DNA of 64,000 nt from Chloroflexota bacterium (GTDB lineage: Bacteria; Chloroflexota; Limnocylindria; Limnocylindrales; CSP1-4), in assembly GCA_004297395.1 (NCBI GenBank), contig SCUO01000036.1:1-64000 (forward strand), written 5' to 3'. The notes beneath the pieces were generated by a model, which saw nothing but the letters and a program-made list of their open reading frames with translations, was not told the DNA's origin and did not search any database. Each line of letters starts with the position of its first letter. The stretch's first letter is position 1. The translations under genes were made by a program, and so were the position numbers. Of the stretch, positions 1 to 64,000 are shown in pieces.

Positions 1-1623
1 GGCGTGGCCGTGGCGGGCGTCGAAGAGCGGCCGCTCGGACCGGATCTCCGGCAGGTGGTCGAAGTTGTACGGCGGCGGCGGCGACGAGGTCGCCCACTCG
101 AGGGTGTTCGCCTCCCACGGATCGTCCCCGGCGATCGCGCCGTTGCGGAGCGAGATGAAGACGTTCCAGAGGAACGGCAGGACCGATGCCGCGATGACGA
201 AGCCGCCGATCGTGGCGGCCAGGTTCCAGTCGTTCCAGCCGGCGTCGCCGGCGTAGTCGGCGATCCGCCGCGGCATGCCCTGGATGCCGAGCATGTGCAT
301 CGGGAAGAAGGTCAAGTTGAAGCCGACGAACATGAGGGCGAACTGGAGGTGGCCGAGGCCCTCGTTGAGCATCCGGCCGGTCATCTTCGGGAACCAGTAG
401 TAGATCCCGGCGAAGACCCCGAAGACCGACCCGCCGAACAGGACGTAGTGGATGTGGGCGACGACCCAGTACGTGTCATGCAGGGCGAAGTCCACCGGCA
501 CCGAGGCGCTGAAGGCTCCGTTGATGCCGCCGATGAGGAACATCGTGAGGAAGCCGAGGGCGAAGACGAGTGGCGTCGAGAACGTCAGCTGGCCCCGGAA
601 CAGGGTGAAGACCCAGTTGAACATCTTCACCCCGGTGGGCACCGCGATGAGGAAGGTCAGGAGGCTGAAGAACGGCAGGAAGACCGCTCCGGTGGTGAAC
701 ATGTGGTGGGCCCAGACCGAGAAGCCGAGGGCGCCGATGCCGGCCGTCGCGAAGATGAAGGCCTTGTAGCCGAACAGCGGCTTGCGGCTGAAGACGGGCA
801 GGACCTCGCTGATCACGCCCATCGCCGGCAGGATCATGACGTAGACCGCGGGGTGCGAGTAGAACCAGAAGATGTTCTGGTAGAGGACGGCGCTGCCGCC
901 CTGGAACGGGTCGAAGAAGTGGCCGCCGTAGTTGCGGTCGATGAACAGCATCACCAGGGCGCTGGTGATGACCGGCGTGGCCATGACCACCAGAACGCTG
1001 GTCACCAGGATCGTCCAGACCATGATCGGCATCCGGAAGAGGGTCATCCCGGGGGCCCGCATCTTGAAGATCGTCACCAGGAAGTTGATCCCGCCGAGGA
1101 TCGAGCTGGTGCCGATGAGGACGAGGGCCACGATCCAGAGGTCCTGGCCGGTGCCCGGCGAGTTCAGCGGTCCCTCGGCCGAGAGGGGCGGGTACGAGGT
1201 CCAGCCGGCCGCCGCGGACCCGCCGGTGAAGAAGCTCGAGATGAGGAGCAGGCCGCCCAGCGGCAGCATCCAGAACGACAGGGCGTTGATCCGGGGGAAG
1301 GCCATGTCCGGCGCCCCGATCATGAGCGGGACGGCGTAGTTGCCGAGGCCCGCCAGCATCGGGATCACGAACACGAAGATCATCAGCGTGGCGTGCATCG
1401 TGAACATCTGGTTGTACACGTGCTCGTCGGTCAGGAGCTGCAACGCGGGCGCGGCCAGCTCCGTCCTGACGACGAGGGCGAGGACCCCGCCGATCAGGAA
1501 GAAGACGAACGAGTTGATGACGTACATGATCCCGATCTTCTTGTGATCGGTGGTCGTCAGCCACTCGTACAGGCCACTTCGGTAGCCGGTAGCGGCGGCA
1601 GGGGTGAGGGCGTGGGTCGCCAA
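1..1623 (-). CDS. ctaD: Cytochrome c oxidase subunit I (partial, runs off the window start)
   Basis: Reverse-strand reading gives LATHALTPAAATGYRSGLYEWLTTTDHKKIGIMYVINSF...HDTYWVVAHIHYVLFGG...; TTG start at 1623. Not in the ORF track because it has no stop inside the window. Confidence 0.95.
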   Translation of the reverse strand, partial: MATHALTPAAATGYRSGLYEWLTTTDHKKIGIMYVINSFVFFLIGGVLALVVRTELAAPALQLLTDEHVYNQMFTMHATLMIFVFVIPMLAGLGNYAVPLMIGAPDMAFPRINALSFWMLPLGGLLLISSFFTGGSAAAGWTSYPPLSAEGPLNSPGTGQDLWIVALVLIGTSSILGGINFLVTIFKMRAPGMTLFRMPIMVWTILVTSVLVVMATPVITSALVMLFIDRNYGGHFFDPFQGGSAVLYQNIFWFYSHPAVYVMILPAMGVISEVLPVFSRKPLFGYKAFIFATAGIGALGFSVWAHHMFTTGAVFLPFFSLLTFLIAVPTGVKMFNWVFTLFRGQLTFSTPLVFALGFLTMFLIGGINGAFSASVPVDFALHDTYWVVAHIHYVLFGGSVFGVFAGIYYWFPKMTGRMLNEGLGHLQFALMFVGFNLTFFPMHMLGIQGMPRRIADYAGDAGWNDWNLAATIGGFVIAASVLPFLWNVFISLRNGAIAGDDPWEANTLEWATSSPPPPYNFDHLPEIRSERPLFDARHGHA

Positions 1624-1634
1624 TTCCGCGCTCC

Positions 1635-2741
1635 TTACTTGGCCGTCAGGGTGCCGGTCATGTTGGCGTGGATCGAGCAGAAGAAGGTGTATGCCCCGGC
1701 GGCGAGGGGCGGGTAGCTGTAGTTCGCCGAGGTGCCGCCGGCGATGACCTCCTGGTCCGCCACGACCGCGCCGCCGCCGTCCTTGATGTCGATGTCGTGG
1801 CTGATGGCGGCGGGGTCCTCGTTCTTGAAGACGATCCCGAACGGCGCACCGGCCGCCACCTCGAGGGCCGCGGTGTCGAACTGGACACCGGACGCGGTGA
1901 CGTTCAGGGCGGTCCCGCTGGGCAGCGGCGCCGGGGTGGCGTTGCTCTTCTCGACGAGAGCGGCCAGCCAGGCGTCGTAGTCGGCCGGCGACAGGGCGAT
2001 GACGTTGAACAGCATCTGGCGGTGGCCGGTCCCGCACAGCTCCGCGCACTGGCCCCGGAAGACCTGCCCCGCCTCGTCCTCGTCGACGGTGAACTCGAAG
2101 CGGTTGGTCTGGCCGGGCACGACGTCGCGCTTGAACAGGAAGCGCGGGACGTAGAAGGCGTGGATGACGTCGGGGCTGTCGAGGGTCACCTGGATGGACC
2201 GCCCGACGGGCACGGCCATGCCCCCGGCGCCGGTCGCGGCGTCGTACGACGGGACGAGCTGGGTTGCCACCTTGGTACCGCTCTCGTCGAGGTACTCGAA
2301 CTGCCAGGCGAACTGGCCGGCGACCGCGTGGATCCGGACATCCGGCTGGTCGCTCACGGCGTCGACGTTGTTGAGGGTGTTCCAGGAGATCACGAACAGG
2401 AACAGGACGATGGCGGTGGGGATGACCGTCCAGATGACCTCGACGAGGTTGTTGCCGTGGGTCTGGACGGGGAGGTCGACGTCGGTCGGCCGGCGGCGGT
2501 AGCGCAGGACGCTCCAGACGATGAGCGCCTCGACGACGATGAAGATCGCCACGGCGAAGGCGAAGACGATGTCGTAGAGGCCCCGCACCTCGCGGCCCTG
2601 CTCGGTCGCGGCCTCGGGCGGATAGAGCGTGGCGCCGGCGCCGGTCATGAACACGGCGGCCACGAGCGCGACCAGGATGACGACCACGATGCCGGCCACG
2701 AGCGCGTCCGGGGCGGGTCGTTTCCTGGGGGTACTCGACAT
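1635..2741 (-). CDS. ctaC: Cytochrome c oxidase subunit II with an extra C-terminal cupredoxin-like domain
   Basis: CuA motif CAELCGTGHRQM; start trimmed to MSSTPRKRPAP; C-terminal ~90 aa ends 'AGAYTFFCSIHANMTGTLTAK'. Confidence 0.93.
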   Translation of the reverse strand: MSSTPRKRPAPDALVAGIVVVILVALVAAVFMTGAGATLYPPEAATEQGREVRGLYDIVFAFAVAIFIVVEALIVWSVLRYRRRPTDVDLPVQTHGNNLVEVIWTVIPTAIVLFLFVISWNTLNNVDAVSDQPDVRIHAVAGQFAWQFEYLDESGTKVATQLVPSYDAATGAGGMAVPVGRSIQVTLDSPDVIHAFYVPRFLFKRDVVPGQTNRFEFTVDEDEAGQVFRGQCAELCGTGHRQMLFNVIALSPADYDAWLAALVEKSNATPAPLPSGTALNVTASGVQFDTAALEVAAGAPFGIVFKNEDPAAISHDIDIKDGGGAVVADQEVIAGGTSANYSYPPLAAGAYTFFCSIHANMTGTLTAK

Positions 2742-2969
2742 CGGCAGTCCTCGGGCGGGTCGGCGGGTGAGGTGACGAGGCCGGCGGAGCGGGGACGGAC
2801 CCTCCGGCGGGACGCGAACGCGGCCCGTCACGGGGACAGGCCGTTCGACATGATACCCGAGGGCCGTTTGTCACGGAGCGCGACTGCGAACGGTGAGACC
2901 GGCGGCGTCGCGGGTGCCATCGGAAGCCCGGGCCGGGCCCCGGCGCGGGCGCCGTGGGAGGATGCGCGC

Positions 2970-4106
2970 GTGCATCGGGATCGCCGCGGCCGGCCCGCCA
3001 TCCGAGGTCGCAGCCTGCCCTCGCCGACCGGGGGCCGGGCGTCGCTCGTGGTCGCCGCCGCGGCCTCGGTCGTGGCCGCGGGCGCTCTCGGCGCGCTCGC
3101 GCCGAGTCCGGTGGCCGCCCACGGCGCCGTTCCGCCCGACGCCCCGGACGCGCTGAACCTGCTCCTCGGCTGGAGCTTCGAGCCGATCCTCGTCTTGCCG
3201 CTGCTGGTCGCCGCGATCGCCTGGTGGCGGCTCCTGGGGGCGGCGAACCGGGCGCATCCCGACCGACCCGTCCCGGCCGTCCGCCGATGGTCCTTCCTGG
3301 CCGGACTGACCGCGATCGCCGTGGCGCTCCAATCGGGCGTGGAGCGGTACGACACGACGCTGTTCTCGATCCACATGGTCCAGCACATGCTCCTGACCCT
3401 CGTTGCGCCGGCCCTCCTTGCCCTGGGGGCGCCGGTGACCCAGCTCCTCCGTGCCGCGTCGCCGGCGGCTCGGGCGCGCTGGATCCTGCCGGTGCTCCGG
3501 TCCCGGGTCGTGCAGGTCGTCTCGCATCCGGTCGTGGCCTGGCTGGCCTTCACCGCGGTCATGTGGGCGGCCCACTTCTCGCCGCTCTTTGATCGGTCGC
3601 TGGAGGACCCGCTCGTCCACGACCTCGAGCACGGCCTCTTCCTGGGCGCCGGCCTCCTCTTCTGGTGGCCGGTGGTGGGCCTGGACCCCGCGCCCCGACG
3701 GATGCGTCACCCCGGGCGGATCCTGTACCTCTTCCTGCAGATGCCACAGAACTCGTTCCTGGCGATGGCGATCCTGTTCGCCGCCAGCCCCCTGTACCCG
3801 CACTACGCCAGCCTCGGCTCGCCCTACGGCATCGATGCCCTGGCCGACCAGCGGCTCGCCGCCGGGCTGATGTGGTTCGTCGGCGACGTGATCTTCCTGG
3901 CGGCGTTGCTGGCCGTCCTCGGCGGCTGGATGCGATCCGAGAATCGCGGCGAGGTCGCGGCGGAGCGTCGGGCCGACGTCGAGCGCGGCCGGATCCGCGA
4001 GCGAGAGGCGGCGCTCCAGCGGCGTCGCGCCGCGGGAGGCGGTGGCGAAGCCGAGGTGGATTCTCGGGCTCAGCCCGGCACGGGCGAGGCGAGCAGCTCG
4101 AGGTAG
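2970..4106 (+). CDS. ctaG: CtaG-like cytochrome c oxidase assembly factor (caa3 type), membrane protein
   Basis: In-frame GTG at 2970; multi-TM protein with HMVQHMLLTLVAPALLALGAP and VHDLEHGLFLGAGLLFWWPV motifs; divergent from ctaC. Confidence 0.8.
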   Translation: MHRDRRGRPAIRGRSLPSPTGGRASLVVAAAASVVAAGALGALAPSPVAAHGAVPPDAPDALNLLLGWSFEPILVLPLLVAAIAWWRLLGAANRAHPDRPVPAVRRWSFLAGLTAIAVALQSGVERYDTTLFSIHMVQHMLLTLVAPALLALGAPVTQLLRAASPAARARWILPVLRSRVVQVVSHPVVAWLAFTAVMWAAHFSPLFDRSLEDPLVHDLEHGLFLGAGLLFWWPVVGLDPAPRRMRHPGRILYLFLQMPQNSFLAMAILFAASPLYPHYASLGSPYGIDALADQRLAAGLMWFVGDVIFLAALLAVLGGWMRSENRGEVAAERRADVERGRIREREAALQRRRAAGGGGEAEVDSRAQPGTGEASSSR

Positions 4107-5092
4107 CGGGCCGGGTCCACGTTGCCGCCACTGACGACGGCGACGACGGTGCCGCCGATGCCGTCCAGCCCGAGCTCGGCGCCATGGAACCGGGCGGCGG
4201 CGATCGTCAACGCCCCCGAGGGCTCCACGACGAGGCGGGACGCCTCCGCGGCCAGCCGGACCCCGGCCGCGATCTCCGGCTCGCTGACCGTGACGATCCC
4301 GTCCAGGAGTCGCGAGAGGTGGGCAAAGGGCCGCCGGCCGATCGCCTGGCTGCGCGTCCCGTCGGCGATCGTGCGCGACGTGCGTGCGGCGTCCCATCGG
4401 ACGATCCGCCCTTCGCGCAGCGATTCCGCCGCGTCGGCGGCCAACTCGGGCTCCACGCCGATCACCCGCGCCCCCGGGTGGAGGGCCTTGACCGCGACCG
4501 CGACGCCGCTGGCCAGTCCGCCGCCGCCGATCGGGACGAGGACCAGGTCCAGATCGGCGATGTCCTCGGCGATCTCGAGGCCGACCGTGCCCTGGCCGGC
4601 GATGATCCGATCGTCGTCGTAGGGCGGCACGAGGACCAGGCCCCGATCGGTTACGAGGCGGTCCGCCATCGCCTCGCGGGCGCCGCTCTCCACGCCGACA
4701 GTCACGATCTCCGCCCCGTCGGCCTGCACCCGGGCCCGCTTCACGGCGGGCGCGTCGGACGGCATGACGATGACGGCGTGGATGCCGGCAAGGCGCGCGG
4801 CCCTCGCCACGCCCTGGGCGTGGTTGCCAGACGAGTGGGTCACGACGCCCCGGCCCCGCTCGGCCTGGGTCAGCTGGGCGATCGCGTTCCAGGCGCCCCG
4901 GATCTTGAAGGCCCCGATCGACTGGAGGGATTCGGCCTTCAGCAGGACCGGTGGTGGCCCCGCGGCGAACGGGACGAGCGGGGTCCGGATGGAGGCGCCG
5001 CGGAGCCGCTCCGCGGCAGCCCGGATGTCCTCGAGGGTGACGAGCCCGCCGGCCTCGGCGGCGCCGTCCCTCACCGCGCCGCCCGGGCGCAT
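4070..5092 (-). CDS. Threonine ammonia-lyase / serine-threonine dehydratase, PLP-dependent
   Basis: SIGAFKIRGAWNA PLP-lysine motif, SSGNHAQGVA, PIGGGGLASG. Confidence 0.9.
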   Translation of the reverse strand: MRPGGAVRDGAAEAGGLVTLEDIRAAAERLRGASIRTPLVPFAAGPPPVLLKAESLQSIGAFKIRGAWNAIAQLTQAERGRGVVTHSSGNHAQGVARAARLAGIHAVIVMPSDAPAVKRARVQADGAEIVTVGVESGAREAMADRLVTDRGLVLVPPYDDDRIIAGQGTVGLEIAEDIADLDLVLVPIGGGGLASGVAVAVKALHPGARVIGVEPELAADAAESLREGRIVRWDAARTSRTIADGTRSQAIGRRPFAHLSRLLDGIVTVSEPEIAAGVRLAAEASRLVVEPSGALTIAAARFHGAELGLDGIGGTVVAVVSGGNVDPARYLELLASPVPG

Positions 5093-5406
5093 TCGATGCA
5101 GGTGGCGGCCCAGGGGATCGCGGCCAGGCGCTCCTCCGCGATCGGCTGCCCGCAGCTCCGGCAGGTCCCGAACGTCCCGGTCGCCAGTCGCTCGAGGGCC
5201 TCCTCTACCTGGCGCAGCTGGGCCCGTTCGCGATCGCGGAGCGCGAGATCCCGCTGCTGTTCGAAGACGTGAGTCGCCGCGGCGGCCTGGGAGCCATAGG
5301 TCATCTGCCCCGGCCCCTCGATCGGCTCGCCCAGCTCGGCCCGCAGCCGGATCGCCTCCGCCTGGAGCGTGGCACGCACGCCGTCGAGATCGCGAGGGTC
5401 GGTCAT
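5071..5406 (-). CDS. TraR/DksA-type C4 zinc finger protein
   Basis: CRSCGQPIAEERLAAIPWAATCIEC zinc-finger motif; 111 aa. Confidence 0.85.
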   Translation of the reverse strand: MTDPRDLDGVRATLQAEAIRLRAELGEPIEGPGQMTYGSQAAAATHVFEQQRDLALRDRERAQLRQVEEALERLATGTFGTCRSCGQPIAEERLAAIPWAATCIECARAAR

Positions 5407-5488
5407 GGCGGGATGCTATCGCGCGCTCGGCGGACGCACCCCTGCCGGACGGCCCGACCGGACCGGGCCACGCGTGGGCATGACCGCG

Positions 5489-6292
5489 TCAGCGGGAAAG
5501 GGAGGCCGCTTCGCCGCCGGCGATCCGCTGGGCCAGCCAGACGGGGATGACGCTCAGCAGGACGAGGACGAGGGCAACGACGTTGACGACCGGCAGCTCG
5601 GTCGGCCGGCCGATCGCCTGGTAGATCCACATCGGGATCGTCTGCGTCCCGGGCCCGGCCGTGAAGATCGTGACGATGACCTCGTCGAAGGACAGGGCGA
5701 AGGCGAGGAGGCCGCCCGACAGGAGGGCCGTCCGCATCCCCGGCAGCGTGATCCGCCGGAAGGTCGTCGCCGCGTCGGCGCCGAGGTCGGCGGACGCTTC
5801 CTCCGGCGAGCGAGGCAGCCGCCGGAGCCGGGCGATGACGTTGTTGTAGACGATCACGACGCAGAACGTGGCGTGGCCGATGACGATCGTCATGAGCCCG
5901 AAGTCGACGCCGAATGTCGTGAACGTCGTCCGGAGGGCGATGCCGGTGACGACGCCTGGCAGGGCGATCGGCAGCACGAGCAGGAACGAGATCGACTCGC
6001 GCCCGAAGAACCGGTAGCGCTGGACGGCGTACGCGGCGAGCGTGCCGAGCACGAGGGCGATGCTCGTCGCCAGGGCGCCGGCAAGCAGCGAGTTGATCAC
6101 CGCCCGGATCACCGCCGGGTTCGCCGCCGCCTCGCCGAACCAGCCCAGGGTGAATCCGGTCGGTGGCCAGACGAGCAGGCGGCTCGGGTTGAAGGCGTAG
6201 ATGGCGAGGATCACCAGGGGCATGTACAGGAACGAGACGGCCAGCGCCGTCGCGATCCGGAGGGCGATCCGGACGGCCCGCGATTCAACCAT
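5489..6292 (-). CDS. potC: ABC transporter permease, spermidine/putrescine (PotC) type
   Basis: BPD permease EEASADLGADAATTFRRITLPGM motif; last gene of potADBC order. Confidence 0.87.
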   Translation of the reverse strand: MVESRAVRIALRIATALAVSFLYMPLVILAIYAFNPSRLLVWPPTGFTLGWFGEAAANPAVIRAVINSLLAGALATSIALVLGTLAAYAVQRYRFFGRESISFLLVLPIALPGVVTGIALRTTFTTFGVDFGLMTIVIGHATFCVVIVYNNVIARLRRLPRSPEEASADLGADAATTFRRITLPGMRTALLSGGLLAFALSFDEVIVTIFTAGPGTQTIPMWIYQAIGRPTELPVVNVVALVLVLLSVIPVWLAQRIAGGEAASLSR

Positions 6293-6304
6293 CGAACCAG
6301 CCCG

Positions 6305-7216
6305 TCACAGCGATTCGAACGCGCCGAGGCGTCGCGCCACGAGGAGGTAGACGATCATGATCGCGACGGGCAGGAGCGAGTACGCCGCCGCCAGCGGCAG
6401 GCTGCCGAGCGACGAATTGTCGTAGATCACGTTGCCGATGAACTTCGTGTCGGACACGAGGTCGGGCGTGATGTAGTCGCCGAGCGTCAGCGAGAAGGTG
6501 AAGATCGAGCCGGCCACGACGCCCGGGAAGGCGAGCGGCAGGATCACCCGCCGGAAGGTCGATCCGGCGCGGGCGCCGAGGTCCGAGGAGGCCTCGAGGA
6601 GCGAGCCCGGGATGCGCTCGAGGCTCGCGTAGATCGGCAGGATCATGTACGGCAGCCAGAGATAGGACAGGACGAGCCAGGTGTTCGCGATCTCGTCGAG
6701 GCCCGGACCGGCGATCCCGAATGGCGCGAGGACCCACTCGAGGGGGCCTTTGCCCTGGATGATCGTCCGCCAGGCGTAGACCTTCGCGAGGTATGCGGCC
6801 CAGAGGGGCATCAGGACGGCGATGACGAGCAGGCCGCGCGTCCGGGCGGAGGCGATGCGGGCCATGTAGTAGGCGATCGGAAACGCGATGAGCGCGTCGG
6901 TCGCGGTCACGAGGATGGCCATGACCACCGTCCGAATCGCGATCGTCCGGTAGACCTCGACCGTGATGAGGCTGTCGAAGGCGTCGAGCGTCCAGCTGAA
7001 CGGCTCGACCCGCCCGGTGAACGAGTCCTTCGTCCAGAAGGCGTTGAGGAGCAGGATCAGCAGGGCCCCGAGGTAGACCACGCCGAGCCAGCCGATGGGA
7101 CCGGCGAGCAGGAGGCGCAGCTGGAGCCCGCGTCGCGGGTGCAGCCAGGTCATGACGCGCCGAAGCAGGCCCGGACGACCCGGGCCGCCCGGTCTGCTCG
7201 CGGTCGGCAAGCTCAT
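6305..7216 (-). CDS. potB: ABC transporter permease, spermidine/putrescine (PotB) type
   Basis: BPD permease EASSDLGARAGSTFRRVILPLAFPG motif; multi-TM. Confidence 0.87.
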   Translation of the reverse strand: MSLPTASRPGGPGRPGLLRRVMTWLHPRRGLQLRLLLAGPIGWLGVVYLGALLILLLNAFWTKDSFTGRVEPFSWTLDAFDSLITVEVYRTIAIRTVVMAILVTATDALIAFPIAYYMARIASARTRGLLVIAVLMPLWAAYLAKVYAWRTIIQGKGPLEWVLAPFGIAGPGLDEIANTWLVLSYLWLPYMILPIYASLERIPGSLLEASSDLGARAGSTFRRVILPLAFPGVVAGSIFTFSLTLGDYITPDLVSDTKFIGNVIYDNSSLGSLPLAAAYSLLPVAIMIVYLLVARRLGAFESL

Positions 7217-7237
7217 GTGGCTCCGTGGGCGGGATCG

Positions 7238-7272
7238 CGAGAGGCTCCCCGGGCGACCCGGGGAGCCTCTCG
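7238..7272 (-). repeat. Perfect 16-bp-stem hairpin between potD and potB
   Basis: CGAGAGGCTCCCCGGG-cga-CCCGGGGAGCCTCTCG, no U-tract. Confidence 0.85.
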
Positions 7273-7301
7273 GCGAATGTCAGTTCGGCCGAGCCGGAGG
7301 C

Positions 7302-8477
7302 TCAGGAGCCGGTCAGGCTGGTCCAGGCCTCGGTCCAGGCGGCCTGGTCCTTGCAGGTCGTGGCGGCGTCGGTGTCCGCGCAGTCGGCCCTTGGCGTGGC
7401 CCAGTACCAGATCTTCGAGTAGTAGGCCTCGTCGGTGGCGTGCGTCAGGTCGCAGTGACCGGGCGAGAGGGTCTCGGCGTAGGTACACGCCTGCGGACTG
7501 GTCGGCGCCTCGCCGAACCAGACGGTGGCCTGGCCGTTGGCCTCGGCCGACATCATGTGATTCATCCAGAGGTACATGCAGTTCGGGTGGGCGGCATCCT
7601 TGTGGATCATCCATGTGTCCGACCAGCCGGTGGAGCCCTCATCGGGCAGGACGGCCTCAACCGGCTCGCCCTCCGCCTGGAGCAGGTTCACCTGGAACTG
7701 CCACGTCGTGCCGATGACGAGGTCGCCGGCCGCGAAGCCGCTGACCTGGTCGCTGTAGCTCGCCCAGTAGACCGCGCCGTTGTCGCGCTGCGCCTCGAGA
7801 AGGGCGACCGCGGCATCGAACTGCGCCTGGTTCAGCTGGTACGGGTTGGTGATCTTGAGGTCCGGGGTCGTCTCCATGAGGTGGATCGCCGCGTCGGCAA
7901 TGAAGTCGGAGTAGCCGTAGATGCTGATCTTGCCGGCGTACTCGGAGCCGCCTTCCCAGATCGGATCCCAGCTCGTCGGCGCCTCGGTGACGACCTCGGT
8001 GTTGTAGGCGAGGAGGTTCGGGCCACGGCCGTGGGGCACGCCGTAGGCCACGCCGTCCTTGGAGTTGTGAGCCTTGTTCTTGAGGCCCTCGAAGACGTTG
8101 GCGTAGTTCGACAGGAGCGAGACATTGACCGGTGCCACCGTCCCGGATGCCATGAGGCGATCCGTGGCGTTGCCCGAGAACGACCCGCCGTCGTACTGGC
8201 CGCTCTCCATGAGCTGGACGCCCTCGGCCGAGCTGCCCATGTCGGTGGTGTTGACCTTGCAGCCCGTCTCGGTCTCGAACGGCGTGACCCAGTCGTAGGC
8301 CGGATCAACCTCGCCGCGCTCGGCGTAGCCGGCCCAGATGATCAGGTTCAGCTCGTCCTCCGCCTCGCCGATCGAACTCGGCATGTCGAGCGAGGGCTTG
8401 GGGCTTGCGCCCGTGCCGCAGGCGGCTGCGACGAGCGCGACCGCCGCGAGCATGCCCAGGACTGTGCTTCGCTTCAT
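7302..8477 (-). CDS. potD: Polyamine-type ABC transporter substrate-binding lipoprotein
   Basis: Lipobox LVAAACG; LNLIIWAGYAERG...; start refined to ATG at 8477 preceded by GGAGGAGGAG. Confidence 0.88.
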   Translation of the reverse strand: MKRSTVLGMLAAVALVAAACGTGASPKPSLDMPSSIGEAEDELNLIIWAGYAERGEVDPAYDWVTPFETETGCKVNTTDMGSSAEGVQLMESGQYDGGSFSGNATDRLMASGTVAPVNVSLLSNYANVFEGLKNKAHNSKDGVAYGVPHGRGPNLLAYNTEVVTEAPTSWDPIWEGGSEYAGKISIYGYSDFIADAAIHLMETTPDLKITNPYQLNQAQFDAAVALLEAQRDNGAVYWASYSDQVSGFAAGDLVIGTTWQFQVNLLQAEGEPVEAVLPDEGSTGWSDTWMIHKDAAHPNCMYLWMNHMMSAEANGQATVWFGEAPTSPQACTYAETLSPGHCDLTHATDEAYYSKIWYWATPRADCADTDAATTCKDQAAWTEAWTSLTGS

Positions 8478-8488
8478 GCTCCTCCTCC

Positions 8489-8507
8489 GATCGACCCGGG
8501 GTCGATC
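8489..8507 (-). repeat. Perfect dyad immediately upstream of potD SD
   Basis: GATCGACCC-g-GGGTCGATC on the + strand (9-bp arms). Confidence 0.75.
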
Positions 8508-8516
8508 AACGTTCCG

Positions 8517-8537
8517 CCCGCCGGTCCGTCCGGCGGG
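8517..8537. repeat. Hairpin between potA and potD
   Basis: CCCGCCGG-tccgt-CCGGCGGG. Confidence 0.7.
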
Positions 8538-8548
8538 GCCCTCCACGG

Positions 8549-9757
8549 CTACCCGTCCCCGACGGGCAGGTTGTGCTGGCGCTTCCAGGTGAGGCGGACC
8601 ACCCGCCCCTTCGCTGCGAGCGCCTCCATCGACGAGGTCGCCAGGTTCTGCTGGGTGACGACGAGCTCCCCCCCGGCGTCGAGCGCCACGATATAGCGAG
8701 TGTCGGGCCCGAGGTAGACGACTTCGCGGATCGTCCCGGTGGCCGAGGCTTCGTCCGGCCCGGGCGTCGCGGCGGGATCGACCAGATGGATCTTCTCGGG
8801 CCGGACGGTGAACGTGCCGGCCGAGCCGATGATCGCCCTCGCCGAATCGCCGGTCAGCAGGTTGGACGTCCCGACGAACCCGGCCACGAACCGGGTCGCC
8901 GGCCGCTCGTAGACATCGGCCGGGGTCCCGAGCTGCTCGATCCGGCCGCGGTTGAAGACCGCAAGGCGGTCGCTCATCGTGAGCGCCTCCTCCTGGTCGT
9001 GGGTCACGTAGATGAAGGTGATGCCGACCGCCTGCTGGATGGCCTTGAGCTCGATCTGCATCTCCTCGCGGAGCTTGAGGTCGAGGGCCCCGAGCGGTTC
9101 GTCGAGCAGCAGGACGCGAGGCCGGTTCACGAGCGCCCGGGCGAGCGCGACCCGCTGTCGCTGGCCGCCCGAGAGCTGGCCCGGCCGGCGGCGCTCGTAG
9201 CCCTCCAGGCGGACCATCCTGAGGGCGTCCGCGACCCGGACCTCGCGCTCCGGACGCGGGACCTTCCGGACCATGAGGCCGTAGGCGACGTTCTCGCCGA
9301 CGCTCATGTGGGGGAAGAGGGCGTAGTCCTGGAAGACGGTGTTGACGTCGCGTTCGAAGGGCGGCAGGTCGGTCACGTCCCGGCCGTGCAGGACGATCCG
9401 CCCGGCCGTTGGACGCTCGAAGCCGGCGATCATCCGGAGGGTCGTCGTCTTGCCCGATCCGGACGGCCCGAGCATCGAGAAGAACTCGCCATCCACGATC
9501 TCGAGATCGATCCCGGCCACGGCGACGATCGCCTCGTTCTGGGCCGAACCGCCGGGGGAGCCGCCCGCGGCGCCGCCCACGCCGCCGCCCGCGGTGCCAC
9601 CGCCCGCCGGCGCGCGCCGACCCGGTTCACCACCGAAGTGCTTGACCAGCCCCTCGAGGCGGATCGCGGGCACGGCGACCCCCGGGCCAGCCTGGCCGGG
9701 TGTGGGCGCGAGATCGACGGACGCGGTGACGGCCAAGCGGCTCCTCGTGCGTGTCAC
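8549..9757 (-). CDS. potA: ABC transporter ATP-binding protein, PotA type, with Gly-rich insertion
   Basis: Walker [25 protein letters not shown], Walker [16 protein letters not shown]-like C-terminus. Confidence 0.9.
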
Positions 9758-9921
9758 GTCAGGAATCGGGCTGACCTGGGCGGGATTTCGTGCAGCCGAG
9801 GCGCCCGGACCGCGCTCATCGCATCGCCGGGTCCCCCGGGTCGGCCCGCCTGCGGCTGGCGCGCACTATCCGGTGGTCCGGGGTCGGTGTCAAGCACGAT
9901 CCGCCCGTAGACTGCGCCCCG

Positions 9922-10566
9922 ATGTGCTCCAGGCGACGCAGCCAGTCCACCTCCGTCCGTCGGCGCCCGGCCAGGGCCTTCGTCGTGGTCGCAGCCGCCG
10001 TTGCCATCATGGTCGTCGTTGCGGGCTGCGATCGCGGGCCGGCGGTGACGCCCAGGATCACGCCGGGGACCTCGACGAACCCGAGGGCAGTGGTGATCGT
10101 GGCCGCGGACTTCCAGTTCTCGCCGCCGGTCGTCGATCTCGTCCCGGGCGAGACGGTGGTGGTCCAGGTGGTCAACGGCGGCCTCGCGGTCCACGAGACG
10201 GTCATCGGCCCGATGCCGGTCCAGGACGCCTGGGAGGCTGCCGAGGCCGCGGTCGCCGGTGGGCCGCCCGGACCAACGCCGGTCGTGTCCGTGGGGCCCG
10301 GCCTCGAGGGCCTCCGGATCGTGGTCGCTTCCGGGGAGCGGAAGGACGTCGGCTGGACGGTCCCGGTCGCGCCGACGGGTGGCCCGGCGGCCACGGACGG
10401 CGGCTGGTTCGTGGGCTGCCACATCCCCGGCCACTGGGCCGAGGGGATGGTGGTCCCGGTCCGGTTCGTGGGGCCCGACGGAGTCCCCCTCGCCACGCTC
10501 GGCGCCGCCTCCGGTGATACCCTTCGGACGCCCGATCAGGATGGTGCGAGCGCAGCGTCGCGATAG
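9922..10566 (+). CDS. Putative cupredoxin-like lipoprotein
   Basis: Lipobox VVVAGC; FQFSPPVVDLVPGETVVVQVVNGG...HE...GWFVGCHIPGHWAEGM copper-like His/Cys/His/Met pattern; ATG at 9922. Confidence 0.75.
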   Translation: MCSRRRSQSTSVRRRPARAFVVVAAAVAIMVVVAGCDRGPAVTPRITPGTSTNPRAVVIVAADFQFSPPVVDLVPGETVVVQVVNGGLAVHETVIGPMPVQDAWEAAEAAVAGGPPGPTPVVSVGPGLEGLRIVVASGERKDVGWTVPVAPTGGPAATDGGWFVGCHIPGHWAEGMVVPVRFVGPDGVPLATLGAASGDTLRTPDQDGASAASR

Positions 10567-10579
10567 GAGTCGAAGCCCA

Positions 10580-10867
10580 ATGACCTACGTCATCGCCGAG
10601 CCCTGCATTGACGTCCTGGACCTTGCCTGCGTCTCGGTGTGCCCGGTCGACTGCATCCACTACGAAGAGGGTGTTGACCGGAAGCTGTACATCGATCCCA
10701 ACGAGTGCATCGACTGCGGCGCGTGCGAGCCGGAATGCCCCGTCAACGCGATCTTCCCCGAGGACCAGACCCCGGGCGAGTGGGCGGGCTACATCCAGAT
10801 GGACGCCGTCTGGTATACGGATCGCGGGGCTGCCCGCGAGATGGTCGACGCCGCGAAACCGCGCTGA
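10580..10867 (+). CDS. Ferredoxin, 7Fe/8Fe type
   Basis: CVSVCPVDCIH and CIDCGACEPECPVNAI cluster motifs. Confidence 0.93.
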   Translation: MTYVIAEPCIDVLDLACVSVCPVDCIHYEEGVDRKLYIDPNECIDCGACEPECPVNAIFPEDQTPGEWAGYIQMDAVWYTDRGAAREMVDAAKPR

Positions 10868-10920
10868 CCGCGGCCGGCGACGGCGCGGCTGACGCGCTCC
10901 CCGGCTGGCATACTCGCCCG

Positions 10921-11781
10921 ATGTCTCCCCTCGCAGCGCGGACGATCGCGACCGTCGGCTCCGGCGTCATGGCCGAGGCAATCATTGCGGGCGTCCTGCG
11001 CGGCCGGCTCGTGGAGCCATCGCAGATCGTGGCCAGCCATCCGCGGGCAGAGCGGCGGGAGCAGCTCGCGAGCGCCCATGGGATCCGGACCGTGGCTGCC
11101 AACGGCGAGGCGGTCGACGGGGCTGATGTCGTCATCCTGGCGATCAAGCCCCAGATGCTCGGCCGCGTTGCGCGCGACATCCGGCCCCACCTGCGACCGG
11201 GGCAGCTGGTCCTGAGCGTCCTCGCCGGGGCGACGACCCGGGCACTCACCAGCGCGCTCGGCCACGACCAGGTCGTCCGGAGCATGCCCAACACGCCGGC
11301 CCGCCTCGGCAAGGGCATGACCGTCTGGTACGCGACGCCCGAGGCTACGGTCGAGCAGCGAGCCCAGGCCGCGGCCCTCCTCGGCGCCCTCGGCGCCCAG
11401 CTCGAGGTCGACGACGAGAAGCTGGTGGCGATGGCGACCGCGGTCTCCGGGACCGGCCCGACCTATGTCTTCCTGGTGATGGAGGCGCTCATCGATGCCG
11501 CCGTCCACCTGGGCTTCGCGCGCCACGTGGCCCACGATTTGGTGATCGAGACGCTCGAGGGCAGCACCCTCTTCGCCAAGCAGTCGGGGATGCACCCGGC
11601 CGAGCTCCGGAACATGGTCACCTCGCCGGGGGGCACGAGCGCCGCCGCCCTCCACGAGCTCGAGTCGGGACGCCTCCGGACCGTCCTGTCCGAGGCCGTC
11701 TGGGCCGCCTTCCGGCGGACGGTGGAGCTCGGCGACCAGCTCGAGGCGGCGCTCGCGCCGGAGGACGGCAAGCCCCGTTGA
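10921..11781 (+). CDS. proC: Pyrroline-5-carboxylate reductase
   Basis: Rossmann GSGVMAEAI, SVLAG, MPNTPA, MVTSPGGTSAAAL motifs. Confidence 0.95.
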   Translation: MSPLAARTIATVGSGVMAEAIIAGVLRGRLVEPSQIVASHPRAERREQLASAHGIRTVAANGEAVDGADVVILAIKPQMLGRVARDIRPHLRPGQLVLSVLAGATTRALTSALGHDQVVRSMPNTPARLGKGMTVWYATPEATVEQRAQAAALLGALGAQLEVDDEKLVAMATAVSGTGPTYVFLVMEALIDAAVHLGFARHVAHDLVIETLEGSTLFAKQSGMHPAELRNMVTSPGGTSAAALHELESGRLRTVLSEAVWAAFRRTVELGDQLEAALAPEDGKPR

Positions 11782-11848
11782 GACGCCCGCCGGCGGCGTC
11801 CCCCGCACGTTCCTGCCGCCGCGGCCGTGATCGCCGGGACGCCCGGCG

Positions 11849-12826
11849 GTGAGTCGCGTGCGCGGGGCCATCGGCGGCATCGTCGAGCGGGCGATGCGGG
11901 CGGTCCTGCTGTGGCTGTCGCGACGCCGGTCCATCGGCCGGTTCGCGAAGTGGATGCCGCTGAGCCGGCCGATCGTCGCCCGATTCGTGGCCGGCGAGAC
12001 CCTCGACGCCGCGCTGCCGGCCCTCGATCGCCTCCGCGCCGCGGGCTTCCGGACGAGCGTCGACATCCTCGGCGAGGCGGTCTCGTCCGAGCCCGCCGCC
12101 CGGGCTGCCGCCGCGGCCTACGTCGCCGCGATCCCGGTCCTTGAAGCCCGCGGCCTCGACATCAACGTCAGCATCAAGCTCAGCCAGATGGGCCTGGCCC
12201 TCGGGCCCGAGCTGGTCCGGGAGAACGTCGCCCGGGTCCTGACCGCGGCCTCGGCCGCCGGTGGCTTCGTCCGGATCGACATGGAGGACCACTCCACGAC
12301 GGACGCGACCCTCGCCATCTGGCGCGAGCTGCGGCCGCTCATGGCCGGCTCGGGTGACGTCGGGGTCGTCCTCCAGTCCGCGCTCCGGCGGACGGCCCGC
12401 GACGCCGAGGATCTCATCGCTGCCGGGGCCCGCGTCCGGCTGTGCAAGGGCGCGTACCGCGAGCCGGCGGCCGTGGCCTACCCGGACAAGACCGACGTCG
12501 ACGCCGCCTATGTGGCGATCATGAAGCGCCTCCTCGACGACGGCACGTTCCCGGCGATCGCCACCCACGACGACCGGATCGTGGACCAGGCCATCGCCTA
12601 CGCCCGGGAGCGCGGGATCGCGCCGGAGCGGTTCGAGTTCCAGATGCTGTTCGGCGTCCGGCGCGATCTCCAGGAGCGCCTCGTCCGGGACGGCTGGGGG
12701 GTCCGGGTCTACGTGCCCACCGGCTCGCAGTGGTACCCGTACTTCATGCGCCGCCTGGCCGAGCGGCCGGCGAACGTGGTGTTTCTCGCCGTCAGCGTCC
12801 TGCGGGAGCGCCGCGCCGGCCGCTGA
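11849..12826 (+). CDS. Proline dehydrogenase
   Basis: VSIKLSQMG, RLCKGAYREP, ATHDDRIVDQA, FEFQMLFG, VRVYVPTGSQWYPYFMRRLAERPAN motifs. Confidence 0.93.
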   Translation: MSRVRGAIGGIVERAMRAVLLWLSRRRSIGRFAKWMPLSRPIVARFVAGETLDAALPALDRLRAAGFRTSVDILGEAVSSEPAARAAAAAYVAAIPVLEARGLDINVSIKLSQMGLALGPELVRENVARVLTAASAAGGFVRIDMEDHSTTDATLAIWRELRPLMAGSGDVGVVLQSALRRTARDAEDLIAAGARVRLCKGAYREPAAVAYPDKTDVDAAYVAIMKRLLDDGTFPAIATHDDRIVDQAIAYARERGIAPERFEFQMLFGVRRDLQERLVRDGWGVRVYVPTGSQWYPYFMRRLAERPANVVFLAVSVLRERRAGR

Positions 12827-12839
12827 TTGCCTGGGCATC

Positions 12840-13225
12840 GAGGCCACTCGCCGCGCACCCCCCGCCTCGTCCCCACCCGCCGCGTCCCCACTCGCCGCGC
12901 ACCTCTCGCCGCGTCCCACTCGCCTCGTCCCGTCTCGTCGCGCCAGGTCCCCCCCGCCGCATCCCCACTCGCCGCGCACTCGTGAGGCGAGTGGTAGTTG
13001 CCAGCGGATCGATGCCGACTCTCCTGGCCGGCTCACGTCGTGCTCGGCGCATCGTCGCCCGACGCTCGAATCGGCATCCGGCGGGCCGAGGGAGCAACTA
13101 CCACTCCCGGCGTGGGTGGGAGGCGGGAGCCGGCGGGACGAGGCGGAGCCGGCGGGACGAGGCGGAGCCGGCCGGACGAGGCGCGACCAGGCGGGACGAG
13201 GCGGGACGAGGCGGAGCCGGCCGCC
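12840..13225. repeat. Degenerate GC-rich repeat arms flanking a 13-bp inverted repeat, between convergent genes
   Basis: Left arm of CCACTCGCCGCG-like units, right arm of GGCGGGACGAGGCGGAGCC-like units; exact inverted repeat GAGTGGTAGTTGC (12989-13001) / GCAACTACCACTC (13094-13106). Confidence 0.75.
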
Positions 13226-13227
13226 GC

Positions 13228-13779
13228 CTAAGCCGGTGAGTTGCCGCGGACACCCCGTCCCCGGCGCATCGCCGCAGCGATCGCGATCGCGACCCCGACG
13301 CCGATGAGCACGTCGCCCACGCTGAAGACGTTGGCCAGCGGGAGCCAGTCGGGGATGGCGTAGATGTCGGTCAGCGGCTCGAAGGCCGGATCATCGAGGA
13401 CGACGCTGTTCGTGTGCTCGCCGGCATCCTCGAAGCCCGCAAGCTCGAGCGCCCCCGCACTGGCCGGCATGTACCCGCCGTTTGCCGCGATCGCGATGAG
13501 GTTGCTGAAGGCCCCGAGCGCCACGATAGCCATGCCCGCCAGCCGGATGTTCCGAAGCACGGCGACCAGGACGGCGAGGGTCGAGGCGATGTAGATCGGC
13601 GGGACCAGCGCACCGCCCGCCAGCGCGCTGCCCACGGGCGTGAACAGCACGACCTGGACGAGCAGTCCGCCGACGGCCAGCCAGGGCCATCGGAAGTGGA
13701 GCTGGAGAAGGCCGTCGAGCCCGCCACGCAGGAGCCACCCGAGCGCGATCCCGATCGGGATCGCCCAGAGCATGAACAC
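13228..13779 (-). CDS. DUF5317-like membrane protein
   Basis: 183 aa, multi-TM, 'IAIAANGGYMPAS' motif. Confidence 0.65.
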   Translation of the reverse strand: MFMLWAIPIGIALGWLLRGGLDGLLQLHFRWPWLAVGGLLVQVVLFTPVGSALAGGALVPPIYIASTLAVLVAVLRNIRLAGMAIVALGAFSNLIAIAANGGYMPASAGALELAGFEDAGEHTNSVVLDDPAFEPLTDIYAIPDWLPLANVFSVGDVLIGVGVAIAIAAAMRRGRGVRGNSPA

Positions 13780-13785
13780 CGGCGC

Positions 13786-14295
13786 TCAGGCCCCGCGCGT
13801 GGCGAGGATGTCCTCGAGCTGCCGGACGTGGTCCTCGAGGTGGCCGACCACGAACCGCTCGAAGAGGGCCTCCACCGTGAATGGGCCGCGGGTCTGGTGG
13901 GTGCCCGCCGCCGTCGCCTCCGCGGGCGAGATCATCCGCAGCCGGGCCGTGACCCGGGCACCCTCCGAGCCCAGCCGCGAGAAGAGCTCGCGGAGCGGCA
14001 TCTCGCGGTCGCGCCCGATGACCCCGATCCGAATCGGATCCTCGGCAGTTCGCCCGAAGGCGACGTCCGTTCCGGCACGCGCCCCATCGATGACCCGCTC
14101 GGCGTGCCCGAGCCAGTAGGGCAGCATCTCGTCGACATGCGCGAGCAGCTCCGGGGGTCCCCAGCTCGCCTCCGCCTCGGTCCCGTAGAGCTCCGCGAGG
14201 GGCCACGGTCCGGCGTCATCGACCCGTCCCTGCATCGCCAGCATCGCCGCCGTCGCCGCGTCCAGTCGCCTCGCCAGATCGTCAAGTGCCGCCAT
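13786..14295 (-). CDS. DinB-superfamily protein (maleylpyruvate isomerase/damage-inducible fold)
   Basis: WGPPELLAHVDEMLPYWLGHAE and GHLEDHVRQLEDIL helices with metal-ligand-like His. Confidence 0.65.
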   Translation of the reverse strand: MAALDDLARRLDAATAAMLAMQGRVDDAGPWPLAELYGTEAEASWGPPELLAHVDEMLPYWLGHAERVIDGARAGTDVAFGRTAEDPIRIGVIGRDREMPLRELFSRLGSEGARVTARLRMISPAEATAAGTHQTRGPFTVEALFERFVVGHLEDHVRQLEDILATRGA

Positions 14296-14412
14296 GGCCG
14301 CAGTCTGGCACAGCCGCGTGGTTCTCGGCCCGCGGAGATTGAACCGCCGCCGACGATGCCGCGCCGTAGGGTGTAGGCGGCCAGATCGGTCGCCTCTGGA
14401 GAGGAGCGGGGC

Positions 14413-14970
14413 GTGCAGACGAAGCTCGTCGACGATGCGCGACACGGAGACCGCGAGGCCTTCGGCGTGCTCGCCGGCGCGTCCGTCGATCGGTTGTACG
14501 CGATCGCCCGGCTCATCCTCCGCGACACCGAACTCGCGGAGGATGCGACCCAGGATGCCCTGATTCGCGCCTGGCGCGACCTGCCCACGTTGCGCGACGT
14601 CGAGCGCTTCGACGCCTGGCTCTACCGGCTGCTCGTCCGCAGCTGCACCGACATCGCCCGGCGCCGCCGGAGGTGGCGGGCCGAGCTCACGATCGTGAGC
14701 CGCGAGCCGGCCGAGCCCGATCGCGCATCGGAGCTCGCCGATCGCGACGAGCTCGAACGCGGCCTCCGCCGCCTCAACGACGCCCAGCGATCGATCCTCG
14801 TCCTGAACTTCTACGTTGGCCTGCCTCCCAGCGAGGTGGCCGATGCCCTGGACATCCCTGTCGGGACCGCAAAGTCCCGGCTCCACTACGCCATCGAGGC
14901 GTTGCGGGCCGCCCTTGCGGCGGACGCGCGCTCGGTGGGCAACGCCGACCGAGAGGGGCGGACCGCATGA
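14413..14970 (+). CDS. RNA polymerase ECF sigma factor (module A)
   Basis: LAEDATQDALIRAWRDLPTLRD region 2; LPPSEVADALDIPVGTAKSRLHYA region 4. Confidence 0.92.
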   Translation: MQTKLVDDARHGDREAFGVLAGASVDRLYAIARLILRDTELAEDATQDALIRAWRDLPTLRDVERFDAWLYRLLVRSCTDIARRRRRWRAELTIVSREPAEPDRASELADRDELERGLRRLNDAQRSILVLNFYVGLPPSEVADALDIPVGTAKSRLHYAIEALRAALAADARSVGNADREGRTA

Positions 14971-15764
14971 GCGACAACCGAGACCTCACGCGTCGGCTGG
15001 CCGACTTCTACGCCGGCGAGGCCCCCTCCCGAGCACCCGATTGGCTGCTTCGCGAGAGCCTCGCCGCCATCGAGACCACCAAGCAGCCGCGTCTCCTCAT
15101 CGGCGCGCGGCGGAGGATCTACCTGATGAGCACGAACCTGAAAGTGGCGGCCGCCGTGGTTGCGGTCGTCGCCCTCGGGGTGGTCGGGTGGCAGCTGCTT
15201 CCCGGCCCGGACGGAACGGGTGGCGAGCCGACCCCGACGCCGACGATCGCTCCGAGCCCGACGCCGACGCCGACCATCGCCCCGACTCCGACGCCGGCTC
15301 CCACGGCGCCGCCGCTGACCGGATTGCACACTTCCGAGTTGTTCGGCCTGACCGTGTCGTATCCGGCCGGGTGGACAGTCGTGGAGGCCACGGAACCCTG
15401 GACGACGCGGTCGGTGCCCAGCTTCATCGAGCCGTCCGCGGACACCATCCACGACCCGATCCTGCGGGACCACCTCTTCATGATCGTGGCATCCGAACCC
15501 CTGAACGGTGAATCGGGTCAGGCCTGGGCGGATGCGATCGCGGCCGAGCCCGATCCGGAGCCCTGCCCGACCTTCGACGCCGTCGTCGTCGGCGGCCTGG
15601 AGGGGCGGCTCCATAGCTGCAACCTTCCGGTGCGGGCGTTCTTCTGGAGCGAAGACCGTGGCTACCTCGTCGCGATGTATCGATCCGGTGACGAGGTCTG
15701 GCTCGAGGACGTCTATGACCTCGACTGGTTCAACGACGTTCTGGGAACTGTCCAGGTCCAATAG
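14967..15764 (+). CDS. Putative membrane anti-sigma factor with P/T-rich linker and extracytoplasmic domain (module A)
   Basis: ATGA overlap with the sigma gene; cytosolic N-terminus, single TM, PTPTPTIAPSPTPTP linker, C-terminal domain. Confidence 0.7.
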   Translation: MSDNRDLTRRLADFYAGEAPSRAPDWLLRESLAAIETTKQPRLLIGARRRIYLMSTNLKVAAAVVAVVALGVVGWQLLPGPDGTGGEPTPTPTIAPSPTPTPTIAPTPTPAPTAPPLTGLHTSELFGLTVSYPAGWTVVEATEPWTTRSVPSFIEPSADTIHDPILRDHLFMIVASEPLNGESGQAWADAIAAEPDPEPCPTFDAVVVGGLEGRLHSCNLPVRAFFWSEDRGYLVAMYRSGDEVWLEDVYDLDWFNDVLGTVQVQ

Positions 15765-15890
15765 CCGCGCGAAGCCGGTGCTTGTCGGTCCGAGCGCCGG
15801 GCGCATCTGGACTGGGGCGTTGCTGGGGGAGCGGGACTACCATGGGTGGTCACTGCTCCTCCAGCCACGCACACGGAGGAATCGCGTCCT

Positions 15891-17060
15891 ATGACCGAGA
15901 CGCTGTCACGTGGGGCGGCCAACCAGGCCGGCGCCCACCTCAACAAGGACGCCTACGCCCAGGCGCAGGACTTCCTGCCCCTCAAGGGCCTCGACCATGT
16001 CGAGTTCTGGGTCGGCAATGCCCGCCAGGCCGCCCACTACTTCCGGGCCCTGTGGGGTTTCACGCCCATCGCCTATGCCGGCCTGGAGACGGGCATCCGC
16101 GATCGGACGAGCTACGTGATGCGCCAGAACGACATCACGATCGTCCTCACGGGAGCCCTCTCGCCCGAGGGCGAGATCGCCGAGCACGTCCATCGCCACG
16201 GTGACGGCGTCCACGACATCGCCTTCGCCGTCGACGACGTCCGGAGCGCCTGGGTGGAGACGACGAAGCGCGGCGCGCGCTCCTATCTCGAGTTTGCCGA
16301 GGCCGGCAGCGACGAGGACGGCACGCTGCGGCGGAGCGCGATCCACACCTACGGCGAGGTCATCCACTCGTTCATCGATCGGAGTGATTTCCACGGAGCC
16401 TTCGCGCCGGGGTTCCGGAAGGTCAAGAAGCCGGCCCGGGCAGCCGGCGGCCTGTCGCTCCTCGAGATCGACCACTGCGTCGGCAACGTCGCCCTCGGCG
16501 ACATGGACAAGTACGTTGACTACTACCGGGACGTCCTGGGCTTCGCCCAGCTCATCCATTACGACGACAAGGTCATCCACACCGAGTACTCGGCCCTCAT
16601 GTCGAAGGTCATGACCAACGGCAACGGGCGGGTCAAGTTCCCGATCAACGAGCCGGCACCGGCCAAGAAGAAGAGTCAGATCCAGGAGTTCCTCGACTAC
16701 TACCTCGACGCCGGGACGCAGCACATCGCCCTCCGGACCGAGGACATCGTCGGGACGGTCCGCGCGCTTCGCGAGAACGGGGTCGAGTTCCTGGGCATGC
16801 CCCACGCCTACTACGAGACGCTGGCCGACCGGGTCGGCGACGTCGGCGTGCCGATCGAGACGCTCGAGGAGCTGGGCATCGAGGCCGACCGCGACGAGGA
16901 GGGCTACCTCCTCCAGATCTTCACCCGGCCGATCCAGGACCGCCCGACCTTCTTCTTCGAGATCATCGAGCGGCACGGATCGCGCGGCTTCGGGGTCGGC
17001 AACTTCAAGGCCCTCTTCGAGGCCATCGAGATCGAACAGGCCCGGCGCGGGAACCTCTAG
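15891..17060 (+). CDS. hppD: 4-hydroxyphenylpyruvate dioxygenase
   Basis: Two VOC domains; LDHVEFWVGNA, EIDHCVGNVALGDM, GTQHIALRTEDI, FFFEIIERHGSRGFGVGNFKALFEAIE. Confidence 0.95.
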   Translation: MTETLSRGAANQAGAHLNKDAYAQAQDFLPLKGLDHVEFWVGNARQAAHYFRALWGFTPIAYAGLETGIRDRTSYVMRQNDITIVLTGALSPEGEIAEHVHRHGDGVHDIAFAVDDVRSAWVETTKRGARSYLEFAEAGSDEDGTLRRSAIHTYGEVIHSFIDRSDFHGAFAPGFRKVKKPARAAGGLSLLEIDHCVGNVALGDMDKYVDYYRDVLGFAQLIHYDDKVIHTEYSALMSKVMTNGNGRVKFPINEPAPAKKKSQIQEFLDYYLDAGTQHIALRTEDIVGTVRALRENGVEFLGMPHAYYETLADRVGDVGVPIETLEELGIEADRDEEGYLLQIFTRPIQDRPTFFFEIIERHGSRGFGVGNFKALFEAIEIEQARRGNL

Positions 17061-17071
17061 AGATCTGGAGT

Positions 17072-17097
17072 GTGGGAGCCTCCGGAGAGGCTCCCAC
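17072..17097. terminator. Bidirectional hairpin terminator between convergent genes
   Basis: GTGGGAGCCTC-cgga-GAGGCTCCCAC, 11-bp perfect stem, no U-tract. Confidence 0.75.
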
Positions 17098-17109
17098 GAG
17101 CGTTGCCGG

Positions 17110-17613
17110 TCAGCAGGCGGGTGCGGCAACTGGCTCGTCGATGCGCGGCGAGCTGCCCGTCGCGACGTCGAAGTAGGTGGCGTAGAGGACGAGGTTCTCG
17201 GTGCCACCGTTGAACGCGGTGTGGACGTGGCCCTGGCCGGGATCGACAAAGGCGGTTCCCGTCGGGTAGACCGTCTCGAAGCAGCCGCCGTGGTCCTCGC
17301 GAACGTACGTGAGGGCGCCGGCTTTCACGACCACGACGACGGGTCCCGGATGGCTGTGCCAGCCGGTGGTGCCACCCGGGGCGATCGTGATCTCCTGGAC
17401 GATCACCTCGCCCGCATCGGGCGCGTTCGAGACGACCGTGCCGTATGCGGTGTCGAACTTGATCTTGACGTCGACGTGGTCGCTGAAGTCGCCGCGCGCG
17501 AGGATCGGGGCCGAGATGACGCCGCTGGCCGGCGTGCCCAACGTCGCGGTGACGACGGTCAGGAGGAGCAGGAGCGCCGCGGCTGCGGCAAGCGTAATGC
17601 GGGAAGGACGCAT
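17110..17613 (-). CDS. Secreted cupin-domain protein
   Basis: Signal peptide; ITIAPGGTTGWHSHPGPVVVVVKAG cupin motif 1; VDPGQGHVHTAFNGG. Confidence 0.82.
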   Translation of the reverse strand: MRPSRITLAAAAALLLLLTVVTATLGTPASGVISAPILARGDFSDHVDVKIKFDTAYGTVVSNAPDAGEVIVQEITIAPGGTTGWHSHPGPVVVVVKAGALTYVREDHGGCFETVYPTGTAFVDPGQGHVHTAFNGGTENLVLYATYFDVATGSSPRIDEPVAAPAC

Positions 17614-17664
17614 TGTGATGTTCTCCTCAAGAACTGAGCCAGGCTTGGGTCAAGGCGCTCGTGA

Positions 17665-18591
17665 TCAGGGCGTGATCACGAGCGAGTCGAGGATTCCCTG
17701 GGCGGTGCCGAGATCCTCGGCGGACGCCCCGGCGGACGAGATCAACACGGCGATCAGGCGGATGCCATCGACGTCCACGATCGACACCTGCGAATGGGTG
17801 GCGTCCCCCATGATGGAGAAGCCTGCTGATTCGGCCCCGCTGAACACGAAGCGACGGGTCTCTCCGCCGTCGGAGTCGCACTCCGAGATACCGGGCGAGA
17901 GCTCGAGATCCAGTTGCTTGCCTGGGAATCCGCCGAGCGTCACGTCGGTGGGGGTCGTGCTCTCGTAGGCTGTGCTCGCGGCCAGAGCCGAGGCGAGGTC
18001 GTCGACGGTCGGACCGACTTCGACGTCGCCCGGCTGGTTGTTCCTGCGGCTGCCGTCGAGATCCCAGTGGCAGGGATCGCCGAACAGGCCTTCCGCCGCG
18101 ACGAAGGCGATCGCGACGCCGTCTGGCGGCCCGATTTGGGTCGTCGCGATGATCCACGAGCCGTAGCCTTGCCAACCTTCGGGAACCACTGCGTCGATCG
18201 TGAGGCCGGCGGCGGTACTGGGAAGCGGCCGGAGTCGGTAGGTGCCGGTGGCGGTCACGTCGCCATTGGGGAGGGGCGGGATCGTCGTCGCCGTTGGCGA
18301 TGGCGACGCGATGGGCGTTGGAATCGGCGTTGGCGTGGGGTCGCCACCCGGTCCGGTCAACTTCGGCAGGCGGTTCCAGCCGACGGCGGCGATGACGAGG
18401 ACCGCGGCGACCGCGGCACCGAATTTCACGATTGGGCTCATTGGAAGCCTCCGAAGGAGACGCCACGAACGCCGCTGGCGCTGGCGGCTGATGCGATCCT
18501 CGATCACGTCGAGGACGTAGTCCGGCGCGGCTGCGCCGTCATCGGCCAGGAATTCGCGAAGCACGAGCTCGACGTCGGGAGCCCTGGTCAT
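17665..18591 (-). CDS. Putative membrane anti-sigma factor (module B)
   Basis: RISRQRQRRSWRLLRRLPMSPIVKFGAAVAAVLVIAAVG then TPTPIPTPIASPSPTAT linker; overlaps the sigma gene stop by 4 bp. Confidence 0.7.
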   Translation of the reverse strand: MTRAPDVELVLREFLADDGAAAPDYVLDVIEDRISRQRQRRSWRLLRRLPMSPIVKFGAAVAAVLVIAAVGWNRLPKLTGPGGDPTPTPIPTPIASPSPTATTIPPLPNGDVTATGTYRLRPLPSTAAGLTIDAVVPEGWQGYGSWIIATTQIGPPDGVAIAFVAAEGLFGDPCHWDLDGSRRNNQPGDVEVGPTVDDLASALAASTAYESTTPTDVTLGGFPGKQLDLELSPGISECDSDGGETRRFVFSGAESAGFSIMGDATHSQVSIVDVDGIRLIAVLISSAGASAEDLGTAQGILDSLVITP

Positions 18592-19136
18592 GCCGACGAA
18601 CCTCCGACGGCGGCGCGCGCGTCCGCGTCGATTGCGGCGCGCATGGCGCGATGGGCGTGATGGAGACGGGAACGGATCGTGCCCCCCGACAGGCCGAGAA
18701 GCTCGGCGATGACGGCGGGCTCGTAGCCGAGGTAGTAGCGAAGGACGAGGACCGCGCGTTGCTCCGGGTTCAGCCGGCGGAACGCCCGGTCCACGACGTC
18801 ACGGTCGGCCACGCCGGCGAGCTCGTCGCTCGCAACGTGGTCGTGGATGGTGAGGACTTCGAGCCTGGCGTAGCGGCGCCGGTCCCGACGGGCATGCTCG
18901 ATGCACATGTTCGCGAGCACGCGCTGGATCCAGAAGTCGAACCGGTCCGGATCGCGGAGATCCGGCAGGTCGCGCCAGGCGATCACCAGCGCGTCCTGCA
19001 GGGCATCCTCGGCCCGGTCGACATCACGGAGGATCCGTCGGGCGATCCCGAACAGGCGGTCGAGGCGCGCGCGGACCAGGTCCATGAAGGCGACCTGATC
19101 GCCACGCTGCGCCGCGACCACGAGCTCTCGATCCAC
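18588..19136 (-). CDS. RNA polymerase ECF sigma factor (module B)
   Basis: DVDRAEDALQDALVIAWRDLPDLRDPDRFD; GYEPAVIAELLGLSGGTIRSRLHHAH. Confidence 0.92.
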   Translation of the reverse strand: MDRELVVAAQRGDQVAFMDLVRARLDRLFGIARRILRDVDRAEDALQDALVIAWRDLPDLRDPDRFDFWIQRVLANMCIEHARRDRRRYARLEVLTIHDHVASDELAGVADRDVVDRAFRRLNPEQRAVLVLRYYLGYEPAVIAELLGLSGGTIRSRLHHAHRAMRAAIDADARAAVGGSSA

Positions 19137-19239
19137 CGCCGGTCACAGTACTGACGTCCATCGGGGACGCCGTCCAGCTATTCAGGCGGATCGTGCACCC
19201 GTCAGCGTTGAAACATGGGTCGGCGCGGCATGAATCGAG

Positions 19240-19265
19240 CCGCCGCCGGCTGGTGCCGGCGGCGG
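19240..19265 (-). terminator. Hairpin downstream of anti-sigma C
   Basis: CCGCCGCCGGC-tggt-GCCGGCGGCGG, 11-bp stem. Confidence 0.6.
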
Positions 19266-19307
19266 GCGAATGTCTGTGTCGAGGCTTGCCGGGTCAGCCA
19301 AGCTGGA

Positions 19308-20234
19308 TCACGGCGTGATCTCGAACGACATGGCGATGGCCTCCGCGACCGCGAACTCGGCCTCGGAGGTTCCCTCGGCGATGCTGATCATGGTGATCAG
19401 TCGGGTCCCATCGATTTCGATGATGTGCAAGTGCCATCGGCTGTTCGGGCCCTGGGCATAGAAGCCGCCCGGGAACACGAAGTAGTCTCCCGTCGACTCC
19501 CCGGACCTCCGGTCGCAGGCCGAAATGACGTCGCCCCCCGGAAGATGGAGCTCCAGCGCACGGGCCTGGAATCCGCCGATGCTCGTCGGCTCGTGACCTG
19601 ACGTCGTGTACGACGTGTTGGCCTGCAGCGCGGAAACGAGGTCAGCGGCGCTCGGACCGACGACGACATCGCCTTGCTGGTCCGGTGACCCGGTGCCATC
19701 CAGATCCCAGTGGCATGCGTCGCTGAACAGGCGGTCGGCCTGCATGAACCCGATCAGAACCCCCTCGTTGCTCCCTGCCGGGCTGGTGAGCGCCGGGATC
19801 TCGGGATGGCCGACCCAGCCCTCGGGAATGTTCGCCACGATCGAGAGGCCCGGGTCGATGAACGACAGGTCCATGCGATACCGACCCGCCGACAGGATGC
19901 CGCTACGGAGGTCAACGGGTCCGCTAGCGACCGGGGAGCTGGTCGGGATCGCCGTCGGCGACGCGGTTGGCAGCGGCGTTGTCGGCCCCCCGACACCGCC
20001 CTGTCTGGGCAGCAGGTTGTAGCCGACGACGGCGACGACGAGGACCGCGGCAGCCGCGGTGCCGAGTTTCACGATTGGGTTCATGGGGAGCCTCCGAAGG
20101 AGGCGCCACGAACGCCGCTGGCGCTGGACGCTGATCCGGTCTGCGACGACGTCGATGATGCGGTCAGGCATCGTCGTGGGTCCGTCGTCCATCCAATGCC
20201 GGAGCAGGCGGTCGATGTCGGAGTGCTGGTTCAT
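19308..20234 (-). CDS. Putative membrane anti-sigma factor (module C)
   Basis: Paralogue of 17665-18591 (RISVQRQRRSWRLLRRLPMNPIVKLGTAAAAVLV). Confidence 0.7.
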   Translation of the reverse strand: MNQHSDIDRLLRHWMDDGPTTMPDRIIDVVADRISVQRQRRSWRLLRRLPMNPIVKLGTAAAAVLVVAVVGYNLLPRQGGVGGPTTPLPTASPTAIPTSSPVASGPVDLRSGILSAGRYRMDLSFIDPGLSIVANIPEGWVGHPEIPALTSPAGSNEGVLIGFMQADRLFSDACHWDLDGTGSPDQQGDVVVGPSAADLVSALQANTSYTTSGHEPTSIGGFQARALELHLPGGDVISACDRRSGESTGDYFVFPGGFYAQGPNSRWHLHIIEIDGTRLITMISIAEGTSEAEFAVAEAIAMSFEITP

Positions 20235-20782
20235 GCCGAAGTCCCTCCGACGGCGGCCGTGCGGGCGTCCGCGTCGAGCGCGGCGCGCATGGCGCGATGG
20301 GCGTGATGAAGGCGGGAGCGAATCGTTCCCGCGGGAAGGCCAAGAAGGTCGGCGATCTCGCTGGGCTCGTAGCCGACGTAGTGACGGAGCACGAGGAGCG
20401 CGCGTTCGTCGGCGGAGAGCCGGCGAAACCCGCGGTCGAGCTGGTCGCGATCGGCCAGGGTCAGGAGATCGTCGGGTGCCGCCGGGTCGTCGAACGGGAG
20501 CACGTGGAGGTTCGCGATCCTCCGGCGCTCCCGCCCGGCCTCGGCGATGCAGACGTTGGTCAGGAGTCGGTGGGTCCAGGCGTCGAAGCGGTCCGGATCG
20601 CGGAGGTCCGGCAGGTCACGCCAGGCGATCACCAGCGCGTCCTGCAGGGCATCCTCGGCCCGATCGACATCCCGGAGGATCCGGTACGCGATCGCGAAGA
20701 GGCGATCGCCCCGCGACCGGACCAGGTCGACGAACGCCGCCTGGTCTCCTCGCTGGGCCGCCTCGACGAGGTCGCGATCCAC
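20231..20782 (-). CDS. RNA polymerase ECF sigma factor (module C)
   Basis: Close paralogue of 18588-19136 (DVDRAEDALQDALVIAWRDLPDLRDPDRFD...GTIRSRLHHAHRAMRAALDADAR). Confidence 0.92.
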   Translation of the reverse strand: MDRDLVEAAQRGDQAAFVDLVRSRGDRLFAIAYRILRDVDRAEDALQDALVIAWRDLPDLRDPDRFDAWTHRLLTNVCIAEAGRERRRIANLHVLPFDDPAAPDDLLTLADRDQLDRGFRRLSADERALLVLRHYVGYEPSEIADLLGLPAGTIRSRLHHAHRAMRAALDADARTAAVGGTSA

Positions 20783-20900
20783 CGGCGTCTCCCGGTCGGG
20801 CGTCCATTGGGGACGCTGTCCACCAGTATCGGTTGATCCGATGCCCCCGGCGTTGGAAATCGAGAGGTGGTCCCTCGCCGAAATCCATCATGTGCAGGCC

Positions 20901-20948
20901 TTGACATCCGGCCGTTCGTTCTTATATTGACTGCCATCGTCAGTCAAT
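20901..20948 (+). promoter_or_regulatory. Sigma70-type promoter with overlapping operator-like dyad upstream of TetR gene
   Basis: TTGACA (20901-20906)-N16-TATATT (20923-20928); dyad ATTGACTG (20926-20933)-N7-CAGTCAAT (20941-20948). Confidence 0.75.
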
Positions 20949-21123
20949 GAAATGGAGTGCGTCCCGATGATGGCAGCGCTTCGCTGTGGCCTCGTGCGGC
21001 ACACTCGATTGCGAGTCGTGGCTGGAGCACTGGGGATCGCGGATGCGCATCGCGGCGGCCCGGCCGCGATGCCAGGCCGCGCGCCGCTCGCCGACGACCG
21101 CGTGCAGAGGGCCTGAAGGTCAG

Positions 21124-21768
21124 ATGGCCCCGCGCAGCTACGACCTTGGCCGCCGGGCGACGACGACAGCCGCGACCCGCCGCCGGATCATCGAAGCGGC
21201 GACGACGCTGTACCGAGAACGAGGCGTGGCCGGCACGTCGCTCGCCGCCGTGGCCGAGCGGGCCGACGTCGCCCGGGGCACGATCGTCAACCACTTCGGG
21301 AGCGCCGACCTGCTCCTCGGAGCCGTGGTCGACGAGATTCTCGTCGCGATCGAGGTTCCCGACGAGCGGATCCTCAACGGCGCGACCTCGACCGAGGAGC
21401 GGGTCCGCCGGTTCGTGGATGCGATGGTCCGCTTCAACGATCGAAGCCGGTCGTGGTGGGAGGTCTTCCGGCGCGACATGGACAGCCCCGTCCTCAGGGC
21501 GCGGGAGGCGGGCTACTGGGCGTCGTTCGAGCGCCTCCGGCGCGCCACGATGGGCGACGCCGGCACCGATCGAGTCGCCGTGGCGACGGTCGGAGCACTC
21601 GTGCACCCGGGGACCCTGTGGACGTTCACCGAGGCCGGCCTGAGCCTCGACGAGACGATCGAGGCCATCACGGCCCTGGTCGTGGGCCTCATCAGGCGGA
21701 CCGAAGCCAACGGGCCCACAAGCGGTCCCGTGGCAGGGCATGATCCGGGGGACAGGAGGGTTCGGTGA
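21124..21768 (+). CDS. TetR-family transcriptional regulator
   Basis: RRRIIEAATTLYRERGVAGTSLAAVAERADVARGTIVNHFGSADLLL HTH. Confidence 0.9.
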   Translation: MAPRSYDLGRRATTTAATRRRIIEAATTLYRERGVAGTSLAAVAERADVARGTIVNHFGSADLLLGAVVDEILVAIEVPDERILNGATSTEERVRRFVDAMVRFNDRSRSWWEVFRRDMDSPVLRAREAGYWASFERLRRATMGDAGTDRVAVATVGALVHPGTLWTFTEAGLSLDETIEAITALVVGLIRRTEANGPTSGPVAGHDPGDRRVR

Positions 21769-22163
21769 TCCTGCGGCAGGTCCATGCCTGGCTCGCCTGG
21801 GCATTGGTGGCAACGATCGTCGCCCAGGTCTTCCTGGCCGGCACGGCGATGGCGAACCTCGGTGGGTCGGGCGACTTCTCGACCCACATCGAGTTCGGCT
21901 ACACGGTCGTCGGGATCGCCTCCCTGGCTCTCGTCCTGTCGGCCATCGCGGCCCGGCGGGGCCGGCGGGAGGTCGGAATCGCGGCCGGCCTGCTGGTCCT
22001 GTACGTCGTCCAGACGGTGCTGCCGTCGGCGCGCTCGGCGTACCCGATCCTCGCGGCGCTCCATCCCCTGAACGCCATGCTCCTGTTCGGGCTGGCGATC
22101 TGGTACGCCCGCCGGGCCTGGACGGCACGGACGAGTGGCCCGGCCGGTCCCGGCGGGGCCTGA
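21765..22163 (+). CDS. Small membrane protein (DUF6220-like)
   Basis: About 4 TM helices; GTGA overlap with TetR gene. Confidence 0.5.
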   Translation: MILRQVHAWLAWALVATIVAQVFLAGTAMANLGGSGDFSTHIEFGYTVVGIASLALVLSAIAARRGRREVGIAAGLLVLYVVQTVLPSARSAYPILAALHPLNAMLLFGLAIWYARRAWTARTSGPAGPGGA

Positions 22164-22196
22164 CCGATCTCGGCGTCGATATCTGGAGGGATTGGC

Positions 22197-22691
22197 GTGG
22201 ATCTCTACGGCTGGATCGTCTTCGCCCACATCGTGACGGTCATCCTGGCCTTCGCCGCACACGGGGTCTCGGCCTGGGCGATCTTCAGGGTTAGCGCCGA
22301 GCGGGATCGAACGCGGCTGTCGGCGATCCTCGACCTGTCGTCGAGCGCCCTGACCGCGGCGGGGATCCTGCTCCTCATCACGGTCGTGCTCGGCCTCGCC
22401 GCGGCCGTCATGGGTGGCCACTTCGCGAAGTTCTGGCCGTGGGCCGCGATCATCGTCCTGGTCATCGCCTTCGGCTCGATGACGCCGTTTGCCGCGATCC
22501 CGCTGAACAAGGTCCGGGCCGTCCTCGCCGTCGCCAAGCCCGGCGACATCAGCGGCCGGCCGGTCGGGGCGAGCGGGACGGACGAGGAGCTGGCGGTGGC
22601 GTTGGCGGCCATCCGGCCGGAGGTCCCGGCCGTCATCGGCGTCGCCGCGATCCTCATCCTCGCCTGGCTCATGCGGGCGAAACCCTTCTGA
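22197..22691 (+). CDS. Integral membrane protein (DUF2269-like)
   Basis: YGWIVFAHIVTVILAFAAHGVSAW...; 4 TM. Confidence 0.5.
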   Translation: MDLYGWIVFAHIVTVILAFAAHGVSAWAIFRVSAERDRTRLSAILDLSSSALTAAGILLLITVVLGLAAAVMGGHFAKFWPWAAIIVLVIAFGSMTPFAAIPLNKVRAVLAVAKPGDISGRPVGASGTDEELAVALAAIRPEVPAVIGVAAILILAWLMRAKPF

Positions 22692-22767
22692 TCGCTGGGC
22701 GGTGACGGCGCGGCGCGCTATCCTCGGCCTACCTCGCCCCGATCGAGGCGTCCCCGAAGGAGCGACC

Positions 22768-23193
22768 ATGGCGCCGAAGGACCCAAAGCTCGATCTGCTG
22801 AAGTCGATCCCGATCTTCGAGGGCCTCGGCGAGCACCAGCTCGAGCAGATCGCCCAGCTCGTCGATGAGGCCGATGTCCCAGCGGGGAAGGTCCTGATGC
22901 GGCAGGGCGAGCCGGGCGACGAGATGTTCATCGTGGTCCATGGCAACTTCACCATCGACCGTGACGGGAACGTGATCCGCGACTGCAGCGCCGGGCACGC
23001 GCTCGGCGAGCTGAACCTCCTCTCGCAAGGGCTTCGCTCCGCAACGGTCACGGCCAACGAGCCGAGCCGTGTCCTGGTCGTCGGGCATCGCGAGTTCCAT
23101 GCGCTCCTGGAGGTGGCCCCGGAGATTGCGAGGCACATGCTCGTCAATCTGGCCCGGCAGCTCCGAGCCCTCGACGAGGACGCCGTCGCCTAG
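22768..23193 (+). CDS. Stand-alone cyclic nucleotide-binding domain protein
   Basis: LKSIPIFEGLGEHQLEQIAQL...GKVLMRQGEPGDEMFIVVHG...; no C-terminal HTH. Confidence 0.82.
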   Translation: MAPKDPKLDLLKSIPIFEGLGEHQLEQIAQLVDEADVPAGKVLMRQGEPGDEMFIVVHGNFTIDRDGNVIRDCSAGHALGELNLLSQGLRSATVTANEPSRVLVVGHREFHALLEVAPEIARHMLVNLARQLRALDEDAVA

Positions 23194-23249
23194 GCACCGC
23201 TGATTGCGAGACCGCCCGGACCGATCTCCGAACTCCCTACACTCAGCCG

Positions 23250-24314
23250 ATGCGGATCGCCCACGTTCGAGAGCGGAATGCCCCGGCTGGCGCACCCTGG
23301 CGCCTGGCCGCGGCGCTCGACCGTCCCGCCGCGACCAACCCCGAGCCGCAGCGCTGGCTGGACCTCGAGGTGGCCCGACGCCGACTCGTCGCTCGAGATG
23401 CCCGGCTGGCCCACAACAGCGTCCTCTTCCGCCTTCCGATCCTGACCCTCGACGACCACCTCGCCCGCGGGCTGCGGGTGGCGGCGCTGGCCGATATCGT
23501 CGAAGGCGTGGCCGGTGCGAGCGGGCCCGGGCCAGGTCCGGACGACGACGCCGTGCTGGACGCGGCGGATCTTCGGTTCGGGCCGCCGATCCTCCGGCCG
23601 CCGGCGTTCCGCGACTTCTACGCCTTCGAACGCCACGTCCAGTCCATGTGGGACCGGCGCGGCGGCGAGATCCCGGAGCCGTGGTTCCGGATCCCCGTCT
23701 TCTACTTCTCGAACACCTCGGAGATCCGGGGCCCCCACGAGCCGGTCTGGGCGCCGAGCGGCTGCCAGGAGCTCGACTTCGAGCTCGAGGTCGGGGCCCT
23801 CGTCGACACGCCGGCCATCGACCTCGATGCCGGCGACGCGGAGGCGGTCATCGGTGGCTTCTTCGTCCTCAGCGACTGGTCGGCCCGTGATCTCCAGCGG
23901 GACGAGATGCCGGTCCGGATGGGACCCGCCAAGGCCAAGGACTTCGCGACCTCGATCGGGCCCTGGCTGGTCACGCCCGACGAGCTCGCCGATGCGCGCG
24001 TACCCGGTGCGACCGGGCCGGACCTGGCGATGACGAGCGTGGTTCGCGCCGCCGACGGCCGCGAGATGCCGATCTCGTCCGGGACCTGGGCGTCGTGCCA
24101 CTACTCATTCGGTCAGATGCTCGGCCGGGCCTCGGCCGACGTCCACCTCCGGGCCGGCGAGATCCTGGGCTCCGGCACGGTCGGCAGCGGCTGCCTGCTG
24201 GAGGTCAAGGACGCGACCCTAGGACGCTGGCTCGAGCCGGGCGACGAGCTCTCGCTCACGATCGAGCGTCTCGGGACGCTCCGGACGCCGATCGTGGCTC
24301 GCCCGGCGCGGTGA
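23250..24314 (+). CDS. Fumarylacetoacetase / FAA hydrolase family
   Basis: FRDFYAFERHV, DFELEVGAL, GGFFVLSDWSARDLQRDEM, GSGTVGSGCLLE. Confidence 0.88.
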   Translation: MRIAHVRERNAPAGAPWRLAAALDRPAATNPEPQRWLDLEVARRRLVARDARLAHNSVLFRLPILTLDDHLARGLRVAALADIVEGVAGASGPGPGPDDDAVLDAADLRFGPPILRPPAFRDFYAFERHVQSMWDRRGGEIPEPWFRIPVFYFSNTSEIRGPHEPVWAPSGCQELDFELEVGALVDTPAIDLDAGDAEAVIGGFFVLSDWSARDLQRDEMPVRMGPAKAKDFATSIGPWLVTPDELADARVPGATGPDLAMTSVVRAADGREMPISSGTWASCHYSFGQMLGRASADVHLRAGEILGSGTVGSGCLLEVKDATLGRWLEPGDELSLTIERLGTLRTPIVARPAR

Positions 24315-24844
24315 GCGAGGCGGCCCAGGTGGGCGACGCGACGCCGCGATCGGCGGTGGTCGTCGTCGCGATGACCGCGGCCCACGCCCCGCGGGTCCTC
24401 GAGATCTACGGCGAGGGCATCGCGACCGGCGACGCGACCTTCGAATCGGTCGTCCCCGACTGGGCCAGCTTCGACGCCGGGCACCTCCCGGAGGCGCGCC
24501 TCGTGGCCGTGGTCGGCGGCCAGGTCGGGGGTTGGGTGGCCCTGTCGCCGTATTCGTCGCGCGCGGTCTACCGCGGCGTCGCCTGGGAGAGCGTCTATGT
24601 CGCGGCCGCGTCGCGCGGCCGGGGCATCGGGCTGATCCTCCTCGAGGCGGCCATCGTTGCGGCCCAGGCAGCCGGCTTCTGGACGCTCCTCGCCGGCATC
24701 GAGATCGAGAACCGGGCCTCGCTTGCCCTGCACAGGCGCGCGGGATTCCGGGAGCTTGGCACCCACGAGCGACTCGGGCGGGATCCGGCCGGGCGCTGGC
24801 GCGACGTCGCCATCCTCGAGTGGCGGGCTCCGGAGCCCGCCTGA
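24311..24844 (+). CDS. GNAT N-acetyltransferase (phosphinothricin acetyltransferase-like)
   Basis: IYGEGIATGDATFES, SVYVAAASRGRGIGLILLEA, ENRASLALHRRAGFRELGTH; GTGA overlap with previous gene. Confidence 0.85.
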   Translation: MSEAAQVGDATPRSAVVVVAMTAAHAPRVLEIYGEGIATGDATFESVVPDWASFDAGHLPEARLVAVVGGQVGGWVALSPYSSRAVYRGVAWESVYVAAASRGRGIGLILLEAAIVAAQAAGFWTLLAGIEIENRASLALHRRAGFRELGTHERLGRDPAGRWRDVAILEWRAPEPA

Positions 24845-24862
24845 CCGCAATCGGCGCCGGGA

Positions 24863-24894
24863 GGTTGGGGAGCCCGGCGGTTGGGGAGCCCGGC
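24863..24894. repeat. Two exact 16-bp tandem units
   Basis: GGTTGGGGAGCCCGGC x2 between convergent genes. Confidence 0.8.
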
Positions 24895-24896
24895 GG

Positions 24897-25448
24897 TCAG
24901 TCTTCCTGGTCGGGGTGGTGCTTCTTCATCGACGCGTATTCCGGCGGGAAGGCTCGCATCAGGCGGCGCAGCAGCCCGTGGAGGATCTCCTTCTCGTCGT
25001 TCGACAGGGCCGAGGCGATGAGGGCCTCGCGCTGTGCCTGGGCGCCGGTGCAGCGCTCCCAGGCGGCGTGGCCGGCGTCGGTCGGCTCGATGAGCGTGCC
25101 GCGGCGGTCGTTGGGGTCGGGCAGCCGGCGGATCAGGCCGGCCTCCTCGAGGCGATCCAGGCGGGCCGTCATCGCGCCGCTCGAGAGGTGCATCGATTCG
25201 CCGAGCTGGCCAGGCGACATCCGGTACGGCGCGCCGAGGTAGCGCAGGTCCCCGATCAGGGCGTAGGCCCGCCGGTCCATCCCGAACTCGGCGAGGGTCT
25301 CGTCCATCGACCGGTCGAAGTAGCGAGCCAGGGTCTGGATCCGCTGGACGATCGCCTCGGTGGCGACATCGAGGGACGGGATCTCCCGCTTCCAGACCTC
25401 CAGCTTCGCGTCCAGGCGATCCAGCTGTTCGTCGGCGGCCGTCTTCAT
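24897..25448 (-). CDS. MarR-family transcriptional regulator
   Basis: SPGQLGESMHLSSGAMTARLDRLEEAGLIRRLPDPNDRRGTLIEPTDAG winged HTH; start trimmed to ATG 25448. Confidence 0.9.
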   Translation of the reverse strand: MKTAADEQLDRLDAKLEVWKREIPSLDVATEAIVQRIQTLARYFDRSMDETLAEFGMDRRAYALIGDLRYLGAPYRMSPGQLGESMHLSSGAMTARLDRLEEAGLIRRLPDPNDRRGTLIEPTDAGHAAWERCTGAQAQREALIASALSNDEKEILHGLLRRLMRAFPPEYASMKKHHPDQED

Positions 25449-25454
25449 GTAAAG

Positions 25455-25517
25455 AGTATTTAACGGAAGACGCTTGATGTCAAGTCTCTTGACATCAAGC
25501 AACATAGGGGATACAGT
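25455..25517. promoter_or_regulatory. Divergent promoters sharing a double MarR-like dyad
   Basis: Dyad GCTTGATGTCAAG-tct-CTTGACATCAAGC (25472-25500). + strand: TTGACA (25489-25494)-N17-TACAGT (25512-25517). - strand: TTGACA (25483-25478)-N17-AATACT (25460-25455). Confidence 0.85.
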
Positions 25518-25593
25518 ACCCCCAGATAGTTCGGGATCAAGAGTCTTTGGATCGAAGCAGATACCCGAATCGAGAGAAGGGAGGCCGCCGGAT

Positions 25594-25875
25594 ATGAGCG
25601 AGCTGATGAACCCTCGGGTCCCCGGGCTCGGACTGGCGCCGGCCCTCGCGTCCCGCGACATGCAGTCCGGCCAGCGTGCCGTCCGCACGCTCGACATGTT
25701 CCTGGCCGACCGGGCGGCGAATCGCCCCGCCATGGCGGCCGCGACCGTCGGCGCGGCCAACGCCGTCATGCGGCTGCCTCGCCGCGTCGGCGGCGACGGC
25801 GGCTTCGGCACGAACCGAGCCGCGGCGACGTCCATCATCGAGCGCCGCCCCGGCCAGCCCGCCCCGCAGGTCTGA
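25594..25875 (+). CDS. Small hypothetical protein
   Basis: 93 aa MSELMNPRVPGLGLAPALASRDMQSGQ...; upstream AGAAGGGAGG SD and strong promoter. Confidence 0.65.
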   Translation: MSELMNPRVPGLGLAPALASRDMQSGQRAVRTLDMFLADRAANRPAMAAATVGAANAVMRLPRRVGGDGGFGTNRAAATSIIERRPGQPAPQV

Positions 25876-25907
25876 ACCGGCGGCCGGCAACGGCCACGCG
25901 TCACTAG

Positions 25908-25935
25908 ACTGGCCTCCTCAACCGAGGAGGCCAGT
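25908..25935 (+). promoter_or_regulatory. Perfect dyad/hairpin over the hmgA -10 and SD
   Basis: ACTGGCCTCCTC-aacc-GAGGAGGCCAGT; overlaps TAGACT (25905-25910) and GAGGAGG SD (25924-25930). Confidence 0.8.
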
Positions 25936-25941
25936 CGTTCC

Positions 25942-27165
25942 ATGTACTACGTCCGCCATGGAAGCGTCCCGCCCCAGCGCCACACCCAGCATCGCCGGCC
26001 CGATGGCGGGCTCCATGCCGAGGAGCTGTTCGGCGTCGAGGGCTTCTCGGGCCGCAGCTCGCTGCTCTATCACCTCGTCCCGCCGACCCAGACCCACAGG
26101 ATCGAGCCGGTCCGCGAGGTCCGCCTGGAGGCGGCCCACGAAACGGCCCATCGCCACCACCTGACCAAGACCGGCGACGTGCCGGTCCGCGGTGATGCGA
26201 TCTCGGGCCGGATTCCGCTGTACTTCAACAATGACGTCGTCTTCGGCGTGGTCCGGCCCGCGGAGGCCATGCCCGAGGGCCAGTTCTACCGGAACGGCGT
26301 GGCCGACGAGATGCTCTTCATCCACGAGGGCACGGGCGTGTGCGACACGATCTTCGGGCCCTTGCGCTACGGGCCGGGCGACTACCTCGTCCTGCCCATC
26401 GGCACGACCTGGCGCCTCGATCCGGACGAGGGATCAGAACAGCGGCTGCTGTACCTCGAGGCGCCGTCCGAGATCGAGCCGCCGAAGCGCTATCGCAACG
26501 ACTACGGACAACTCCTGGAGCACTCGCCATACAGCCAGCGGGATCTCCACGCGCCCGAGGACGTCCGCCCCCGTGACGAGCACGGCGACTTCGTGATCCA
26601 CGTTCGATCGACGGACCTCGTGACGGCCTACCACTACCGCCACCACCCCTTCGACCTCGTCGGCTGGGATGGCTACCTGTGGCCGTTCCGGTTCAACATC
26701 GCCGACTTCCAGCCGATCACCGGGCGGGTCCACCAGCCGCCGCCGGTCCACCAGACGTTCCAGGCTCGCAACTTCGTCGTCTGCTCGTTCGTGCCCCGGA
26801 AGTTCGACTACCACCCGCTGGCGATCCCGGCGCCGTACAACCACTCGAACATCAACAGCGACGAGGTCATCTACTACGTCGCCGGCAACTTCATGAGCCG
26901 GCGCGGCGTGGAGATCGCCTCGTTCACCCTCCACCCGGCGGGCATCCCGCACGGGCCGCACCCGGGCACGGTCGAGGCCTCGATCGGCAAGGAGGGGACC
27001 GAGGAGCTGGCGGTCATGGTCGACACCTTCCACCCCCTCAAGCTCACGAAGGCCGCCCTGGATCTCGACGACGACCGCTACCCGTACTCGTGGCTGCCGC
27101 CCGAGGACGCGGAGGGCCACGCATCCGAGCTCGCGGCGCGAGGGCCGGAGGCGTTCCCGGACTGA
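25942..27165 (+). CDS. hmgA: Homogentisate 1,2-dioxygenase
   Basis: HTQHRRPDGGLHAEELFG, PPPVHQTFQARNFVVCSFVPR, PYNHSNINSDEVIYYVAGNFMSR, HPAGIPHGPHPG, ELAVMVDTFHPLKLTKAA. Confidence 0.93.
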   Translation: MYYVRHGSVPPQRHTQHRRPDGGLHAEELFGVEGFSGRSSLLYHLVPPTQTHRIEPVREVRLEAAHETAHRHHLTKTGDVPVRGDAISGRIPLYFNNDVVFGVVRPAEAMPEGQFYRNGVADEMLFIHEGTGVCDTIFGPLRYGPGDYLVLPIGTTWRLDPDEGSEQRLLYLEAPSEIEPPKRYRNDYGQLLEHSPYSQRDLHAPEDVRPRDEHGDFVIHVRSTDLVTAYHYRHHPFDLVGWDGYLWPFRFNIADFQPITGRVHQPPPVHQTFQARNFVVCSFVPRKFDYHPLAIPAPYNHSNINSDEVIYYVAGNFMSRRGVEIASFTLHPAGIPHGPHPGTVEASIGKEGTEELAVMVDTFHPLKLTKAALDLDDDRYPYSWLPPEDAEGHASELAARGPEAFPD

Positions 27166-27247
27166 GGTTCACGAAGGTGCCCGCCGCGCCGGCCCGTCAG
27201 GGGTTACGACGTGCGGCGCACCGCGCGGGCCGCGCATGATAGGCGGC

Positions 27248-28027
27248 ATGACCGAGACGCCCCGCGACACGATTCGCCGCCGGATCCTCGCCGGCGAGAC
27301 CCTCTTCGGCGCATGGGCCGACGTCGGCTCGCCGTTGGCCACCGAGATCGCCGCGAGCGCGGGGTACGACTGGTGCGTCATCGACATGGAGCACGGCTCG
27401 GCCACCGAGGCCGACGTGCTCGCCCTGCTCCTGGCCATCGAGGCCGGCGGGGCGGCGGCGCTCGTCAGACCGCCATCGGGCGAGCGCCTCCGGATTGGAC
27501 GGGCCCTGGATCTCGGCGCGGCCGGCGTGGTCGTGCCCCAGCTCCACAGCGCCGCCGAGGCCGCCGAGGCGGTGACCTTCCTGCGCTATCCACCGGACGG
27601 GCGCCGGGGCGTCGCCCTGCGGACCCGCGGTGGTCGGCTCGGGACGCTGGGCCACACGGAGATCCGGTCGGTCAACGAGAAGCTCGTGGGGATCGTCCAG
27701 ATCGAGTCGCCGGGTGCGCTTCGCGAGGTCGATGCGATCGCCGCGACCGACGGCGTGGACGTCCTGTTCGTCGGCCCGGCCGACCTGTCGCACTCGCTCG
27801 GGATCCCCGGCCAGTTCTCGAACCCGGAGTACCTGGCCGCGCTCGATGCGGTCGTGGCCGCGTGCAGGCGCCACGGCAAGGCGCCCGGAATCCTCCTGTA
27901 CGACCACGCCGCGTTCGGGCCGCACCTCGAGCGCGGCTTCCGGTTCGTCGGGGTCGGGTCGGAATCGAACTTCGTGGCCGTGGGCGCCCGGGCGGCGCTC
28001 GAGGCGGGGCGGACCGCGGCGGGATAG
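27248..28027 (+). CDS. HpcH/HpaI aldolase/citrate lyase family protein
   Basis: FGAWADVGSPLATEIAASAGYDWCVIDMEHG, VDVLFVGPADLSHSLGIPG; ORF track start is 27236. Confidence 0.9.
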   Translation: MTETPRDTIRRRILAGETLFGAWADVGSPLATEIAASAGYDWCVIDMEHGSATEADVLALLLAIEAGGAAALVRPPSGERLRIGRALDLGAAGVVVPQLHSAAEAAEAVTFLRYPPDGRRGVALRTRGGRLGTLGHTEIRSVNEKLVGIVQIESPGALREVDAIAATDGVDVLFVGPADLSHSLGIPGQFSNPEYLAALDAVVAACRRHGKAPGILLYDHAAFGPHLERGFRFVGVGSESNFVAVGARAALEAGRTAAG

Positions 28028-28075
28028 GACGGGGACGGTCCCGCTCGATCGCCCTCGGCGGGTCGATCGCCGCCG

Positions 28076-29041
28076 CTACTCGTCCGCCAGGCGGAGGCGC
28101 GGTCCGGTCGGCCGCGCCGGCCCGGTCTGGGCGATCACCACGCCGAGCAGGATCAGCCCGCCACCCACGAGCTGGAGCGGGCCTAGGAGCTCGCCGAACA
28201 GCAGGTTCGCCAGGACGATCGTCCAGATCGGCTCGACCGTGCTCACGATCGACGCTCGGGCCGCCCCGATCCGATGGGTGCCGGCGTAGAACGCCAGGAT
28301 CGCGATGAACGTCGAAACGGCGCCGACGCCGAGGATCCCGCCCCACGCCTCTGCCGGGATCGCGGCCGGCAGGAGCGGTCGATCGAGCGCGAGGCCAGCC
28401 AGCCAGTAGGTCGCGGCGGTCGCCGACATCATCACCGCCCCAGCCGCGATCGGATCGATCGCCCCGACGCCGGCGTCGCGGCCGACGCCTTCGCGATCCT
28501 CGCCCGTCAGCCGGGCGGCGAGGACGATCCAGACCGAGTAGATGACCGGCGACGCGATCATCAAGAGCAGCCCGCCGAGCGGCGGCGCGGTGGCGACGTC
28601 GATCGCCCCGACGGCGAGCGCAACGCCGACCGTCGCCAGGCCGAGGGCGCCCCAGGCCCGCCGACCCTCGAGCCGCCGCCCGACCCGCAGCGACAGGACG
28701 GCGACGAGGGCCGGGTAGACGTACACGATGAGCGCACCCAGCGACGCCGAGACCGTCTCGAGGGCGGCGAAGTACGTGCCCGAGTTGCCGGTGTACAGGA
28801 CGCCGAGCAGCACCGAGACGAGGATCGCCCGGCGGTCCATCCCTCGAAGCGCCGCCCGGCTGCCCGGCCGGGACAGGACCCAGGCCCAGGCCAGCGCCGC
28901 ACCGATCAGGAACCGCCATGCCATGAGCGTGTGCCAGCCGACGTCGGCCGCATAGACGGGCTTGGCGAACAGCGCGCCGGACCCGAACGAGAATGCCGAG
29001 ACGACCGTCAACCCCACGCCGACGGCAACTGACCGGGACAT
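28076..29041 (-). CDS. EamA/DMT-superfamily transporter
   Basis: Ten-TM pattern, two EamA repeats, 'ASIVSTVEPIWTIVLANLLFGE'. Confidence 0.85.
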   Translation of the reverse strand: MSRSVAVGVGLTVVSAFSFGSGALFAKPVYAADVGWHTLMAWRFLIGAALAWAWVLSRPGSRAALRGMDRRAILVSVLLGVLYTGNSGTYFAALETVSASLGALIVYVYPALVAVLSLRVGRRLEGRRAWGALGLATVGVALAVGAIDVATAPPLGGLLLMIASPVIYSVWIVLAARLTGEDREGVGRDAGVGAIDPIAAGAVMMSATAATYWLAGLALDRPLLPAAIPAEAWGGILGVGAVSTFIAILAFYAGTHRIGAARASIVSTVEPIWTIVLANLLFGELLGPLQLVGGGLILLGVVIAQTGPARPTGPRLRLADE

Positions 29042-29108
29042 GCCGGCGAGGCTATCCGGTCGCGAGCCCCGCCGCTTGGTGATCGGCGGCTAAGCGGTAG
29101 GCGGGAAG

Positions 29109-29870
29109 ATGTCCGGCATGGACCTTGTCCGGCTCGGCCGCACCGTTCGAGCCCTTCGGCATCGCCTCGGCTGGCGCCAGACGGATCTCGGAGCGCGGGC
29201 GGGCGTTCGCCAGCAGGTCGTTTCGGACATCGAGTGCGGTCGGGCGGCGTCTGTGGCTCTCCCACGACTCGCCGCCGTCGTGGCCGCGCTCGACGCCGAT
29301 CTCGACCTGTTCGTCCGCTGGCGCGGCGGCGCGCTTGACCGACTCCTCGATGAGCGGCACGCGGCCCTGTGTGGCGATCTCGCCGACCGTCTGGTCCGCC
29401 TGGGCTGGGAGGTCCACAGCGAAGTCTCGTACGCCTACTACGCGGAGCGCGGCTCGATCGATGTCCTTGGCTGGCACCCGGGAGCTCGGGCCATCCTGAT
29501 CGGCGAGGTCAAGACCGAGCTCACGTCGACGGAGTCGACGTCGCGGAAGCACGACGAGAAAGTCCGGCTCGGGCCGCGCATCGCACGTGACCGCCTTGGT
29601 GTGTCGGCCCGGTTCGGGATCAGGTTGCTGGTCCTGCCGGACCACTCCACGGAGCGTCGCCGGGTCGCCCGCCACGAGGCGATCCTCGGTCGGGCCTACC
29701 CAATCCGCGGTCGAGCAGCCTGGGCCACCCTTGCCAGACCCACGAGTGCTGCTTCCGCGCTGGTGTTCCTGTCACCTACCCATGACAGCGGTGCTAGGCG
29801 GGGTCCTGTCACGAGGATCCGTGCTCGAACACGGACGCTGAACGGGGACCCTACCTCGATCAACAGCTGA
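29109..29870 (+). CDS. XRE-type HTH protein with C-terminal PD-(D/E)XK-nuclease-like region
   Basis: LGRTVRALRHRLGWRQTDLGARAGVRQQVVSDIECGR HTH; GSIDVLGWHPGARAILIGEVKTEL resembles D-x(n)-ExK. Confidence 0.65.
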   Translation: MSGMDLVRLGRTVRALRHRLGWRQTDLGARAGVRQQVVSDIECGRAASVALPRLAAVVAALDADLDLFVRWRGGALDRLLDERHAALCGDLADRLVRLGWEVHSEVSYAYYAERGSIDVLGWHPGARAILIGEVKTELTSTESTSRKHDEKVRLGPRIARDRLGVSARFGIRLLVLPDHSTERRRVARHEAILGRAYPIRGRAAWATLARPTSAASALVFLSPTHDSGARRGPVTRIRARTRTLNGDPTSINS

Positions 29871-29893
29871 GTCGCCCTTGAACAATGCCAATC

Positions 29894-29976
29894 GCCGGAT
29901 ACCACCGGCCAGAAGCGTAAGTGGCGCGTCGAGGGCCGCTCCTGCCGGATAGCACCGCCCGGTGGAGTAGGTGGCG
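29894..29976. repeat. Imperfect 33-bp direct repeat, 50-bp period
   Basis: GCCGGATACCACCGGCCAGAAGCGTAAGTGGCG (29894) and GCCGGATAGCACCGCCCGGTGGAGTAGGTGGCG (29944). Confidence 0.6.
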
Positions 29977-30166
29977 GACGGAGCGGCGGCGGAGCGAGGG
30001 GCGAGTGAGGGCGACTCGCCGGCGAGCAAAGGACGCCTGGTGGGCATGCACCAGGGAACAAGCCGGGCAGGCCGCCCTCGGGGGCGCGCCGGGCCGGACG
30101 GCCCCTCGAAGTTCTGCCGATCGGCCCGAGGGTCCCATCCGGGGGAACCCTCTACACTTCCCTCTC

Positions 30167-30667
30167 GTGACCGAACTCACAGAACGCGCCGTGGCGTCCC
30201 GCGTGCCATCGCTCGCCGACGAGCGCCTCCAGGTGATCGCCCGCCGCGATCCCGTGACGGTCCGCGAGGGCACCAGCCTCGCTGAGTGCATCGACCGAAT
30301 CCGGGAGACCGGGACCGGCGATTCCGTGTTCGTCACCGACGCCGAGGGCAAGCTCTGCGGGGTCTTGACCGAGCGCGACATCTTCGCCCGCCTCGTCGGC
30401 CACGACGTCGACCTTGGCCAGCCCGTCGAGCGGCTCATGAACGCGCATCCCTGGACGCTCCACCTGGACCAGCTCGTCCGCCACGCCATCGACCTGATGC
30501 AGACCGGGCGCTACCGGAACGTGCCGCTGGTCGATGACGCGGACCACCTCGTCGGGGTCATCCGCCCGGTCGACATCCTCAAGTACCTCGCGGAGGCGTT
30601 CCCCGAGGAGCTCCTGAACCTGCCGCCGCGGCCCCACCAGCGCATGAAGTCGACGGAGGGCGCGTGA
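30167..30667 (+). CDS. Tandem CBS-domain protein
   Basis: GTG start; SVFVTDAEGKLCGVLTERDIFARL and NVPLVDDADHLVGVIRPVDILKYL. Confidence 0.88.
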   Translation: MTELTERAVASRVPSLADERLQVIARRDPVTVREGTSLAECIDRIRETGTGDSVFVTDAEGKLCGVLTERDIFARLVGHDVDLGQPVERLMNAHPWTLHLDQLVRHAIDLMQTGRYRNVPLVDDADHLVGVIRPVDILKYLAEAFPEELLNLPPRPHQRMKSTEGA

Positions 30668-32532
30668 CGACCGTCAAGGAGCCTCCCGCCGGGACCCGTC
30701 AGCTCGAGCGGGTCACGATCCGGTTCGCCGGCGACTCGGGCGACGGCATGCAGCTGACCGGGTCGCAGTTCACCCGGACCGCCGCGGTCTTCGGCAACGA
30801 CATCAGCACCTACCCCGACTTCCCGGCCGAGATCCGGGCGCCCGCGGGAAGCCTGCCGGGCGTCTCGGGCTTCCAGCTCAGCTTCGCCTCGACGAGGATC
30901 CACACCCCCGGCGACCAGCCCGACGTCCTCGTTGCGATGAACCCGGCGGCCCTCAAGTCGAACCTCGGCGACCTGCTGCCCGGAGGGGCGCTCGTCGTCA
31001 ACGAGGACGCCTTCACCCCGGTCAACCTCAACAAGGTGGGCTACGCCAGCAACCCCCTGACCGACGGCTCCCTGTCGGCCTACAACCTCTTCACGGTCCC
31101 GATCTCGACGCTCAATGCCCGGGCATCGGAGGGCCTCGAGCTCACCAACAAGCAGATCGACCTGACCAAGAACTTCTTCGCCCTGGGCCTGATGTTCTGG
31201 CTCTACGACCGGAGCATGGAGCCCACGATCCGCTGGATCGACGAGAAGTTCTCGAAGCGGCCGGTCATCGCCGAGGGCAACAAGCGCGCCCTCCGGGCCG
31301 GCTACAACTTCGGCGAAACGACCGAGATCTTCCACGAACGCTACGTCGTACCGCCGGCCCGCCTGGCGCCCGGGCGGTACCGCAACATCACCGGCAACGA
31401 GGCGACCGCGCTCGGCTTCGTGGCCGCGTCCCAGCTCGCCGAGCGGACCCTGTTCTACGGCTCCTACCCGATCACGCCGGCCTCGGACATCCTCCACAGC
31501 CTGGCGGCCTACAAGAACTTCGGGGTCAAGACCTACCAGGCCGAGGACGAGATCGCGGCCATCGGAGCGGCCATCGGGGCGTCCTACGGCGGCGCCCTCG
31601 GGATCACGGGGACGTCCGGGCCCGGCCTGGCCCTCAAGAGCGAGGCCCTCGGCCTGGCCGTCATGGTCGAGCTGCCGCTCGTCGTCATCGATGTCCAGCG
31701 GGGTGGCCCGTCCACGGGCCTGCCGACCAAGACCGAGCAGGGCGACCTGCTCCAGTCGATGTTCGGCCGCAACTCGGATTCGCCCGTCGCGATCATCGCC
31801 CCGGCGACGCCGGCGGAGTGCTTCGACATGGCCATCGAGGCCTGGCGCATCGCCCTCAAGTACATGACCCCGGTGGTCTTCCTCAGCGACGCCTTCCTGG
31901 CCAACGGCGCCGAGCCGTGGGCCATCCCGGACCCGGGCGACCTGCCCCACATCGCTGTCCCCAACCGAACCGAGAAGGAAGGCTTCTACCCGTACTCGCG
32001 GGACCCGGTCACGCTGGCCCGGCCATGGGCCGTCCCCGGGACGCCCGGCCTCGAGCACCGGATCGGCGGCCTCGAGAAGTCGGACGTGATCGGCAACGTC
32101 AGCTACGACCCGGACAACCACCACCGGATGACGGTCCTGCGCCAGGACAAGATCGCCGGCATCGCCCGGGACATCCCGCCGCTCGACGTCTTCGGCGCCC
32201 CCGAAGGTGACCTGCTCATTCTCGGCTGGGGCTCCACCTACGGCGCGATCCGGAGCGCCGTCGAGCGGCTGCGCGAGCGTGGCCTGGCCGTCTCGCACGC
32301 CCACCTCCGCCACCTGAATCCGCTGCCGGCGAACACCGAGACGGTCCTACGCTCGTTCGGTCGCGTCCTCGTCCCGGAGCTCAACCTGGGCCACCTCCTG
32401 ATGCTCATCCGGGCGCGCTACCTCATCGACGCGATCGGCTACAACCGGGTCCGCGGCAAGCCCTTCCGGATCGCCGAGATCGAGGTCGAGGCGGAGCGGA
32501 TCCTCGAGGCGATGAAGGTGGCAGCGCGATGA
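30664..32532 (+). CDS. korA: 2-oxoacid:ferredoxin oxidoreductase, fused gamma-alpha subunit (KorA type)
   Basis: FAGDSGDGMQLTGSQFTRTAAVFGNDISTYPDFPAEIRAP; YPITPASDILH; GGPSTGLPTKTEQGDL. Confidence 0.93.
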   Translation: MTTVKEPPAGTRQLERVTIRFAGDSGDGMQLTGSQFTRTAAVFGNDISTYPDFPAEIRAPAGSLPGVSGFQLSFASTRIHTPGDQPDVLVAMNPAALKSNLGDLLPGGALVVNEDAFTPVNLNKVGYASNPLTDGSLSAYNLFTVPISTLNARASEGLELTNKQIDLTKNFFALGLMFWLYDRSMEPTIRWIDEKFSKRPVIAEGNKRALRAGYNFGETTEIFHERYVVPPARLAPGRYRNITGNEATALGFVAASQLAERTLFYGSYPITPASDILHSLAAYKNFGVKTYQAEDEIAAIGAAIGASYGGALGITGTSGPGLALKSEALGLAVMVELPLVVIDVQRGGPSTGLPTKTEQGDLLQSMFGRNSDSPVAIIAPATPAECFDMAIEAWRIALKYMTPVVFLSDAFLANGAEPWAIPDPGDLPHIAVPNRTEKEGFYPYSRDPVTLARPWAVPGTPGLEHRIGGLEKSDVIGNVSYDPDNHHRMTVLRQDKIAGIARDIPPLDVFGAPEGDLLILGWGSTYGAIRSAVERLRERGLAVSHAHLRHLNPLPANTETVLRSFGRVLVPELNLGHLLMLIRARYLIDAIGYNRVRGKPFRIAEIEVEAERILEAMKVAAR

Positions 32533-33575
32533 CCGACGAGAAGAACAGCGTCGCGGCGACCCTGCCGGTGCTGACCCGCAAGGACTTCGTGTCCGACCAG
32601 GAGGTCCGCTGGTGCCCGGGCTGCGGCGACTACTCGATCCTGGCCCAGACCCAGAAGGTGATGCCGGACTTCGGCTACCCGCGCGAGAACATCGTCTTCA
32701 TCAGCGGCATCGGCTGCTCGGGGCGGCTGCCGTACTACATGAACACCTACGGCTTCCACTCGATCCACGGCCGCGCCCCGGCGATCGCGACGGGCCTCAA
32801 GGCCGCCCGGCCCGACCTCATGGTCTGGGTCATCACCGGTGACGGCGACGCCCTCTCGATCGGCGGCAACCACCTCATCCACTCGCTCCGTCGGAACGTC
32901 GACCTCCGGATCATCATGTTCAACAACCGGATCTACGGGCTCACCAAGGGCCAGGCCAGCCCGACCTCCGAGTTCGGCAAGATCACCAAGTCGTCGCCGT
33001 ACGGGACGGTCGACTACCCGGTCAGCCCGCTGGCGATCGCCCTGGCCGCCGAGGCGAGCTTCATCGCCCGGACCGTCGACACCCACACCGAGCACATCCA
33101 GCAGACCCTCGAGGGCGCCGGGCGGCATCACGGCTCGGCCTTCGTCGAGGTCCTCCAGAACTGCAACATCTTCAACGACGGCGCCCACCGCGAGTTCACC
33201 GATCGGGAGGTCCGCGACGACCGGATGCTCGTCCTGGAGCACGGTAAGCCGATGCTCTTCGGCAAGGACCGCAGCAAGGGCATCCGGCTCCACGGCCACC
33301 AGCCCGAGATCGTGACGATCGGCGAGAACGGGATCACGGAGGCCGACATCCTCGTCCACGACGAGACCGATCCCCTCATCGCCTTCATGCTCGCCCACAT
33401 CTACTGGCCGGAGTTCCCGGTGCCGGTCGGCGTCGTCCGGCGGATCAGCCGGCCGACCCACGACGAGCTCATGACGAACCAGATCGAGCAGGCGATCGCG
33501 GGGCGGGGCAAGGGCGACCTGGCCCGGCTGCTTGCCTCGGGCGAGACCTGGACGGTCGAAGGCGACGAGGCATGA
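32529..33575 (+). CDS. korB: 2-oxoacid:ferredoxin oxidoreductase, beta subunit (KorB type)
   Basis: RWCPGCGDYSIL, GIGCSGRLPYYMNTYG, TGDGDALSIGGNHLIHSLRRN TPP motif. Confidence 0.94.
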   Translation: MTDEKNSVAATLPVLTRKDFVSDQEVRWCPGCGDYSILAQTQKVMPDFGYPRENIVFISGIGCSGRLPYYMNTYGFHSIHGRAPAIATGLKAARPDLMVWVITGDGDALSIGGNHLIHSLRRNVDLRIIMFNNRIYGLTKGQASPTSEFGKITKSSPYGTVDYPVSPLAIALAAEASFIARTVDTHTEHIQQTLEGAGRHHGSAFVEVLQNCNIFNDGAHREFTDREVRDDRMLVLEHGKPMLFGKDRSKGIRLHGHQPEIVTIGENGITEADILVHDETDPLIAFMLAHIYWPEFPVPVGVVRRISRPTHDELMTNQIEQAIAGRGKGDLARLLASGETWTVEGDEA

Positions 33576-34072
33576 CCTGCCCGGTCTGCCAGTGGCAGAA
33601 CTTCGAGGGCGACGACCTGTGCGAGAACTGCGGGGCGGACCTGCGGGCCTCGGACACGCCCGAGCCGGCGACGGGCTTCAAGGGCCCGCTCCTGGGCGTC
33701 CATCTCGACGAGCTCGGGGCACCCGAGCCCGAGACCGTGGACGGCTCGGCGGATGTCGCCGAGGTCATCGAGCGGATGCACCGGGACGGCATCGACTGCG
33801 TCCTCGTGACCGAGGACGGCAAGCTGGCCGGCATCTTCACCGACCGGGACGCGCTGCTGAAGCTCGCCGGTCGCGGTCCGGAGCACCGACCCATCCGCGA
33901 GCTCATGACGCGCGACCCGGTCGTCCTCCGCCACGACGACACGATCGCGGTCGCGATCAACAAGATGGCCGTCGGCGGCTTTCGCCACGTCCCGATCGTC
34001 GATGGCGCCCGACCGACGGCGGTCGTCTCCGCCCGCGACGTCTTCCGGCACATCTCGGCGCGCCTCGGCTGA
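33572..34072 (+). CDS. Zinc-ribbon + tandem CBS-domain protein
   Basis: N-terminal CPVCQWQNFEGDDLCENCG; two CBS motifs; ATGA overlap with korB. Confidence 0.86.
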   Translation: MTCPVCQWQNFEGDDLCENCGADLRASDTPEPATGFKGPLLGVHLDELGAPEPETVDGSADVAEVIERMHRDGIDCVLVTEDGKLAGIFTDRDALLKLAGRGPEHRPIRELMTRDPVVLRHDDTIAVAINKMAVGGFRHVPIVDGARPTAVVSARDVFRHISARLG

Positions 34073-34100
34073 GGCCGGGCCTTCGAGCGGCCGCCCTTCC

Positions 34101-35264
34101 GTGAACGCCCCGCGCCCCGTCATCCCCGATGCCCGCTACGGCGAGCGTCTGGCAAGGACCCAGGCCCTGCTTCACGAGCGCGGCATCGCGGCGCTCCTGG
34201 TCGGTGTCGGGGCCGATCTTCGGTACCTCGCCGGCTATGTCGCCATGCCGCTCGAGCGGCTCACCATGCTCGTCCTGCCGGCCGGCAGTCGGCCCTCGCT
34301 CGTGGCGCCCCGCCTCGAGGCGATGGCCGCGGCCGCAACGCCCCTGGTCCGGACCGGCCTCGTCGACCTCGTCGCCTGGGACGAGACCGACGATGCCCAC
34401 GCCATCGTCGCCGGGCTGCTTGCTGCCGCCCCGGAACCGTCGAACCAGCGCGTCCTCGTCAGCGACCGGCTCTGGGCGATGCACGTCCTGGGCCTCGAGC
34501 GGGTCCTGCCCGGCCGTGGACTGGGGCTGGCCAGCGAGATCCTGGGCGAGCTCCGGATGGTCAAGGATCCCGACGAGTTGGCCCTGCTCCGCCTGGCCGC
34601 TCACGCCGCCGACCGGGTCGTGGCGCAGATCGCCGCCGGACGGCTCATCGGCCGGACCGAGCTCGACGTCAGCCGCGAGGTCCGCGAGCGGCTGGTGGCC
34701 GAGGGCCACGAGTCGGCCGAGTTCGCGATCGTCGCATCCGGGCCGAACTCGGCGTCACCTCACCATGACGCATCCGATCGCGTGATCGGGGCCGGCGAGC
34801 CGATCGTCCTCGATATCGGCGGCGCGCTCGGCGGCTACTGCTCCGACACGACCCGGACGCTGTGGGTCACCGGCAGCAACCCTGGCGCCGGGCCGACGCC
34901 GGAGTTCCGGGCGCTGTTCGACTGCCTCCGCGAGGCCCAGGCGGAGGCGTGCACGGCAGTTCGACCGGGGGTCGCCTGTGATGCGATCGACGCCGTGGCC
35001 CGGGGGCGGATCACGGCCGACGGCCACGGCCCCGGGTTCATCCACCGCACCGGCCACGGCATCGGACTCGAGACCCACGAGGATCCGTACATCGTCGCCG
35101 GCAACGGCGAGCCGCTCCGGCCGGGGATGACCTTCAGCGTGGAGCCCGGGATCTACGTCGCGGGCCACCACGGGGCGCGGATCGAGGACATCGTCGTCTG
35201 CGGTCGTGATGGGCCGGACCTCCTCAACGAGTCGAGCCGCGATCTCTGGGTCGTCGCCGGATAG
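34101..35264 (+). CDS. M24 family Xaa-Pro aminopeptidase/dipeptidase
   Basis: GTG start; LDIGGALGGYCSDTTRT, HRTGHGIGLETHEDPYI, GMTFSVEPGIYVAGHHGARIED. Confidence 0.92.
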   Translation: MNAPRPVIPDARYGERLARTQALLHERGIAALLVGVGADLRYLAGYVAMPLERLTMLVLPAGSRPSLVAPRLEAMAAAATPLVRTGLVDLVAWDETDDAHAIVAGLLAAAPEPSNQRVLVSDRLWAMHVLGLERVLPGRGLGLASEILGELRMVKDPDELALLRLAAHAADRVVAQIAAGRLIGRTELDVSREVRERLVAEGHESAEFAIVASGPNSASPHHDASDRVIGAGEPIVLDIGGALGGYCSDTTRTLWVTGSNPGAGPTPEFRALFDCLREAQAEACTAVRPGVACDAIDAVARGRITADGHGPGFIHRTGHGIGLETHEDPYIVAGNGEPLRPGMTFSVEPGIYVAGHHGARIEDIVVCGRDGPDLLNESSRDLWVVAG

Positions 35265-35423
35265 GGACGGGCCACCCGGCTCGGAGGTAGTTCCGGGTCC
35301 TCCCGGACCGGTCTCGTGGCGGTCGGCTATCATCGGTCGACGGGCAGTCCGCCCGGCGCCACCTCGACGCGAGCCCATGAACCTGATCAAGATGCGGCGC
35401 TCCGGCGCCGCCGCCCACGGCCG

Positions 35424-36221
35424 ATGAGCCGCCGATCCCACCACCCCGCGCGTCGCCATGGCCGGGGCCACCCGGAGGTCCGCGGCCCGCGACCGGCTTC
35501 GCCCGCCGGCGACGCACCACTCGCGGCCGGTCCCGAGCCGCGGCCTGCCGACGCCGACGCCGGCGCCGGCGCCGCCCCCGCCCGCCGGCTCGCGATGCCG
35601 ACCGCCACCGCTGCCTCGCAGATCCAGGACCCCGTTCCGTCGTCGTCGTCGCCGGCCGTCCCCGCACCGGACGAGCCGATGTTCGCCGCTCCCTCGACGG
35701 CGGACGCAGCCACGCTGCCGCGGTCCGAACGGGAGGCGCCGCCCGATTCCGTGCCACGCGGCGAAGCTGATGCCCGGCCGGCCCCGGCGAGACGCGACCA
35801 GCCCTCGGCCGGGGCGCCCCCTCGCGTCGCTGCGCCTCGCGTCGCTGCGCCTCGCGTCGGGACCACGCCCCCGGCCCGTCCGGCCGATGGCCCGGTCGCC
35901 GTGCCGTCCTTCCAGCCTGGTGCCACCGACGCCGACCGGAACGGCTGCACCGCCCCGCAGCTCCGGCGGTTCATCAAGAGCCGGGCCTACGTCCCGATGC
36001 ACGAGCTCCGGCGCCGCTTCGCGATCGAGGGGGGCGACGACGACGTCACGCCGGTCGAGATGGACCGCGGCGTGCGGGTGTTCGTGGGCCTGCCGAACCG
36101 GGAGGGCCGGCTCCTCGGCGACCTCCTCCGGTCGGGCGACATCGGCTACGAGCTGTCATTCGACCCGATCGCACCGATCGTGGTGGGCGTCTTTCCGATG
36201 CGGCCGGTGCCGCGAGCCTGA
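35424..36221 (+). CDS. Hypothetical protein: P/A-rich disordered N-terminus and ~90-aa C-terminal domain
   Basis: ATG 35424; C-terminal GCTAPQLRRFIKSRAYVPMHELRRRFAIEGGDDDVTPVEM...; no family recognised. Confidence 0.55.
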   Translation: MSRRSHHPARRHGRGHPEVRGPRPASPAGDAPLAAGPEPRPADADAGAGAAPARRLAMPTATAASQIQDPVPSSSSPAVPAPDEPMFAAPSTADAATLPRSEREAPPDSVPRGEADARPAPARRDQPSAGAPPRVAAPRVAAPRVGTTPPARPADGPVAVPSFQPGATDADRNGCTAPQLRRFIKSRAYVPMHELRRRFAIEGGDDDVTPVEMDRGVRVFVGLPNREGRLLGDLLRSGDIGYELSFDPIAPIVVGVFPMRPVPRA

Positions 36222-36282
36222 GCCCGGCACCGCCGGCCCGGGGCCGGCGCCGAGCGCGGCGAACCGCCGCGATCCAGGCCCT

Positions 36283-36313
36283 GTCGCATACGCGACTGTT
36301 GCGTAGACGCAAC
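36283..36313. promoter_or_regulatory. Two adjacent short dyads
   Basis: GTCGC-atac-GCGAC (36283-36296) and GTTGCGT-ag-ACGCAAC (36298-36313). Confidence 0.6.
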
Positions 36314-36466
36314 GTTGACCTTGCAATCGTCGGTCGCCACCTTGACCCATCCCCTTGACAGGCCGCATCCTTCCTTGATAGCCCGAATGGCAGTCGTGGC
36401 GCAGGACCATCGTCCCAGGGGCTACGAGAGCAGAACCGGTCCAGACAGCGGCCCAGGAGGTCATCC

Positions 36467-37432
36467 GTGATTCGTCGACCCACACATCGGAGGGTCAGCT
36501 ACCTCGCCACCATCTCGCTCGTCGCGCTTGCCCTCCTGGTTCCGGCTGGCGCCAGCGCCGCGACACCGGACCTGAGTCCGATCCAGTACGGCGCACCGGC
36601 TACGGTCTCCGTTGACTCGACGCAGGGCGCCGTGGTCCTCGGCGTTCGAAACGACGGCAAGAGCACCGTCTCCCAGCTCTTCCTCGTCGAGGTCACAATC
36701 CTCGGCGGCTCCATCACGGCGATGTACCCGTCGCAGCCCAGCTGTGCCGAGGACTTCTCGTCGTGCACCCTCGGCCAGCTCAAGCCGAAGAAGGAGGCGA
36801 CGGTCATCGTCGTCTTCGACTTTGACGCAGGCTCGACGTCGGCGACCGTATCGGGCACGTTCAACACGACCGGCACGGCAGGCGACAACGACCAGAGCCA
36901 CGGCGACTCTTGGCAGGTCTCGGCCACCGTGACCCAGTCCGCGGACGCCCAGGACTTCGCCGGTCGCTTCATCGACCTCGACGGCAACCCGCTCGTCGCG
37001 AACGACCAGGTCATCAACGACGACACCAACCCGCATGCGACCAAGGTCATCGCCCCGCAGACCCTCATCGGCGTGACCGTCGAGGACGGCGCCGTCGTTG
37101 CCCAGCCATGCGACCCGACGAAGGTGGCGTGCGCGAAGCTATTCGGCGAGACCTCCAGCATCAGCGTCGCCCTGGGCGGGACGTTCGCCGGCGGCTTCCA
37201 GATCGTGATCGGCTTCGACGGCTCGGAGCTGCCGGGGGGCGTCAACGCCAATTCGATCAAGATCTACCACACGTACACGGGTGGCTCCGAGGTCATCAGC
37301 CAGAAGTGCCAGTTCGCCCCGAACTCGACGACCCCGAAGAGCATGCCGTGCCTCACCGCGAGCAAGGACGGACCGGACCTCTGGGTCACGATCTGGACGA
37401 CCCACAACGGGGTCATGCGCGGGCTCGGCTGA
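36467..37432 (+). CDS. Secreted hypothetical protein
   Basis: Signal peptide VSYLATISLVALALLVPAGASA; beta-rich repeats; family not recognised. Confidence 0.6.
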   Translation: MIRRPTHRRVSYLATISLVALALLVPAGASAATPDLSPIQYGAPATVSVDSTQGAVVLGVRNDGKSTVSQLFLVEVTILGGSITAMYPSQPSCAEDFSSCTLGQLKPKKEATVIVVFDFDAGSTSATVSGTFNTTGTAGDNDQSHGDSWQVSATVTQSADAQDFAGRFIDLDGNPLVANDQVINDDTNPHATKVIAPQTLIGVTVEDGAVVAQPCDPTKVACAKLFGETSSISVALGGTFAGGFQIVIGFDGSELPGGVNANSIKIYHTYTGGSEVISQKCQFAPNSTTPKSMPCLTASKDGPDLWVTIWTTHNGVMRGLG

Positions 37433-37438
37433 GCCCGG

Positions 37439-40400
37439 TCAGGACGCGGGAACGCCTTCGAGCAGGCTTCTGACCCGCTCGGCGGAGACCCGGTCTCCCT
37501 TCCGCTCGTACAGCTCCAGGGCCTCCCGCAAGGGGGGCCCTGACGATTCGAGGTCGCCCACCAGGCGCAGGACGATCGCGAGGTCGGCGAGCGTGTCGGC
37601 CTGCTGGTCGATGTCGAGCGTCGCGCCCGCGATCCTGACCGCCTCCGTCGCCGTCGCGATGGCCGTCTCCGACTCGCCGGCCCGCGCCTGGAGCTTGGCC
37701 CGGGTCGCCCGCCAGGCCGCCTGACTGTAGGCGTCGTCGACGTCGGCCAGCTCGGCCGCGAGGCCGGTGTAGCGGTCGGCCTCCTCGAGCTGGTCGCGCT
37801 CGTACAGGATGGCGCCGAGCAGGGCCGCCACGGTCGACCGGAAATACCGCTCGCCGAGCGCGTCGAGGGCGGCGAAGTCGGCCCGCAGGCCCGCCTCTGC
37901 CGCCGCCAGGTCGTCGGCCAGCAGCTCGACCCGCGACCAGTCCACCGAGGTCGAGGCGGCGGTGACGCTCGGGCCCAGGTCCAGCAGCATCTCCCGGCCG
38001 CGACCGTACAGCCCGCGGGCGCGGTCGAAGTCGCCTTCCATGGCGTGGAGGACCGAGAGGACGCCGGAGATGATCGCCTCGGCCTTGCGGTCGCCGCGGA
38101 CCTCCTCGGACAGCTCTTCGCAACGGCGGATCGCGTCAGCGACGGCGGTCGGGCCGTGGAGGGCGGTGGCCGCATAGCCCATCGCCCCGAGCCCGACGAG
38201 CCGCTGGTCGCCGGCGGCGTGGGCGTGGTCGGCGACCTTCGCGGCGGCCTCCGCGGCCAGGTCGTAGCGGCCGCTCGTCCCGTGGATGAACATGAGCAGC
38301 CGCCAGGCCCGGGCCATGTTCGCCGAATCGGCCAGCTCGGTCAGCAGGTCGAGCGCACCCTGGACCGTGGCGAGCGCGCCCTCGGCGTCGGCCGATTCGG
38401 CGGTGTAGAGATCGAGGGCGACCCGGGCGAGGGTGGTCCGGGCCGCGGCGCGGGCGTCAGCCAGCGATTCGGCCAGGGCCCGGGACTGCTCGATGACCGC
38501 CTTCGCTTCGTCGAACGAGCCGTTCTCGGTGAGCGCCTCGGCCAGCTCGGGCAGGAGCTCAACCCGGAGCGGGTCCGTCTCATCGAGGAGTGCCACTGCG
38601 CGCCGGAGGAGCGTGCAGGCCGCCGGGGTGTCGCCGCGCGCGAAGGCCCGCCGCCCGGCCGCGGACAGCTTGGCCGCCCCGCGTCGCCCGATCTCGCGGC
38701 CCTCCTCGTCGACCCGCCCCAGGTCCGTCCGGTAGCGGTAGGCCTGCTCGAGGTGATAGCCGAGGATCTCCTCGAACTCCTGCTCCCGGCCGCGCTCCTT
38801 GTTGACCCGCTCGGCCCAGGCCACGAATCGCTCGTGGAGGGTCGCCCGCGCGCGCTTCAGCAGGGCGCCGTACGCGGTGTCACGGATCAGCAGGTTCGAG
38901 AACCGGTAGGCGCCCTCGTCGTCGGTCGCGTCGGGCCGGACGAAGCGTTTCCGGGCGAGGGTCATGAGGTGCCCACCGACGGCGCTGCGCAGGACGTCCG
39001 GGGCGAGCTCGGTGACGGCGGCGGTCGCGAAGACAAGGCCGATGACCGACGCCGGCTCGATGACCGCCCGCTCCTCGCGGGCGAGGTGGTCCAGCCGAGC
39101 GGCAAGGAGGGCGTTGATCGACGGTGGCACCGCGAGCTCCGCGGCATCCTCGCTCGAGACCCAGCGTTCGCCATCCCGCCGGAGCGTGCCGGCGTCGACG
39201 AGCATCGACACGACCTGCTCGATGAACAGCGGGTTGCCCTCGGCCGCTGCGACGATCCGGGCCCGGACCGCGGCCTCGACCTCGCCGCCGCTGAGCAGGG
39301 CCTGCATGACCCGCCCGCTGTCCTCCTCGCCGAGGGGCCGGAGCTGGATGCGGTTCGCGGCCTGGGCGTCCCACCACTCGGGGTGGGACTCCTGGAGTTC
39401 GAGGCGGGCCGAGGCGACCACCAGGATCGGGGCGCCACGCACGGATTCGACGAGGTGGTCCAGGAGCTCCAGGAAGGTCGGCTCGGCGGAGTGGATGTCG
39501 TCGATCGCGAGGACGAGCGGCTTCGTTCGGGCAAGGCCCTCGAGGAACTTGCGAGCGCCCCAGAAGAGCTCGGCCACCGGGAACTGGCCTGCCGCCAGGC
39601 CCACCGCGGCCGCAACCCGCTCGACAATCCCGGGGCCCTCGCCATCCTCGGGGCCCTCCGTCCCCATGAGCGCGGCGATCTTGTCGATGGCCTGGGCCGG
39701 CGAGTCCTCCGGGTCGATCGAGGCGGCCTCGCGAACGATCTCCACGAGTGGCCAGAAGGTGATCCCGTCGCCATACGGGAGGCACCGGCCGCGGAGGATC
39801 CGGGCCCGATCCCCGACCCGGAGGCGGAACTCGCGGACGACCCGCGACTTGCCCACCCCGGCATCGCCGACGAGGAGCCGAATCCGGCAGGCGCTGAACT
39901 CCTCGGCCTCCTCGAGCGCCTCGCCCAGGCGGGCCAGCTCCCCGGTCCGGCCGACGAACGGCGTCGGGGCGCCCCGGCCGCCGCCCTCCTCGAGGGCCCC
40001 GCTGGCCGGTGCCCGCACGTCCACCAGCCGGTAGGCCGGCACGCGCTCAGCCTTGCCCTTGAGCTCGAGCGGTTCGACCGATTCGACGACGACCTCGTCC
40101 CGGACGAGCTGGTAGGTCAGCTCGCCGATGAGGACCTCCTGGGCCGGGGCCGACTGCTCGAGGCGGGCAGCGACGTTGACCGTGTCGCCGGTCACGATCT
40201 GCTGGTTGGCGTTGGGGTCCGAGTTGGCCACGACCGGGCCGGTATTGACGCCGGTCCGGTTGGCGAGCGTCACCCCGTACTCGCGCTCGAGCTCGACGTT
40301 CAGGGCTGCCAGGGCGCGCTGCATCCCGTGGGCCGCCCGCACGGCCCGCAGGGCGTCGTCCTCGCGGACCCGGGGGAAGCCGAAGACGGCCATGATCGCG

Positions 40401-40669
40401 TCGCCGATGTACTTCTCGAGCGTGCCGCCGTGGGCCAGCAGCGGCGCCCGCATCGCCTCGAAGTAGCGGGCCTCGACCTCCCGGACGGCCTCCGGGTCCA
40501 GGCTCTCGCCGAGCGAGGTGGAGCCCTTGAGGTCCGAGAAGACGATCGTGACGACCTTGCGCAGCTCCTGGGCCGGCAGCTCCGCGACGAGCGACGTCCC
40601 GCAGTAGCCGCACAGCCGGAACTTGGCGGGGTTCTCCTCGCCACAGCTCGGACAGACGACGACCTGCAT
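37439..40669 (-). CDS. Zinc-ribbon / class III adenylate-guanylate cyclase / AAA ATPase / TPR protein
   Basis: CPSCGEENPAKFRLCGYCG; CHD core VVTIVFSDLKGSTSLGESLDPEAV, EKYIGDAIMAVFGFP; Walker A VGDAGVGKSRVV; start trimmed to ATG 40669. Confidence 0.88.
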   Translation of the reverse strand: MQVVVCPSCGEENPAKFRLCGYCGTSLVAELPAQELRKVVTIVFSDLKGSTSLGESLDPEAVREVEARYFEAMRAPLLAHGGTLEKYIGDAIMAVFGFPRVREDDALRAVRAAHGMQRALAALNVELEREYGVTLANRTGVNTGPVVANSDPNANQQIVTGDTVNVAARLEQSAPAQEVLIGELTYQLVRDEVVVESVEPLELKGKAERVPAYRLVDVRAPASGALEEGGGRGAPTPFVGRTGELARLGEALEEAEEFSACRIRLLVGDAGVGKSRVVREFRLRVGDRARILRGRCLPYGDGITFWPLVEIVREAASIDPEDSPAQAIDKIAALMGTEGPEDGEGPGIVERVAAAVGLAAGQFPVAELFWGARKFLEGLARTKPLVLAIDDIHSAEPTFLELLDHLVESVRGAPILVVASARLELQESHPEWWDAQAANRIQLRPLGEEDSGRVMQALLSGGEVEAAVRARIVAAAEGNPLFIEQVVSMLVDAGTLRRDGERWVSSEDAAELAVPPSINALLAARLDHLAREERAVIEPASVIGLVFATAAVTELAPDVLRSAVGGHLMTLARKRFVRPDATDDEGAYRFSNLLIRDTAYGALLKRARATLHERFVAWAERVNKERGREQEFEEILGYHLEQAYRYRTDLGRVDEEGREIGRRGAAKLSAAGRRAFARGDTPAACTLLRRAVALLDETDPLRVELLPELAEALTENGSFDEAKAVIEQSRALAESLADARAAARTTLARVALDLYTAESADAEGALATVQGALDLLTELADSANMARAWRLLMFIHGTSGRYDLAAEAAAKVADHAHAAGDQRLVGLGAMGYAATALHGPTAVADAIRRCEELSEEVRGDRKAEAIISGVLSVLHAMEGDFDRARGLYGRGREMLLDLGPSVTAASTSVDWSRVELLADDLAAAEAGLRADFAALDALGERYFRSTVAALLGAILYERDQLEEADRYTGLAAELADVDDAYSQAAWRATRAKLQARAGESETAIATATEAVRIAGATLDIDQQADTLADLAIVLRLVGDLESSGPPLREALELYERKGDRVSAERVRSLLEGVPAS

Positions 40670-40746
40670 GCTCCGGAGTCTAGCGGCGCTTTCCTCGGCT
40701 ACGATGCGGCCGACGGGGGTTGTCCGCGCACGCCAGGGAGAACTGC

Positions 40747-41454
40747 ATGGCCGACGGCCCCGGGAGCTCGGTCGGGCTGGAAGCGCTGCGGCGCTGCCGC
40801 CTCTTCGCACGCCTTGACGAGGGTCGGCTGGCGCCGCTCGCGGCCTCGCTCCGGGCGCGGCGCTACCGCTCGGGCGAGACGATCTTCCACCAGGACGACC
40901 CGGGCGACGCCCTCCACGTCGTGACGGCCGGAGCGGTGAAGATCGTCCTGCCATCGGCCGAGGACGAGGAGCCGGCGATCATCGCGACCCTCCGGCCGGG
41001 CGACTTCTTCGGTGAGCTGGCCCTGTTCGACGACGCGCCCCGCTCCGCGACCGCGGTCGCCCTCGGCCCGACCGAGACGCTCGTCCTGCGACGCGAGGCG
41101 TTCCTCGCGCTGATCGACGACGACCGGTCGATGCGCCATGCCCTCCTGTCGTCGCTGGCCGACGAGATCCGGTCGATCACGGCCCACGTCCAGGATCTCC
41201 ACTTCCTGGACCTGCCGGGCCGGCTGAGCCGGCGCATCCTGCGCGAGGCGGAGAAGGTCGCGGCCGAGCCGGATGGCTCCTTCCGCCTCGCCTGGCCCTA
41301 CACCCAGGCCGAGCTGGCCGGGATGATCGGCGGCTCGCGCCAGTCGGTGAACCGCCTCCTCGCGGATCTCGTCGCCCGCGGCCTCATCCGGGTCGAGCGC
41401 GATGTCCTCGTCATCCCCGACCGGGTGGCGCTGGAGCGCTCAATCCGGCGCTGA
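40747..41454 (+). CDS. Crp/Fnr-family transcriptional regulator
   Basis: cNMP domain GDFFGELALFDDAPRSATAVAL; HTH YTQAELAGMIGGSRQSVNRLLADLVARGLIRVERD. Confidence 0.92.
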   Translation: MADGPGSSVGLEALRRCRLFARLDEGRLAPLAASLRARRYRSGETIFHQDDPGDALHVVTAGAVKIVLPSAEDEEPAIIATLRPGDFFGELALFDDAPRSATAVALGPTETLVLRREAFLALIDDDRSMRHALLSSLADEIRSITAHVQDLHFLDLPGRLSRRILREAEKVAAEPDGSFRLAWPYTQAELAGMIGGSRQSVNRLLADLVARGLIRVERDVLVIPDRVALERSIRR

Positions 41455-41479
41455 CCACGCGCTGACCTCGCGCGCCCGC

Positions 41480-41506
41480 GTCGACCGGGTCGACCGGGTC
41501 GACCGG
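41480..41506. repeat. (GTCGACCGG)x3 tandem repeat between convergent genes
   Basis: Three exact 9-bp units; each contains the palindrome GTCGAC. Confidence 0.85.
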
Positions 41507-41535
41507 TCGCCCGCGGGTCCGCGACCCGCCCGCCT

Positions 41536-43383
41536 TCAGCTCCCGCTGCTCGCCTCCGAGTAGGTCTTCGGCAGGGCCTGGGCGCGCGGCCGCCGGCGCA
41601 GGTCCTTCAGGTCGCGCTGGTCGAGCCCGGCCAGGCGGACGAGATCGGCGTTCGCCGTCCGGGTCAGCCGCTCCCGGAGCTTCGAGCTGATGAGCGAGTT
41701 CATGGCCGGGACCTCCATGAGGCTCTTCAGCGTCGCCGCCGGGACCTCGAGCAGGTCGGTCGATTCATCGGCCACGACGTTGGCCGTCCGGGTGCTGCCG
41801 GTCAGGGCCGCGATCTCGCCGAAGAAGTCGCCCGGTCCCATCGACGAGAGCGAGCGGAACTCCTCGCCTTCGGCCGGGATGCCGGCGACGACCCGGCCGC
41901 CCAGGACGAAGAACGCGGCATCGCTCGCGTCGCCGGCCCGGACGACGACGAATCCGGGCGGGGCCGTGGCGACGGTTGCGCCCGCGAGGAACTCGTTGCG
42001 GCGCTCCATCGCCAGGGCCTTGAGCTCCGGCAGGACGTCGATGAGGCGATCGAGGTCGAGCATGTTCGCCGGCCGACCGGCACCGACCGTCGGCGCCGTG
42101 GGCGTCGTCCGGAGCAGCTGGAGCGTCCGCCGCCACTCGGTCGCGGGACGGCCGAGGCCGGGCATGAACTGGGTCCAGACACCGGCCCCGGCGAGCACGA
42201 GCGAGGCGACCACGACGAGCTCCCGGACCGGGAAGACGTCGGCCAGGCCGGCGCCGGCCATGCCCACCAGGAACAGCACGTCGCGGGACACGAAGAACGC
42301 CGAGAAGACGCGGCCCCGCATGTCCCGCGGGATGTGGCGCTGCAGCAGCAGCCGCCGGGCGATCGACATGGGTGCGTTGAGGAAGCCCGTGATCATCACG
42401 AGGACGATGGCGATGTTCATCGTCGGGGCCAGGCCGTAGAGCACGCCGAAGATGCCCATGGCTGCGGTGGCCACGACGAGCCACGAGCCTTCGTTGAGGC
42501 GGTCGCCGAAGCGGGCCATGAGGAAGCTGCCGATGACGAAGCCGACCGAGGTCAGGCCCTCCTGGAGCCCGTACTCGAACTCCGTCCCGCCCAGCTCGCG
42601 AATGGCCATCGGCAGGAGCAGGACGTTCCACAGCCCGAACGACAGAAAGACGGGGGCACCGACGATGAAGATCGACCGCAGGATCGGGGTGCTCCAGAGG
42701 TAGCTCGCGCCGCTCTTCAGGTTGTCGACGACCACCCCGATGGACGTGGGCTCAGGCGCCCCGCCCTTCGGCACGCGGACGACGATGAGCAGGGCGAACG
42801 CCGCGAAGTAGGTCAGCGCGTCGATGAAGAACGGCAGCAGGATGTTCGACGAGGCAAGAAAGCCGGCGGCCGCGAAGCCGACCGCGGTCGAGCCGAACGA
42901 GCTCACTGCCAGGAACGAGTTGGCCTGGGTCAGCTCCTCTTCGGTCGCGATCTCGGGGAGCACCGCCTCCCAGGCCGGATCGAAGAACTGGCGGACCGTG
43001 GCCGAGACGAAGACCAGGCCGTACAGCGCGGCCACGAACGCCTCCGGCCGCTCCTCCGAGAAGAGCGTCATGTAGGCGAGCGGGATCCCGAGGACGATGA
43101 AGCCCCGGAGCAGGTTCGCCAGGAGCAGGATCCGCTTCTTGTCGTAGCGATCGACGAAGACGCCGGCGAACAGCCCGAAGACGAGCGTCGGGATCGCGGT
43201 GACCATCAGCACGGCGCCGACCGCGAAGGCCGAGCCCGTGATCCGGAAGATGAGGATCGCGGCCGCGAGATCCGTGAGCGCCTCGCCGATCGTGGAGATG
43301 AGCTGGGCCGACCACATCAGCGTGAAGTCGCGCTTGCCGAAGATCGCGAACATCGACCTCGAGGCGGGGGCCGGCTGGGTCAT
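41536..43383 (-). CDS. MFS transporter with C-terminal cyclic nucleotide-binding domain
   Basis: MFS core (VFGLFAGVFVDRYDKKRILL); C-terminal PPGFVVVRAGDASDAAFFVLGGRVVAG...GPGDFFGEIAALTGSTRTANVVA. Confidence 0.88.
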   Translation of the reverse strand: MTQPAPASRSMFAIFGKRDFTLMWSAQLISTIGEALTDLAAAILIFRITGSAFAVGAVLMVTAIPTLVFGLFAGVFVDRYDKKRILLLANLLRGFIVLGIPLAYMTLFSEERPEAFVAALYGLVFVSATVRQFFDPAWEAVLPEIATEEELTQANSFLAVSSFGSTAVGFAAAGFLASSNILLPFFIDALTYFAAFALLIVVRVPKGGAPEPTSIGVVVDNLKSGASYLWSTPILRSIFIVGAPVFLSFGLWNVLLLPMAIRELGGTEFEYGLQEGLTSVGFVIGSFLMARFGDRLNEGSWLVVATAAMGIFGVLYGLAPTMNIAIVLVMITGFLNAPMSIARRLLLQRHIPRDMRGRVFSAFFVSRDVLFLVGMAGAGLADVFPVRELVVVASLVLAGAGVWTQFMPGLGRPATEWRRTLQLLRTTPTAPTVGAGRPANMLDLDRLIDVLPELKALAMERRNEFLAGATVATAPPGFVVVRAGDASDAAFFVLGGRVVAGIPAEGEEFRSLSSMGPGDFFGEIAALTGSTRTANVVADESTDLLEVPAATLKSLMEVPAMNSLISSKLRERLTRTANADLVRLAGLDQRDLKDLRRRPRAQALPKTYSEASSGS

Positions 43384-43464
43384 GGATCGGACGCTCCCTC
43401 GCTCGCCGATCGAGACGCGGCAGCCGGCGGGGGTCCGGCACCGGGCGCGGCGATGGCGGCGAGT

Positions 43465-44070
43465 CTATCGTCCGCGGCCGCCCCGTGGGAGGCTTCTGGG
43501 CAGATGGACGCCCTCGGCGGCCAGGAGCGAGGACTTGAGCTCGAGGAGCCGCTCGTGGTCGCCCCACCAGCCGCCGCCGTAGCCGCCGAGGGTGCCGTCG
43601 CCGGCGACCACCCGATGGCATGGCACCAGCATCGCCACGGGGTTGCGACCGACCGCGCCACCCACCGCCCGGGCGGCGCCGGGACGGTCGACCGCCCGGG
43701 CGATGTCGCCGTAGCTCCGGGTCTCGCCGCGCGGGATGGCCCGGACCGCGGCGAGGACCTCGCGATCGAAGGCCGGCCGATCTGACAGGTCGAGGGGCAG
43801 CGCGTCCAGGCCGGCCGAGTCATCGCCGGCCAGGGCTTCGGCCAGCACCGTCGCGGCCCGATCGAGGAGCGCCGGCCGAGCCTCGCCCCCGCCGATCCAA
43901 CGGACCGGGCGACGAAGGCGGGCCTCCAGGCCGGCCTCGAACGCCTCTCGCGTGGTGGTCAGCCCGACGGCCACGACGCCGCGGTCCGAAACCGCGACAT
44001 GAACCGGCCCCCACGGCGCGGCGACCGCCGTCGCAACGAGCCGGTCATCGGGGCGCTGGTCGGCTGCCAT
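43465..44070 (-). CDS. ogt: Methylated-DNA--[protein]-cysteine S-methyltransferase
   Basis: GRNPVAMLVPCHRVVAGDGTLGGYGGG active site. Confidence 0.9.
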   Translation of the reverse strand: MAADQRPDDRLVATAVAAPWGPVHVAVSDRGVVAVGLTTTREAFEAGLEARLRRPVRWIGGGEARPALLDRAATVLAEALAGDDSAGLDALPLDLSDRPAFDREVLAAVRAIPRGETRSYGDIARAVDRPGAARAVGGAVGRNPVAMLVPCHRVVAGDGTLGGYGGGWWGDHERLLELKSSLLAAEGVHLPRSLPRGGRGR

Positions 44071-44116
44071 GACCGGTCGATCGTCTCACGCTCGGCCCGG
44101 CCGTACACTCCGCCAC

Positions 44117-44632
44117 GTGCCAGTACCTGTCCAGCCCGCGTCGCGCAGCCGGATCGACGTCCCGACCGACTCCCGTGACATCGCCGGCGACTTCGCCCAC
44201 CTCCATCGGATCGAGGTTCGCTTCGCCGACACCGACGCGATGGGCCACGTCAACAACGCCTCATACCTCACGTACGCCGAGATCGCCCGTGTCGCCTACT
44301 ACGAGGCCGTGTCGGGCGAGCCCCTGCCGCTGGCCACCCACGGGGCGGAGGAGGGGATGATCCTGGCCCAGATCGCGATCTCGTACCGTAGCCCGGCCTT
44401 CTTCGGCGAGACCCTGGCCGTGGAGACGAGGGTCGATCGGATCGGCCGGACCAGCTTCTCGATGGTCCACCGCCTCACCGCGCCCGAGAGTCGCTACGGC
44501 CCGAGCCGCCTCATCGCGGTCGCCGATTCGGTCCTCGTGACGTACGACTACGGGAGCGACCGGGCGATCGACGTGCCCGCCGAGCTGGCCGTCGCGATCG
44601 AGAGCTTCGAGGGCCGCGCCCTCCGCGGCTGA
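44117..44632 (+). CDS. 4HBT-family acyl-CoA thioesterase
   Basis: VRFADTDAMGHVNNASYLTYAEIARVAYYE hotdog motif; GTG start. Confidence 0.88.
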   Translation: MPVPVQPASRSRIDVPTDSRDIAGDFAHLHRIEVRFADTDAMGHVNNASYLTYAEIARVAYYEAVSGEPLPLATHGAEEGMILAQIAISYRSPAFFGETLAVETRVDRIGRTSFSMVHRLTAPESRYGPSRLIAVADSVLVTYDYGSDRAIDVPAELAVAIESFEGRALRG

Positions 44633-44872
44633 TCGGGGCCCGCGGCCGCCCGGCGCCCCCGCCGCCCGCGACCGCCCGGCGCCGCCCGGCGCCGCCCGGC
44701 CCCGTTCCGCTGTCGTCCCGGCCCGATGCCCCGCTCCGCTGTCGCGACCCGGCGCCGCTCCATTCTCGCGGGCCGCCCGAAGCACCGCTCCAAATGCTCC
44801 GCCCGGATGAGGCTCGATCGGCTGCGGCCGAGCCAGTCCTGTCTTGCATCGGGCGCACGGCTCCGACGTCCG

Positions 44873-45054
44873 GTTGCACAAGATGCATGTAACCGCCCGG
44901 GAGGCGTCCCGCCGGCGCGGTTGGCCGGCAACTGACTGCGACGCGTGCGCCGAAGCCGTCGTCGAAGGCCGATTGCTTGCGCCACCTGCACGATGTCGAC
45001 GAGTGAGGCGCGCGTGCCATCCGCGGGGCGTCGGTTACATGCGCCTGGTGCAAG
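44873..45054. repeat. 182-bp element bounded by 22-bp imperfect inverted repeats
   Basis: GTTGCACAAGATGCATGTAACC (44873-44894) vs reverse complement of GGTTACATGCGCCTGGTGCAAG (45033-45054), 18/22 matches. Confidence 0.6.
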
Positions 45055-45153
45055 CGAGGCGATCAGGCCCTGAGCTGGACGACGGCGAGCCCAGCGACCT
45101 CCGAGAGGACGGGCGGCGCCAGCGCCCGCGGCGGGGCCTGAGCCCAGACCCGA

Positions 45154-46422
45154 TCAGGCCTCGAAGCGCCGGAAGACCGCGACCGCGTTCTGGCCGCCGA
45201 AACCGAAGCCGTTGATCATCGCCGTGTCGACCCGCAGCTGACGCTTCACGTTCGGGGTGTAGTCGAGATCACACTCCGGGTCCGGCTCGCGGTAGTTGAT
45301 GGTCGGCGGGATCCAGCCGTCCTTGATGGCTCCGACCGCGGCGATGCCGGCGACCGCTCCGGCCGCGCCGAGCATGTGCCCGACCATCGACTTCGGCGAG
45401 GAGATCGCCAGGCTGGCCGCCCGGTCGCCGAAGGCCCGTTTGATCGCCTTCGTCTCGGTCACGTCGTTGAGCGGGGTCGAGGTGCCGTGGGCGACGAGGT
45501 AGTCGACGTCGGTCGGCCCGATGCCGGCATGGCGCATCGCCCCGGCCATCGCCATGGCTGCGCCGCGGCCCGTGGGCTCCGGCGCCGAGATGTGGAAGGC
45601 ATCGGCCGTCAGGGCCGCCCCGATGAGCTCGGCCAGGATCGGCGCGCCGCGAGCCAGGGCATGCTCCGCGGATTCGATGACCATGACCCCGGCCCCCTCG
45701 CCGAAGACGAAGCCGTCGCGGGTCCGATCGAACGGCCGGGAGGCGCCCTCGGGATCATCGTTGCGCTTCGAGAGGGCGCCCATGTTCGACAGGGCGGCGA
45801 AGGCCATGGCCAGGAGCGGCGCCTCCGAGCCGCCGGCGATGACCACGTCGCACTCGCCGCCGGCGATGAGCCGGAGGGCGTCCTGGAAGGCGATGACGCC
45901 CGAGGCGCAGGCGGCGACCTGGGTGATGACCGGCCCGGTGAGCCCGTAGCGCATCGATACCTGGGCCGCGGCCATGCTGCCCGAGAGGGCCGGGATGGCG
46001 AACGGGCTGACCTGCCCGGGGCCCCGGTCGCGAATCGTGTTGGCGCCCTCGATGACCTGCTCCATGCCGCCGCCGCCGGTGTTCAGGACGACCGCGGCCC
46101 GATCGCGCTGCTCCGGGGTCCAGGTCGAGAAGTCCAGCCCCGCCCGCCCGACCGCCTCGGTCGCGGCCGCCATCCCGAAGTGGATGAAGCGGCTCATCCG
46201 ACGGGCCATCTTGCGGTCCATCGCGACGTTGGGGTCGAAGCCCTTGACCTCGGCCGCGATCTTGACGTCGTGGCCCGTCGTGTCGAACGTCGTGATCGGT
46301 CCGCCGCCCGGCTTGCCGGCGAGGAGATTCGTCCAGAACGTCTCGGCGTCATTGCCGATCGGGGTGACGGCCCCCATCCCGGTCACGACGGCCCGGCGCG
46401 CTGGATCCTGGCTAGGCGGCAC
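45154..46422 (-). CDS. fabF: Beta-ketoacyl-ACP synthase II (KAS II)
   Basis: VVTGMGAVTPIGND, AACASGVIAFQDAL, VAHGTSTPLNDVTET, SMVGHMLGAAGAV. Confidence 0.93.
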   Translation of the reverse strand: MPPSQDPARRAVVTGMGAVTPIGNDAETFWTNLLAGKPGGGPITTFDTTGHDVKIAAEVKGFDPNVAMDRKMARRMSRFIHFGMAAATEAVGRAGLDFSTWTPEQRDRAAVVLNTGGGGMEQVIEGANTIRDRGPGQVSPFAIPALSGSMAAAQVSMRYGLTGPVITQVAACASGVIAFQDALRLIAGGECDVVIAGGSEAPLLAMAFAALSNMGALSKRNDDPEGASRPFDRTRDGFVFGEGAGVMVIESAEHALARGAPILAELIGAALTADAFHISAPEPTGRGAAMAMAGAMRHAGIGPTDVDYLVAHGTSTPLNDVTETKAIKRAFGDRAASLAISSPKSMVGHMLGAAGAVAGIAAVGAIKDGWIPPTINYREPDPECDLDYTPNVKRQLRVDTAMINGFGFGGQNAVAVFRRFEA

Positions 46423-46474
46423 GGGCTGCTCCTCTGGGTCGGGTCATCGCGGGCGATTGTAGCCGCGCCGACCC

Positions 46475-46598
46475 TGACGGCCGCTCAGGTGCGTTCGGCG
46501 CAAGGCGGCCCGGAGCAGGCGAAGCGAGCGCACTCCAACGTGCGTGAGCGAGTCGCGCACGGGCCAACGCGGCGCCGGACGCGCATCAGCGGCCGTCA
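46475..46598 (-). repeat. Long imperfect hairpin between two fabF paralogues
   Basis: Outer arms TGACGGCCGCT (46475-46485) / AGCGGCCGTCA (46588-46598) exact; pairing continues imperfectly to a GCGCAC-tccaac-GTGCGT centre. Confidence 0.65.
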
Positions 46599-47870
46599 AT
46601 CGCCGTCGTAGCGCTTGAAGATCACCGCGCCGTTGTGCCCACCGAGGCCGATGTTGTTCGAGAGGGCGTAGCGGATCGGCATTCGGACCGTTTCGTCGAC
46701 GACCCAGAGGTCGCACTCGGGATCCGGGTCGCGGTAGTTGAGGGTCCCGGGCACGGTCTGCTCGGCGACCGACATGACCGTGGCGAAGGCCTCGAAGGCC
46801 CCGGCTGCGCCCATCATGTGGCCGGTCATCGACTTCGTGGCGCTGATGGCGAGCGAGCGCCGGTCCCCGGCCGCCCGATCCCCGAAGACCGCCCAGATGG
46901 CCTCGGCCTCGCGGGCGTCGCCGACCGGGGTCGAGGTGCCGTGCGGGTTGATGAGGTCGACCTCATCGGCCGGGACGCCGCGGCGGTCGAGGGCCATCCT
47001 CATCGCCCGCGACGAGCCCGTCCCGTGCTCGATCGGCTGGATCATGTCCCAGCCGTCGGCGGCCGACCCGTAGCCGACCACCTCGGCGTAGATCCGGGCT
47101 CCGCGGGCCTTGGCCAGCTCGAGGTCCTCCAGGAACAGCCCGCCCGCGCCCTCGCCCAGGACGAAGCCGTTGCGCGTCGCGTCGAACGGTCGTGAGACCG
47201 TCTGGAGGGGCTCGCCGGGCCGGGGCGAGCCGAGGCCGCGCATGTTGCCGAACCCGGCGTGGGCGACCTCGATGAGTGGCGCTTCGGTCGACCCGCTGAT
47301 GACCGCGATGCAGTCGCCGCGACGGATGACCTCGGCCGCCTCGGCCACGTTGTGGGTCCCGGTGGCGCAGGCCGAGACCATGCACACGTTGTGGCCGATC
47401 GCGCCGGTCTCGATGGCGATCATGCCCGACGTCGAGTCGACGAGGGCGTTGGCGATGAACGTCGGCGGGACGCGGTTGGGGCCCTTGTCGTGGAGCGTCT
47501 TGTAGCTCTCGATCATTAGGCGCTGCCCGCCGGCGCCGGAGCCGAAGACGACGCCCACGTCGGTCCGGTTGGCGTCGCTGATCTCGAAGCCCGAGTCGGC
47601 CAGGGCCTGCTTGGCCGCGGCGACGCCGAAGTGCATCTCGCTCTCGCTGCGGCGCACCGCCTTGGCGTCCATCCAGGCGGTCGCCTCGAAGTCGCGGACC
47701 TCGCCGGCCGCCTTCTGCTCGTAGCCGGAGACATCGAACCTGGTGATCTCGCCCAGGCCGGACACGCCGTTGACGAGGTTGGACCAGGCGGTCGACACGT
47801 CGTTGCCGACCGGGCTGATGACGCCAAGGCCGGTCACGACGACGCGGCGGTTGTAGTCGGGTCTGCGCAC
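46596..47870 (-). CDS. fabF: Beta-ketoacyl-ACP synthase II paralogue
   Basis: VVVTGLGVISPVGNDV, SACATGTHNVAEA, NPHGTSTPVGDAREA, SMTGHMMGAAGAF; start refined to GTG 47870 with AAGGAG SD (ORF track 47921). Confidence 0.92.
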   Translation of the reverse strand: MRRPDYNRRVVVTGLGVISPVGNDVSTAWSNLVNGVSGLGEITRFDVSGYEQKAAGEVRDFEATAWMDAKAVRRSESEMHFGVAAAKQALADSGFEISDANRTDVGVVFGSGAGGQRLMIESYKTLHDKGPNRVPPTFIANALVDSTSGMIAIETGAIGHNVCMVSACATGTHNVAEAAEVIRRGDCIAVISGSTEAPLIEVAHAGFGNMRGLGSPRPGEPLQTVSRPFDATRNGFVLGEGAGGLFLEDLELAKARGARIYAEVVGYGSAADGWDMIQPIEHGTGSSRAMRMALDRRGVPADEVDLINPHGTSTPVGDAREAEAIWAVFGDRAAGDRRSLAISATKSMTGHMMGAAGAFEAFATVMSVAEQTVPGTLNYRDPDPECDLWVVDETVRMPIRYALSNNIGLGGHNGAVIFKRYDGD

Positions 47871-47892
47871 TTGGGGCGGCTCCTTCGGGTGG

Positions 47893-48867
47893 TCAGGCGT
47901 CGCCCGGGGACGGGGCGGCAAAGGGCAGGGCTAGTCGGTCGGGGGCGGCCGGGTCATCCACGGCGACGACCTCGACTCCGGTCGCGATGCGCTTGATCAG
48001 GCCGGTGAGGACGCGGCCGGGGCCGATCTCGATGAACGTGTCGACGCCGGCCGCGACCATCGTTTCGACGGCCCGGACCCAGTCGACACCCGTGGTGAGG
48101 TGCTCGACGAGCTCGGCTCGGCAGGCGTCGCCAGTCGTGAGCCGCCGCGCATCGGCGTTGCCGAGGAGGGGCGTGGACGGGTCCGCGAAGTCGACCGTCG
48201 CCAGCACCTCGCGCATCGCAAAGGCGGCCTCGGCCATGAGGGGCGAATGGGCGGCGACGCTCACCGGGAGCACGATCGCGCGCCGCGCGCCGAGCTCCTT
48301 CGCGATCTCGGCGCCGGCCTCGATGGCGGCCCGCTCGCCGGACGCCACGACCTGGCCCGGGGCGTTCCGGTTGGCGACGACGAACGTCCCTGCGGCGCCG
48401 GCACGGGCCACGAGCTCGGGGAGGTGGACGTCGTCGAGGCCGATGATCGCGGCCATCGCGCCCTCGTGATCCTCGCCCGAGGTCTGCATCAGCCGGCCGC
48501 GTTCGCGGACGAGGCGAATCCCGTCGGCCAGCGAGAGCACGCCGGTCGCCACCATCGCCGAGTACTGACCCATGGAGTGGCCGGCGGCGAACGCGGGCGT
48601 CGGGGCTGCGATCCCGGCGGCACCCCAGCGCTCGTTGATCGCGGCGAGGTACGCGATCGAGGTTGCGAGGAGGGCGGGCTGGGCGTTCTCGGTCAGGTTG
48701 AGGACGTCCTCCGGGCCACCCCAGGCAAGCGCGCTGATCGGCTCGTCGAGGGCGGCATCGGCGGCCTCGAAGACCGAGGCCGCGGCCGGCGAGGCGGCGG
48801 CGAGGGCCTGGCCCATGCCGACCGCATGGGAACCCTGGCCGGGGAAGATGAATGCGACGCTTGCCAT
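47893..48867 (-). CDS. fabD: Malonyl-CoA:ACP transacylase
   Basis: FIFPGQGSHAVGMG, AGHSMGQYSAM; start refined to ATG 48867. Confidence 0.93.
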   Translation of the reverse strand: MASVAFIFPGQGSHAVGMGQALAAASPAAASVFEAADAALDEPISALAWGGPEDVLNLTENAQPALLATSIAYLAAINERWGAAGIAAPTPAFAAGHSMGQYSAMVATGVLSLADGIRLVRERGRLMQTSGEDHEGAMAAIIGLDDVHLPELVARAGAAGTFVVANRNAPGQVVASGERAAIEAGAEIAKELGARRAIVLPVSVAAHSPLMAEAAFAMREVLATVDFADPSTPLLGNADARRLTTGDACRAELVEHLTTGVDWVRAVETMVAAGVDTFIEIGPGRVLTGLIKRIATGVEVVAVDDPAAPDRLALPFAAPSPGDA

Positions 48868-49036
48868 TGGCTCCTGGGTTGGTGTCGGGGCGCGGACGAA
48901 GGCACGCGCGTGGTCTGCGGGGGAGGGCGCCCCACGGGACGCGCCCCGAATGGTGCCTCGTCGGCAGCCGCCCGAGCGTGGAATCCGTGCGCTCGTGCAC
49001 ACGATCGGCGCTCAGTGCGGTACGCTGCCGCGCGTC

Positions 49037-49621
49037 ATGGCCCTGCCCGCCCAGCCTCGTCCGCGCCGGCCCCGGGCCGCCACCGTCCGGGCCATCGCCC
49101 GGCGCTTCGAATCCGACCTCTCGGCATCGGTCATGGCGGCCGGCCCGCGGGTTCCCAACGTCCGCCAGATCTCGGAGCGGGTGGCGATGGGCCGGGCGCT
49201 CTGGCGCGAGCTCGTCATCGGGTTCGCCTCGCAGCTGGCCGATCTCCGGCTCGGGTTCACCCAGCTCGCGGCCCTCTACGTCCTGGCCGACGGCAGCACC
49301 ACGACGATCGGCGAGCTGGCCGAGTCGCTGGGCCGTTCGCCGTCGGCCACGAGCCGGCTGGTCGACGGGCTCGTCCGGCGCAGGCTCGTGGAGCGCCACG
49401 AGGAGCCGGAGGATCGACGCCAGCGCTCGGTGGCGCTGACGCAGCGCGGCCAGGCAATCCTCCGGGGGGTCGATCGGGCCCGGGCCGACCAGTTCCTGAC
49501 CGCGGTCCGGCCGCTGCCCACGCCCGAGCGAGCCCTCGTGGCCATGGGCGTCGCGGCTCTCGCGACCCGGGCGTTCTCGCGCAAGGGCCGGGTCGTTCGC
49601 GGGGACCCCGAGCGCCACTGA
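49037..49621 (+). CDS. MarR-family transcriptional regulator, divergent from fabD
   Basis: TTIGELAESLGRSPSATSRLVDGLVRRRLVERHEEPEDRRQRSVALTQRG. Confidence 0.88.
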   Translation: MALPAQPRPRRPRAATVRAIARRFESDLSASVMAAGPRVPNVRQISERVAMGRALWRELVIGFASQLADLRLGFTQLAALYVLADGSTTTIGELAESLGRSPSATSRLVDGLVRRRLVERHEEPEDRRQRSVALTQRGQAILRGVDRARADQFLTAVRPLPTPERALVAMGVAALATRAFSRKGRVVRGDPERH

Positions 49622-49671
49622 CGGCGGCGGCTGCCCTCGGGTCGTTGGCCCGCCAAGCCCCGGAACGGCGC

Positions 49672-50478
49672 TCAGCCTCCCGCGCCGCGGCGGCGCCGGG
49701 CGAGGACCATGCCACCGACGAGCCCGAGCGCGAGGAGTCCGGCGATGACGACCGCGAGGCCGCCTGGTCCGCCGCCCGACGCTCCCGACTCGTCGCCGGC
49801 GGGTCGTGCAGTGGCGTCGGCCGACGGCGACGACGACGGTGAAGACGAGGGCGAGTTGCCCGGCTCGTCCGAGGCCGTCCCCGAGGGCTGGGTCGTCGCG
49901 GGCGACGCGTCCGGCGACCGCGTCGTGGCCTCGGTCGGGCCGGCCGTGGCGACGACCGCCGGCGTGGGTGCCGGTGTTGGACGGGGCGTGGGACGGGGCG
50001 TCGGGGCGGGGGTCGGCGTCTTGGTGGGGGCGGGAGTCGGAGCCGGGGTCGCGGCGGAGAGGACGGTGACCGAGCCGCTCATCTGCTCCGGATGGATCTC
50101 GCAGAAGTATGGGAACGTCCCGATCGATGGGAACGTCGTCGTGAACGAATCGCCATCGAGCAGCAGGCCCCCCGAGGCCGGGCTGTCCGCGAACCGGTCG
50201 TCGATCGCCCCGGGCGCCCCGCTGGTGACGCTGTGGGGCTCGCCCGATGCATGCCATGTGACCTGGTCGCCGACGGTGACCGTCAGGCTCGACCCCCCGC
50301 CGGCTGCCACGTAGCGGTAGTTGATCGCCTGAACGATGTGCCCGGCGGCCAGTCCCGGGTCCGCCTCGATGAGCAGCCCCAGCGCTACGGCAAGCGCAAT
50401 CGCGAGGGTTGCAGTCCGAGATGCCGCGTGGCGAATCGCCCGCGCCCGGCTATGCCGCGGCGGGCTCCATGCGTCCAT
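49672..50478 (-). CDS. Membrane-anchored cupredoxin with P/T/S-rich stalk
   Basis: VTVGDQVTWHASGEPHSVTSG...GTFPYFCEIHPEQMSGSVTVL type 1 copper motif; P/T stalk; C-terminal TM and RRRR. Confidence 0.85.
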   Translation of the reverse strand: MDAWSPPRHSRARAIRHAASRTATLAIALAVALGLLIEADPGLAAGHIVQAINYRYVAAGGGSSLTVTVGDQVTWHASGEPHSVTSGAPGAIDDRFADSPASGGLLLDGDSFTTTFPSIGTFPYFCEIHPEQMSGSVTVLSAATPAPTPAPTKTPTPAPTPRPTPRPTPAPTPAVVATAGPTEATTRSPDASPATTQPSGTASDEPGNSPSSSPSSSPSADATARPAGDESGASGGGPGGLAVVIAGLLALGLVGGMVLARRRRGAGG

Positions 50479-50485
50479 GGCCCGT

Positions 50486-50542
50486 ATACGAGTGCCGCGG
50501 CCGGGCGGATCTCGGAGATCCGATCCGGGACGCCGCTCGTAT
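50486..50542. promoter_or_regulatory. 57-bp extended dyad in the cupredoxin/CHRD divergent region
   Basis: Core GGATCTC-g-GAGATCC (50507-50521); outer ATACGAG (50486-50492) / CTCGTAT (50536-50542), same centre 50514. Confidence 0.65.
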
Positions 50543-50606
50543 GCCCTCCCATCGGACCGGCGGCGCGCCCAGACGCGCCGGCCCGCCGGCGATAGTGGAG
50601 GAAGGC

Positions 50607-51644
50607 ATGCGCCCGCGAATCCTGACCCTGCTCGTGATCGGGCTGCTCGCGATCACGGCACCCACGGCCTACGCCGTGGACCCACCGACGGCTGCATTCG
50701 GGGGGCCGCTCACCGGCGCCCAGGAGGTCCCGCCCGTCGCAACCGCCGCGACCGGTGAGGCGACCGTGGTGCTCTCGCCGGACGATTCGACGATCTGGTA
50801 CATCGTCGACTACAGCGGCCTGTCGGGCGCCCTGGTCGCGGCCCACATCCACACCGGAGCCGCCGGCGTGAACGGTGGCGTCATCCTGCCGCTGACCGCC
50901 TCCGCGAGCCCGATGGTCGGGACGCTCACCTCGGCCAACTTCACGGCCAGCGGGGCGATCACGACCTTCGCCCAGGCCGTCGCCGCGATCAAGGCCGGCG
51001 CCACCTACATCAACCTCCATACGGCCGCCAATCCCGGTGGCGAGATCCGCGGCCAGGTCGTCGCCAAGGGCAATGCCCACTTCGTGGCCCTCTCCGGTGC
51101 CCAGGAGGTGCCGGCCGTCACGACTGCCGCAACCGGCAGCGGCTGGGTCGTGATCAGCACCGACGGCTCGACGATCACCTACTACGTCGCGTACAGCGGC
51201 CTCTCGGGCGCGGCGGCTGCGGCCCACATCCACCTCGGTGCCGCCGGTGCCAACGGCGGGGTCCTGCTGCCGTTGACCGCGACCGCGAGCCCGATGCTCG
51301 GCACGCTGACGTCGGCCAACCTCACGCCGACCGGCTCGGTCACCGACTTCGCCGGCGCGGTCGCGGCGATCGCGGCCGGCAACACGTACGTCAACATTCA
51401 CACGGCCGCCAACCCGGGCGGCGAGATCCGCGGCCAGATCGGCGGGCTGCCCGCCCCCGCGCCAACCGCGAACCCGACCACGCCGCCGACCTCGACGGCA
51501 ATGCCGCCCACTCAGGCGTCCGGGAGCGATGCCTGGCTGGTCCTCCTCGCGCTTGGCGCTGCGATCGGCGCGCTCTACCTGCCCCTCCGCCGGCGCGAGG
51601 TCCGAGAACGAGCCACTGGGGGTGTTCGACCGGACCGCCGCTGA
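50607..51644 (+). CDS. Secreted protein with two CHRD domains and C-terminal TM
   Basis: Duplicated LTGAQEVPPV...AAHIHTGAAGVNGGV...YINLHTAANPGGEIRGQ units. Confidence 0.88.
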   Translation: MRPRILTLLVIGLLAITAPTAYAVDPPTAAFGGPLTGAQEVPPVATAATGEATVVLSPDDSTIWYIVDYSGLSGALVAAHIHTGAAGVNGGVILPLTASASPMVGTLTSANFTASGAITTFAQAVAAIKAGATYINLHTAANPGGEIRGQVVAKGNAHFVALSGAQEVPAVTTAATGSGWVVISTDGSTITYYVAYSGLSGAAAAAHIHLGAAGANGGVLLPLTATASPMLGTLTSANLTPTGSVTDFAGAVAAIAAGNTYVNIHTAANPGGEIRGQIGGLPAPAPTANPTTPPTSTAMPPTQASGSDAWLVLLALGAAIGALYLPLRRREVRERATGGVRPDRR

Positions 51645-51760
51645 TCGGCGACGGGCCTGGGGCCGGGGTCGGTTGCCGCGGGAGACCGCGACACCGGCCC
51701 CGCGCCGATTGCAGGACCGGGTCGTCCGGGGCGAGCCCGACCGAGCCTGAGGGGTGCGGA

Positions 51761-51794
51761 ACCGGTCCTCGGCAGGGGGAAGCCGAGGACCGGT
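51761..51794. terminator. Bidirectional hairpin between CHRD gene and MCO1
   Basis: ACCGGTCCTCGGC-agggggaa-GCCGAGGACCGGT, 13-bp perfect stem. Confidence 0.8.
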
Positions 51795-51845
51795 CGCGAA
51801 GGGACTGCGGGTTCGTGACGCGCGAGCGAACCGACGCGCCGAGGG

Positions 51846-53450
51846 CTACATCTCGCCCATGCCGCCATCGCCCATGATGTGCCAGACGCCCATCATCCCG
51901 ATGTCCTCGTGCTCGATGATGTGGCAATGGATCATTGCCATCCCGGCGTAGTCCATGACCGGCATGAGGAGCTCGATCTTGCCCATACGGGGCACGATCG
52001 TGACGTCCTTCCAGGCCGGGATCGTGGTGTAGAGGCTCGCGTAGCCGGCGTCTCCACCCGTGATCGAGAGGACCTGGGCCGAGTTCGTGTGGTGGTGGAA
52101 GGGGTGATCCATCCCACTCGAGTTGACGATCTCCCAGATCTCCCAGGTGCCCACGTCGGACATCGTCATGTAGCAGTCTTCGTGGCTGAGGTACGTGCGG
52201 CCGTCGATGCCGACCGCGCCCATGCCCATCGTGAGGGTCATCCGTTTTCGCTGGGCCACCATCGAGAGATCCGTCACCCGCACGGCCGACGGGTCGACGG
52301 CCGACGGGATCGCCTGGTTCTGCTTCGCTCCTCCGTACGTGAGCGTCATCAGCGTGATCTGCTGCTGCGCGCTCATGCCGCCGCGGCCGTAGGGCAGTGA
52401 CAGCCACTTGTAGGAGCCCGACTTCAGGGTGGCCCTGACCAGGACGTCGATTCGCTCGCCCGGGGACAGAAGGATCTCGCCGATGGGGTACGGCTTGTCG
52501 AGGAGGCCGCCGTCCGTCCCGACGAGGTACATCGTGTGGTTCTGCAGGCTTAGCCGGAAGAATCGGGCGGTGCAGGCATTGACGACACGCCAGCGCTGCA
52601 CCTGGCCCGGGGCGATCGCCAGGCGCGGATTCACCTGGCCGTTGACCATCACGGTGTTGCCCTCGACACCGTGCATGTAGTCCATCTGCGAGTCGTGCGG
52701 CGCCGGCACGGATCCGGCCAGGGTGATGTCCTTGAGGACGAGCACCTTCTCGGCGAACGGCTTCAGCGCATCGACCCCGTCCTCGACGACGAGCGGTGCC
52801 GACATGCCGCCCCACATCTGGTCGGTGACGCTGCCGTGGATGTGGGGGTGGTAGAAGTTCAGGTTGCCGGCCGGATGGTTCGAGAGGTCGTACTCGTACT
52901 CGAGGCTGTCGCCCGGGTCGGCCATCGCCAGCATGCAGTCGCCGAAGGTGCCGTTGGCGTTGGCGTCGGGCGTGACGTGCAGACCGTGGGTGTGGATATT
53001 CGTCATTCGCGTCGAGTGGCCGAGGAAGTTGGTCTGGCCGTCATTCGGCAGCGCGTTCCGAAAATGGAGCTTCAGGAGCTGGTCTCGACGGACGCGGATC
53101 ATCGGCCCCGGAAACTGGCCGTTGTACGTGACCAGGTTGGCGACCGTGCCGTTGACATCGACCAGTGCTTGCCGCGCCTCGATCTCGACCTCGACAACCG
53201 CCGGATCGATCGACATGTTCGTAGCGAGCGTCGGCAGCCGGAGCGCCGCTCCGACGGGCGGATCGATGACGGCAACGCCACCGCCCCCCATTCCGCCTCC
53301 GCCGCCGCCGCCGCCCCCTGGGCCCATGCCACCCCCGCCCATGCCGTTGCCCGGTCCCGCGCGGACGACGGATACGAGCGGCGACACGTACAGCGCGGTA
53401 CCCGCGAGTGCAGCGCCTTGAATGAACTGGCGCCTCGTGATGCGCTTCAT
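51846..53450 (-). CDS. Multicopper oxidase 1 (Tat-like signal, Gly/Met-rich N-terminus)
   Basis: NIHTHGLH, FYHPHIHG, DHPFHHHTNSAQVL, IHCHIIEHEDIGMMGVW copper motifs; RRQFIQGAAL. Confidence 0.92.
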   Translation of the reverse strand: MKRITRRQFIQGAALAGTALYVSPLVSVVRAGPGNGMGGGGMGPGGGGGGGGGMGGGGVAVIDPPVGAALRLPTLATNMSIDPAVVEVEIEARQALVDVNGTVANLVTYNGQFPGPMIRVRRDQLLKLHFRNALPNDGQTNFLGHSTRMTNIHTHGLHVTPDANANGTFGDCMLAMADPGDSLEYEYDLSNHPAGNLNFYHPHIHGSVTDQMWGGMSAPLVVEDGVDALKPFAEKVLVLKDITLAGSVPAPHDSQMDYMHGVEGNTVMVNGQVNPRLAIAPGQVQRWRVVNACTARFFRLSLQNHTMYLVGTDGGLLDKPYPIGEILLSPGERIDVLVRATLKSGSYKWLSLPYGRGGMSAQQQITLMTLTYGGAKQNQAIPSAVDPSAVRVTDLSMVAQRKRMTLTMGMGAVGIDGRTYLSHEDCYMTMSDVGTWEIWEIVNSSGMDHPFHHHTNSAQVLSITGGDAGYASLYTTIPAWKDVTIVPRMGKIELLMPVMDYAGMAMIHCHIIEHEDIGMMGVWHIMGDGGMGEM

Positions 53451-53544
53451 TGTCGATACCCCTTTGGAGCCGGCAGTGGATCCCAGTCCTCAGGTCCTGT
53501 CCGCCTTCTGCGCTCGTCGGGGACGCTCGACGGGATGTCCGCGA

Positions 53545-55629
53545 TTAGGCCCCCGGCTCGCCGGACTGGACCGGGCCGATGCGGTAGGGCCGCATCATCT
53601 CGTTGTCTTCATGCTCGACGATGTGGCAGTGCCAGACGAACTGGCCTGGCTTGTCGAACTTGACTCTCAGGCGCGTGACTTCACCCGGATACGCGATGAC
53701 CGTGTCCTTGAAGCCGCTTTCCCAGGCTTCGGGCGCGCGAGGATCACCAACGAGCTCAGCCGGCTGCGTGGCCTCACCGTCCTCGACTGCCAACGCCTGC
53801 CGATTGACAACTTCGAAGGTCACCTCGTGCACGTGCATGGGATGGGCGTCGGCGGTGAAGTTGAAGAACTCCCAGACCTCGGTGTCCCCGACGTTCGGGT
53901 TCTCGGTGACCGGATCGGCCCACATCTTCTCGTGTGCCTTCCCGTCATCATCCACAATGCCCAGCACGGCTTCGGACGGCCCATCGTGGACCTCCGACAT
54001 CATCTCGATGAGAGCCAGGGGCCGCGTGAACGTCTCGGCCGGAAGCGGCGTGATCGCCGGCAGCCGGAGGAACTCGGGGGGCGTCGTCGGGTCGGCCCCA
54101 ACTGCGGGGACGACCCGGAGCTGCAGAACCTGGCCCGTAGTGTCGCCGTCAGCGATCGGGAAGTCATCGCCGGGAACGCCGCCGCCGAACGGTTCGTCAG
54201 GACCCACGTTGCCGAGGACATAGTTGCCGACGGGCACGTTGGTGAAGTCGACGATCATGTCGGCACGTTCGGCGAGACCCATGAGAAGCCGGTTGTCGTG
54301 ATCGGCCGTGATGTTGACCGGCGCGGCGAGGAAGCCGCCCTCATTGCCGATCTGCCAGACCTCGACACCCGGGATGGCGTTGAAGTCGAGGATCAGGAAT
54401 CGCGACTGGCAGCCGTTCAGGAAGCGGAAGCGATATCGCCGCTTCTCGACCTGCTGGAACGGCCACGTGTTGCCGTTGACCATGATCGTGTTGCCGAAGA
54501 ATTCGGGGTTCCAGATCGGCGACACGTTACTGTCGGGGATGTAGGGTCCCGTGAACTCGTCGAAGAACGCCCGGGTGTCGGGGTAGAAGAGCGAGCCGTC
54601 CGCATTGAAGCTGCGGTCCTGGATGGCGATCGGGATCTCGTAGTAGGTCTTGTTGGGCGGGAACATGTCGCCGGCCTGTGGCGCCGGGCCGGGCAGCACG
54701 GCTGGGGTCGCCTTCCGGAAGCGAGTGTCAAGGACGGCCCTGTCGCCGGCCGGGCCGCCGCGGACGATGTAGAAGCCGGCAGGACCGGCGTAGACATTCA
54801 GCCGGGTCATGCCGAGGGCATGGTCGTGGTACCAGAGCGTCGAGGCCCTGTTGTCGTTGGGGTACTGGAAGACGGCGAAGCCCGCCCCCCAGTCGGCGCC
54901 ATATGCGGTCTCGGCCTTGCCCCTGAAGAAGTCGTACCACGTTCCTTCAGTGGCGTATCCGGCCGGGATGGTGTCGGTGTCTGGCAGGTACCAGGCCTCG
55001 GCGTAGCCGTCGCTGTCGTCGGCGACGCCGACCGCGCCGTGAACGTGGGTGACCAACGGGACCGGGCCTGTGTACGAATCCGGAGTCGATTCGAACACCG
55101 GTCGGGAGTCGCGTGGACCGTACCCGTAGGCGTCGTCGTTGCCCTGTGGCGGATTCGCCCAGTGGAGCGTCGGGTCGACTGGCAGCAGGTGCGGTAGGAA
55201 GGTGCCGTTCTCGTCGACGAGGTCGTTGATCCACTTGACCTGGACCGGGCGCTTCCATTGCGCCTCGATCGTCAGCGACGGCGCGTTGTGGATCAGGAGC
55301 GGGTTCTTGCCCGCCCCGGTCACGGCGCCGTAGCCCCAGACGGTCGTCTCTGGCATGCCGACTGGCAGGATCTGCTCAGGGAACTGCCGGACCGAGATCT
55401 CGTAGAGATCGCCCGGCTTGCCGCCCATCATCGGCTTCGTCCCGGCCCGGGGCATGACCGGCGGGATGAGGAGGGGCGTCTGGTACTTGGGAATGCCGAG
55501 CGGGTCGAGCGTGCCGCCCGGGATCGACACTGCCACGACAACACGCCGTCCGTCGATGAAGGTCGACAGGAAGAGCGCGGTCCCGGCGCAGGCCGAGCCG
55601 TACAGGAACTGACGTCTCGAGAGTGTCAT
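53545..55629 (-). CDS. Multicopper oxidase 2 (bilirubin oxidase/CotA-like)
   Basis: VTHVHGA, WYHDHALGMTRLNVYAG, HPMHVHEVTFEVV, VWHCHIVEHEDNEMMRPY; start refined to MTLSRRQFLYG at 55629. Confidence 0.92.
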   Translation of the reverse strand: MTLSRRQFLYGSACAGTALFLSTFIDGRRVVVAVSIPGGTLDPLGIPKYQTPLLIPPVMPRAGTKPMMGGKPGDLYEISVRQFPEQILPVGMPETTVWGYGAVTGAGKNPLLIHNAPSLTIEAQWKRPVQVKWINDLVDENGTFLPHLLPVDPTLHWANPPQGNDDAYGYGPRDSRPVFESTPDSYTGPVPLVTHVHGAVGVADDSDGYAEAWYLPDTDTIPAGYATEGTWYDFFRGKAETAYGADWGAGFAVFQYPNDNRASTLWYHDHALGMTRLNVYAGPAGFYIVRGGPAGDRAVLDTRFRKATPAVLPGPAPQAGDMFPPNKTYYEIPIAIQDRSFNADGSLFYPDTRAFFDEFTGPYIPDSNVSPIWNPEFFGNTIMVNGNTWPFQQVEKRRYRFRFLNGCQSRFLILDFNAIPGVEVWQIGNEGGFLAAPVNITADHDNRLLMGLAERADMIVDFTNVPVGNYVLGNVGPDEPFGGGVPGDDFPIADGDTTGQVLQLRVVPAVGADPTTPPEFLRLPAITPLPAETFTRPLALIEMMSEVHDGPSEAVLGIVDDDGKAHEKMWADPVTENPNVGDTEVWEFFNFTADAHPMHVHEVTFEVVNRQALAVEDGEATQPAELVGDPRAPEAWESGFKDTVIAYPGEVTRLRVKFDKPGQFVWHCHIVEHEDNEMMRPYRIGPVQSGEPGA

Positions 55630-55686
55630 CCGAGGTTCTCCCAGTGCGTCGCGAAATTCGGAAGGACGCTCGTGGATCCCAGTGGC

Positions 55687-55721
55687 GACGGGGGCCGCCC
55701 CAAGGTGGGAAAGCCCCCGTC
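55687..55721 (-). repeat. Hairpin in MCO3-MCO2 intergenic region
   Basis: GACGGGGGC-N17-GCCCCCGTC. Confidence 0.55.
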
Positions 55722-55760
55722 TGTCGCTCGTGTTTCGCTTGAAGGATGCCGTCCTCGAGG

Positions 55761-55787
55761 CCGGCGCCGACCGGGGGTCGGCGCCGG
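55761..55787 (-). terminator. Hairpin terminator just after MCO3 stop
   Basis: CCGGCGCCGACC-ggg-GGTCGGCGCCGG, 12-bp perfect stem. Confidence 0.75.
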
Positions 55788-55796
55788 CTCGCGTGA

Positions 55797-58700
55797 CTAG
55801 GGGTTCGTGATGATCGGGAAGGGGGTCGCGTTGACCCATGCGGACGAGCCGACACCGTTGTTGGCCCGGATCCGGAAGTAGTAGGTGGTCGCCTTGCTGA
55901 GGTTGCCGATGGTGGCCGTGACCGCATTGGACGCGACCGAGGTGTTCACGACGCCGGTGGTGAAGGTCGGGTTCGTCGCCCGCTGGATCGTGAAGCCGGT
56001 CTCGTTCGTCGCGTTGTCGGTCCAGGTGAGGGCGACTGCGCGCTTGTTGCCCTGATTCGCGCCGTTGACCGCCGTCAGGTTGGACGGGGCCGCCGGGAGC
56101 GGATCTGAAGCCGCCGTGCTGGCGACCAGCGAGTAGGCGGACAGCGTTGGAACTCCGCCGAACAGGTTGACGGCCGCGACTCGATACTCGTACTGGGTCG
56201 CGGGCTGGATGGTCGTGTCGGTGAACGTGACATTGCCGGTGTTGGTCCGGAGCGGTGCCACCGCAATCCGGGCGAACTCCCCGACGCCGAGGACGCGTCG
56301 TTCGATGACGAAGCCGCCCTCGTCGGTGGCGTTGTCACGCCACGTCAGTCGGGCCTGGGGGCCAGCCTGCAGCGTGGCGGTGAGGAGGCTCGGTGCCAGC
56401 GGCGCCGCCGTCGGCGGCGGCCCGACCGGGGCCGGATCCGAGAAGGACCGGGCTGTGACACTCGGGTACGCGCCACCGTAACCCACGGTGTTCTGCGCCA
56501 CGACGCGGTACAGGTACGCCGTGTTCACGTTCGAGCCACCGTCGCGAAGACTGCGCGGCTCATGGAGATTGGGCGCCGTCAACGGCGACTGGAGCGTCCC
56601 CGCATTCGTCCAGGTAAGGCCGTTCGTGGTCCGCTGCAGGAGGAACGACGTCTCGGTGATCGAGTTGTCGCTCCAGGCAATGACGAACCGTTGGTTGTTG
56701 CCCACTCCGGTGATCGTGGCCGACAGTCCGTCCGCCTCGAGCGGCGGGACCGCGACCAGCACCGGCCGCATCATGTCCATCTCTTCGTGGCTCAGGATGT
56801 GGCAGTGATACACGTACTCCCAACCGAAGTTGACGAGTGCGTTCAGGATCGTGGTCTCGGTCCCGTCAGGAGCCATGATCAGCCCCATCGGATCGAGGTT
56901 CGCGTTGTCGGGCATCATCGGGCTCAGGTTCCGGACACTGTTCGGCACCTCGAACGGCAGGGTCGGGATGATCGGTCGCAGGGCGACGTAGGTGTCCTGC
57001 AGCGGGTTCATCCGGACCGTGTCCTTCCAGCCGAGCTCGTTCGGCTCGGTCGGGCTGATGATGTTGTCCCAGGCCACCCGGTTGAGGACCTGGACGTCGT
57101 ACAGGTGGAAGTGGATCGGGTGGGTATCCACGCCGTTGTGGGTGATCTTCCAGATCTGCGTCCCGTCGCTGCCATCCGAGATGGCGGTGACGTTGAGGTC
57201 GCCCTCCGGCAGGTTCGTGGCGTCGATCACCTCGGTGGGTGGCGCGACGTACGGGTAGAGGTAGATGTTCTGCAGGGCGGGCGTCGCCGGCACGGCCTCG
57301 AGACCGAGGTTGGCCGTCATCCGTCCGAACTCGTCGAAGGCGGACGAGTTCATCTCGTCGTGGATGGCCTTCGGCTGGAGTGGGATCTTCAGCTGCGGGT
57401 TGCTCGCCAGCAGGTTGTCGAACCTGAACAGATCACCGCCCTGCTGGTTGATCCGCGCCATGCCGTCGCACCGGTTGGTGCCGTTCGGATCGGAGCAGTC
57501 ACTGGCTGCGCTGAACGACGTGCCGTAGGCCGAGTTGTAGGCAGCCTGACCGACGATGATCGGGTGCTGCCCTTCCTCGAACACGCCACTGCCGTCCGCG
57601 TGGTGCCTGAACGCCGCATTGAGCGCCGACAGGTTGAATGCGGGAGCGGCCGTCACGTCGGCGACCCTGACCTGCATGATGGTCCGGGTGTTCGGGCCGT
57701 AGCCGGGCAGGGTCAGCCCGTCCGGTCCGCCGGTGTAGTAGTCGTACTGCGGAACCCGGGCGGGGAACGCCGCGGGAGCGTCGTTGTAGAGGATCAGCGT
57801 CTTGCCCGCGAACTTCGAGAAGTCGACGATCACGTCCGCCCGCTCGGCGGGCGCGAGGAGCAGCGAGTGCTTGTCCACGTTGCCGACGTCGAATCGCGTC
57901 GGGTCGGTGATCCAGGTCGTGACCTGCTGGCCGTCGATGACGACCGGGGCGGGTAGGAACCCACCCTCCGTACCGATCTGGACCCAGTCCGGACCGGCCG
58001 GGCTCTGCGTCGTGTCGACCGTCGGGAAGACAACCGGGTCGGTTTGCGCGGCGGCTACTTCGGCCGCATTGAGCGCGACCTCGGTGTCGTCCGTTGGGTC
58101 AGATGGCGTTCCATTGTCGTCGGCGATGTACCACTGGAGATTCCAGAAACGGTCATTCGCGGCGTTGAGGACCCGGAACCGGTACGACTGCGGCTGCAGC
58201 GAGGTGGTCGGGTACGCCGTGCCGTTGACGATCGGCGTGTCGTTGAACTGCTCCATCCCGGCCGAGATGTTCGGCGTGCCCGGGATCTGGGCCGGCTCGC
58301 AGAACGGGTCTTCCTGGTACTGCCACGTCGCGGGGTCGTCCAGGTCACACGCAGGGTCGTAGTACGGGTTGGCGATCGGCGGGAATTGGGGCGTGGCCGG
58401 CGGCCAGAAGAACGGGCCGTACATCCAGCGGCCGTAGGCGCTCATCCCGGACGGGTCGCCCGGGTTCTGCGCCGGCATGTAGACGTGGTGGTACCAGAGG
58501 TTGCCCTCGCCGCCCCAGCGACCGGTATCCCATGTCGGGTCCTGCTCGAGAAGCTGGCCCGTCGACGGGACGAACGTCCGGTCCTGGATGATGAGCGGGA
58601 TCTGGTCGGCCGGGATGGTCCCGTTGGCAACCAGCTTCTGCTCGGTCGGGTCGGTGATCAGGTAGCCGGCAGCCTCGCCGGCGTAGACGTTGAGGCGGGT

Positions 58701-61040
58701 GATCCCCCACGCATGGTCGTGGTAGAACATCAGCCGCGCCGACTGCTGGTTCGTGTAGTAGAAGGTCTGGCACCCGTCACCGGCGGCCGAGCAGTCCGGC
58801 ACGTTCGCCGGCCTGCCCCCGCCGATCATGTCGGGCACGTTCTGGACCGCGACCCCCTGCGGCCACGGCGTGTTCTCGTTGGCGGGCGTGATCCACTGGT
58901 GCGGCGTGCCGTCGCTGATCCACGGCGTCACTCCACCGTGGAGGTGGAGCGTCGCCCGGTTGTCCTTGAAGCACCCGATCGGCTTCGGGTACTCGGTGCA
59001 TTCCGGATTTCGGATCTCGTCGGTGACGGTGCCCTCATCCATCGGCATGTCCATGGCCATGGGGCCCATGCCCGAGCCCATGATGGTCGAGTCGACCGGC
59101 AGGAACAGGTCGCCCGCGGCGCCTGTCGGGAGCAGGTTGTAGAAGACGATCCGGACCGCCTTGTCCTTCGTCGCGACGATCGTCGGGCCGAGGTAGTGCG
59201 GCGCAGTGACGCCCATGGCCTGCGTGCCATCGGGCATCAGCGCCGGGACGGATGTGCCGTCCAGCAGGTCATTGCTGAGGGCCACGCCGCTGCCGTCGGT
59301 GGTCAGCTGCACGTACTCACGGAGCAGCGTACCGGCGGCGGGCAGGCTCGAGCTCATCCGCTCCCGGTGCTGGATCACCGCGATGACGTAGTAGTCGGCG
59401 TTCGCGAAGGTCGTCGTGTCGGGCACGGCGACGGGGATGTACTGGCCGAGGTTGTTCGCGTTGCCCGCGCCGAGACCGGGCAGCGTGTCCTGGAACTTCT
59501 TGATGCCGCCAGGGGTCAGGTAGCCTGAGCCGCCGGTCAGCAGGTTCAGCTGGGTGATCGCGCCGACATCGGTCGTGGCCGTCGCCGTCGCGCCGGTCCC
59601 ACCGCCGCCGAACGTGATATCGGGGGCCGAGGTGTAGCCCGCCCCGAAGGTGTCGAGGATGACCGCCTGGACCTTGAGGGTCGCCGTGCCCTCCGCTGCG
59701 GTGAACGGATCGAGGCCGTGCGCGACCGGGTCGAACTGCGACCCGTCGCGGATGACCACGGCGGGGGCCGTCGCGTACCCGGAGCCCGGGGAGTCAACGA
59801 CGACGCCGGTGACGGTCAGGAAGTCCGTGTCAGCGGTCAGGTTGCAGTCCGGATACGGGGCAGCACAGACAGCGTGGCCCGTCGCCTTGACACCGCTCGG
59901 GTCGTCCGGCAGGTCGAAGTCGACGGTCGGGAACTTGTAGCCGGTCCCTTCGGCCACGATGCTGACCGCGTCCACGCCACCGAGGACGTGCGCGGTCGCG
60001 TCAGTGGTCGCTCCGCCCCCGCTGATCGTGACGGTCGGGGCCGTGTAGCCACCGCCCTCCGCCGTGACGTCGACAGAGGTGACGGCACCGGATGCCTGGA
60101 CGAACGCCTCTGCGGTCGCCCCGTCGGCGGCCGGGTTGGAGCTCGAGATGGTCACCGACGGCTGCGACGTGTAGCCGCTGCCGGGATCGGTGATCGTCAG
60201 GCCGGTCACCGCACCGTTGGCCCCGACCGTGGCCGTAGCGGTGGCCCCGCCGCCCGCTGGCGTGCCGGGGGGGAGGATGGTCGCCGCGAACGAATAGGTT
60301 CGTGGGCCGGCAAGGACGGGGAACTCGGTCCCACCGACGACGAACGTCCCGGTCGTGGGCGGAGCCGCCGGCGACGGGTAGTACACGCCATCCGTCCCGG
60401 CGTTGATGTCGAGCGGGATACCCTGGCCGTAGAAGGCGATGAGATCGCCCGCCAGCACGTCGACGGGTGCCGCCGGAATCCAGACCTCGACCTGGTCGAC
60501 GCCGGCGACGGCCGGCGGCGGGACGGTCAGGAGGCCACTGTCGAAGACGACCTCGTACTCATTCGTGGTCGCGGTCGCCCGCAGGACGTAGGCGTGGAAC
60601 TGGTTGCCCTCCGACACGAGCGCCGGATTGCCGACGGTCTGGTTCCATGTCCGGAAGTCCTGCAGCGTCCCGGCGACCAACGGCGTCGGGAGGACGACGA
60701 GCACCTGGCCCAGGCCCGGATTGCCGGATCCCGTGGTAACGAAGGTGTCGTCGCTCGCATACGTTCTGGCCTGGAGCGGGTTGCCGATCGTGACCGACGC
60801 GATCGGCGCCGGATCGATCGTGACGCTGACGTCGGGGAGCGTCTGCGGGCTGTTCGCCCAGTTCGGGTATGGCCCGAAGTAGTGGGGGACCTTGGTCTCG
60901 TCGGTCGCGCTGATTGGCGCCGACGCGACGATTGGCGCGGCGACCGAGTTGCCAGCGGGCCGGCTCAGTGCGATTGCGGGGGCCGCGGCGGCCTGGCAGA
61001 TGGCCAGGGCCATCAGCAGCGCCCCCAGTCTCCTTGTCAT
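55797..61040 (-). CDS. Giant multicopper oxidase 3 with N-terminal 'GSGYTxxPxV' repeats and C-terminal FN3-like domains
   Basis: About 1747 aa from ATG 61040 (signal ALLMALAICQAAAAPAIA); TLHLHGGVTPW, MFYHDHAWGITRLNVYAG, HPIHFHLYDVQVL, VYHCHILSHEEMDMMRPV copper motifs; three FN3-like blocks at the C-terminus. Confidence 0.9.
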   Translation of the reverse strand: MTRRLGALLMALAICQAAAAPAIALSRPAGNSVAAPIVASAPISATDETKVPHYFGPYPNWANSPQTLPDVSVTIDPAPIASVTIGNPLQARTYASDDTFVTTGSGNPGLGQVLVVLPTPLVAGTLQDFRTWNQTVGNPALVSEGNQFHAYVLRATATTNEYEVVFDSGLLTVPPPAVAGVDQVEVWIPAAPVDVLAGDLIAFYGQGIPLDINAGTDGVYYPSPAAPPTTGTFVVGGTEFPVLAGPRTYSFAATILPPGTPAGGGATATATVGANGAVTGLTITDPGSGYTSQPSVTISSSNPAADGATAEAFVQASGAVTSVDVTAEGGGYTAPTVTISGGGATTDATAHVLGGVDAVSIVAEGTGYKFPTVDFDLPDDPSGVKATGHAVCAAPYPDCNLTADTDFLTVTGVVVDSPGSGYATAPAVVIRDGSQFDPVAHGLDPFTAAEGTATLKVQAVILDTFGAGYTSAPDITFGGGGTGATATATTDVGAITQLNLLTGGSGYLTPGGIKKFQDTLPGLGAGNANNLGQYIPVAVPDTTTFANADYYVIAVIQHRERMSSSLPAAGTLLREYVQLTTDGSGVALSNDLLDGTSVPALMPDGTQAMGVTAPHYLGPTIVATKDKAVRIVFYNLLPTGAAGDLFLPVDSTIMGSGMGPMAMDMPMDEGTVTDEIRNPECTEYPKPIGCFKDNRATLHLHGGVTPWISDGTPHQWITPANENTPWPQGVAVQNVPDMIGGGRPANVPDCSAAGDGCQTFYYTNQQSARLMFYHDHAWGITRLNVYAGEAAGYLITDPTEQKLVANGTIPADQIPLIIQDRTFVPSTGQLLEQDPTWDTGRWGGEGNLWYHHVYMPAQNPGDPSGMSAYGRWMYGPFFWPPATPQFPPIANPYYDPACDLDDPATWQYQEDPFCEPAQIPGTPNISAGMEQFNDTPIVNGTAYPTTSLQPQSYRFRVLNAANDRFWNLQWYIADDNGTPSDPTDDTEVALNAAEVAAAQTDPVVFPTVDTTQSPAGPDWVQIGTEGGFLPAPVVIDGQQVTTWITDPTRFDVGNVDKHSLLLAPAERADVIVDFSKFAGKTLILYNDAPAAFPARVPQYDYYTGGPDGLTLPGYGPNTRTIMQVRVADVTAAPAFNLSALNAAFRHHADGSGVFEEGQHPIIVGQAAYNSAYGTSFSAASDCSDPNGTNRCDGMARINQQGGDLFRFDNLLASNPQLKIPLQPKAIHDEMNSSAFDEFGRMTANLGLEAVPATPALQNIYLYPYVAPPTEVIDATNLPEGDLNVTAISDGSDGTQIWKITHNGVDTHPIHFHLYDVQVLNRVAWDNIISPTEPNELGWKDTVRMNPLQDTYVALRPIIPTLPFEVPNSVRNLSPMMPDNANLDPMGLIMAPDGTETTILNALVNFGWEYVYHCHILSHEEMDMMRPVLVAVPPLEADGLSATITGVGNNQRFVIAWSDNSITETSFLLQRTTNGLTWTNAGTLQSPLTAPNLHEPRSLRDGGSNVNTAYLYRVVAQNTVGYGGAYPSVTARSFSDPAPVGPPPTAAPLAPSLLTATLQAGPQARLTWRDNATDEGGFVIERRVLGVGEFARIAVAPLRTNTGNVTFTDTTIQPATQYEYRVAAVNLFGGVPTLSAYSLVASTAASDPLPAAPSNLTAVNGANQGNKRAVALTWTDNATNETGFTIQRATNPTFTTGVVNTSVASNAVTATIGNLSKATTYYFRIRANNGVGSSAWVNATPFPIITNP

Positions 61041-61305
61041 TTCCTCGCTCCCCTTCATGGGTTCGGCTGGGCACCTGCGCGACACCCCCTGGGGCGGCGG
61101 GTCGCAACGACAGGCACACGTGCCCGTTGTCCCGGACCCTAGGGATGCCGGCTTTCGCGGCCATCGGGGGGATGCCCCGACGTCATCACGGAACCCGGTC
61201 CGCGGAGGATCACGGAGGGCGCGGCGAAACGGCACCCTCGAATCCGTACCTCGGTCCGTACCGGGCTCGGTCATCGGACGCGGCACCTGCGCATACCATC
61301 CGTCC

Positions 61306-61821
61306 ATGCACAAGCCGGAACCCCGTACCGGCCGCCAGGTCGCGCGCGTGCCAGGCTCCCTCGACGACCCCGACTCGGATGTCCAGGACGGGTTCGACCG
61401 GCTCGACACCGACGAGGCTGCCGCAGCCGACGTCCGCGTGCGGTATCGCGAGCACGGCCTCGAGCCGATCGCGCCAGGCGATTGCATCGCCGCACGGCTG
61501 GACGAGGATGAGCACCTCCTGGCCGTCGTGCCCGCGGTGGTGATGGTTCGGCGGCTGGCCAGGCCCGGCGAGGACGAGCAGCTTCGCGGCGATCTCTACG
61601 TCACGTCGAGGCGCCTGCTGCACGTGAGCCTGTTCAACCGGACGATCGAGCTCGACGAGATCGAGGACGCGGCCCTCTCGGGCACGAACGTCCTGCTGTT
61701 GCTTCGAGGCGGGCTCGGGGTGGTCCTCCGCACGTCGAGCCCGAGGCTGGTCCGGGCGAGGATCGCCGTCGCCAGGGCAGCCCGCGGTGCGCCGGCCGGC
61801 GAGGACGTGAGGGCGCCCTGA
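61306..61821 (+). CDS. Hypothetical protein, PH/GRAM-like
   Basis: 171 aa; LYVTSRRLLHVSLFNRTIELDEIEDAAL pattern. Confidence 0.5.
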   Translation: MHKPEPRTGRQVARVPGSLDDPDSDVQDGFDRLDTDEAAAADVRVRYREHGLEPIAPGDCIAARLDEDEHLLAVVPAVVMVRRLARPGEDEQLRGDLYVTSRRLLHVSLFNRTIELDEIEDAALSGTNVLLLLRGGLGVVLRTSSPRLVRARIAVARAARGAPAGEDVRAP

Positions 61822-61848
61822 CGAGCTGGGATTCGGGCCCGCCCCCGA

Positions 61849-62526
61849 TCAGGTGAACGAGCGGTAGAGCCTGCCGGCCTCGCGGCGATTGTCGACGTTC
61901 AGCTTCCGGAGCACGTTGCTGACGTGCGTCTCCACGGTCCGCTGGGACAGGGTCAGTCGCTTCGCGATCTCGCGATCCGTGTAGCCCTCGGCGACGAGCC
62001 GGAGGACCTCGGTCTCACGCGGGCTGATCTCGTTGCCGGCGGCCCCGATCGGGGTCGGAGCCCGCCGCGACCGCTCGGCCAGGTTGCGGACGAGGCGAGC
62101 CGCCATCTGGCGGGGCACGACGAGGTCGCCACGGTGGGCGCCTCGGACGGCTCGCACGAGGGCCTCCGGGGCGACATCCTTCGTCAGGAACCCGGCGGCG
62201 CCATTGCCGACGGCATCGGCGACGTCGGCATCGTCCGTCGAGACCGTGAGCATGACGATGCGGGTCGCCGGGATCCTCGGCGCGAGCTCCCTGACAAGAT
62301 CGACGCCATTCATGCCGGGCAGGCCGATGTCGACGAGCATGACATCCGGACGCAGCTGCGGCGCAAGGCTGAGCGCATCCTCCGCGGTGGCCGCCTCGCC
62401 CACGACCTCGATGCCGGGCTTGCCGAGAGCCTGCCGGATCGCGAGCCGGACGAGCGAATGATCGTCAACGAGCATGACCCGGATCGGGCCCGTGGGCGCC
62501 CCGGCGATCGGCTGACGAGACTGCAT
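61849..62526 (-). CDS. NarL/FixJ-type response regulator with LuxR HTH
   Basis: VMLVDDHSLVRLAIRQAL receiver; SPRETEVLRLVAEGYTDREIAKRLTLSQRTVETHVSNVLRKL HTH. Confidence 0.93.
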   Translation of the reverse strand: MQSRQPIAGAPTGPIRVMLVDDHSLVRLAIRQALGKPGIEVVGEAATAEDALSLAPQLRPDVMLVDIGLPGMNGVDLVRELAPRIPATRIVMLTVSTDDADVADAVGNGAAGFLTKDVAPEALVRAVRGAHRGDLVVPRQMAARLVRNLAERSRRAPTPIGAAGNEISPRETEVLRLVAEGYTDREIAKRLTLSQRTVETHVSNVLRKLNVDNRREAGRLYRSFT

Positions 62527-62527
62527 G

Positions 62528-63970
62528 TCAGGCTCGGCCGCCCACCGGCGAAGCTGGGTTGGCTGCACCGCCGATCGGGGCAACGACGAGGATCTCCGTT
62601 CCGTGGCCGGGAACGGAGTTGATCGTGAGCCGACCACCGACGAGGGCCGCTCGCTCCCGCATGGCCGACAGTCCGAAGCCGGCGTCCGCGACAGAAGCCG
62701 GGTCGAAGCCGATGCCATCGTCGGCCACCGTGAGGAGCACCTCACCGCGGTAATGCTCAACCCGGACGGTGACACTCGACGCGCCGGCGTGGCGACGGAC
62801 GTTGGCCAATGCCTCCTGGGCGATCCGCAGGAGCTCGGCCTGCGTCCGGGCCGGCAGGGCGGGCAGATCCGGCCGACAGTCGAACTCCACCCGGAGCCCG
62901 AACCGATCGGCGTGGTCTTCCAGATAGCGACTGAGGAGCGGCCCGAAGTGGGGCGACGTGTCAGCCGAGATCCGGATCGCGAGCACCGCCTGTCGAGCCT
63001 CGCTGAGCCCGAGCTCGACGGCCTCCGTCGCCTCTCGGGCGAGTGCCTGGGCATCCGCGGACAGGTGGCTCTCGGCCGTCAGCCTGGCCAGCTTGAGCTT
63101 GGCCAGCCACAGCGCCTGGGCGAGCCCGTCGTGCAACTCCCGTGACAGCCTGGTGCGCTCGTCGATCGCTGCCCGATCGACCTCGGCCGCGCGCATGGCC
63201 TCGAGGGCCACGTTCGCTCCCCGGAGGGCCCGCATGATCGCCGAGGCCTCGGCCTCGATGGCGAGGAGCAGCACGATGTCGAACCCGAGCCGGAGGACGT
63301 CGGCGCTCGTGACCGGCCCGGGATGGGTTCCGGGGAAGACGGCGGCGTGGAGCTGGGCGAATGCCGCGAGGATGAGCCCAAACGCGATGTAGCGATCGCC
63401 GATCGAGCCGTCCCGGCGCCAGAGCAGTCGGGTGAGCCAGGCCCCAATCCCGTACAGGACGGCCCCGAGGAGGTGCAGGCCAACCCCGAAGGGCGTCATG
63501 CGTGGCGCGACCTGGTCGCCGGTCGGGCCGTCGACGAGCGCAGGCAGCGGAGCATTGGCCTCGACGAGGAAGATGAGGGCCAGGACCGCGAGCCCCACCA
63601 CCAGCACGAGCGTGCGGGGATGCGCCGGCGACCGACCTCGCAGCGAGGCGACGCCGCCGGCCACGATCAGGGCCCCGCCCAGGAGACGCGCCCAGGCGAA
63701 GATGTGGAGATGCTCCGGGCCGGGCTCGACCGTGGACAGCGTGGAGTCGCCATGGGTGACGATCGTCCCCACGACGCCGCCCAGGTTGCCCAGGGCGATC
63801 GCGAGGAACGCGGCGGCTTGATACACCGCGAACGCATCGTGACGCTCGCGGAAGCGGATCCATGCCAAGCCGGCGACCGTCATGGTGACCACCATCGCGA
63901 TCGTGTCGAGCGTCAGGTCCAGCGCGGGAGCCACGACCCGGAGCGCCGGATTCGGCGGGGCGAACGCCAT
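62528..63970 (-). CDS. NarL-type membrane sensor histidine kinase (HisKA_3/HATPase)
   Basis: ERTRLSRELHDGLAQALWLAKLKL, LRIAQEALANVRRHAGAS, VADDGIGFD; start could lie beyond the window end. Confidence 0.9.
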   Translation of the reverse strand: MAFAPPNPALRVVAPALDLTLDTIAMVVTMTVAGLAWIRFRERHDAFAVYQAAAFLAIALGNLGGVVGTIVTHGDSTLSTVEPGPEHLHIFAWARLLGGALIVAGGVASLRGRSPAHPRTLVLVVGLAVLALIFLVEANAPLPALVDGPTGDQVAPRMTPFGVGLHLLGAVLYGIGAWLTRLLWRRDGSIGDRYIAFGLILAAFAQLHAAVFPGTHPGPVTSADVLRLGFDIVLLLAIEAEASAIMRALRGANVALEAMRAAEVDRAAIDERTRLSRELHDGLAQALWLAKLKLARLTAESHLSADAQALAREATEAVELGLSEARQAVLAIRISADTSPHFGPLLSRYLEDHADRFGLRVEFDCRPDLPALPARTQAELLRIAQEALANVRRHAGASSVTVRVEHYRGEVLLTVADDGIGFDPASVADAGFGLSAMRERAALVGGRLTINSVPGHGTEILVVAPIGGAANPASPVGGRA

Positions 63971-64000
63971 GATCGACAGCGCCGTAAGGCCCAGGGTGGT

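Follow-up and report, generated by a model that had tools for sequence, protein, structure and literature searches.

The window analyzed here, a 64,000-nucleotide stretch of a Chloroflexota genome, contains a run of five genes for predicted exported proteins: a cupredoxin, a double-CHRD protein and three multicopper oxidases (MCOs). These genes probably belong to two adjacent units, namely a resident cupredoxin/CHRD pair and an acquired cassette that carries its own regulators and would serve O2-dependent oxidation outside the cytoplasm, with metal ions as the favored substrates.

Organization of the Locus

The window belongs to a contig of 87 kb in a draft genome (3.08 Mb, 143 contigs, 85% complete). 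All five ORFs named in a sequence-only reading of the window were intact, with their domains, and the copper motifs were complete in the cupredoxin and in MCO1, MCO2 and MCO3 (Table 1). Missing from that reading was the NarL-type pair of histidine kinase (HK) and response regulator (RR) genes at 61849–64060, which is part of the MCO unit. The RR gene begins 1 bp after the kinase stop codon and is separated from MCO3 by 808 bp; the gaps from MCO3 to MCO2 and from MCO2 to MCO1 are 167 bp and 94 bp. Together, HK-RR-MCO3-MCO2-MCO1 form a compact minus-strand block of 12.2 kb, from 51846 to 64060. The sequence-only reading had treated its five genes as a unit. This holds for the MCO genes, which form a same-strand block with their own regulator, but the five are not a single operon, because the CHRD gene lies on the opposite strand.

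Table 1. Features of the cupredoxin/CHRD/MCO locus, in window coordinates.
Feature	Position	Strand	Description
MarR-family regulator	49022..49621 (start approximate)	+	Resident flank; Pfam MarR_2, 53.3 bits; syntenic with fabD in genus relatives
Cupredoxin	49672..50478	-	Membrane-tethered, type-1; PF00127; resident
Double-CHRD protein	50607..51644	+	PF07452, two stretches; divergent from cupredoxin; resident
MCO1	51846..53450	-	534 aa; Tat leader; Gly/Met-rich N-terminus; Thermus laccase/CueO-like, three-domain
MCO2	53545..55629	-	694 aa; Tat leader; CotA-like
MCO3	55797..61040	-	1747 aa; Sec leader; giant MofA/OmpB-like MCO
MCO3 insert region	59502..60866	-	Beta-rich domain and GxGYT repeats
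Intergenic gap upstream of MCO3	61041..61848	-	808 bp; putative promoter/operator region, judged by position
NarL/LuxR-type response regulator	61849..62526	-	Pfam Response_reg and GerE
HisKA_3 histidine kinase	62528..64060 (window ends 64000)	-	Pfam HisKA_3/HATPase_c; about 8 TM-like segments by TM scan

The Resident Cupredoxin/CHRD Pair

The cupredoxin (Pfam Copper-bind, 26.8 bits against a cut-off of 21.2) consists of a signal sequence, a Copper-bind domain with type-1 ligands of the CxxHxxxM type (a His, then CEIHPEQM), a P/T stalk and a C-terminal TM segment, in agreement with the tethered cupredoxin described in the sequence-only reading. The divergently transcribed CHRD protein has two CHRD domains (215.6 bits), a P/T linker and a C-terminal TM-like tail.

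In relatives of the same genus, the gene order is fabF-fabF-fabD-marR-cupredoxin-(CHRD)-M20 peptidase-ilvD. The pair is present in L153, L154 and L160, and in the last two the peptidase gene follows 40–110 bp behind CHRD. The cupredoxin occurs without CHRD in L155–L158, and neither gene was detected in L159 at the threshold used. No MCO was found at the place flanked by fabD and the M20 peptidase gene in the genus relatives examined. The cupredoxin and CHRD genes are resident genes that lie outside the probable insertion.

Putative Regulation of the MCO Genes

The 808-bp gap is likely to contain the promoter and operator of the MCO operon, as judged from its position and from the gene order. 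(A promoter and terminator scan of the 49–64 kb region gave no sigma-70 or terminator match and is uninformative at 70% GC.) At the giant-MCO loci of the MCO3 family, a NarL-type RR within 3 kb was found more often upstream (14/72) than downstream (3/69, p = 0.008), as was an HK (12 upstream, 1 downstream, p = 0.002); these p-values are indicative, because the loci sampled were those most similar to MCO3 and are phylogenetically non-independent. Loci with both RR and HK are scattered on the tree. In its predicted role, the arrangement resembles MnxS1/S2–MnxR of Pseudomonas putida GB-1, a two-component system that controls MCO genes (PMC8218464); in the window, the two-component system adjoins the MCOs.

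MCO1 and MCO2

All three MCOs have the four copper-ligand motifs and an axial Met (HCHIIEHEDIGMM, HCHIVEHEDNEMM and HCHILSHEEMDMM). As the sequence-only reading had stated, two of the leaders are of the Tat type (NCBIfam TIGR01409; 20.8 for MCO1 and 18.9 for MCO2, cut-off 16.7) and that of MCO3 is Sec-like.

MCO1 matched 9cpm (E = 6.5e-77) and, over its full length, the Thermus thermophilus laccase 2xu9 (E = 4e-74), with which it also shares a Tat leader. The NCBIfam CueO profile gave 139.2 bits and did not reach the equivalog cut-off of 525. Judging from these matches, MCO1 is nearest to the Thermus-type laccases; it differs from the Thermus laccase and CueO in being clustered with two further MCOs and a NarL regulator.

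The most probable start of MCO2 is 55629, with the Tat leader, and not 55839, the first ATG of the ORF. Its copper ligands are complete, and its PDB matches were 8z5b (E = 5e-73) and the Bacillus spore-coat laccase CotA (1gsk, E = 5e-69). The likeness to CotA, including the HCHxxxHxxxxM motif, extends to the core of MCO3 (1gsk, E = 4e-31). Both proteins differ from CotA in their Tat or Sec secretion and lack of a spore context, and MCO2 also in having long insertions. The NCBIfam profile for the aminophenol oxidase PhsA matched MCO2 and MCO3, under the curated cut-offs. A possible cupredoxin-like partner beside MCO2 in G012 was rejected: the protein there has a P/T stalk and no Pfam match.

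MCO3 and Its Family

The copper motifs of MCO3 are HLH, HDH, HPIHFH and HCHILSHEEMDMM. Its layout comprises a long insert, a CotA-like core (about residues 513–1430) and C-terminal FN3 modules (PF00041, 38.6 bits, cut-off 25) that align to tandem FN3 chains. The EXXE motif occurs twice (ECTE at 680 and EPNE at 1332), although it is so short that chance occurrence is expected. The first domain is split by the insert of ≈445 residues. In an alignment, the spacing between the anchors NWANSP and KKFQDTLPGL was 455 residues in MCO3 and 9 in compact members, within a family range of 9 to 1545. Besides a beta-rich domain, the insert contains GxGYT repeats with similarity to phage virion/tail repeats (PHROG_701, E = 2.6e-20). 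An AF2 model of it (pLDDT 76, pTM 0.44) had no significant match in the PDB, the best being a phage fiber at E = 0.018. The FN3 modules and the repeat insert may anchor the enzyme on a surface or polymer.

A search of GTDB genomes with the MCO3 core found at least 557 loci, in Actinomycetota, Chloroflexota, Desulfobacterota and others; the 80 best matches were retained. In the tree, MCO3 clusters with proteins of Actinomycetota (79% identity to L045), apart from most Chloroflexota homologs. Family members are common in lineages that cycle metals (Geobacteraceae, Desulfobacterota); relatives in Geobacteraceae are ≈70% identical, and one of two paralogs there adjoins an FKBP gene. Four or five other giant-MCO loci include a neighboring gene for a MauG-type protein. 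A MauG-type partner for the cassette was rejected: such a gene adjoins MCO1 in G340, but is absent from the cassette in the window.

One homolog lies in a mof-type operon (G557), where it is followed by genes for an exported protein, an FKBP isomerase, a cytochrome c/periplasmic-binding protein and SCO1. This gene set has been described for Rubrivivax A210, as its mof operon (PMC8218464), and mofB and mofC have been described in that of Leptothrix discophora (PMC5566968). The MCO3 core aligned to the mof-type MCO (L176, G557) with 40% identity over 667 columns and 43% over 249 (E = 3e-124). The likeness to MofA of L. discophora, a putative Mn(II) oxidase, was measured on this G557 protein, and Leptothrix MofA itself was compared by description (PMC5566968, PMC8218464); the common features are those of a giant secreted MCO with four copper motifs. 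By homology, then, MCO3 is MofA-like, with neighbors of its own that differ from mofBC. In contrast to the mof operon, there is no mofB (FKBP), mofC (cytochrome c) or SCO1 beside MCO3, which is instead flanked by the NarL two-component system and two further MCOs; it also differs from MofA in its long repeat insert and in its axial ligand. OmpB of Geobacter sulfurreducens (GSU1394), another giant MCO, has FN3 and an EXXE motif and has been described as homologous to MofA (PMC5566968). MCO3 was likened to it by description, as a giant MCO with FN3; OmpB, however, comes from an anaerobe, where it is linked to Fe(III) reduction, and the SCO1 and cytochrome neighbors described for ompB are absent at the MCO3 locus.

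The axial ligand of the type-1 copper affects its potential in MCOs. This residue was Met in 88 of the 89 scorable proteins and Phe only in the mof-operon protein. Because MCO3 has Met and not Phe, its type-1 potential is predicted to be lower than that of the mof-operon protein, which argues against easy direct oxidation of Mn(II).

Proposed Function

The MCO fold is established to take up electrons at the type-1 copper and to reduce O2 at the trinuclear center. In the cassette, the membrane kinase would sense a signal and phosphorylate the NarL-type regulator, which, going by the gene order, would drive the MCO operon from the 808-bp gap. The leaders suggest that MCO3 would be exported via Sec, and MCO1 and MCO2 via Tat, already folded. 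Each MCO would then withdraw single electrons from its substrate and pass them to O2, with MCO3 perhaps held on a surface or polymer by its FN3 modules and insert. The sequence features indicate that the MCOs are O2-reducing oxidases outside the cytoplasm, and metal, phenolic or copper oxidation, as suggested in the sequence-only reading, appears to be the right functional class. Within this class, metal ions (Mn, Fe, or Cu(I) by MCO1, which could oxidize it) are favored as candidate substrates because of the homology to MofA and OmpB; phenolics, which the axial Met and the laccase-like relatives would also allow, come second.

A laccase role, in which three MCOs of differing substrate range oxidize phenols or humics, is the less likely choice. 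MCO1 and MCO2 are nearest to laccases and CotA, and the PhsA profile points the same way for MCO2 and MCO3; however, every profile match is below its curated cut-off, the cassette is without aromatic-catabolism genes, and the frequency of the MCO3 family in metal-cycling lineages does not fit. We give a similarly low chance to a copper-detoxification locus, with MCO1 as a CueO-like cuprous oxidase and a kinase that senses copper. The CueO match and the Gly/Met-rich N-terminus of MCO1 would suit this role, as would a CopA-cupredoxin fusion ≈7 kb beyond the cassette and the giant MCOs that adjoin CopA/HMA genes in L042. Yet MCO1 scores far under the CueO cut-off and is nearer to the Thermus laccase, the regulators are of the NarL type rather than CueR/CusRS, and Cu(I) oxidation needs no giant FN3 MCO.

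According to the sequence-only reading, all five genes may together make up an extracellular oxidation system, with the tethered cupredoxin as a possible electron carrier that links the MCOs to the respiratory chain (ctaC/ctaD). Physical adjacency and the tethered type-1 domain are in its favor, but we consider it very unlikely. In genus relatives without an MCO at this site, the cupredoxin, either alone or with CHRD, is located in the corresponding position between fabD and the M20 gene, and no detectable relative of the cupredoxin or CHRD protein was found near any of the ≈90 giant-MCO loci; the relay therefore finds no support in the genome. Furthermore, the MCOs reduce O2 by themselves and require no oxidase, ctaC (1635–2831) is at a distance of 47 kb and encodes a fusion with its own cupredoxin domain, and no ctaD signature was found within the window.

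Probable Acquisition and Distribution of the Cassette

The resident unit thus consists of the tethered cupredoxin and the divergent, tethered double-CHRD protein between marR-fabD and the M20 peptidase gene, and the cassette, HK-RR-(808 bp)-MCO3-MCO2-MCO1, separates CHRD from that peptidase gene. The mean GC3 of the cassette was 0.88, compared to 0.93 in 21 other genes on the contig (p = 0.0006), one of which is a mis-framed low-GC3 ORF that works against the difference. Among 61 genomes, including that of the window, MCO3 was found in 1, MCO2 in 2 and a close MCO1 in 1.

In Chloroflexi RBG_16_72_14 (L097, G340), the order recurs in a different genomic context as HK-RR-MCO3-extra gene-MCO2, with identities to the window of 47% (HK), 60% (RR), 58% over the main match (MCO3) and 83% (MCO2). 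The extra gene encodes an exported protein without a Pfam match. G340 has MCO1 (75%) on a separate contig, at its end, next to a gene for a MauG-type di-heme protein. The FabF proteins of this genome and the window are 77% identical, a value also obtained for a genome of a different genus in the family. In L091, a Chloroflexota MAG, the genes for HK, RR, a giant MCO and a distant MCO2-like protein likewise stand in this order. Conservation of the neighborhood is accordingly mixed: the five-gene set of the sequence-only reading occurs in one genome only, but HK-RR-MCO3-MCO2 occurs in at least two (L097 and, more distantly, L091). The entire three-MCO block was seen only in the window.

We infer that the cassette was most likely gained by lateral acquisition; its loss from all relatives is less likely. 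The CHRD/peptidase gap may be an insertion hotspot, since a different 2-kb stretch occupies it in L153. At the cassette borders, the search for direct or inverted repeats gave only 9-mers and no target duplication, and no integrase or transposase was found. No vehicle of transfer was identified, because a plasmid search gave only distant MCOs (<60% identity) and viral contigs only two distant relatives (41–42%). An assembly or binning artefact that joined foreign contigs is hardly credible even in a draft of this fragmentation and completeness, since the sequences on either side of the cassette, within one 87-kb contig, both show synteny with genus relatives, and a chimera would therefore need two false joins.

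Significance

A literature search found no description of this cassette, in which three MCOs are combined with putative regulators of their own next to the resident pair of cupredoxin and CHRD genes. The empty sites in the genus relatives correct the tempting reading of the locus as a single island.

More speculatively, and with rather less confidence than the two-unit interpretation, the cassette might be a transferable, self-regulated module for extracellular oxidation, whose giant MCO would represent a large, uncharacterised sister clade of MofA present across many phyla; its axial Met would tune the potential to a substrate other than that of MofA, and its expandable, phage-fiber-like insert would fix the enzyme to mineral or polymer. 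The giant-MCO family, with at least 557 loci, is homologous to MofA, has a different type-1 copper ligand and is sometimes found beside a NarL two-component system. If its substrate were found, many unassigned environmental metal/phenol oxidases could be annotated, including those of culturable lineages such as Geomonas, Cellulomonas and Streptomyces.

Gene neighbourhoods and fusions

At L153, a locus from a genus relative, the gap between the CHRD and M20 peptidase genes, which the multicopper oxidase (MCO) cassette fills in the window, holds a different insert of small ORFs, and the site is therefore possibly an insertion hotspot.

Features in the window and at related loci
Feature	Location	Strand	Remarks
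Small-ORF insert	L153:10784-12204		XRE-like regulator and membrane protein
ORF, ~4057 aa	L041:5356-17529		Contains giant MCO
MauG-type gene	L129:1563-2927		Adjoins MCO1 ortholog
CtaC (COX2)	Window 1635-2831	-	Additional C-terminal cupredoxin domain (Pfam Cupredoxin_1)
CopA-type copper P-ATPase	L010:11240-13960 = contig C66:71240-73960	+	Outside window
Tandem giant MCOs (two)	L042:6340-17490		Genome G328

The P-ATPase carries an HMA domain and a C-terminally fused cupredoxin domain. Among the giant MCOs (homologs of MCO3), that of L041 is interrupted by very long arrays of GxGYT repeats (35 motif matches). Genes for MauG-type di-haem cytochrome c peroxidases repeatedly lie directly 3' of giant MCOs (L049, L050, L090 and L108), with a cut-off copy downstream in L123.

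In L042, both giant MCOs have Tat-like leaders and each is followed by a near-identical TatA gene, which suggests that these copies are a dedicated Tat component; CopA and HMA genes adjoin the MCOs.

Follow-up and report, generated by a model that had tools for sequence, protein, structure and literature searches.

We describe a giant multicopper oxidase (MCO) encoded in the window, the 64,000-nucleotide stretch of Chloroflexota DNA that was analyzed. The protein is best read as a secreted, O2-dependent oxidase with a CotA-type fold that belongs to the MofA/OmpB superfamily, probably acts on Cu(I), Fe(II), or Mn(II), is held to a surface, and is switched by a histidine kinase and response regulator; to this statement as a whole we give a probability of about 50%. 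The giant MCO is apparently intact and has a clear place in a family that is known but has been poorly characterized.

A purine-rich AGCGAGGAA precedes the ATG of the open reading frame (ORF), whose product has a predicted mass of 183.6 kDa and a pI of 4.4. GC content by codon position follows a typical coding pattern, the same as in the adjacent genes. An assembly artifact or contamination was rejected as the main reading because of this agreement and because the order histidine kinase, response regulator, MCO recurs in other Chloroflexota. In a 19-residue hydrophobicity scan of the whole protein, the top segments all begin at residues 4 to 9; no hydrophobic segment was found near the C terminus, and no clear transmembrane segment was found apart from the N-terminal signal. 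The domain order is signal peptide, beta-rich domain, six GxGY repeats, MCO core, and three FN3-like blocks (Table 1). The preliminary description, of a secreted MCO of very large size with repeats on the N-terminal side and FN3-like domains on the C-terminal side, is correct. Four features come in addition to it: the kinase-regulator pair upstream, two more MCO genes downstream on the same strand, the beta-rich domain, and the Met-rich loop.

Table 1. Features of the giant MCO and neighboring genes (coordinates of the window).
Feature	Coordinates	Strand	Residues	Evidence or remarks
Giant MCO coding sequence	55797..61040	-	1-1747	1,747-aa ORF, continuous, from MTRRLGALLM
Predicted Sec-type signal peptide	60969..61040	-	1-24	Hydrophobicity; cleavage site inferred
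Conserved motif VPHYFGPYPNWANSP	60846..60890	-	51-65	N-terminal in many homologs, <=85% identity
Beta-rich domain	60255..60788	-	about 85-262	Found in a subset of homologs
Six GxGY beta-repeats	59505..60254	-	263-512	Sequence, model, PHROGs, and cyanophage matches
CotA-type MCO core	56745..59504	-	513-1432	Pfam, NCBIfam, and PDB sequence, profile, and fold searches
Met-rich loop MGSGMGPMAMDMPM	59040..59081	-	654-667	6 Met in 14 residues; low pLDDT
HLHGG copper motif	58932..58946	-	from 699	T2/T3 ligands H699, H701; both His invariant 96/96
HDH copper motif (in HDHAW)	58713..58721	-	from 774	T3 ligands H774, H776; invariant 96/96
HPIHFH copper motif	57105..57122	-	from 1307	T1 H1307, T2 H1310, T3 H1312; His invariant 96/96
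Fourth copper motif, HCHILSHEEMDMM / HCHILSHEEMDM	56772..56807	-	from 1412	T3 H1412, T1 C1413, T3 H1414, T1 H1418, axial M1423; ligands invariant 96/96
FN3-like block 1 (weak)	56433..56720	-	1441-1536	Alignment with blocks 2 and 3 only
FN3 block 2	56121..56411	-		Pfam fn3; PDB FN3 matches over 1545-1740
FN3 block 3	55800..56102	-		Pfam fn3, best stretch 1651-1736
Histidine kinase	62528..63970	-		Pfam HisKA_3, HATPase_c; weak MASE3 match N-terminally; upstream of giant MCO
NarL/LuxR-type response regulator	61849..62526	-		Start codon inferred; upstream of giant MCO
Second MCO, CotA/PhsA-like, Tat signal	53545..55629	-		Start codon at Tat motif (inference)
Third MCO, CueO-like three-domain, Tat signal, Met/Gly-rich N terminus	51846..53450	-		ORF, Pfam, NCBIfam

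All four copper-ligand motifs noted earlier were located in the one ORF, in CotA-like order (residues 699, 774, 1307, and 1412). Across 96 aligned cores, the 12 copper ligands are all invariant, as are D710 and E1419, which align with the second-shell residues D116 and E498 of CotA; given this conservation, a catalytically complete four-copper enzyme would be the default expectation. Pfam detects Cu-oxidase_2 (E=1.2e-12). CotA laccase was the best PDB match to a profile built from alignment A1 (E=4e-60) and the best PDB fold match to an AlphaFold model of the core (pLDDT 78, pTM 0.85; E about 1e-32, target TM 0.76 to 0.80). A domain profile search and a model had been proposed earlier as checks; Pfam, NCBIfam, a PDB sequence search, the A1 profile, and the model all return an MCO closest to CotA. 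Identity to CotA in the structural alignment is about 20%, and the core spans about 930 residues versus about 505 in CotA owing to long insertions, several of them modeled with low confidence. The giant MCO and CotA of Bacillus subtilis (PDB 1gsk) have the same fold of three cupredoxin domains, the same ligands, and the same second-shell Asp and Glu; CotA, however, is a compact spore-coat enzyme of about 510 residues, whereas the giant MCO is modular, with a signal peptide and both N- and C-terminal modules.

The best named NCBIfam model was PhsA (o-aminophenol oxidase), at 129 bits against a cut-off of 950, while CueO scored 54 bits against 525; with both scores far under the equivalog cut-offs, neither assignment was accepted. 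PhsA, bilirubin oxidase, and CueO share the profile-detectable MCO superfamily with the giant MCO but lack its accessory modules. The MnxG and MofA families had also been suggested. Kinship to MofA stood, as set out below, but an MnxG-type assignment found no support: the core is CotA-type by profile and fold, and no match named MnxG appeared in the NCBIfam, PDB profile, or fold searches. The CotA laccase fold, the top rank of PhsA among named models (even with a score well short of the cut-off), and the many homologs from soil Actinomycetota would suit a laccase-type enzyme acting on extracellular phenolic or humic matter; we regard this as unlikely, given the family tie to mof operons, the Met-rich loop, and the absence of aromatic-catabolism genes among the neighbors scanned.

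The N-terminal half was modeled confidently in most blocks and gave no PDB fold match at E<=0.001. Six GxGY motifs fall at residues 287 to 504 (about 60.18 to 59.53 kb), against a mean of 0.17 and a maximum of 2 in shuffles of the region, in line with the earlier count of about six repeats. The repeats form high-confidence predicted beta structure, matched no solved fold, and match PHROGs virion structural proteins (E=8e-21) as well as baseplate families; identity to cyanophage structural proteins is about 29 to 32% over about 90% of the repeat region. The GxGY module alone is common to the giant MCO and these cyanophage virion structural and baseplate proteins, with no evidence of a common function. 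At the other end of the protein, the three FN3-like blocks first described were recovered, two of them as significant Pfam fn3 stretches (E=9.5e-10) and block 1 by alignment only. The repeats and FN3 domains would probably be spacers or adhesive modules that tether the enzyme, be it to the cell envelope, to the matrix, or to the surface of a mineral.

No full homolog was found among 14 genomes of the same genus. In a sample of the phylum, 23 of 400 genomes, its own included, matched at E<=1e-20, and two of the others come from the same family. A contig scan returned at least 80 loci; the matches listed reach 72% identity (best segment) and include Geomonas, Citrifermentans, Desulforhabdus, many Actinomycetota, Anaerolineaceae, methanogens, and Methanoperedens. 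Homologs thus range over Chloroflexota, Actinomycetota, Thermodesulfobacteriota, archaea, and others. Matches in the plasmid collection were confined to MCOs of ordinary type and a single FN3 protein, at 25 to 34% identity. Family members (L103, L106, L111, L123, L125, and L128) also come from genomes of methanogens, Methanoperedens, and Bathyarchaeota, in which one would not expect an oxidase that uses O2. Six loci (L059, L061, L079, L091, L092, and L130), spread over different phyla, have a gene for a MauG/CCP-type cytochrome directly 3' of the MCO gene; where complete, this cytochrome is diheme.

At least three GxGY motifs precede the core in 37 of 87 full-core homologs, FN3-like domains follow it in 60, and both occur in at least 22, a count made with an FN3 model built from the giant MCO's own blocks, which divergent FN3 domains may escape. 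Repeats and FN3 domains are found together in cultured Cellulomonas, Kineosporia, Terrabacter, Intrasporangium, Tessaracoccus, and Desulforhabdus, among others. The layout had been presented as unusual and possibly new; judged by these sequences from several phyla, it is not a new architecture. Close homologs with the same architecture exist, which answers in part to the refuting condition set earlier (close, full-length characterized homologs), and none of those found is biochemically characterized. Other arrangements were also seen: one Chloroflexota genome carries tandem family MCOs (L053:6323-11065 and L053:12405-17108) with 11 to 12 GxGY motifs inside the core and not before it, and a family member of 4,057 aa (L052:4357-16527) has 33 such motifs ahead of HLHG and 4 behind. 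In a tree made by a quick method with SH-aLRT support only, the giant MCO core groups with Desulforhabdus, Hydrogenedentes, Geomonas, and Actinomycetota and not with most Chloroflexota. This placement suggests horizontal transfer.

The giant MCO very probably belongs to the MofA/OmpB superfamily; its link to the named proteins goes through an operon match to PMC8218464 and PMC5566968. It is filed there because its core is 44 to 46% identical, over residues 513 to 1520, to the MCOs of L114, L116, L121, L127, and L131, which have mof-type operons; in the tree, mof-type MCOs sit beside its clade within one family. In L116, L127, and L131, genes for an FKBP isomerase, SCO1, a cytochrome c/periplasmic-binding protein, and a small exported protein are followed by the MCO gene; L121 has the same five genes, and other loci hold most of them. 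Rubrivivax A210 has a five-gene mof operon that extends mofABC of Leptothrix discophora (PMC8218464), and MofC-like proteins combine cytochrome c and periplasmic-binding domains (PMC5566968). The five-gene loci (L116, L127, L131, and others) also come close to the clusters that PMC5566968 describes for OmpB/MofA.

Like MofA of L. discophora, the giant MCO is very large and secreted and has a core of the CotA-type family. It differs in its separate subclade, its Met-rich loop, and its GxGY repeats. No mofB (FKBP), mofC (cytochrome c), or SCO1 gene adjoins it; its neighbors are a histidine kinase, a response regulator, and two MCOs. The giant MCO is not a mof operon member and falls in a separate subclade lacking mofB and mofC, and the composition of its locus counts against the preferred reading. 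No solved structure of the MofA/OmpB family was found.

OmpB and OmpC of Geobacter sulfurreducens are large outer-surface MCOs, and OmpB has an FN3 domain (PMC5566968; PMC3495685). The giant MCO resembles them in size and, for OmpB, in FN3, a comparison made through the literature. Among family members encoded in Geobacteraceae genomes, identity to its core reaches about 70%; GxGY motifs are absent or few in those seen, versus six here, and its neighbors form a two-component system, versus cytochrome and SCO1 for OmpB and OmpC. The OmpB iron-binding motif EXXE occurs twice, with about 1.4 occurrences expected by composition (50 Glu in 1,747 residues); as a sign of iron binding, the count is not above chance. 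From the G. sulfurreducens literature (PMC5566968; PMC3495685) and the relatives in Geobacteraceae, Desulforhabdus, and Methanoperedens, one could propose OmpB-like electron transfer to insoluble Fe(III) or Mn(IV), the copper sites serving as an electron relay and not for O2 reduction. This is very improbable: the genes next to the giant MCO showed no cytochrome, and conservation is complete for the ligands of the trinuclear site and for the second-shell Asp and Glu.

The histidine kinase has homologs in 9 other loci, which make up every non-self match, all upstream of an MCO on the same strand. The closest relatives of the two-component pair are in L088 (kinase 47%, regulator 60%) and L043 (kinase 42%, regulator 58%), and such an upstream system is frequent for the subclade in Chloroflexota. 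The second MCO begins 167 nt past the end of the giant MCO gene; in L088, too, a second MCO with a similar motif pattern adjoins the first. Farther along, the window encodes an MFS transporter fused to a cyclic-nucleotide-binding domain (41536-43383; Pfam MFS_1 and cNMP_binding) and two tandem beta-ketoacyl synthase genes (45154-47921, minus strand). Elsewhere in the genome, a Cu-oxidase_3 protein (G000:C48:12720-14527) is encoded about 1 kb from an SCO1/SenC gene.

The Met-rich loop sets the subclade apart, with a mean of 5.3 Met at residues 654 to 690 versus 1.1 in the mof-operon clade. This enrichment, the CueO-like, Met-rich third MCO on the same strand, and a CopC-CopD gene adjoining the homologs in Cryobacterium and Arthrobacter would all fit a role in copper homeostasis, in which a secreted cuprous oxidase detoxifies Cu(I) with the adjacent CueO-like MCO. 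We hold that role to be doubtful, since no copper pump or chaperone was identified beside the gene, the genome's only SCO1 match is on another contig, and the protein's size and accessory modules are unusual among copper-tolerance MCOs.

O2-dependent extracellular oxidation remains the best-supported chemistry for the giant MCO, and its most likely substrates are the metal ions Cu(I), Fe(II), and Mn(II). After Sec export, T1 copper (H1307, C1413, H1418, and M1423) would accept single electrons from a small extracellular reductant and pass them to the trinuclear cluster, where O2 would be reduced to water. The upstream two-component system would probably turn the gene on upon a metal or redox signal. 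We put the chance that a metal ion is the physiological substrate at about even; in view of the Met-rich loop, Cu(I) oxidation is a serious rival and Cu(I) no less likely a substrate than Mn(II), and oxidation of Mn(II) or Fe(II) is a role that we infer. CotA-type enzymes also oxidize phenols and bilirubin, which counts against a metal ion. Relatives in anaerobes (Geomonas) and methanogen metagenome-assembled genomes, where an O2-dependent role is less obvious, weigh against O2-dependent oxidation. The CotA fold does not speak against manganese, since Mn oxidase activity is reported for Bacillus pumilus CotA (PMC3618234).

Published work connects the MofA/OmpB family with Mn and Fe cycling but describes the functions of its members as still unverified. 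Speculatively, the Met-rich, GxGY-bearing subclade may comprise distinct surface-attached metal oxidases, spread across phyla by gene transfer and placed in Chloroflexota under a dedicated metal or redox two-component system with companion MCOs. Close relatives of this subclade occur in Geomonas and among cultured Actinomycetota (Cellulomonas, Terrabacter, and Kineosporia), so the substrate question is testable without the uncultured organism; two concrete, separable predictions follow, one from the Met-rich loop and one from the conserved two-component system.
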